Origin: a virus
IMG/VR virus record: IMGVR_UViG_3300025120_000549
Span: 1-23,953 of that record
Length of the DNA stretch: 23,953 bases
Direction: 5' to 3' (one strand)
In this document: one piece after another, positions 1 through 23,953 of the stretch
How the letters are laid out: each line of letters starts with the position of its first letter
Position numbering within the stretch: the first letter of the stretch is position 1
Notes under the pieces: generated by a model
Seen by the model: the letters and a program-made list of their open reading frames with translations, nothing else
Told to the model about the DNA's origin: nothing
Database searches by the model: none
Translations under genes and position numbers: made by a program

Positions 1-64
1 TCATCCATTCGTTGTAGTTTTTAGCAGTTCGCTTACCTACTTTATATGTTCTCATTGGTTTCAT
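1..64 (-). CDS. Hypothetical protein, N-terminal fragment running off the window
   Basis: An ATG at 64-62 opens a frame of 21 codons with no stop before the window edge (begins MKPMRTYKVGKRTAKNYNEW). A second Met at codon 4 could also be the start. The visible part is basic (Lys/Arg/Asn-rich). It follows the 56-aa membrane-protein gene on the same strand after a 51-bp gap and so looks like the next member of the minus-strand operon. No family is recognised. Confidence 0.45.
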   Translation of the reverse strand, partial: MKPMRTYKVGKRTAKNYNEWM

Positions 65-115
65 TTTGCAATAATAAGTATTAATATTTAATTACACAAG
101 TTTTATTAAGGTTTT

Positions 116-286
116 CTACAATATAACATGTAACAACTTGATTATCTGAATGATAACAAACGCAACAAACATAAGTAAAATACCCATTATTATTGCAAAT
201 TGTATTCCCTCTTTAATAAATTGAGGTAATTGTTTCTTTAACTCTTCCCATTCTTTTGGTGTAGGATCTAAATCATTATTTTTCAT
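116..286 (-). CDS. Small single-pass membrane protein (56 aa)
   Basis: The frame runs from ATG at 286 to TAG at 116-118. The first 25 residues are polar and charged (MKNNDLDPTPKEWEELKKQL). They are followed by one long hydrophobic stretch, about residues 28-49 (GIQFAIIMGILLMFVAFVII), and a short tail ending KLLHVIL. This predicts a single membrane-spanning helix with a cytoplasmic N-terminus. The leader AAATAGATATG resembles the AATAGAGATATG leaders of the genes starting at 744 and 1277. It lies 2 bp after the 43-aa gene, so the two are probably co-translated. Function is unknown; small early membrane proteins of phages often act on the host envelope or in superinfection exclusion, but nothing here shows that. 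Confidence 0.6.
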   Translation of the reverse strand: MKNNDLDPTPKEWEELKKQLPQFIKEGIQFAIIMGILLMFVAFVIIQIIKLLHVIL

Positions 287-288
287 AT

Positions 289-420
289 CTATTTAATTTT
301 AATTAATCCTAAATTTATTGTTGTATCATACTCTTTCAACATTTTCCAAATTTCTTTGACTTGTTCTTCCGTATACCATTCAATTAATACATCAAATAGT
401 TTATCATAGTTTGTTTTCAT
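289..420 (-). CDS. Hypothetical protein (43 aa)
   Basis: The frame runs from ATG at 420 to TAG at 289-291 and encodes a 43-residue soluble protein beginning MKTNYDKLFDVLIEWYTEEQ. It looks mostly helical, with a possible amphipathic helix over residues 5-30, and has no recognisable motif. Its 5' leader holds the four-way-junction RNA at 432-531, so its expression may depend on that RNA. It is followed 2 bp later by the small membrane-protein gene. No Shine-Dalgarno sequence is visible; the leader is A/T-rich (AAATTAATAAG before the ATG). Confidence 0.5.
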   Translation of the reverse strand: MKTNYDKLFDVLIEWYTEEQVKEIWKMLKEYDTTINLGLIKIK

Positions 421-431
421 CTTATTAATTT

Positions 432-531
432 TAATTGTGTGAGGAACATCCCTCTACCACCAAATCCCCAATGCAGTTACGCATTGAGGTTAAGGTAGGA
501 TAGGCACAACCCTATCGTTCACACACAATTA
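432..531 (-). ncRNA. Structured RNA element with a four-way junction, class unknown
   Basis: Read on the minus strand, the ends form a 10-bp helix (TAATTGTGTG with CACACAATTA, 522-531 with 432-441). Inside are three hairpins: GATAGG/CCTATC with a 6-nt loop; a long arm CTACC/GGTAG enclosing CCTCAATGC/GCATTGGGG; and GAGG/CCTC. The long arm pairs fully on the minus strand with one U-G wobble, whereas the plus strand has a C-A mismatch, which favours RNA made from the minus strand. It is visibly more GC-rich than its surroundings. It begins at the stop codon of the gene at 529-744, the same placement as the two hammerhead ribozymes in this operon. It does not fit a canonical tRNA: no TTCGA T-loop and no standard D-arm. 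It could be a ribozyme, a riboswitch-like leader or a stability element. Confidence 0.55.
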
Positions 532-744
532 GAATGGTAAAACATCACTTTCTTCCCAACTTTCTATGATGCTTTCTATATCATCTTTCATTTGGATAAT
601 TGATTCACAACTCCTTAATAAATCTTCTAATCCTTCTATTTCTCTATTGCTTAATTCTTGTGTTTCACCATTTTCCAGTGCATCTACACAATCTTTTAAA
701 TCTCTCGCAGTATTTTCAAATCTGCAATAACTCATATTTCCCAT
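529..744 (-). CDS. Small acidic phage protein of the MSYCRF type (71 aa)
   Basis: The protein begins MGNMSYCRFENTARDLKDC and is acidic, ending EESDVLPF. The N-terminal pattern MSYCRF-N-T-x-x-DL-x-DC is one I associate with small phage proteins of unknown function; that is recall, not a search. Two starts are possible. ATG at 744 is preferred because AATAGAGATATG precedes it, the leader seen before the gene starting at 1277; the Met at codon 4 would give exactly MSYCRF. No membrane segment is present. The stop codon is also the first part of the structured RNA at 432-531. The function is not known. Confidence 0.65.
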   Translation of the reverse strand: MGNMSYCRFENTARDLKDCVDALENGETQELSNREIEGLEDLLRSCESIIQMKDDIESIIESWEESDVLPF

Positions 745-762
745 ATCTCTATTTTTTTTAAT

Positions 763-945
763 TTATTTAATTTTATAGTATTCTATTAGCAAAGAATCGT
801 TCTTTACTTGATACTCGTTATACAATTTGTTCATCTCATAATCTATCTTGCTTCTTTGATGTAATTGCTCATCAGATAGTTTATTCATCATCCCACAACT
901 ACTTAATGTGAGAATCGCAGCTCCAACTATTAGGATCTTTTTCAT
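763..945 (-). CDS. Small phage-encoded lipoprotein (60 aa)
   Basis: The protein starts MKKILIVGAAILTLSSC: two lysines, a hydrophobic stretch and a lipobox LSSC with the acceptor Cys at residue 17. Signal peptidase II cleavage would leave a mature lipoprotein of about 44 residues, which is polar and helical (DEQLHQRSKIDYEMNKLYNEY). An in-frame upstream ATG at 1011 would add 22 residues, but those codons lie inside the hammerhead ribozyme at 965-1020 and would place charged residues before the signal peptide, so the start at 945 is chosen. After ribozyme cleavage the leader would be 25 nt. Small phage lipoproteins are often involved in superinfection exclusion or receptor masking; that role is a guess here. 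Confidence 0.7.
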   Translation of the reverse strand: MKKILIVGAAILTLSSCGMMNKLSDEQLHQRSKIDYEMNKLYNEYQVKNDSLLIEYYKIK

Positions 946-964
946 TTGTCTGTATGTGTTTGTT

Positions 965-1020
965 AATACTGACTGCCCTTCGGCAGTTTCGTTCCATTTC
1001 AGGAAACTCATCAGAGTATT
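965..1020 (-). ncRNA. Type I hammerhead self-cleaving ribozyme (copy 1)
   Basis: On the minus strand the 56 nt read, in order: stem I 5' strand AATACT; core CTGATGA; stem II GTTTC/GGAAC with a 7-nt loop; core GAA; stem III ACTGCC/GGCAGT closed by GAAG; cleavage nucleotide C; stem I 3' strand AGTATT. Every conserved hammerhead core position is present (C3-A9, G10.1-C11.1, G12-A14, A15.1-U16.1, C17). The open ends lie in stem I, hence type I. The predicted cut is between 971 and 970, leaving a 25-nt 5'-OH leader before the lipoprotein ATG. The ribozyme overlaps the last base of the stop codon of the 85-aa gene. A second copy at 1820-1875 differs by compensatory changes in stems II and III. Confidence 0.92.
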
Positions 1021-1277
1021 TATATATGATGTGTTATCTCATCTAAAGATACAAGACCACTATGCTTAAGTCTCACCTCTATTTCCTTTGACAATACCTT
1101 TAATCTTCTAAATTCCTCTTGTAAGATAGATAATGCTATAATACAATGCTCAATCTTCTCTTCATCATCCCATAGCATAACCCCTTTTTGAATTTTTATA
1201 TTTTCAAGAGTAGTTTCTAATCGTTTTTGTATTGCTTTAATTGTGCAATCAACTAATAATTCTTCTTTTCTTTTCAT
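1020..1277 (-). CDS. Hypothetical coiled-coil protein (85 aa)
   Basis: An 85-residue protein beginning MKRKEELLVDCTIKAIQKRL. It is rich in Leu, Glu, Lys and Ile with heptad-like spacing over most of its length (ETTLENIKIQ, ALSILQEEFRRLKVLSKEIEVRL), which suggests a helical, possibly coiled-coil protein. It has no membrane segment or catalytic motif. The start is supported by the AATAGAGATATG leader. It begins 4 bp after the end of the 170-aa gene and its stop codon touches hammerhead ribozyme copy 1. The function is unknown. Confidence 0.6.
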   Translation of the reverse strand: MKRKEELLVDCTIKAIQKRLETTLENIKIQKGVMLWDDEEKIEHCIIALSILQEEFRRLKVLSKEIEVRLKHSGLVSLDEITHHI

Positions 1278-1281
1278 ATCT

Positions 1282-1794
1282 CTATTTATTTATGTGATTA
1301 ATTAATGTATTTAGGTAGTATGCAGTATCGCCACTATAATTACCATTAGTAGCAGAGAAATAATCTAATGCATCTTGTAGAATGTCTCTTTTTTTCGCTT
1401 GTTGTAATTCATTATGCATAGAATCTAATTGGTCTTTCATTCTCCAAATCTTACTCTTTAACTCGGCATTCTCTTTCCATAACTCATCATTTCTCCTATC
1501 TAATATATCATAGTGTTTCAACTTTCTTTCCATTCTCGCAACCTTATTGTATGCGTTAGGATTCGTAATATACTCCTTGCCTTTTTTAGTAATCTTAAAG
1601 ACATTTTTAGTGTTATTGTCTACCAATCCACCATACTTCCATTCTACTATGTTAGTCCCATAGTAACCTTGTCTGTTGACATAATCTTTAATGTCATTAC
1701 CTTGTGCAACCCATATAAACTTCTGCACATCTTGTCTGCTACATTGCTTTCTTTTAGCAATTTGTGATAGCACTTCTAACTTAATTGAATTCAT
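1282..1794 (-). CDS. Winged-helix-like N-terminus plus coiled coil, possible regulator (170 aa)
   Basis: Residues 1-80 look like a winged-helix fold: a first helix (IKLEVLSQIAKRKQ), a possible recognition region (SRQDVQKFIW), then a wing-like stretch VFKITKKGKEYI. The FKIT-KKGKEYI pattern is typical of the wing in small DNA-binding proteins. Residues 85-140 form a charged coiled coil (ARMERKLKHYDIL, ENAELKSKIWRMKDQLDSM), and the C-terminus is polar. A DNA-binding dimer with a coiled-coil dimerisation arm is a reasonable inference; the target is unknown. The gene follows hammerhead ribozyme copy 2, whose cleavage would leave a 31-nt leader, and is followed by the 85-aa gene after 4 bp. Confidence 0.6.
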   Translation of the reverse strand: MNSIKLEVLSQIAKRKQCSRQDVQKFIWVAQGNDIKDYVNRQGYYGTNIVEWKYGGLVDNNTKNVFKITKKGKEYITNPNAYNKVARMERKLKHYDILDRRNDELWKENAELKSKIWRMKDQLDSMHNELQQAKKRDILQDALDYFSATNGNYSGDTAYYLNTLINHINK

Positions 1795-1819
1795 AATTTC
1801 TAATTGTTTTTGTGTGTTA

Positions 1820-1875
1820 TATACTGACTACCTTTCGGTAGTTTCGCCAAAATCTCATTGGCTCATCAGAGTATT
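1820..1875 (-). ncRNA. Type I hammerhead self-cleaving ribozyme (copy 2)
   Basis: The minus strand gives stem I AATACT/AGTATA (5 bp plus one mismatch), core CTGATGA, stem II GCCAA/TTGGC with loop TGAGATT, core GAA, stem III ACTACC/GGTAGT with a GAAA tetraloop, and cleavage nucleotide C. The predicted cut is between 1826 and 1825. Compared with copy 1, stem III changes a G-C pair to A-T and stem II changes both sides while keeping pairing. The core and the sequence AGTC at the cut are unchanged. It overlaps the last base of the stop codon of the 89-aa gene, exactly as copy 1 does for its upstream gene, and precedes the 170-aa gene. Confidence 0.92.
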
Positions 1876-2144
1876 TATGATGGATTATATCCATTTGGTA
1901 ACACATCATCCCAAGTCAAACAAGCATCCTCTACCCATTTTTCACCATCCCAAGACATATGTGTTTCGTTAAACTCCATATATTGTTCTATACTATGGTA
2001 TTCGCATTTAGCAGATACGATACTATCTAATACTTCTTTTCTTCTACCATTGATATTACATACTAATCTCATCTCTGATTCAGTAGCAATCTCATACTCA
2101 AGTATGGTATCCCACGCTTGATTAAAATCTAATTCTTTGTTCAT
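1875..2144 (-). CDS. Hypothetical protein, first gene of the minus-strand operon (89 aa)
   Basis: An acidic soluble protein beginning MNKELDFNQAWDTILEYEIA and ending in a Trp-rich segment (MSWDGEKWVEDACLTWDDVLP). Two Cys are present, but no motif that I can assign to a family. It is the gene nearest the promoter at 2174-2202, with ATG about 30 nt downstream of the -7 box. Its stop codon is shared by one base with hammerhead ribozyme copy 2. Its position first in a phage early operon suggests an early takeover or regulatory role, but nothing in the protein shows it. Confidence 0.6.
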   Translation of the reverse strand: MNKELDFNQAWDTILEYEIATESEMRLVCNINGRRKEVLDSIVSAKCEYHSIEQYMEFNETHMSWDGEKWVEDACLTWDDVLPNGYNPS

Positions 2145-2162
2145 TGTATGTATATGTATTGA

Positions 2163-2196
2163 TTAATTATTGACAAAGATAGTTTAATTATTGACA
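2163..2196. repeat. Direct repeat TTAATTATTGACA, copies 21 bp apart
   Basis: The 13-mer TTAATTATTGACA occurs at 2163-2175 and again at 2184-2196. The 21-bp spacing equals two turns of B-DNA, so both copies face the same side. The second copy lies between the -33 and -7 boxes of the minus-strand promoter and the first overlaps the -7 box. This is the usual arrangement of an operator bound by a dimeric or cooperative repressor. Confidence 0.55.
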
Positions 2197-2202
2197 TAAC
2201 AA
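2174..2202 (-). promoter_or_regulatory. Promoter of the minus-strand operon
   Basis: On the minus strand a TTG at 2202-2200 is followed after 18 nt by TATCTTTG at 2181-2174. This matches the Bacteroidota primary sigma promoter (-33 TTG, -7 TAnnTTTG). Transcription would start near 2168, about 25 nt before the ATG at 2144. Confidence 0.75.
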
Positions 2203-2326
2203 TATAAAAGTAAGAGCTTTTTTGTTCCTCCAAATTTTTAAATGCTTAAGTGTCTGGAGTCCAGTCGTTTACATTGTGTATAAGTTTTGTGTTTTGTTTG
2301 TGTATTTTGGTTGTCGTTGGGGTATT

Positions 2327-2371
2327 AACCTTACTCTCTCTTTGTCTTCACAAAGTATTTGAGGGAAGGTT
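2327..2371 (+). other. Long imperfect hairpin, favoured on plus-strand RNA
   Basis: AACCTT (2327-2332) pairs with AAGGTT (2366-2371). CTCTC (2334-2338) pairs with GAGGG (2361-2365) through one U-G wobble. CTTTG (2340-2344) pairs with CAAAG (2351-2355) around the loop TCTTCA. The wobble becomes an A-C mismatch on the other strand, so the structure fits RNA read rightward. No T-run follows, so it is not a simple terminator. Confidence 0.4.
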
Positions 2372-2400
2372 ATGATTTGTTTTAGGTTAGAATGGGGTAA

Positions 2401-2450
2401 GGTATCACACATTGCAGTGCGATATCCTACCAACTAAATGAGCATAGGTA
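2401..2450 (-). other. tRNA-like fragment (degenerate)
   Basis: The minus strand contains GCTCATTTAGTTGGTAG, close to the D-arm of bacterial tRNAs. It is followed by a 7-bp hairpin ATCGCAC/GTGTGAT with loop TGCAAT, resembling an anticodon arm (GCA would read Cys). The hairpin needs a G-U pair that only exists on this strand. However, the D-stem does not close, the anticodon loop is not 7 nt with a proper stem, and no T-arm or matching acceptor stem was found. It may be a decayed tRNA, a tRNA-mimicking RNA or an attachment-site remnant. Confidence 0.35.
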
Positions 2451-2639
2451 AATCAATACGGAGATGGTAAGCGATACATCACCACCCCCCACCCACCACC
2501 AAAAAAAACGACAAAACATTGACAGAAAAATTTTCAAAACACACCCCCCCCCTTAAAAAAAATATGACTTTCCATTGACCACTTGACTGCGCACGACCAT
2601 ATATAACCCTCAAACTCTAAACACCTAATATATTTTTAT

Positions 2640-2647
2640 TATCTTTG
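2640..2647 (+). promoter_or_regulatory. Promoter -7 box for the 70-aa gene
   Basis: TATCTTTG matches the Bacteroidota -7 consensus TAnnTTTG and lies 18 bp before the ATG at 2666. No TTG is visible at the expected -33 position. The transcript leader would be short and A-rich, without a Shine-Dalgarno sequence. Confidence 0.6.
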
Positions 2648-2665
2648 TAAAAAATAAAAACGATC

Positions 2666-2878
2666 ATGGATAAAAAATTTGAAACATCAGGAGATTGGGT
2701 AAACGGACTATATGTTAGAGATGGTCGTTTAGTTAATGACAGGTTTCCATCTGAAAGTGGAATCGCTAAAGCAGCTCGTATAAGACGTGCAGTAAAAAAC
2801 GATAAGGCAGTAAATAGAATTGCTGAAGGAATACAAGTTGCTGAAAACAGAAAAAAGTTTAACGAGTTAGACTATTAA
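2666..2878 (+). CDS. Hypothetical basic protein, first rightward gene (70 aa)
   Basis: A 70-residue soluble protein beginning MDKKFETSGDWVNGLYVRDG. The N-terminal third contains short beta-like segments (GLYVRDGRLVNDRF). The rest is basic and helical (AKAARIRRAVKNDKAVNRIAEGI), which could bind nucleic acid. It has its own promoter at 2640-2647 and is followed by a clear intrinsic terminator at 2925-2958, so it is a monocistronic unit facing away from the early operon. I do not recognise a family; a small regulator is one possibility. Confidence 0.65.
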   Translation: MDKKFETSGDWVNGLYVRDGRLVNDRFPSESGIAKAARIRRAVKNDKAVNRIAEGIQVAENRKKFNELDY

Positions 2879-2924
2879 GAATTAATCAACTTCCCTATTT
2901 GTTCTGTTTGATTAGTTGTGAAGG

Positions 2925-2958
2925 AGAGGTTATCCATTCGGATGCCTCTTTTTTTTTT
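2925..2958 (+). terminator. Intrinsic terminator after the 70-aa gene
   Basis: AGAGG (2925-2929) pairs with CCTCT (2945-2949), and ATCC pairs with GGAT above a small internal loop, with tetraloop ATTC. A run of about ten T residues follows (2949-2958). Confidence 0.8.
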
Positions 2959-2972
2959 ATATATTTCAAAGT

Positions 2973-3153
2973 TCGTCATAGTTATGACAATCTTTTTTCA
3001 ACTCGTCATTTTGTAACTTATTGATTTATAGTATATTATATTTATTTATGACGATATGACGACTTTAAGTCTAAATTATATAATAATAATAATAATAATA
3101 ATAAAGGAATATATATATACTAATAAACTTATTTGAGTTTGTCATTTCGTCAT
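2973..3153. promoter_or_regulatory. Five copies of heptamer TCGTCAT/ATGACGA upstream of groEL
   Basis: TCGTCAT is found at 2973-2979, 3003-3009 and 3147-3153, and its complement ATGACGA at 3048-3054 and 3056-3062. The first copy is part of the palindrome GTCATAGTTATGAC (2975-2988). The last copy ends 4 bp before the -33 TTG of the groEL promoter. A random 7-mer would be expected far less than once in this stretch. The arrangement suggests binding sites for a regulator of the chaperonin operon. The classic CIRCE element (TTAGCACTC inverted repeat) is absent. Confidence 0.55.
3081..3104. repeat. (TAA)8 trinucleotide microsatellite
   Basis: Eight perfect TAA units lie between the heptamer copies upstream of groEL. 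Such tracts change length by slippage and could alter spacing between regulatory sites; this is inference. The rest of the 2959-3157 stretch is AT-rich and contains no gene. Confidence 0.8.
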
Positions 3154-3157
3154 AGCA

Positions 3158-3184
3158 TTGTTATATATTTTTTTATTATATTTG
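3158..3184 (+). promoter_or_regulatory. groEL promoter
   Basis: TTG at 3158-3160 is followed after 16 bp by TATATTTG at 3177-3184, matching the Bacteroidota -33/-7 pattern. The groEL ATG is 30 bp further on. The nearest upstream heptamer copy abuts the -33 box. Confidence 0.6.
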
Positions 3185-3214
3185 CCCCAACAATTAATTA
3201 AATCAAATTTACTT

Positions 3215-4822
3215 ATGACAGAACAGGGATACATCTCCAAAGACCTTTGCTTTGATGACGAGGGAAGACAAAAATTAATCAAGGGAATAACTGTAATATC
3301 TAAAGCAGTTAAGTCAACACTGGGCCCAAGGGGCAAGACAGTAATTATAGAATCCGTAAACCATACTCATGGAATCACAGTAACTAAAGACGGTGTCACC
3401 GTTGCTAAGTCTGTAGATTTATTTGATCCTGTAGAGAACCTTGCGGTTAGGATGATGAAGGAGGCTGCTAATAAAACAGCATCTATAGCGGGAGATGGAA
3501 CAACTACAGCTATTGTATTAACGGAAGCCATTGTAAAAGCGGGTATAGAGTTAATGAATAATTACGATGTTAATTCAACTGAAGTAGTTAGATTATTAAA
3601 AGAGAAAGTTGAGGGGATAATTAAGGAACTTAATAAGAAGGCTCGTAAAGTAACAGGTAAGAGATTACTTGATGTTGCCACTATCTCTGCTAATAATGAT
3701 AAGGCTTTAGGGAAACTAATCTCGGATACATATGAAGAGGTTGGGCTCGATGGTATTGTTACTGTAGAGAAATCACAAAACTCTGAGACCTATGCAGACA
3801 TTACTAATGGAATAAAAGTAGACAGAGGCTACTCATCTCCTTTATTTATTAATAATCAAAAGAAAGATGAGTGTATATTAGAAGATGTACATATTTTAGT
3901 TTGCGATACTGAAATAAATAATATACTTCAAATTGAGAATATATTAAAAGAGATTATTAATAAAGGGCATAAACTTTTAATTATTGGGGAGTGTAGTCAG
4001 AATATGATAAACACCTTAGCAGCTAATGTTGTAAAGAATGGTTTAAAGTTCTGTAATGTCCCACCTCCAAGTTTTGGATATAGACAACACGAGTTAATGC
4101 AAGATATAGCTTTAGCAGTAGGAGCAACTTACTTTTCTGAAAAGACTGGTGACGATCTTAGCTTAATACTTCCTAAAGATTTAGGTCATGCTCAAAAAAT
4201 TGTTGTAGGCAAAGACAATTCTATTATCATTACAGGTAAATCAATGAGTGAAGAACTTGTAGAGCGAGTGTCTGAACTTAAAGTACAACAAGATAATACT
4301 AAAAATAAAGGAGAAAGAGATTTTATAAATACTCGTATTGCTTCTTTAGCAGGAGGAATCGGATGTATCTATGTAGGAGGCGACTCAGATATAGAACAAA
4401 AAGAAAAATTCGACAGAGTCGATGACTCTGTCTGTGCAGTGCGTTCCGCACTACAGGAAGGAATACTACCTGGAGGTGGATTAACTCTATGGAGATTAGC
4501 TCCCGAAAGAATAAAGGTAGATTCTAAAGATGAGATTACTGAAGAGATGGTGGCAGATGGAATACTTCATGTAGCCCTTAAAGCTCCTCTTATGCAAATA
4601 TTAGAGAACGCAGGTTTAGATTTTGAAACAATAATGAACAAGCAAGACCTAATAGATGACTTTAATGGATTTGATGTTAAGAATGAAAAGTATGGTGACA
4701 TGTTTAAGATGGGAGTTATAGATCCACTTAAGGTTACTAAGAACGCTTTAATTAACGCAAGTAGTGTTGCTACAACAATCTTAAGCACTAACGCTATCAT
4801 AACACACGCAAGAGCATGTTAA
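3215..4822 (+). CDS. groEL: Phage-encoded chaperonin GroEL (Hsp60), 535 aa
   Basis: A full-length group I chaperonin that would form an ATP-driven folding chamber. Equatorial ATP-site motifs are intact: LGPRGK (36-41), TKDGVTV with D59 (E. coli D52), AGDGTTTA (92-99, D94 for D87), RVDD with D404 (E. coli D398) and PGGG near 419-422. The apical part keeps DRGY-SSP-LF at the GroES-binding face, with Leu and Ser replacing two residues of the E. coli DRGYLSPYF. The protein stops at THARAC, so the flexible Gly-Met C-terminal tail of cellular GroEL is missing. The start MTEQGY is chosen because an upstream in-frame codon at 3158 lies within the promoter. Both groEL and groES are present, suggesting a phage-specific folding machine for virion proteins. 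The divergence from cellular sequences suggests an old viral lineage. Confidence 0.96.
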   Translation: MTEQGYISKDLCFDDEGRQKLIKGITVISKAVKSTLGPRGKTVIIESVNHTHGITVTKDGVTVAKSVDLFDPVENLAVRMMKEAANKTASIAGDGTTTAIVLTEAIVKAGIELMNNYDVNSTEVVRLLKEKVEGIIKELNKKARKVTGKRLLDVATISANNDKALGKLISDTYEEVGLDGIVTVEKSQNSETYADITNGIKVDRGYSSPLFINNQKKDECILEDVHILVCDTEINNILQIENILKEIINKGHKLLIIGECSQNMINTLAANVVKNGLKFCNVPPPSFGYRQHELMQDIALAVGATYFSEKTGDDLSLILPKDLGHAQKIVVGKDNSIIITGKSMSEELVERVSELKVQQDNTKNKGERDFINTRIASLAGGIGCIYVGGDSDIEQKEKFDRVDDSVCAVRSALQEGILPGGGLTLWRLAPERIKVDSKDEITEEMVADGILHVALKAPLMQILENAGLDFETIMNKQDLIDDFNGFDVKNEKYGDMFKMGVIDPLKVTKNALINASSVATTILSTNAIITHARAC

Positions 4823-4923
4823 AGTGGTTAAAGAGTTTATTCAGTTTTGATGATGCAAACAAGAAGTTATTAGATAATATAAAAAAATTAGATGAAGCCA
4901 ATAGGAAAGTACATAATAATTAA
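4816..4923 (+). CDS. Tiny ORF between groEL and groES (35 aa)
   Basis: ATG at 4816 overlaps the last seven bases of groEL, and the TAA at 4921-4923 falls 32 bases into groES. The peptide begins MLKWLKSLFSFDDANKKLLD and is basic and amphipathic, with aromatic residues near the N-terminus and a charged helix after. The tight overlap on both sides suggests translational coupling of groEL to groES through this ORF. It may be a real peptide or only a coupling device; no homologue is known to me. Confidence 0.45.
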   Translation: MLKWLKSLFSFDDANKKLLDNIKKLDEANRKVHNN

Positions 4924-5149
4924 ACCGATAGAGGAAGAATTAAAAACCGCATCGGGATTATTATTATCTCAAGAAGATGCATCAGGGTTTAGATATAAGA
5001 AAGGCAAAGTAGTAAAGCCTGGAACTGATGTAGAAAATATATCTGACAATGATTTAATCTATTATGACAAGTCAGCAGGTCACCAGATGTTTATAAAAGA
5101 CGAAGTCTTTATGGTTATTCTGGAGAGAGATGTCGTTGTTGTCTTATAA
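4892..5149 (+). CDS. groES: Co-chaperonin GroES (Hsp10), 85 aa
   Basis: A short GroES that would cap the GroEL chamber as a heptamer. The first strand (GKYIIIKPIEEE) is followed by the mobile loop KTASGLLLSQEDAS, where GLLL stands for the hydrophobic tripeptide (IVL in E. coli) that docks on GroEL. Then come KGKVVKPG, DNDLIYYDKSAG and a final strand VFMVILERDVVVVL, in the order of the GroES beta-barrel. It is about 12 residues shorter than the 97-aa E. coli protein, mainly in the roof loop. It lies 69 bp after groEL with a small ORF between and overlaps the convergent winged-helix gene by 35 bp at the 3' ends. Partner choice (phage or host GroEL) cannot be judged from sequence. Confidence 0.92.
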   Translation: MKPIGKYIIIKPIEEELKTASGLLLSQEDASGFRYKKGKVVKPGTDVENISDNDLIYYDKSAGHQMFIKDEVFMVILERDVVVVL

Positions 5150-5588
5150 ACTCATTCATCTCTATAATCATATTACGATATATCTTATCCATATAAGAAG
5201 CATCGTGTCTAAATAAGGGATTGTATTGAGGGCTTTCCCCTATTTCTTCTCCGTTTAGTTTCTTATATAGTGTGTTAACCAGGCGTTTACCTTTAAAGGA
5301 AAGCTCATATAGAGTTGTTTCTTTACCTTTGCGCTTTCTCCAAATATGTATCCACCCCTCTTTAAGCAGTCTATGAAATCTTGGCTCGTCCCAAGACATA
5401 CACTCTTCAAATTCTTTAAACTTTGTTTTATTAAATATCTGTTCGCTATATAGAAAGAATAGCATGTCTATGTCGGGAGTTCCGATTTTGTATTTGGCTT
5501 TAGCCCAATACCTTATCACCCTCCAATACTTCATGTAATCGTGTGAGGGTTGAACTCTATCGTAGTTCTTCCTTATTATATTTGACAT
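5115..5588 (-). CDS. Winged-helix (MarR/PadR-like) protein (157 aa)
   Basis: The only minus-strand gene in the right part of the window. The start MSNIIRKNYDRV is chosen; a longer frame reaching 5678 would run through the promoter and coding sequence of the opposite gene. A helical core (TPDIDMLFFLYSEQIF) is followed by a helix-turn-helix-like segment (FEECMSWDEPRFHRLLKEGWI) and a beta wing (IWRKRKGKETTLYELSFKGKRLV). This order is that of MarR/PadR-like winged helices. It is divergent from the gene at 5632, with 43 bp between start codons, and ends inside groES. It could regulate that divergent promoter or be a structural or accessory DNA-binding protein. Confidence 0.65.
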   Translation of the reverse strand: MSNIIRKNYDRVQPSHDYMKYWRVIRYWAKAKYKIGTPDIDMLFFLYSEQIFNKTKFKEFEECMSWDEPRFHRLLKEGWIHIWRKRKGKETTLYELSFKGKRLVNTLYKKLNGEEIGESPQYNPLFRHDASYMDKIYRNMIIEMNEFIRQQRHLSPE

Positions 5589-5609
5589 TAAATTAAATTT
5601 GTATCTTTG
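5582..5609 (+). promoter_or_regulatory. Promoter for the small basic-protein operon
   Basis: TTG at 5582-5584 (within TTGACA), a 17-bp spacer, then TATCTTTG at 5602-5609. The ATG of the 51-aa gene follows 22 bp later. The site overlaps the start region of the divergent winged-helix gene, which is therefore a candidate autoregulator here. Confidence 0.75.
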
Positions 5610-5631
5610 CAAGAACAAAACTAATAAAATT

Positions 5632-5787
5632 ATGCCAACAGTTACAGTAAAAGGAAAGAAAAAAGTATTCCCATACAACGCAGTAGGAAAAGCCCAGGCA
5701 AGTGCTTATGCAAAAATGAATAAAGGAAAAATGAAAAACAACCCTAACTACGGAATGGAAAAAAGAACCAAATCATCAGGATATTAA
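5632..5787 (+). CDS. Small Lys-rich protein (51 aa)
   Basis: Begins MPTVTVKGKKKVFPYNAVGK and continues with a basic helix (AQASAYAKMNKGKMKNNPNYG). An upstream in-frame start at 5599 falls inside the -7 box, so the start after the promoter is used. It is strongly basic and has no acidic residue until near the C-terminus. I know the pattern KKK-FPYN-GKA-A-AYA from small virion-region proteins of marine phages, but only from memory. It is the first gene of an operon of small basic proteins next to structural genes, so a DNA-binding or virion-internal role is plausible. Confidence 0.65.
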   Translation: MPTVTVKGKKKVFPYNAVGKAQASAYAKMNKGKMKNNPNYGMEKRTKSSGY

Positions 5788-6462
5788 ATGGCCGAAAGAA
5801 AAAAAACATTTGCTAATACTTACGGTCAGAGCCTAAGATATGGAAAGGGGGCTGCTGTTGATTCAGTTGCTGCTCGTAAAAAACGTATTGCTAAAAAGTT
5901 AGCTGAGAATAAACAAAAAGAAAAAGAAAAGGCTTTAAAGGAAAAACTTGACAAGAAACAGAAAAAACAAGTTGATAAAGCTATAAAGGCTGACCAAAAA
6001 AAACAAGACAAGTTAAAAAAGGCTACTGATAAAAATGCTTCCAATAAAAAGAAAAACAAAGAAAAACTTGATAAGCAAAATAAAAAAGAAGCATCTAATT
6101 ATTTAAATAAAAAGTCTAAGGGTAAAACTCCGTTAGAAAAAAAGGCTAATGCAAAAAAAGATGCACAGAAAAGTCAAAAGAAAACATCTAAGAAGGTTTC
6201 TGCAAAATTCAAAAAAGATAAGAAGGCGGACAATAGGCTAAAGAAAAGAACAGATCAGATAGTAGAAAAGAATAAAAAAAGACAAGCTACTGTTAGTCGT
6301 ACCATGTCAGACAATGTTAAGAAGACGGATAAGAAGATTAAAAAAAGTAAAACTAAAATGAAAAGAAAAATATCTCGAGCATCTCGAGACGGTTTTGCTA
6401 AAAGGTGGAGCGGAAAATATCAAAACTTAAAAAAGAAAAGGGAGAATGAAAAGAATGCATAA
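5788..6462 (+). CDS. Very Lys-rich, histone H1-like basic protein (224 aa)
   Basis: Starts immediately after the previous stop. Most of the protein is Lys, Ala, Asn, Gln and Glu in repeated helical blocks (KQKEKEKALKEKLDKKQKKQ, KKTSKKVSAKFKKDKKADNR), with almost no hydrophobic core. The C-terminus turns Arg-rich (KMKRKISRASRDGFAKRW). The composition resembles histone H1-like or DNA-condensing tails, or an extended charged single helix. It has no catalytic motif. In its position before the virion genes it may be packaged with DNA or bind nucleic acid during packaging; this is inference from composition only. Confidence 0.65.
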   Translation: MAERKKTFANTYGQSLRYGKGAAVDSVAARKKRIAKKLAENKQKEKEKALKEKLDKKQKKQVDKAIKADQKKQDKLKKATDKNASNKKKNKEKLDKQNKKEASNYLNKKSKGKTPLEKKANAKKDAQKSQKKTSKKVSAKFKKDKKADNRLKKRTDQIVEKNKKRQATVSRTMSDNVKKTDKKIKKSKTKMKRKISRASRDGFAKRWSGKYQNLKKKRENEKNA

Positions 6463-6586
6463 TGATAATTATTATGATTTTACCCGCAATATGTCTTACG
6501 AGCAGTCTAAGGAGTTTAGAAAAAAACATGGTGAAACTAACAAAGAACAACGAAAGAGTATATTAAAACAAAAACAAAAAAAATAA
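6446..6586 (+). CDS. Small basic protein with NMSYE motif (46 aa)
   Basis: ATG at 6446 overlaps the end of the Lys-rich gene by 17 bp, preceded by AAAGGGAGA, one of the few purine-rich sequences before a start. The peptide begins MKRMHNDNYYDFTRNMSYEQ and ends in a Lys/Gln tail. The segment NMSYE is encoded by the same 15 nt (AATATGTCTTACGAG) as NMSYE in the 68-aa protein at 6936-7142, suggesting a shared module. No family is recognised. Confidence 0.5.
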   Translation: MKRMHNDNYYDFTRNMSYEQSKEFRKKHGETNKEQRKSILKQKQKK

Positions 6587-6587
6587 C

Positions 6588-6595
6588 TATCTTTG
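6588..6595 (+). promoter_or_regulatory. Promoter -7 box before the 99-aa gene
   Basis: TATCTTTG, immediately after the stop of the 46-aa gene and 23 bp before the ATG at 6619. No -33 TTG is seen at the usual spacing. Confidence 0.6.
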
Positions 6596-6618
6596 TAAAA
6601 TATTAAAATAAAAAAACC

Positions 6619-6918
6619 ATGTCTGACAAAAAATCAAAAACAAAAACGGTAAGTTCAAGAAACTTGTCTCAACCTCTTTCGGAGTCTAAATTGGATCGTC
6701 AAGTAAGACAGTTCACTTCAATAGCTAATAAAGTAAATAGAGGTAAAGGAAAAAAAGTTTCTTATAAATCTGCTTATGATGCAATGAGTCCAAAAGAAAA
6801 AGCTAAGCATGGAAACAGCTTAAAAACTTTTACTGCTGCTGCAAAAAAGTTTAACAAAAAAAACCCAAACTACGATAAGTCAAAATTTAGAACAAGAAAG
6901 GGCGGATCAATATTATAA
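6619..6918 (+). CDS. Basic virion-region protein (99 aa)
   Basis: Begins MSDKKSKTKTVSSRNLSQPL and is strongly basic throughout. A central helical region (LDRQVRQFTSIANKVNRGKG, SYKSAYDAMSPKEKAKHGNS) is followed by a Lys/Asn tail ending RTRKGGSIL. The N-terminus resembles that of the basic protein at 9183-9641 (MPDNKSKTNA). It is transcribed from its own promoter box and followed after 17 bp by the next small basic gene. The family is unknown to me; nucleic-acid binding is likely from charge alone. Confidence 0.65.
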   Translation: MSDKKSKTKTVSSRNLSQPLSESKLDRQVRQFTSIANKVNRGKGKKVSYKSAYDAMSPKEKAKHGNSLKTFTAAAKKFNKKNPNYDKSKFRTRKGGSIL

Positions 6919-6935
6919 AACATTAAAAAACAATT

Positions 6936-7142
6936 ATGAAAAAACAAGGTTACAACTCAAGACTTGATGAGTCATTAGGAGCTAAGAACGGAAAGAAATC
7001 TCAATCTATGAAATCAAGAAGAGATGAGTCTAAAGCAATGTCTAAAAAAGATTACGGTCATGCATACGGTGGAGATCACAATATGTCTTACGAGTGTATC
7101 AACAACGTAAAGAAAAAGATCGGAGCTGCAATTAGAAAATAA
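6936..7142 (+). CDS. Small basic protein with NMSYE motif (68 aa)
   Basis: Begins MKKQGYNSRLDESLGAKNGK, with a highly charged first half (KSRRDESKAMSKKDYGHAYG) and a C-terminal helix (CINNVKKKIGAAIRK). It shares NMSYE and its coding 15-mer with the 46-aa protein at 6446-6586. It lies between other short basic genes with 2-17 bp gaps, so the group is clearly one operon. The function is not known. Confidence 0.6.
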   Translation: MKKQGYNSRLDESLGAKNGKKSQSMKSRRDESKAMSKKDYGHAYGGDHNMSYECINNVKKKIGAAIRK

Positions 7143-7144
7143 TT

Positions 7145-7351
7145 ATGGCGAAGAAAGGAAGAACTAAAAAAGGAGCCTTTCCAGAAATAAAAAAATCCCG
7201 TCAGGGAGCTTTTACGAAGTGGGCTGAAAATAACGGATTCGAAGATGCGTGTAGTGCAGCGTCTGCTGTCATGAAGAAAACTGATAAGTATTCTAAAAAG
7301 GTAGTGGAAATGGCTAACTACGCTAATAACTTTGGGTGTAAAACAAAATAA
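7145..7351 (+). CDS. Small basic protein with MAKKGRT N-terminus (68 aa)
   Basis: Begins MAKKGRTKKGAFPEIKKSRQ, then has a less charged helical part (GAFTKWAENNGFEDACSAAS, KVVEMANYANNFGCKTK) with two Cys. The N-terminus MAKKGRT-KK is nearly the same as that of the 51-aa protein at 10271-10426, so the two may share a common tag or ancestor. It starts 2 bp after the previous gene. The function is unknown. Confidence 0.6.
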   Translation: MAKKGRTKKGAFPEIKKSRQGAFTKWAENNGFEDACSAASAVMKKTDKYSKKVVEMANYANNFGCKTK

Positions 7352-7352
7352 G

Positions 7353-7493
7353 ATGGGAAAATTATTAATATGGTTAGGAGAATCACTCTCTGACTTATGG
7401 TGTAAGTTTCAATGTCAATGGAATTGGTTAGTATCTAAAATAACATTTAGTGTAGAATCATGTCCTAACAAACTTTGTACTTGTAAAAAATAA
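7353..7493 (+). CDS. Small Cys- and Trp-rich protein (46 aa)
   Basis: ATG at 7353 follows the previous stop after 1 bp. The peptide MGKLLIWLGESLSDLWCKFQ continues with several Trp and has Cys at positions 17, 21, 37, 42 and 44, ending CTCKK. The Cys pattern (C-x3-C, C-x4-C-x-C) could bind a metal or form disulphides. The N-terminal 15 residues are hydrophobic and amphipathic and may touch the membrane. It is too short to assign. Confidence 0.5.
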   Translation: MGKLLIWLGESLSDLWCKFQCQWNWLVSKITFSVESCPNKLCTCKK

Positions 7494-7499
7494 AATTTA

Positions 7500-7676
7500 A
7501 TGAAACGAACTTTAACTGGGAAGTCAATAGGGTTAGGTGATAGTATAGAAAGAATTACTAAAGCTACAGGAATTAAAAAAGTAGTAGACAAAATAGCTAA
7601 AGTCACTAATAGTGATTGCGGTTGTAACAAAAGAAGAGATGCTTTAAACAGAGCATTCCCTTACGATAAAAAATAA
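7500..7676 (+). CDS. Small phage protein with CGCNKRRDALN motif (58 aa)
   Basis: Begins MKRTLTGKSIGLGDSIERIT. The middle has a basic helix (KKVVDKIAKV), and the C-terminus carries DCGCNKRRDALNRAFPY. The C-terminal pattern CGC-KR-x-x-LN-x-x-FP is one I recall in many short phage proteins near fibre genes, where it resembles a small metal-binding knuckle. It lies 6 bp after the Cys/Trp-rich gene and 5 bp before a structural gene. The role is unknown; a virion accessory protein is likely. Confidence 0.6.
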   Translation: MKRTLTGKSIGLGDSIERITKATGIKKVVDKIAKVTNSDCGCNKRRDALNRAFPYDKK

Positions 7677-7681
7677 AAAAA

Positions 7682-8173
7682 ATGGCATATCAAAGATTAC
7701 AAGTCGGACGTTCACTAAAGGTTATACCAAGTGACACAGTATTAATACCTGATCCAGCAACAGAGGCTTTAAGTGGAGCTACAGATGGTACAACAGCAAA
7801 TAAATTAGTTCTATCTACTGCAACATTTTTAAATGACGGAATACAAGCTGGTAAAGCGATTGTATATAATACAACGGATAATACTTGCGCTTATGTTACC
7901 GCTATAGATAGTGATACTGTATTAAGCCTTAGTGTTAACATTATGGCTACTGGTGAAAATTTTGTAATATACAATGCTGCTACATCAGGTTGCGTACTCT
8001 ACAATGGAACAGCTCAAGACTTAACTGTTTATATGGCGGCAGATACTGGTAACTCACATGCTCCTACTACCGAACAACAATTTGCCGCTGTACCTGCAGG
8101 TTCTTTTATGCCTACATTTATAACAGGAGTAAAGACTACTGGCAGTCCTACTAACTTAGTAGCACTCTGGTAA
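7682..8173 (+). CDS. Virion structural protein, beta-rich (163 aa)
   Basis: Begins MAYQRLQVGRSLKVIPSDTV and consists of short beta segments rich in Thr, Ala, Gly and Val. The central part GKAIVYNTTDNTCAYVTAID-SDTVLSLSVNIMATGENFVIY is the common phage-structural module in which a strand pair is followed by A-x-V-T-A-x-DSDT-LxLS and GE-x-F-xIY. A similar pattern occurs in the insertion of the major capsid protein here (GQTVMIADNTAG, AIITDVNYGAGTI). It is probably a head fibre, decoration or tail-associated protein, and the first of three structural genes in a row. Confidence 0.7.
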   Translation: MAYQRLQVGRSLKVIPSDTVLIPDPATEALSGATDGTTANKLVLSTATFLNDGIQAGKAIVYNTTDNTCAYVTAIDSDTVLSLSVNIMATGENFVIYNAATSGCVLYNGTAQDLTVYMAADTGNSHAPTTEQQFAAVPAGSFMPTFITGVKTTGSPTNLVALW

Positions 8174-8174
8174 C

Positions 8175-8594
8175 ATGATTAGTGTTTCCATAGCTACTGC
8201 TGTAGGAGCAAACAATACTCCAGGAGGGGGAAGATCAAACCCAGAACTTGTTTCTAACGGAGATTTTTCAAACGGATTAACTGGATGGACTGTTATTCCT
8301 CAAGTTAATGAAAAATCAGGAGTTGTGACTATAGGACCAGGTAAACCAATAGCATCTATATCTCAATCTATTTTAACAATTGGGAAAACTTATAATGTTG
8401 TAATAGGAGTTGTAAGTCTTCCTCCAAAAGGAAATGCTACAGTAAATGATTCTAAGGGAGCTATATTAGGAAATCTTACTTCGGTTGGTTCTAATTCATT
8501 TCAATTCTTAAATAAAACAGGAGCTGATATTTATATTCAAAGTAATATCGGGGCTCAATTTTTAATTAACAGCGTGTCTGTAAAAGAAGTTTAA
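8175..8594 (+). CDS. Carbohydrate-binding-module-like structural protein (139 aa)
   Basis: After a short Gly-rich leader (GANNTPGGGRSNPE) comes LVSNGDFSNGLTGWTV, the characteristic opening strand of CBM4/9-like and other galactose-binding jelly-roll domains. The protein ends in INSVSVKEV, the typical last strand of such domains (x-D-N-V-S-V-KEV). The rest is beta-rich with repeated Val/Ile/Thr. This predicts one jelly-roll sugar-binding domain, probably carried on the virion to touch host surface glycans. It starts 1 bp after the previous gene. Confidence 0.72.
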   Translation: MISVSIATAVGANNTPGGGRSNPELVSNGDFSNGLTGWTVIPQVNEKSGVVTIGPGKPIASISQSILTIGKTYNVVIGVVSLPPKGNATVNDSKGAILGNLTSVGSNSFQFLNKTGADIYIQSNIGAQFLINSVSVKEV

Positions 8595-8603
8595 AAAAAT
8601 ATT

Positions 8604-9170
8604 ATGGCAACAGTACCAGGCGATCAAAAATTTCATACAGTACCTGCATTTGTAGATACAAAAAATAAAGGATCTGCTTTAGCTAATTCTAATAGAACTA
8701 TCTATACTATGCAGGATATTATAGACACCTATTCTGTGGCTCCTTTTGTTTATACTGAATATGTAGCAACTTTTACAAGAGCTGATTTAAACGCTTTAGC
8801 TGGCAGCTCAGCAACAGAAATAATAGCAGCTGTTCCTAATAAGTCACTTATTATTGAAGAAACTTATTGGACTGTAAATATTGATGGAGCAGGGGCATAT
8901 ACCCCTTTAACTCCAGGTGACCTTAATGTAATTCAAGGTACAGCAACCACAGCAAACCTTGCGGTATCTACATTTCCATCCACTCGGATAAATCAAATAC
9001 TTAATGCGGAAGCAATTCAAGCAACTTATTTTAGAGATGTTCCAACTTCTGGATCAAGAATTTATTCTTTAAACAAGCCTACTCGTCTTTTTGTACCGTC
9101 TAACTTTGTCTTTCCTGCTCGCTTTACTTCCTTAGTTTTAAGATTAAAATATAGAATTATACCATTATAA
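8604..9170 (+). CDS. Virion structural protein (188 aa)
   Basis: Begins MATVPGDQKFHTVPAFVDTK. From about residue 54 a beta-rich domain starts (YVATFTRADLNALAGSSATE) and ends with the strand VLRLKYRIIPL. The 174-aa fibre protein at 11360-11884 has the same overall order: VxT-T-ADQ... first strand, Ile-rich strands, final VSVQYRIYSF. They may therefore carry related domains. It is a likely head or tail fibre component or chaperone-like tip; the exact role is unknown. Confidence 0.62.
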   Translation: MATVPGDQKFHTVPAFVDTKNKGSALANSNRTIYTMQDIIDTYSVAPFVYTEYVATFTRADLNALAGSSATEIIAAVPNKSLIIEETYWTVNIDGAGAYTPLTPGDLNVIQGTATTANLAVSTFPSTRINQILNAEAIQATYFRDVPTSGSRIYSLNKPTRLFVPSNFVFPARFTSLVLRLKYRIIPL

Positions 9171-9182
9171 AAATAAATTATT

Positions 9183-9641
9183 ATGCCTGATAATAAGTCT
9201 AAAACAAACGCAATTAACATTAAAGACATGTCTACAGAAGAGCGAAAAGCTCTTATGAATAAATTCAGGTCTGAAAGATATAAAACAACTCAAGGCAATA
9301 ATAAAACAAATAAAAAACACCGCAATACTGTAAAAACAAATAAGAGAAACACTACAGAAACAGCAGCGACAGAATTTTGGAAAAACAATCCAGATAAAAA
9401 ACATTCTATGAAATACGGTGTTAATCCTAACAACCCTAACAAGTCGTTTGTAGAGAAAACTTCTTATGATGGAAAAGGTTTTGGTGAAAATGATCCTATA
9501 AGTAAAGCGTTTAGTGTAGCGTCAGGAACTTTATTAACGGGAGGATTGTCTAATGCGGCAAAACTAAAAGGTTTTACAAACACTGCAAAGGTTATAAAAA
9601 CAGGATCAAAAATCAAAAAAGGTGGCGAGTTAGGGGGTTAG
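9183..9641 (+). CDS. Basic virion-region protein (152 aa)
   Basis: Begins MPDNKSKTNAINIKDMSTEE, an N-terminus like that of the 99-aa protein at 6619. The first two-thirds are basic and Asn-rich (KTTQGNNKTNKKHRNTVKTN, NPNNPNKSFVEK). The last third changes to a small-residue amphipathic region (AFSVASGTLLTGGLSNAAKL), ending in KKGGELGG. The Gly/Ala segment could be membrane-active, as in proteins ejected with the DNA. The family is unrecognised. It is the last gene before a new promoter. Confidence 0.6.
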   Translation: MPDNKSKTNAINIKDMSTEERKALMNKFRSERYKTTQGNNKTNKKHRNTVKTNKRNTTETAATEFWKNNPDKKHSMKYGVNPNNPNKSFVEKTSYDGKGFGENDPISKAFSVASGTLLTGGLSNAAKLKGFTNTAKVIKTGSKIKKGGELGG

Positions 9642-9661
9642 ATAAAAAATAAAAAATTTAT

Positions 9662-9669
9662 TATCTTTG
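9662..9669 (+). promoter_or_regulatory. Promoter -7 box for the lysis cassette
   Basis: TATCTTTG lies 5 bp before the ATG of a 27-aa ORF and 78 bp before the small membrane-protein gene. A start site about 5-6 nt after the box would make the first ORF almost leaderless. Confidence 0.6.
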
Positions 9670-9674
9670 CATCT

Positions 9675-9758
9675 ATGAATTGGTTTCAAACAACAACGTA
9701 TAGCGGGGAGTTTAATTACACACAAACACTAACTTACCCATTAAAAAATGAAAACTGA
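9675..9758 (+). CDS. Possible leader peptide (27 aa)
   Basis: ATG directly after the -7 box opens MNWFQTTTYSGEFNYTQTLT, which ends at TGA 11 bp inside the next gene. The peptide is polar and Thr-rich. If the promoter starts where expected, this ORF sits at the extreme 5' end of the lysis transcript and overlaps the membrane-protein start, so it could tune its translation. It may equally be a chance frame. Confidence 0.25.
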   Translation: MNWFQTTTYSGEFNYTQTLTYPLKNEN

Positions 9759-9903
9759 AATGAAAGATACAGTAGAAGTAGTAGCTGCCAATGGGGGAGC
9801 TTTAGGATTAACATTAATGCAGGCTAACGAAATGCTTCAGTTTGTTTCGCTTTCGCTTGCTATTGCCTTTACAATATATAAGTTTATAAAAAAGAAAAAG
9901 TAA
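9748..9903 (+). CDS. Small membrane protein, holin candidate (51 aa)
   Basis: Begins MKTEMKDTVEVVAANGGALG, then LTLMQANEMLQFVSLSLAIA followed by a hydrophobic run and a basic tail (YKFIKKKK). There is one membrane-spanning helix at about residues 31-46 and a strongly positive C-terminus, as in small phage holins with a cytoplasmic basic tail. The pattern ANGG-LG-S/T-x6-E-x-LxxVSLxLAI is one I recall from holin-like proteins of marine phages. It lies 2 bp before the M15 endolysin gene, which supports a lysis role. A further holin candidate lies at 10680. Confidence 0.6.
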   Translation: MKTEMKDTVEVVAANGGALGLTLMQANEMLQFVSLSLAIAFTIYKFIKKKK

Positions 9904-9905
9904 TC

Positions 9906-10271
9906 ATGAAATATTTTACCCACAGTGAGTTTGACTCTCCTGATGAACCTGGTTCAGGGAAAAATATGAGACATGACTTTTTAGAGATGTTAGACTTTGC
10001 CAGAGAAGAATCGGGCATACCTTTTAAGATAACATCAGGATTCAGAACACAAGCATACAATAAAGATTTACAAAAAAGAGGATATCAAGCAAGTCCCAAT
10101 AGTTCACACTTAAAAGGATGTGCTGCTGATATTGCGTGTGGCAATTCAGAAAAGAGATCTATAATGGTTAGAGCATTAGTTAATGTCGGGTTCACTCGTA
10201 TAGGAATTTCAAAGACCTTCCTACATGTGGACAGCGACTCTAAGCCTGACGCAATATGGTTATACGCATAA
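9906..10271 (+). CDS. Endolysin, M15-family peptidoglycan peptidase (121 aa)
   Basis: A compact zinc peptidase of the VanY/M15 type that cuts the peptide cross-links of peptidoglycan. It has SGFRTQAYN (44-52), the zinc motif SSHLKGCAAD with H68 and D75, and a second zinc ligand in FLHVDSD (H107, D109). The order SGFR, SxHxxGxAxD, HxD is the M15 signature, and the length (about 120 aa) equals the bare catalytic domain with no cell-wall-binding part. No signal peptide is present, so it needs a holin. Two holin candidates flank it at 9748 and 10680. The next gene begins with TAATG overlap. Confidence 0.92.
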   Translation: MKYFTHSEFDSPDEPGSGKNMRHDFLEMLDFAREESGIPFKITSGFRTQAYNKDLQKRGYQASPNSSHLKGCAADIACGNSEKRSIMVRALVNVGFTRIGISKTFLHVDSDSKPDAIWLYA

Positions 10272-10426
10272 TGGCAAAGAAAGGAAGAACAGGGAAAAAA
10301 GTATGTTGGGAGTACGGTAAAGGAAAATACTGCGGTACACTAATACCAAGTAAAGAAACTAAAACTCACAGATACGCAAGAACAGAAAACGGAAAGATCA
10401 AGTCTTTACCTAAAAATAAAAAGTAA
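10271..10426 (+). CDS. Small basic protein with MAKKGRT N-terminus (51 aa)
   Basis: The ATG overlaps the endolysin stop (TAATG) and the next ATG overlaps its own stop. The peptide begins MAKKGRTGKKVCWEYGKGKY and contains two Cys and a Trp, then a Lys/Arg-rich tail (PSKETKTHRYARTENGKIKS). The N-terminus is like the 68-aa protein at 7145-7351. The C-W-x-Y-G-K-x-K-Y-C-G pattern could be a small zinc or disulphide knot. It sits between lysis genes; the function is unknown. Confidence 0.55.
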   Translation: MAKKGRTGKKVCWEYGKGKYCGTLIPSKETKTHRYARTENGKIKSLPKNKK

Positions 10427-10680
10427 TGGCAACACCAAGAAAAGGAAAGGCTAAAGTAAAAATTACCGCAAGCGGTAAGAAGGTTAGCTATGGTCAAGCT
10501 GGTAAAGCTAAGGGTGGTGGTTCAAGAGTTAAACCTGGAACGTCAAAAGGAGATGCTTATTGTGCAAGAAGCTATGGAATTAAAATGGGACTACCTATAG
10601 GTAAACGAAATGATCCTAACACACCTAACAACTTATCTCGTAAGAGGTGGAAATGTGTAGGTAAAAAATCAAAAAGATAA
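10426..10680 (+). CDS. Conserved basic phage protein, DUF6321-like (84 aa)
   Basis: Begins MATPRKGKAKVKITASGKKV, followed by SYGQAGKAKGGGSRVKPGTS, KGDAYCARSYGIKMG, and ending NTPNNLSRKRWKCVGKKSK. The pattern SYGQAG-K-GG-PGT-KGDaYCARS-GI-NTPN-LSRKRWKC is a very conserved small protein of aquatic phages that I recall as DUF6321; the name should be checked. Two Cys and many Lys/Arg suggest a small DNA- or RNA-binding fold. Both ends overlap neighbouring genes by one base (TAATG), so it is translated with the lysis genes. Confidence 0.75.
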   Translation: MATPRKGKAKVKITASGKKVSYGQAGKAKGGGSRVKPGTSKGDAYCARSYGIKMGLPIGKRNDPNTPNNLSRKRWKCVGKKSKR

Positions 10681-11072
10681 TGAGCATTTGGACTAAGATA
10701 TTTGGAAAAGGAGCATTAGATGTAGCTGGTAAAGTTGCAGGAATTGCTGATAGGTTTATTCAAACAAAAGAAGAAAAAGCAGCTTTTGAAATGGAGATGA
10801 AAAAAATCTTTATAGAAGCAGAGGCTGAGATTCAAAAGAATGTAACAGAAAGATGGAAAAGCGATATGACCAGCGATTCCTGGTTAAGTAAAAATGTTAG
10901 ACCTATAGTGTTAATATTTTTAGTTGTATGTACCGTCTTAATGATATTTATAGATGCTGGTTCTATTAAGTTTCAAGTAGAGGAAAAATGGACAGATCTT
11001 TTACAATTAGTCTTAATAACAGTGATCGGAGCTTACTTTGGGGGAAGGTCATTTGAGAAAATAAAAAAGTAA
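10680..11072 (+). CDS. Holin of the 3TM / GTA-holin type (130 aa)
   Basis: The first 70 residues are amphipathic and charged (MSIWTKIFGKGALDVAGKVA, IQTKEEKAAFEMEMKKIFIE). They are followed by SWLSKNVRPIVLIFLVVCTV, a membrane helix (about 74-92), a short loop, and a second helix WTDLLQLVLITVIGAYFGGR with a basic end SFEKIKK. The RP before the first helix and the GAYFGGRSxEK ending match the GTA-holin 3TM family. It would permeabilise the inner membrane and release the M15 endolysin. It is the last gene of the lysis cassette before a new promoter. Confidence 0.8.
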   Translation: MSIWTKIFGKGALDVAGKVAGIADRFIQTKEEKAAFEMEMKKIFIEAEAEIQKNVTERWKSDMTSDSWLSKNVRPIVLIFLVVCTVLMIFIDAGSIKFQVEEKWTDLLQLVLITVIGAYFGGRSFEKIKK

Positions 11073-11093
11073 AACACATTCCGTAACTTTTGT

Positions 11094-11101
11094 TATCTTT
11101 G
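11094..11101 (+). promoter_or_regulatory. Promoter -7 box for the fibre operon
   Basis: TATCTTTG lies 29 bp before the ATG at 11131. The leader ATTAACTTTAATATAAATC resembles the one before the gene at 23015 (TTAACTTTAATTAAATTATA). No -33 TTG is seen at the normal distance. Confidence 0.65.
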
Positions 11102-11130
11102 CATTAATAATTAACTTTAATATAAATCAA

Positions 11131-11376
11131 ATGAAAAAGATTAAAAAAGAAGAGTTAGAAAATCTTCAAGAATTAAACACAGAATTTAATAAAGTAAAAA
11201 CACAATTAGGTGATTTAACTTTACAAAAATATGGGTTATGTTTAAAGGTAGAACAACTTAAAAAACAGTTTCAAGAAGCTGAACAAGGTCTAATGAAAAC
11301 TTATGGCGAGAATGCTGTAGTTAATTTAGAAACAGGAGAAGTGAAAGAAAAAGAAAAAGATGGCGAAAATAAATAA
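11131..11376 (+). CDS. Coiled-coil protein (81 aa)
   Basis: Begins MKKIKKEELENLQELNTEFN and is almost entirely Leu/Glu/Lys/Gln heptad-like helix (QLGDLTLQKYGLCLKVEQLK), ending in a charged tail EKEKDGENK. There is no membrane segment. Short coiled-coil proteins like this are frequent before fibre genes and may be trimeric chaperones or linkers, but that is inferred only from position. The next fibre gene starts 17 bp before this one ends. Confidence 0.6.
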   Translation: MKKIKKEELENLQELNTEFNKVKTQLGDLTLQKYGLCLKVEQLKKQFQEAEQGLMKTYGENAVVNLETGEVKEKEKDGENK

Positions 11377-11884
11377 TACTACAGTTTATCCAAAGGTAAC
11401 CCCTGCTCAAGATGATTTACTTATTTTAACTGATAAAAACGATTCAGATAAAACTAAAACATCTTCTGTTGCGGATTTTCAAGACTTCTTTGGAACAAGC
11501 ACTGTAGTAGTAACGGTTACTGCGGATCAAATTAGATTTTTAAATAGTGTCCCTGTAAACATAGTGACTGCAACAGGTAATGAATTTGTTCAAGTAATAG
11601 CTGCAAGCCTTCAATATTTATATGCTACTGCACCTTTTACTTTTACAGGTAGTATTAATTTAGCACACTCTACGCAGACTACAAGTATAGAAAAGACTTT
11701 TGATACTTCTTTGCTTTCAGGAGTAAATAATATTACTCAAGGCTCAAAAAATGTCCCGTTTTTATATCCTTCTGCTACAGGTGGAGATAAATTAATTTTG
11801 TGGAATGATACTTCTAACCCAACAGGGCCATTAGCAGAAGGTGTATTAAAAGTGAGTGTACAATATAGAATATATAGTTTTTAA
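11360..11884 (+). CDS. Fibre or virion surface protein with shared N-terminal anchor (174 aa)
   Basis: The first 40 residues (MAKINNTTVYPKVTPAQDDL, then LILTDKNDSDKTKTSSVADF) are a near copy of the N-terminus of the following 681-aa fibre. That suggests a module that docks both proteins on the same virion part. The remainder is a beta-rich domain ending VSVQYRIYSF, which resembles the end of the 188-aa protein at 8604-9170. It is probably a short fibre or tip protein. It overlaps the coiled-coil gene by 17 bp and precedes the large fibre gene by 3 bp. Confidence 0.7.
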   Translation: MAKINNTTVYPKVTPAQDDLLILTDKNDSDKTKTSSVADFQDFFGTSTVVVTVTADQIRFLNSVPVNIVTATGNEFVQVIAASLQYLYATAPFTFTGSINLAHSTQTTSIEKTFDTSLLSGVNNITQGSKNVPFLYPSATGGDKLILWNDTSNPTGPLAEGVLKVSVQYRIYSF

Positions 11885-11887
11885 GAT

Positions 11888-13933
11888 ATGGCGAAAATTG
11901 AAAATACAGTTGTCTACCCTACGGTCACACCAGCAATGGATGATTTACTCATTGCTACTGATGTTAGTAGTGACAATAAAACAGTTACGTTTTTAGTAAG
12001 TGACTTAATAGGCGGGACTGGTGTGCTTCAAGGATTGCAATCGGTTTTAGATACGGGTAATACCGCTACGCAAAACATGACTCTTGTTGGTACGATGACT
12101 ATTTTGGGAACTATAATTCCCAACAGCATAACAGCGGGTGGTAGTGTTGGTGCGGCAGGTCAAATCTTGTCTTCTACAGGAGCGGGAATTCAGTGGATTA
12201 ACTCTCCTACATTATCTTGCTGTGCTTTAGATCCCGTATTAAATGTGGGGAATACTGCTACTATTAATATAATTACTTCTGCGAGTATTCAAATGAATGG
12301 AGCAGGTCAGAGTTTAGCGTTATCTAATAACACTGATATGACATTAGCTGCAAACTGTTCTATTAATACAGCTGATGATATTATATTGGGTACTTCATCT
12401 GTATTGAATTTTAACACTACTTCTGTTTTAAATGACTATGCGGGAAATACAGGAACAGCGGGACAGATACTAACTATTAATGCAGCGGGTACGGGAGTTG
12501 AATGGTTAGCAGGAGTTCCTACTCAATCCATGCCTACCTTACAAGAAGTTCTAACAGCGGGTAATACTGCGATAGGAGTTGGTATAAATTTAACAGCAAC
12601 ATCTCCTTTAGTATTAGATGCTACGTCTAACATTACTTCAGCGGGAACAAACACTTATGGAGGTATTAATACTTTTAATGGTACTGTAGAACTTAATGCG
12701 TGTTTAGAAGATTCAAATGGAGTTTGCGGTACAGTAGGTCAAGTGTTAACATCTACAGGTAGTGCAACCTTATGGACAAATGGTGGAGGGGTAGGTGTAC
12801 AAAACTTATCACAAGTATTAGCTGTTGGTAATACTGCTACAAACAATATTATATTAAATGGTACTATACAGCCAACAACAATAACCGATTCTACATCTTC
12901 AGTAGGATTAGCAGGTCAGATATTAAGCTCTAATGGAACAGGGCTAACCTGGATAAATTCTGCTTGTTGTAATTTACAAGATACATTAGCAGTTGGAAAT
13001 ACTTCTACAATTGGAATTTCATTAACGGGTACTGCACAATTTGTAGGGCCGACACTTAATACCACTGTAATATTAGACAGTGCAGGATTGCCTGGTACTG
13101 CAGGACAAGTTTTAAGTTCTACAGGAACTGCTTTACAATGGGTAGCTGCAGGAGGAGGTGGTGGTGGAGTAACATCTATTACTTCAGGTTCTGTTGTTAG
13201 TTCTGTTGGTCAAGCTATAACGGTTAATGCTGCTGCAACTGGAGCAGTAACACTTAATGTATTTGAGTACGCAGGGGATACTAATATAGGATATGTACCA
13301 AGAGGTTCAGCTAATGATGCTACAAAATATTTAGACGGTACAGGAAACTGGACAGTTCCAGCGGGTGGTGGTTCCTCAGTAAATAGCTTTATTAATAATT
13401 ATAAAGTATGGGCAAGTAAATTAATACCTAATCCTGTTACAGTAAATACTTATAATTCTTTTACTACTCCCGTTACTTCTACAGGTTATGTTCCATATAG
13501 AATATTTGATCAAGTCTCTACTTCGGCACCAAGTGTTTCACCAGGATGGACAGTATTGCAACAGTTTCAGGGACAATTGATGGGTGCAGGATCAGCTACG
13601 GGGTGTGGTAGTTCCGATACAAAATCAACACTATGTGGAATGCAGTCTACTTTTATAGCCAGTAAGGCTGCTATTCATAATTTTGAATTATGGAAAGGAG
13701 ATATATGTGCAGGAACCGCTACCATACCAATAAAAGTTGGTGATGCAACTATTGACTATTCTTCGGTTGGACTACCAGTATGTAAAATATGGTCAATTTT
13801 ACCAGCAGGTAACCCAGCTTTATCTCTGACTGGAAGTGAGACATTCTTTATAACTTATAAAACTTCTGGTGTTCCTGTTGGCGATGATGTAGCCTTTACA
13901 CTAAATATCACTACACAACAATTCTTAACATAA
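11888..13933 (+). CDS. Large repetitive tail fibre (681 aa)
   Basis: After the anchor (MAKIENTVVYPTVTPAMDDL, 1-42) come five repeats, each opening with L-x-x-V/T-L-x-x-GNTAT (about 49-61, 114-125, 218-229, 307-318, 363-374). Each closes with [AV]GQ[IV]L-[ST]-x-G-x-x-x-xW (about 90, 191, 283, 342, 405). These GNTAT/AGQILSSTG repeats are typical of trimeric beta-helical phage fibres. A Gly-rich hinge (VAAGGGGGGV, about 420) leads to the C-terminal part from about 500, a non-repeated domain with several Cys that probably binds the receptor. It is Thr/Ala/Gly/Asn-rich, with no catalytic motif. Confidence 0.85.
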   Translation: MAKIENTVVYPTVTPAMDDLLIATDVSSDNKTVTFLVSDLIGGTGVLQGLQSVLDTGNTATQNMTLVGTMTILGTIIPNSITAGGSVGAAGQILSSTGAGIQWINSPTLSCCALDPVLNVGNTATINIITSASIQMNGAGQSLALSNNTDMTLAANCSINTADDIILGTSSVLNFNTTSVLNDYAGNTGTAGQILTINAAGTGVEWLAGVPTQSMPTLQEVLTAGNTAIGVGINLTATSPLVLDATSNITSAGTNTYGGINTFNGTVELNACLEDSNGVCGTVGQVLTSTGSATLWTNGGGVGVQNLSQVLAVGNTATNNIILNGTIQPTTITDSTSSVGLAGQILSSNGTGLTWINSACCNLQDTLAVGNTSTIGISLTGTAQFVGPTLNTTVILDSAGLPGTAGQVLSSTGTALQWVAAGGGGGGVTSITSGSVVSSVGQAITVNAAATGAVTLNVFEYAGDTNIGYVPRGSANDATKYLDGTGNWTVPAGGGSSVNSFINNYKVWASKLIPNPVTVNTYNSFTTPVTSTGYVPYRIFDQVSTSAPSVSPGWTVLQQFQGQLMGAGSATGCGSSDTKSTLCGMQSTFIASKAAIHNFELWKGDICAGTATIPIKVGDATIDYSSVGLPVCKIWSILPAGNPALSLTGSETFFITYKTSGVPVGDDVAFTLNITTQQFLT

Positions 13934-13953
13934 ATTAAATTAAATTAAATGAA

Positions 13954-14172
13954 ATGGACATTAGAAAAATATCAATCGGTGCTGACTATAAGTCAAGTGC
14001 CATGCATTATATAACCAACCAAGAGGTTTTAGGTGGCTCTTACACTATACATCTAATTCAAGAAAAAGCTGACTCTTACCAAATTTGGGTTAAAAAATTA
14101 GAGGAGGTTTATCTATGGAAAGAGTTTAGAAAAACTCTACCTATTTCTTTAGAATTTAATATTAACTTTTAA
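13954..14172 (+). CDS. Hypothetical protein (72 aa)
   Basis: Begins MDIRKISIGADYKSSAMHYI and has alternating beta-like segments (GGSYTIHLIQ, SYQIWVKKLEEVYLWKEF), ending PISLEFNINF. The A-M-H-Y pattern near the N-terminus is one I recall from short phage proteins. The stop overlaps the next ATG (TAATG). It sits between the fibres and the packaging genes; the function is unknown. Confidence 0.6.
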   Translation: MDIRKISIGADYKSSAMHYITNQEVLGGSYTIHLIQEKADSYQIWVKKLEEVYLWKEFRKTLPISLEFNINF

Positions 14173-14732
14173 TGAGGTCACCATTTAACTTTATTGTTAA
14201 ACCTTATAACAAAAGAAGATACGATAATATAAAAAACATTAGTAATGTAGATATTATCACAAGTGTATCTCAAGAAGACCACATGGCTTCTAATAGGTTT
14301 GCAATTGTAGAGGAACTTCCAATTAACTATACGGGCCCTGTAAAAAAAGGGGACATGCTACTTGTGCATCATAATGTATTTAAATTCTATTATGATATGA
14401 AAGGTAGACAAAAAAGCGGAAGAAGTTTTTTTAGAGAAGATTTGTTTTTTATAGATAAAGAACAATTTTTTTTGTATAAACAAGATGGTAAGTGGAATGC
14501 TTATGGAAAGTATTGTTTTGTAAAACCCGTAGATGTAAAAGACTCTTTTATATTAAAACAAGGAGAAGAGCCTTTGGTGGGTAAAATGAAATATATCAAT
14601 CAAGAGCTTTTAAATTTAGGAGTTAAAGAGGGGGATGAAATATCTTTTCAACCTGATAGTGAGTATGAATTTATTATAGACGGAGAAAAACTATATCGTA
14701 TGTTTACAAGTAATATTACTTTAATATTATGA
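14172..14732 (+). CDS. GroES-fold candidate, possibly with two beta-barrel domains (186 aa)
   Basis: The second half ends LNLGVKEGDEISFQPDSEYE-FIIDGEKLYRMFTSNITLIL. This follows the GroES C-terminal order (kGD-x-V-x-F..., I-D-x-E-x-x-x-M-x-x-x-x-I-x-x-I); in E. coli GroES it reads GDIVIFNDGYG...[20 protein letters not shown]. The first half repeats the scheme (NRFAIVEELPINYTGPVKKG, DMLLVHHNVFKFYYDM, QFFLYKQDGKW) and KYCFVKPVD would open the second barrel. No clear hydrophobic mobile-loop tripeptide is visible, so binding to GroEL is uncertain. It lies immediately before the oxygenase and terminase genes. It may be a virion-assembly co-chaperonin or simply a GroES-like structural protein. Confidence 0.55.
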   Translation: MRSPFNFIVKPYNKRRYDNIKNISNVDIITSVSQEDHMASNRFAIVEELPINYTGPVKKGDMLLVHHNVFKFYYDMKGRQKSGRSFFREDLFFIDKEQFFLYKQDGKWNAYGKYCFVKPVDVKDSFILKQGEEPLVGKMKYINQELLNLGVKEGDEISFQPDSEYEFIIDGEKLYRMFTSNITLIL

Positions 14733-15301
14733 TATACATAAAAGATAATTTTTTAGATAAAGAATTTTTTGAGCAATTAGAGTTTTATTTAAAATCTAAT
14801 GAATGGGAAGAAAAAGTGGTGGGAGAAAAAGAATTTTATATTCAATCTTCATTAAAAGATTTTGATGAATATATGGAGAATAAATTATCTATAATCGAAC
14901 AAAAAGATGTAAAAAATATTTTATCTTTTTTTAGAAAATCTACTGACGAATTAGATAACAGTTGGAGAATACATTCTGACTTAAATATAAAAGGAGAAAA
15001 ACCTGATCGTGCTTTAGTTTATTACATTTCCCCTCGTGAGAAAGAAGATTTACATGGCACTGCTCTATGGGAGCATGTTAGATATGGAGACACTATTCCT
15101 CCTAATATAACTAATAAAGAGTATGACGAAATGATAAAAGTGGATGCTGAAAACTTAGATATGTGGCGGTTAAGTTCTGTTATAGGTTATAAACAAAACA
15201 GGCTTATATCTTATCCGTCAGCATACTTTCATAGCAAGTATCCTAATAAATCTTGGAAACAAGGAAGAGAAATTTTCGTAATGTTTTATAAATATATATA
15301 A
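14729..15301 (+). CDS. 2-oxoglutarate/Fe(II)-dependent oxygenase-like protein (190 aa)
   Basis: The core has the iron-binding HxD pair (RIHSDL, H82 and D84), a distal His (H168 in AYFHSKYP) and an Arg 12 residues later (R180 in QGREIFVMF), likely to bind 2-oxoglutarate. ALVYYIS after the HxD motif and FVMFYKYI at the end form the jelly-roll strands. This order and the length are those of phage oxygenases of the prolyl-4-hydroxylase/PiuC type, which hydroxylate a protein or nucleic acid. The substrate is unknown. The gene overlaps the previous stop by ATGA and the next start by TAATG, so it is co-translated with the packaging genes. Confidence 0.8.
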   Translation: MIYIKDNFLDKEFFEQLEFYLKSNEWEEKVVGEKEFYIQSSLKDFDEYMENKLSIIEQKDVKNILSFFRKSTDELDNSWRIHSDLNIKGEKPDRALVYYISPREKEDLHGTALWEHVRYGDTIPPNITNKEYDEMIKVDAENLDMWRLSSVIGYKQNRLISYPSAYFHSKYPNKSWKQGREIFVMFYKYI

Positions 15302-15579
15302 TGGATATTAAAGAAATAAAATTAAAAATAATTGAAGCAGGAGAAAAGGCGGTTAAGCAATTAATTAGAGTTGCAAAAGAAGATATTATTAAGTATGATA
15401 AGGATGACGAATTAGCTGCTGATAGACTAAAGAACGCAGCAGCTACTAAAAAATTGTGCATTATGGATGCTTTTGAAATATTAAACAAAATAGAAAACGA
15501 GAAAGCATTATTAGAAGGTAAGGTAAAAGAAAATAAAAACAATACACCAAAGGGATTTGCAGAGTCAAGGTCAAGATAA
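15301..15579 (+). CDS. Candidate terminase small subunit (92 aa)
   Basis: A short, helical, charged protein beginning MDIKEIKLKIIEAGEKAVKQ, with a core LIRVAKEDIIKYDKDDELAA and DRLKNAAATKKLCIMDAFEI, and a basic tail KENKNNTPKGFAESRSR. It sits directly before the terminase large subunit and overlaps its start by 23 bp, the usual position of TerS. There is no clear helix-turn-helix, and the length is short for a TerS (usually 120-180 aa). Assignment rests mainly on position; it could also be a packaging accessory protein. Confidence 0.5.
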   Translation: MDIKEIKLKIIEAGEKAVKQLIRVAKEDIIKYDKDDELAADRLKNAAATKKLCIMDAFEILNKIENEKALLEGKVKENKNNTPKGFAESRSR

Positions 15580-16366
15580 GTTATATAGAATAGTAAAAAA
15601 TATTATTCCTAAGAGTGTTATCTCTAATAAAAACAGAGCGCATAGTTGGGGGTATGGTTATAACGAAAAGTATGATGTTGTAGTTATATCTCGAGACGGA
15701 ACAATAGGTGATGTATATAATATAAACGGATTAAACATTGCGTTACCTAAAATATCTAAACATATAATTAAAAAAAGCGAGGAAAAGGAAAAGCAATATT
15801 GGGAGCCGCATATATTATCTAAAGAACTAAGTAGAATAAAATCTATTTTTCATTGGCATAAAACTCCTGATACATTTAAGTCTCAATGGGTGGATTATAT
15901 AGAAATAGAATTTGACCGAAGAGAACAAGGAGTTTGGTTTATGAATAATGGAAAACCTACTTATATTACGGGGACTCATTATATGTATTTACAATGGACA
16001 AAGATTGATGTAGGTAATCCTGATTTTAGAGAAGCTAATAGAATATTTTATATATTTTGGGAAGCGTGTAAAGCAGACAAAAGAAGTTTTGGAATGTGTT
16101 ATTTAAAAATAAGACGTTCAGGATTTTCTTTTATGAGTTCTTGTGAGGGAGTTAATCAAGCAACTATTACAAAAGATTCACGAGTAGGTATATTATCTAA
16201 AACAGGTTCAGATGCTAAAAAAATGTTTACTGATAAGGTTGTCCCTATATCTAACAACTATCCTTTTTTCTTTAAACCTATACAAGATGGTATGGATAAG
16301 CCTAAAACAGAATTAGCATATAGAGTTCCTGCTTCCAAATTACTAAAAAAAATATGCACACTTTAG
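15557..16366 (+). CDS. terL: Terminase large subunit, N-terminal (ATPase) part, frame 1 (269 aa)
   Basis: This is the motor part of the DNA-packaging enzyme. The start is a TTG at 15557, because no ATG exists before residue 128 and stops lie just upstream in this frame. A Walker A-like motif is found as KIRRSGFSFMSSCEG (184-198), an RRxGFS variant common in large terminases; WQ/YLQW-type aromatic segments precede it. The reading frame ends shortly after RVPASKLLKK, where the other frame continues with KNMHTLADEELEGLDTT. The Walker B, coupling motif and nuclease are all in the second frame, so this part alone cannot be active. Joined by a -1 shift, the product would be about 748 aa. Confidence 0.85.
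   Translation: MQSQGQDKLYRIVKNIIPKSVISNKNRAHSWGYGYNEKYDVVVISRDGTIGDVYNINGLNIALPKISKHIIKKSEEKEKQYWEPHILSKELSRIKSIFHWHKTPDTFKSQWVDYIEIEFDRREQGVWFMNNGKPTYITGTHYMYLQWTKIDVGNPDFREANRIFYIFWEACKADKRSFGMCYLKIRRSGFSFMSSCEGVNQATITKDSRVGILSKTGSDAKKMFTDKVVPISNNYPFFFKPIQDGMDKPKTELAYRVPASKLLKKICTL
16345..16351 (+). promoter_or_regulatory. Candidate -1 ribosomal frameshift site (A AAA AAA)
   Basis: Within CTA AAA AAA ATA the heptamer A AAA AAA lies in the zero frame in the X XXY YYZ register, the most slippery class. A -1 slip gives LLKK-NMHTLADEELEG, which runs straight into the second terminase frame; without slipping, translation stops at TAG 16364-16366. The run has eight A in total (16345-16352), so a single-base sequencing or replication error here is the competing explanation. 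Confidence 0.55.
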
Positions 16367-17802
16367 CTGATGAAGAGTTAGAGGGGTTAGACACTACTAT
16401 TGACTGGAAAAATACAGGAGATAATAGTTATGATGGTGAAAAACTACAGTTGCTTTTACATGATGAAAGTGGTAAGTGGGAAAGACCTGACAATATATTA
16501 AATAACTGGAGGGTAACTAAGACTTGTTTACGTTTAGGGAGTAAGGTTATTGGGAAATGTATGATGGGTTCTACATCTAACGCTTTAGATAAAGGAGGTA
16601 GTAATTTTAAATCTTTATATAATGATTCTTTTCCATCAAAGCGAAATGCTAATGGTCAAACTAAAAGTGGGCTATATTGTTTATTTGTTCCTATGGAATG
16701 GAATTTCGAAGGTTATATTGACCAATATGGTATGCCTGTATTTTATACTCCAGGGAAACCTATAGTAGGTATAGATGGTGAAGATATAAAATTAGGAGCT
16801 ATTAATTATTGGGAGAATGAAGTAGCTTCTTTATCACAAGACGCTGACGCTTTAAATGAATTTTATAGGCAGTTTCCAAGAACAGAGTCTCATGCTTTTA
16901 GAGACGAAAGTAAACAGTCTATTTTTAACTTAACTAAGATATATCAACAAATAGATTATAATGACTCTTTAATTATAGACCATCATATTACTCGAGGATC
17001 TTTTCATTGGAAAGACGGAATAAAAGATACAAAAGTAATATGGAGTCCTGATTCAAGAGGTAGGTTTTTAGTTAGTTGGACACCTCCTCCTCATTTACAA
17101 AACCGTACAGAAATTAGAAAAGGATTAAAATATCCAGGTAATGAGCATGTGGGTTCTTTTGGTTGTGACTCATATGATATCTCAGGGGTAGTAGTAGGAA
17201 AGGGATCTAACGGTTCTTTACATGGACTTACTAAATTTAATATGGATGAAGCTCCAAGTAACGAGTTTTTTTTAGAATACATAGCAAGACCACAGACTGC
17301 TGAGATATTTTTTGAAGAAGTATTAATGGCATGCATCTTTTATGGAATGCCTATATTATGTGAGAACAATAAACCTCGTTTATTATACCACTTTAAAAAT
17401 AGAGGGTATAGAGGATATTCTTTAAATCGACCTGATAAAACTTACAACAAACTTTCTAAAACAGAAAGGGAGTTGGGTGGGATTCCTAATACTTCTGAAG
17501 ATGTAAAACAATCTCATGCTGCAGCTATAGAATCATATATAGAAAAACATATTGGATTAGATTTAGATGGTACTTTTAGAACTGAGGATGATATGGGAAG
17601 CATGTATTTTGGGAGAACTTTAGAAGATTGGGCTAAGTTTGATATTAGTAATAGAACCAAGTATGATGCGTCTATTAGTAGCGGGTTAGCTATAATGGCT
17701 AATCAAAAGCACCTTTATACACCATCTAAACAAAAATCAAAAATAAGTATTAACTTTGCAAAATACAACAATAGTAGTACATTAAGTCAAATAATTACAT
17801 GA
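16354..17802 (+). CDS. terL: Terminase large subunit, C-terminal part with Walker B and nuclease, frame 2 (482 aa)
   Basis: The N-terminal residues LEGLDTTIDWKNTGDNSYDG lead to Walker B LLLHDE (33-38) and the coupling motif CMMGSTSN (69-76). Next comes the RNase H-like nuclease: GCDSYD (D272), ILCENN (E337) and the third acidic site at D383 (SEDVKQSHAAA). The first codon ATG is only 12 bp before the stop of frame 1, so re-initiation is possible, but the Walker A-like motif is in the other frame. The last part contains a promoter for the portal gene. The stop overlaps the portal ATG (ATGA). The split is a frameshift, programmed or accidental. Confidence 0.87.
   Translation: MHTLADEELEGLDTTIDWKNTGDNSYDGEKLQLLLHDESGKWERPDNILNNWRVTKTCLRLGSKVIGKCMMGSTSNALDKGGSNFKSLYNDSFPSKRNANGQTKSGLYCLFVPMEWNFEGYIDQYGMPVFYTPGKPIVGIDGEDIKLGAINYWENEVASLSQDADALNEFYRQFPRTESHAFRDESKQSIFNLTKIYQQIDYNDSLIIDHHITRGSFHWKDGIKDTKVIWSPDSRGRFLVSWTPPPHLQNRTEIRKGLKYPGNEHVGSFGCDSYDISGVVVGKGSNGSLHGLTKFNMDEAPSNEFFLEYIARPQTAEIFFEEVLMACIFYGMPILCENNKPRLLYHFKNRGYRGYSLNRPDKTYNKLSKTERELGGIPNTSEDVKQSHAAAIESYIEKHIGLDLDGTFRTEDDMGSMYFGRTLEDWAKFDISNRTKYDASISSGLAIMANQKHLYTPSKQKSKISINFAKYNNSSTLSQIIT
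17741..17760 (+). promoter_or_regulatory. Internal promoter for the portal gene, repeated 20-mer
   Basis: The 20 nt AAATAAGTATTAACTTTGCA inside the end of terL are identical to those before the scaffold gene (20254-20273). They contain the -7 box TAACTTTG at 17751-17758. The portal ATG is about 40 bp downstream. That such a stretch is kept inside a coding region suggests selection for the promoter. Confidence 0.6.
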
Positions 17803-20234
17803 AAGGAATACAGATAGATATAAAGTCTGCTTCTTTTCCAGATCAATTTGTTTCAGACGCTAAAAAGAAAACAAAAGAGTTTGGATTACAGGTAGGACAA
17901 GCAATACAATACGAGTGGTTTAGACGAGATGGAATGTCGTGTCGTTTTTACAATCAGTTTTTAGAATTCAATAAGTTACGTTTATATGCAAGAGGTGAAC
18001 AGTCTATAGCAAAATATAAAAACGAATTAGCTATAGATGGGGATTTGTCTTATCTAAATTTAGATTGGACTCCTGTACCTATCATACCTAAATTTGTAGA
18101 CATTGTTGTTAATGGAATGTCAGATAGATTGTTTGATGTAAAATGCTACGCTCAAGATGCATTGTCCGCAGAGAAAAGAAATAAGTTTCAGAACATGGTG
18201 GAAAGAAATATGCTTTCTAAAAATTTATACGAACAAATTCAACGAGACTTTGATGTAAATGTTTTTGAAGTAAATCCCGACCAACTTCCAGAGAATGATG
18301 TGGAAATGGAGTTATACATGCAGATGAACTACAAGCCTGCGGTAGAAATTGCTAATGAAGTTGCGATTAATACAATGCTTGAAGAGAATCATTATGTAGA
18401 CACTCGTAAGAGGGTTGATTATGATATTACTACTTTGGGCATAGGAATAGCTAAACATACATTTCAAGAAGGTGATGGTATTAAAGTAGAGTATGTTGAT
18501 CCTGCTCATGTAGTTTATAGTTATACAGAAGATCCGTATTTTAAAGATACTTTTTATTGGGGGGAATTAAAGACAATTCCTATTACAGAAGTTTTAAAAA
18601 TAAACCCTGATTTAAATCCAAGTGATTTAGAGGAGATTTCCAAATATAGTCAAGCGTGGTATGATTATTATAATGTTGCTCAGATGTATGAAAACAGCAT
18701 GTTCTATCGTGACACTTGCACTCTTCTTTATTTTAATTACAAGACTACTAATAGTTTTGTTTATAAGAAAAAGAAAATGGCTGACGGAGGATATAAGGCA
18801 GTAGAAAAAAATGATGAGTTTAACCCACCTCAAGAAATGATGGATGAGGGAGAATTCGAAAGAGTAGAAAAAAGAATTGATGTGTGGTATGAGGGAGTAA
18901 TGGTAATGGGAACAAACATTATTATTAAGTGGGATATGATGAAAAATATGGTTCGTCCTAATTCTGCAAGTCAATACGCTATGCCTAATTATGTAGCGTG
19001 TGCACCAAGGATGTATAAAGGGATTATAGAATCTTTAGTAAGAAGAATGATTCCTTTTGCCGACTTAATTCAAATGACTCATTTAAAAATACAACAAGTA
19101 GTTTCAAGAGTTGTTCCTGATGGTGTATTTATAGATGCTGATGGATTAAGTGAGGTAGATTTAGGAACAGGAAATGCTTATAATCCAGAAGATGCCTTAC
19201 GATTATACTTTCAAACAGGTAGTGTAGTGGGTAGAAGTTATACTCAAGACGGAGAGTTTAATAATGCCAAAGTACCTATTACTCAATTAAATTCTAATAG
19301 TGGTCAAGGAAAAATGCAAATGCTTCTTGGAAACTATAATCATTATTTAGATATGATACGAGCGGTTACGGGATTAAACGAAGCAAGAGACGGTTCTACT
19401 CCTGATCCCAATTCATTAGTTGGGGTTCAAAAATTAGCAGCTCTTAATTCTAATACTGCTACACGTCATATTTTACAATCAAGTTTATATATAACAAGAA
19501 CTATTGCAGAAGCCCTTTCTTTAAGGTGTGCTGATGTTTTAGAGTATGCAGAATTTAGAGATGAGTTTGCTATGCAAGTTGGAAAGTTTAATCTTAATAT
19601 ATTAGATGAGATTAAAAATCTTTATATATATGACTTTGGTATTTTTATTGAAATGACTCCTGATGAAGAGCAAAGACAATTGTTAGAACAAAATATCCAA
19701 ATGGCTCTGTCTAAACAAGATATTAATTTAGAAGATGCAATTGATATTAGAGAAATTAAAAATATAAAAATGGCAACTCAATTGTTGAAAGTAAAGCGAA
19801 AACAAACAGCTGAACAAAAACAACAACAAGAGATGCAAAAACAACAAATGCAACAACAAGGTCAGATGCAATCACAGCAAGCAGCGGCTCAAGCTGCTAT
19901 GCAAAAGATGCAAGCCGAGGCACAGTCTAAAATGCAAGTTGCTCAAGCACAAGTTGCTTTTGATATTGAAAGAATGAAAAATGAAGCTGCATTAAAAGAA
20001 CAGCTAATGAATGTAGAATTCCAAATGAATATGCAGTTAAAAGGAATGGAACAAAGTCAAATAGATGATCGTGAACAAAAGAGAGAAAAAGCTAAATCAC
20101 AAAGAATAGCAGAAGGTAATACTCAACAATCTAAAATGATTGAACAAAGAAAAAGAAACTTACCTGCACAAAACTTTGAATCTAATGAAGATAGTTTAGA
20201 TGGTTTTGATTTTTCTGAATTTAATCCACGTTAA
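17799..20234 (+). CDS. Portal protein (811 aa)
   Basis: The dodecameric ring at the head vertex through which DNA passes. The large length, the position directly after terL and before a scaffold/capsid pair, and the early segment RLYARGEQSIAKYKNELAID followed by LNLDWTPVPIIPKFVDIVVNG support this. The pattern W-x-P-V-P-I-x-P-K-F-x-D-I-V-V-x-G-M is one I recall in portals of Bacteroidota phages, including crAss-like ones. From about residue 675 to 760 the protein is Gln/Met/Ala-rich and helical (QQQEMQKQQMQQQGQMQSQQ, AQAAMQKMQAEAQSKMQVAQ), a likely barrel or tail extension. The stop codon of terL overlaps the start. Confidence 0.85.
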   Translation: MKGIQIDIKSASFPDQFVSDAKKKTKEFGLQVGQAIQYEWFRRDGMSCRFYNQFLEFNKLRLYARGEQSIAKYKNELAIDGDLSYLNLDWTPVPIIPKFVDIVVNGMSDRLFDVKCYAQDALSAEKRNKFQNMVERNMLSKNLYEQIQRDFDVNVFEVNPDQLPENDVEMELYMQMNYKPAVEIANEVAINTMLEENHYVDTRKRVDYDITTLGIGIAKHTFQEGDGIKVEYVDPAHVVYSYTEDPYFKDTFYWGELKTIPITEVLKINPDLNPSDLEEISKYSQAWYDYYNVAQMYENSMFYRDTCTLLYFNYKTTNSFVYKKKKMADGGYKAVEKNDEFNPPQEMMDEGEFERVEKRIDVWYEGVMVMGTNIIIKWDMMKNMVRPNSASQYAMPNYVACAPRMYKGIIESLVRRMIPFADLIQMTHLKIQQVVSRVVPDGVFIDADGLSEVDLGTGNAYNPEDALRLYFQTGSVVGRSYTQDGEFNNAKVPITQLNSNSGQGKMQMLLGNYNHYLDMIRAVTGLNEARDGSTPDPNSLVGVQKLAALNSNTATRHILQSSLYITRTIAEALSLRCADVLEYAEFRDEFAMQVGKFNLNILDEIKNLYIYDFGIFIEMTPDEEQRQLLEQNIQMALSKQDINLEDAIDIREIKNIKMATQLLKVKRKQTAEQKQQQEMQKQQMQQQGQMQSQQAAAQAAMQKMQAEAQSKMQVAQAQVAFDIERMKNEAALKEQLMNVEFQMNMQLKGMEQSQIDDREQKREKAKSQRIAEGNTQQSKMIEQRKRNLPAQNFESNEDSLDGFDFSEFNPR

Positions 20235-20253
20235 GTAGCTACAAAATATAATA

Positions 20254-20273
20254 AAATAAGTATTAACTTTGCA
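20254..20273 (+). promoter_or_regulatory. Promoter for the scaffold-capsid operon, repeated 20-mer
   Basis: Same 20-mer as at 17741-17760, with -7 box TAACTTTG at 20264-20271 and the ATG 21 bp later. No exact -33 TTG at the standard spacing. Confidence 0.65.
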
Positions 20274-20291
20274 TAAATTAAATTAAATAAA

Positions 20292-21458
20292 ATGGAAAAC
20301 AACGAAAAACCTAAATTTACAGTAAAAGAAGTAACGGGAGTAGAAACGAAATCTACTGCACAAGTAGAGGAACAACTATTAAAAGAGCATGAAGAAAAAC
20401 TACAAGCTGAAGAGAGTAACTCTGACGTGGAACGAGTGGATGCAAGCTCTGAGAGTACCCCTCCCGCAGAAGAACAAAAAGAAATACACCAGGAAGAGAA
20501 AACATCAGAAGCCTCTGAGCCTGGATTAGAAGATAAAGATATTCTTGAATATATTAAGAATAGATACAATAAAGACATAGCTTCGGTAGATGATTTATTT
20601 TCTACACAAAAAGAAAATGAAGAGCTTCCTGAAGATGTGCAAGCGTTCTTTAAATATAAAAAAGAAACAGGTCGAGGGATGAGTGACTTTCTTAGTTTAC
20701 AGAAAGACTACGCAGAACTTGATGATGACAAAGTGCTAACCGACTATTATTCTCATATAGAAGAAGGTTTAGATGATATTGACGTGCAAGATTTAATTGA
20801 TGATAAGTTTGGATATGATGCAGACTTGGATGAAGAAAAGATTGTAAAGAAAAAAAGGTTAGCCAAAAAAAGAGAACTTTCAAAAGCGAGAAAGTTTTTC
20901 GAGGAGCAAAAGGAACAATATAAACTCCCGCTTGAGTCAAGAGGGGATGTCAGTTCTACAGAGCAACAAGAAGAATATAATCGTTATAAGAGTTACATGG
21001 AGGAATCCGAAACTCAAGAAGAGGCTCGAAAAAAAAGGTATGATTGGTTTGTTCAGAAAACTAACGAAGTTTTCAGTCAGGATTTCAAAGGTTTTGATAT
21101 CGCTGTTAACGACAAAACATATACTTACAAACCTGGAGAAACGACTGAATTAAAAAATAAACAGTCAGATTACACCACATTTGTTGCACCGTTTTTAGAC
21201 GATAAGACAGGTATGATGAAAGACTCTAAAGGATATCACAAAGCAATTGCAATTGCTTCTAATCCTGAAAAGTTTGCCAGATTTTTTTATGAGCAAGGTA
21301 AATCCGAAGCTATTGACGATGTTTCAAAAAAATCAAAAAACATTGATATGGTTAGGTCAACACCTCAAAACTTCAGCAAGAATGGTTTAAAAATTCGTGC
21401 TGTAGGTGATACTTCAAGTGGACGAGGACTCAGAATAAAGAGTATTAAAAAAAGTTAA
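20292..21458 (+). CDS. Candidate scaffold protein (388 aa)
   Basis: An acidic, highly charged, low-complexity N-terminal half (EEQLLKEHEEKLQAEESNSD, EEQKEIHQEEKTSEASEPGL) is followed by helical segments (DIQDLIDDKFGYDADLDEEK-type, RLAKKRELSKARKFFEEQKE) and a basic C-terminal tail GRGLRIKSIKKS. The lack of a hydrophobic core, the long helices, the basic last residues (capsid-binding in known scaffolds) and the position immediately before the major capsid gene fit a scaffolding protein. It starts after a dedicated promoter. No protease motif is apparent. Confidence 0.7.
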   Translation: MENNEKPKFTVKEVTGVETKSTAQVEEQLLKEHEEKLQAEESNSDVERVDASSESTPPAEEQKEIHQEEKTSEASEPGLEDKDILEYIKNRYNKDIASVDDLFSTQKENEELPEDVQAFFKYKKETGRGMSDFLSLQKDYAELDDDKVLTDYYSHIEEGLDDIDVQDLIDDKFGYDADLDEEKIVKKKRLAKKRELSKARKFFEEQKEQYKLPLESRGDVSSTEQQEEYNRYKSYMEESETQEEARKKRYDWFVQKTNEVFSQDFKGFDIAVNDKTYTYKPGETTELKNKQSDYTTFVAPFLDDKTGMMKDSKGYHKAIAIASNPEKFARFFYEQGKSEAIDDVSKKSKNIDMVRSTPQNFSKNGLKIRAVGDTSSGRGLRIKSIKKS

Positions 21459-21487
21459 AAATTAAAAATTAAAAAAATTTAGAAATT

Positions 21488-22948
21488 ATGGCAGTAAATG
21501 GATCACCAGGGTTTGACTTAATTCCATCAGCGGAACGAGTTGCCCTACCAACAAACTATATTACTAATTTCAACTTTATGAATCAGTATCTTCCTGATAC
21601 TTATGAAAAAGAGTTTGAAAGATATGGTAATAGAACAATCAGTTCATTCCTAAGAATGGTAGGAGCTGAAATGCCTTCTAACTCTGACCTTATCAAATGG
21701 GCAGAGCAAGGAAGATTACATATTAAATACACTCAGTGTACATCAGCTTCTGCAGCGGGTGCGGGTACTACAACAGCTACTTGGACAATTGCAGATAACC
21801 TTACACCAGTTATACCAGGCGGTGGTACTACTACAGCAGGTAGCGGAGGTATTGCTTTAAGAATTGGTCAAACAGTTATGATTGCAGATAACACTGCAGG
21901 ATCAAACTTGACTAATAAAGCAATTATTACTGACGTTAACTACGGTGCGGGTACTATTGACGTTGCTTACTATGAAGGTACAGGTCAAGCAATAGGATTA
22001 GGTGTTCAATCAACTATATGGATTTACGGTTCTGAGTTCCAAAAAGGAACTACTGGAATGGTTGAGTCTTTAGAGTCTGATGACTACATCTTTGAAAATT
22101 CACCAATCATCATTAAAGATAAATTCCAAGTGAATGGTTCTGACATGGCTCAGATTGGTTGGATTGAAATTACTGGAGAGAATGGTGCTGACGGGTACTT
22201 ATGGTACTTAAAGTCAGAGCATGACACAAGACTTCGTTTTGAAGACTACTTGGAGACTGCAATGATTGAAGCAGTTCCTGCTGAAGCAGGTTCTGGAGCA
22301 TCAGCTATCGCATTAGGTGCGGCTTCGGGAGCAGGTAATAAAGGTTCTCAAGGTGTATTTTATGTAGTAGGACAAAGAGGTAATGTATATGGAGGGGGTA
22401 ACCCAGCTGTATTAGCAGACTTCGATGCTGTTATTCAAAGACTTGACAAGCAAGGTTCTATTGAAGAAAATGTTCTTTTCGTTAACAGAGAATTCTCATT
22501 TGATATTGATGATATGTTAGCTGCTCAAAACTCTTACGGAGCGGGTGGTACTTCATATGGTCTATTTGACAACGATGAGGAAATGGCTCTTAACTTAGGG
22601 TTCACTGGCTTCAGAAGAGGTTATGACTTCTACAAGCAAGACTGGAAATACTTAAACGATCCTACAATGAGAGGTGGTTTAGTTGGTGGAGCAATCAATG
22701 GACTTATGGTTCCAGCTGGTTCTACAACTGTATATGACCAAATCTTAGGTAAGAACGCTAAGAGACCATTCTTACACGTTAGATACAGAGCGTCTGAGAC
22801 TGAAGATAGAAGATACAAAACTTGGATTACTGGTTCTGCTGGTGGAGCAAGAACATCTTCTTTAGATGCAATGGAGGTTAACTTCTTGAGTGAAAGATGT
22901 GTATGTACTTTAGGTGCAAACAACTTCTTCTTATTCCAGAATGCATAA
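21488..22948 (+). CDS. Major capsid protein (486 aa)
   Basis: The protein follows the scaffold candidate and a terminator follows it. It begins MAVNGSPGFDLIPSAERVAL; the N-terminal arm (LPTNYITNFNFMNQYLPDTY) is helical. A beta-rich insertion at about residues 88-180 (GAGTTTATWTIADNLTPVIP, GIALRIGQTVMIADNTAGSN) resembles the strand module in the 163-aa protein at 7682. The rest has a mixed alpha/beta core (LVGGAINGLMVPAGSTTVYD, LSERCVCTLGANNFFLFQNA) expected for an HK97-like fold. Codons here use C-ending forms (AAC, TAC, TTC) visibly more than neighbouring genes, as for a very highly expressed product. The fold is inferred; no structure-specific motif proves it. Confidence 0.85.
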   Translation: MAVNGSPGFDLIPSAERVALPTNYITNFNFMNQYLPDTYEKEFERYGNRTISSFLRMVGAEMPSNSDLIKWAEQGRLHIKYTQCTSASAAGAGTTTATWTIADNLTPVIPGGGTTTAGSGGIALRIGQTVMIADNTAGSNLTNKAIITDVNYGAGTIDVAYYEGTGQAIGLGVQSTIWIYGSEFQKGTTGMVESLESDDYIFENSPIIIKDKFQVNGSDMAQIGWIEITGENGADGYLWYLKSEHDTRLRFEDYLETAMIEAVPAEAGSGASAIALGAASGAGNKGSQGVFYVVGQRGNVYGGGNPAVLADFDAVIQRLDKQGSIEENVLFVNREFSFDIDDMLAAQNSYGAGGTSYGLFDNDEEMALNLGFTGFRRGYDFYKQDWKYLNDPTMRGGLVGGAINGLMVPAGSTTVYDQILGKNAKRPFLHVRYRASETEDRRYKTWITGSAGGARTSSLDAMEVNFLSERCVCTLGANNFFLFQNA

Positions 22949-22962
22949 TCATTAGTAATTAG

Positions 22963-22992
22963 GGGGAGGATTAATCTCCTCCCCTTTTTTTT
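22963..22992 (+). terminator. Intrinsic terminator after the major capsid gene
   Basis: GGGGAGGA (22963-22970) pairs with TCCTCCCC (22977-22984) around a 6-nt loop TTAATC, followed by eight T. This is the strongest hairpin in the window and would end the capsid message. Confidence 0.9.
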
Positions 22993-23014
22993 AACTTTAA
23001 TTAAATTATATAAA

Positions 23015-23767
23015 ATGAAAACAATCAAAAAAACATTCACAGCTAAGACTTATCGTCTTAAAAAAGAAGCAGCACCATTAACTTATATGTTGTCTTCTCA
23101 CCACACTCGAAGATCATCTTTACTTTATTTTGATGAAGACCAAGGGGTTAATCGTCAACTTCGTTATGCAAAAAATCAAAAATCTCCTTTTGTAGATGAA
23201 CAAGATGGAAATGCTATAATGGAACCAATTATTTTTGAAGATGGAATGTTAAATGTTCCAAAACAAAATCAAATTCTTCAGTCTTTTTTATACTACCATC
23301 CACAAAGGAATATGGTGTTTGAAGAAGTTAATTTAGAACAAGATGCAAGTGCTGATGTAAAAGTTTTAGAAACTATTTTAGATGCACAAATTGCTGCTAA
23401 AGAATTACCATTTGAAAAATTAGTATCGGTAAGTAGAGTTTTATTAGGAGCTGTAGCTGACAAAATGAGCACAGCAGAATTAAAAAGAGATATTTTAATA
23501 TTTGCAAAAGAAGATCCTTATACTTTTATGGAAATAATAAATGATCCTGAATTAGATTTTGAAAATGAAGTAAGACAATTTTTTGATAACAACTTACTTA
23601 TAATAAAAAACAAAGGTAAAGACGTTTATTACAACTTAAAAGGTAATAAGAAAAAAATGCTATCTATTCCTTTTGGTCAAGACGCTTACCATATAGTAGG
23701 ATCTTACTTGAAAAGTGATGATGGTGTAGATGTATATAAAGCATTAGTTAAGTTTTTAGACAGCTAA
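23015..23767 (+). CDS. Conserved protein following the major capsid gene (250 aa)
   Basis: Begins MKTIKKTFTAKTYRLKKEAA. The segment YMLSSHHTRRSSLLYFDEDQ, GVNRQLRYAKNQKSPFVDEQDG, NAIMEPIIFEDGML is a pattern (SS-x-x-TRR-LLYFDE-x-G-NR-LRYA-NQ-SPF-DEQDG-A-EPI-FEDG) that I recall from structural regions of aquatic phages. The middle is helical (VLETILDAQIAAKELPFEKL) and the C-terminal region contains short beta segments. It is not a known head-completion family to me. Its place directly after the capsid gene suggests a structural or head-tail role. Confidence 0.7.
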   Translation: MKTIKKTFTAKTYRLKKEAAPLTYMLSSHHTRRSSLLYFDEDQGVNRQLRYAKNQKSPFVDEQDGNAIMEPIIFEDGMLNVPKQNQILQSFLYYHPQRNMVFEEVNLEQDASADVKVLETILDAQIAAKELPFEKLVSVSRVLLGAVADKMSTAELKRDILIFAKEDPYTFMEIINDPELDFENEVRQFFDNNLLIIKNKGKDVYYNLKGNKKKMLSIPFGQDAYHIVGSYLKSDDGVDVYKALVKFLDS

Positions 23768-23793
23768 TTATTTGTATTTTATAAATGAGAAGA

Positions 23794-23820
23794 AGCACCT
23801 TAATAGGGTGCTTTTTTTTT
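23794..23820 (+). terminator. Intrinsic terminator after the 250-aa gene
   Basis: AGCACC (23794-23799) pairs with GGTGCT (23807-23812) with a 7-nt loop, followed by a nine-T run. Confidence 0.85.
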
Positions 23821-23823
23821 GCT

Positions 23824-23831
23824 TATCTTTG
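23824..23831 (+). promoter_or_regulatory. Promoter -7 box of the last gene
   Basis: TATCTTTG lies immediately after the terminator and 33 bp before the ATG at 23865. The terminator-promoter pair separates the post-capsid gene from the next unit. Confidence 0.6.
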
Positions 23832-23864
23832 CACTTTATTAACCCATTAAAACTTTTTTATAAA

Positions 23865-23953
23865 ATGGAAAAATTTATATCAGTTCCTGTTACGGGACAA
23901 ACAAATTTCTTGGTTAGCCTTTCAGATGTAATCGCTATTACAAGAACAGATGA
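23865..23953 (+). CDS. Partial gene running off the right edge
   Basis: ATG at 23865 opens a frame of 29 complete codons without a stop (MEKFISVPVTGQTNFLVSLS, then DVIAITRTD). It follows its own promoter box. The pattern of a short beta hairpin with N-F-LVS is seen in small phage structural proteins, but too little is visible to name it. Confidence 0.55.
   Translation, partial: MEKFISVPVTGQTNFLVSLSDVIAITRTD

Follow-up and report, generated by a model that had tools for sequence, protein, structure and literature searches.

A complete type I hammerhead ribozyme lies on the minus strand between two genes of a Bacteroidota phage, and a second complete copy precedes it in the same operon. Processing between cistrons had been proposed for the first of these in a preliminary description of this DNA and is, on sequence comparison, still the best reading, given the second copy in the operon and the recurrence of the same layout before 47 unrelated viral gene families. 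Self-cleaving type I hammerheads of this kind probably act as intercistronic processing cassettes in polycistronic phage RNA. The window referred to below is the whole stretch of viral DNA analysed, 23,953 nucleotides (IMG/VR record IMGVR_UViG_3300025120_000549, positions 1 to 23,953).

Two hammerhead ribozymes in one phage operon

Ribozyme 1 reads, on the minus strand from 1020 to 965, AAUACU CUGAUGA GUUUCCUGAAAUGGAAC GAA ACUGCCGAAGGGCAGUC^AGUAUU, where ^ is the predicted cut. Every core position of a type I hammerhead was filled in a motif scan, with C17 at position 971, and the three helices consisted of 6 bp (helix I), 5 bp including one U.G (helix II), and 6 bp including A15.1-U16.1, with a GAAG loop (helix III). 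The complete type I element that had been claimed for minus-strand positions 965-1020 was thus found with its core and all three helices, and the earlier coordinates, the cut between 971 and 970, the contact with the upstream stop codon, and the 19 nt to the lipoprotein ATG proved correct. The TAA stop codon of upstream gene 1 (1022-1020) overlaps the first helix I base, and the lipoprotein ATG (945-943) is located 19 nt beyond position 965 and 25 nt beyond the predicted cut, which would leave a 2',3'-cyclic phosphate on 971 and a 5'-OH on 970. Ribozyme 2, overlooked in the preliminary description, is a second complete copy between genes 2144..1875 and 1794..1282 (Table 1).

Both window copies show CUGANGA, GAA, A15.1-U16.1, and H17 at a three-way junction, and the strict motif rule returned no complete copies beyond these two over the whole window. 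As controls, 300 first-order Markov windows of equal composition contained 1 match in total, and six scrambled cores gave 0 matches in 454 kb of related DNA versus 52 for the real core. A chance origin of ribozymes 1 and 2 is excluded. Folding indicated that helices II and III of the element are stable hairpins. With energies that leave out tertiary contacts, RNAfold favoured an alternative hairpin over helix I in ribozyme 1 (-16.8 versus -12.8 kcal/mol) and placed ribozyme 2 near balance (-14.3 versus -14.0 kcal/mol).

A predicted promoter of the Bacteroidota type, at minus 2202-2174, precedes both ribozymes; the operon, taken for an early one in the preliminary description, is early only putatively. 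Comparison of the window genes flanking the ribozymes with Pfam and PHROG assigned no function, and the family of upstream gene 2 was found before a hammerhead in 7 phages. The portal and capsid proteins placed the window phage with podoviruses of Bacteroidota, at 65-69% identity to MW202828 and 27-52% to Flavobacterium elemo, Maribacter, Cellulophaga, and Tenacibaculum phages. No ribozyme copy was found with covariance model R1 in MW202828, the nearest named relative. The window also encodes GroEL (an ORF of 554 aa) and a GroES-like protein (85 aa) at 3158-5149, and the same pair is present in MW202828.

A separate, unrelated structured RNA is located in the same operon at 425-536, directly before the ATG at 420-418 and between a stop codon and that ATG; its 3' part, GGUGGUAGAGGGAUGUUCCUC, is near-invariant. 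Homologs (Table 1) occur in phages that also bear these hammerheads. It had no match in Rfam, and its alignment, of 6 sequences only, contained 3 pairs with double changes. It may be a further element for processing, or may represent an unknown RNA class.

Table 1. Features of the ribozyme-bearing operon in the window, with related loci elsewhere.
Feature	Position	Strand	Basis and remarks
Bacteroidota-type promoter match, TTG-N18-TATCTTTG, ahead of operon	2174..2202	-	pattern scan, prediction only
Upstream gene 2, 89 aa	1875..2144	-	ORF; stop codon 1877-1875 abuts ribozyme 2
Hammerhead ribozyme 2 (type I)	1821..1874	-	motif scan; model R1 63.1 bits; predicted cut 1826/1825
Predicted 31-nt leader, cut 2 to ATG of gene 1794..1282	1795..1825	-	
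Downstream gene 2, 170 aa	1282..1794	-	ORF; relative behind same ribozyme in L040
Upstream gene 1, 85 aa	1020..1277	-	ORF; without family match
Hammerhead ribozyme 1 (type I, open helix I)	965..1020	-	motif scan; model R1 61.5 bits; relatives covary
Ribozyme 1, helix I	1020-1015/970-965	-	
Ribozyme 1, core CUGAUGA	1014-1008	-	
Ribozyme 1, helix II	1007-991	-	
Ribozyme 1, GAA	990-988	-	
Ribozyme 1, helix III	987-972	-	
Ribozyme 1, C17	971	-	
Predicted cleavage site 1	970..971	-	position after H17 of core
Predicted 25-nt 5' leader after cut 1, AGUAUUAACAAACACAUACAGACAA	946..970	-	sequence; spacing kept in relatives
Downstream gene 1, small lipoprotein, 60 aa, lipobox ..TLSSC	763..945	-	ORF; weak PHROG 17010 match
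Separate structured RNA	425..536	-	fold z -5.2
Homologs of the structured RNA	L019:8318-8427, L029:8081-8183, L040:1593-1701, L037:1405-1469, L012:13027-13073, L219:2603-2629		
Hammerhead copy of phage elemoA	L149:3042-3106 = NC_055853 16041-16105	-	
Chromosomal hammerhead copies	L125, L126, L131, L132, L135, L136, L138, L139, L143, L144, L146, L147, L161-L171, L174-L179		

Viral relatives and covariation

A pattern scan of IMG/VR yielded 40 loci, and a second viral scan, for which helix I was given another sequence, yielded 46 stretches, mostly new, in which the geometry was unchanged; whole records were searched with model R1. The unpaired core CUGANGA..GAA..UH was invariant among 38 distinct aligned viral copies, a count of intact copies that is partly fixed by construction, since the scans demanded the core and its pairing. 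Standard pairs made up 98.8% of the pair cells in this alignment versus 26-44% when the partners were slid as a control, and both sides had changed in 13 of the 16 pairs, with all three helices represented. Within 85 non-redundant viral copies, helix I was 6 bp long in 75, with an A immediately 5' of it in 82 and immediately 3' of it in 76; these flanking residues, together with UNAAU-like loops, would suit a tertiary contact between loop II and helix I. Loop II of ribozymes 1 and 2, UGARAU, resembles that of viroid hammerheads. No type II permutations were found in the viral and phage loci examined. Two type III hammerheads (closed helix I) were observed, both on the minus strand of L030, which also has two type I copies.

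Under Rfam 15, ribozyme 1 scored 21.0 bits with Hammerhead_3 (RF00008; gathering threshold 48.5), and ribozyme 2 scored 26.2 bits with RAGATH-1-hammerhead (RF03152; gathering threshold 56.3), for which no match to ribozyme 1 was listed. The best RF00008 scores over the tested copies were 21-26 bits and the RF03152 scores of relatives 23.7-32.6 bits, all below gathering; the other hammerhead families of the RF00008 clan had no matches listed for the tested copies, and none passed in a gathering-level scan of 13 loci. A below-threshold covariance score had earlier been named as a refutation of the motif. The score is indeed below threshold, but because the 38 relatives covary strongly, it reflects an unmodelled group and not a poor motif. 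This type I group thus falls outside the Rfam models. The low scores and the stability of helices II and III would also be compatible with a hammerhead look-alike that has no activity, a structural hairpin serving as terminator or stability element; given the invariance of the unpaired core in the aligned relatives and the consistent failure to find scrambled cores, we regard this as highly improbable.

Model R1 found 1-4 copies per phage record, many records having a single copy and one (G012) having four at a spacing of about 500 bp. Fragments released between paired hammerheads carry 5'-OH and 2',3'-cyclic phosphate ends, which are RtcB-type substrates, and could be ligated to circular RNA in the manner of retrozymes. 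The two window ribozymes, which bracket an 855-nt segment, and the presence of up to four copies per phage would suit such circles. The single copies in many records and in chromosomal genomes argue against circles as the common function, and circles and splicing were both sought in a 2011 study (PMC3088659), and neither was found. Circle formation is therefore very unlikely to be what these elements are for.

Among cultured phages, the Flavobacterium elemo phages, represented by 68 records in the collection, have a copy between two small genes, and in elemoA the predicted cut would be 28 nt ahead of the downstream gene (gp67 in NC_055853). Helix II is intact in elemoA (GGUU/AACC) versus broken in elemoF (GACU/AACC), and elemoA and elemoF/D (L218) form a natural pair of variants. 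An antisense open frame (gp66) is annotated across the elemo ribozyme. No copy was found with model R1 in Panino, phi38:1, phi13:2, or Calle_1, and a 22-bit match in Tenacibaculum phage Gundel_1, inside coding sequence, was taken as chance.

Fixed spacing between stop codon, ribozyme and start codon

The distance from the upstream stop codon to the start of helix I had a median of 0 nt in the 85 non-redundant viral copies and was at most 12 nt in 73 of 82, and that from the cut to the next ATG had a median of 26 nt and fell between 20 and 37 nt in 80 of 83. The genes flanking 87 non-redundant viral copies belonged to 40 upstream and 47 downstream families. When each downstream family was given one value, the ATG was 20-37 nt after the cut in 46 of 47, and in the lone exception (L029) another ATG in the same frame is present at 27 nt. 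Since the geometry is kept across 40 upstream and 47 downstream families, the spacing was not inherited from one gene pair. Intergenic gaps had a median of 85 nt with a ribozyme versus 9 nt for other same-strand gaps of the same loci. As judged from these sequences, the element is a standard cassette that takes up the gap between stop codon and leader.

What follows the same upstream gene and ribozyme can differ from phage to phage (families U1, U3, and U8), as might be expected if the elements were joints of recombination or hitch-hiked in the exchange of gene cassettes, with cleavage incidental. Such an origin would leave unexplained the covariation that preserves all helices as sequences diverge, the fixed ATG spacing in 47 families, and the long-term retention in a chromosomal operon described below, and we consider it unlikely. 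In eight loci (L005, L009, L011, L019, L021, L024, L027, and L037) the downstream product starts with AGUAUC-AUAA-GAUACC, a potential 5'-terminal hairpin, which might capture the helix I strand after cleavage and so trap the product.

A chromosomal copy in marine Flavobacteriales

The same pattern, run over about 85,000 species genomes, matched a single locus in twelve assemblies of marine Flavobacteriales, between a gene for a TonB-dependent receptor (Plug domain) and a gene whose product, a small lipoprotein, has the motifs CxxCH, FC, and HC as well as a His/Asp tail. Within one family of 52 genomes, 21 had a strong match to the lipoprotein, and in all 21 model R1 found the ribozyme immediately upstream; an order-wide sample of Flavobacteriales added more copies at the same receptor/lipoprotein locus. 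The cut-to-ATG spacing was 22-27 nt in 25 of 26 chromosomal copies, and these copies covary, with both sides changed in 10 of 16 pairs. On the receptor tree, two changes suffice to account for ribozyme presence. Three more distant homologous operons (L206, L210, and L209) had no ribozyme, the receptor and lipoprotein genes being 6 nt apart or overlapping, and another (L214) had a 59-nt gap and no ribozyme.

In one R1 search of chromosomal genomes, each had exactly one copy, and circle formation by paired ribozymes is therefore not the role of the chromosomal copy. In G084 there is a second chromosomal copy, degenerate in appearance. For pattern matches outside Flavobacteriales (Actinobacillus, Haladaptatus, Vibrio, etc.), R1 gave no support save for one marginal match.

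Discussion

The cassette has the order stop codon, ribozyme, cut, A-rich leader of about 26 nt, and ATG. When it has been made and ribosomes have left it, presumably while transcription continues, the RNA would fold and then cut itself. The upstream mRNA would retain the ribozyme body, ending in helix III and a 2',3'-cyclic phosphate, and this 3' end may thereby be protected, and the downstream mRNA would begin with a 5'-OH, followed by a leader that is short and unstructured. Shine-Dalgarno sites are little used in Bacteroidota, and a leader of this kind would suit initiation there and may affect translation. In the window, the two predicted cuts would convert one transcript to three units, namely gene 2144..1875, genes 1794..1282 and 1277..1020, and the lipoprotein gene 945..763 onward. 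While a ribosome terminates at the stop codon, the 5' strand of helix I would lie beneath it, and cleavage may therefore await release of that ribosome.

This overlap with the stop codon, through which ribosomes could gate folding, would also fit a regulated switch, an aptazyme or metal-responsive ribozyme in place of a constitutive cutter, as would the chromosomal operon that codes for a TonB receptor and a Cys/His-rich lipoprotein. We saw no added conserved aptamer domain, however, and loops II and III are short; the 40 nt upstream, compared with shuffles, gave fold z values of +0.3 for chromosomal and a slight -0.7 for viral copies. A dedicated switch is accordingly quite unlikely, and constitutive processing remains the preferred reading. 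By the same z values, a conserved upstream hairpin of the RAGATH-1 type, which lies within the last part of the coding region upstream, was rejected as a general feature.

Perreault et al. (2011; PMC3088659) described type I hammerheads between phage and prophage genes, proposed the processing of long transcripts, and observed cleavage of comparable tandem phage hammerheads in vitro and in E. coli. The concept of phage hammerheads as transcript processors is thus already known. Those ribozymes share with the present ones the core, an open helix I, an intergenic location, and several copies per region, whereas their flanking genes are reported as non-constant and no fixed geometry is given in the text consulted, in contrast to the standard spacing found here over 47 families. 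The present group, unlike that system, lies outside the Rfam 15 gathering thresholds. RAGATH-1-hammerhead is likewise an open-ended type I, and its model spans the full ribozyme 2 including the upstream hairpin, but scores are 24-33 bits versus 56.3 and the real helix II here is 4-5 bp. Hammerhead_3 describes type III, with helix III open and helix I closed, whereas here helix I is open and of about 6 bp. The preliminary description had called an RNA-cutting element between phage cistrons unusual; such elements had already been reported (PMC3088659), and what appears new is the fixed geometry. To judge from the open-access literature, three things appear to be new, namely the uniformity of the geometry, the existence of a group that Rfam misses, and the operon on the chromosome.

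The role of hammerheads in bacteria and phages has been described as an open question (PMC6155905). The fixed spacing across dozens of unrelated genes makes that role directly testable, and it is likewise opened to test by the chromosomal operon (ribozyme in 21 of 21 versus a 6-nt gap in distant homologs) and by cultured phages with intact and broken natural versions. We lean towards the view that the cassette is a general expression device of marine phages and their hosts, vertically inherited in the TonB-receptor/CxxCH-lipoprotein operon, where self-cleavage would set separate mRNA fates. If true, a hammerhead ribozyme would have a conserved role in bacterial cells. The recurrence of the cassette in dozens of marine phages and in a chromosomal operon of marine flavobacteria points to a tool of general use, by which long messages would be divided into messages for single genes.
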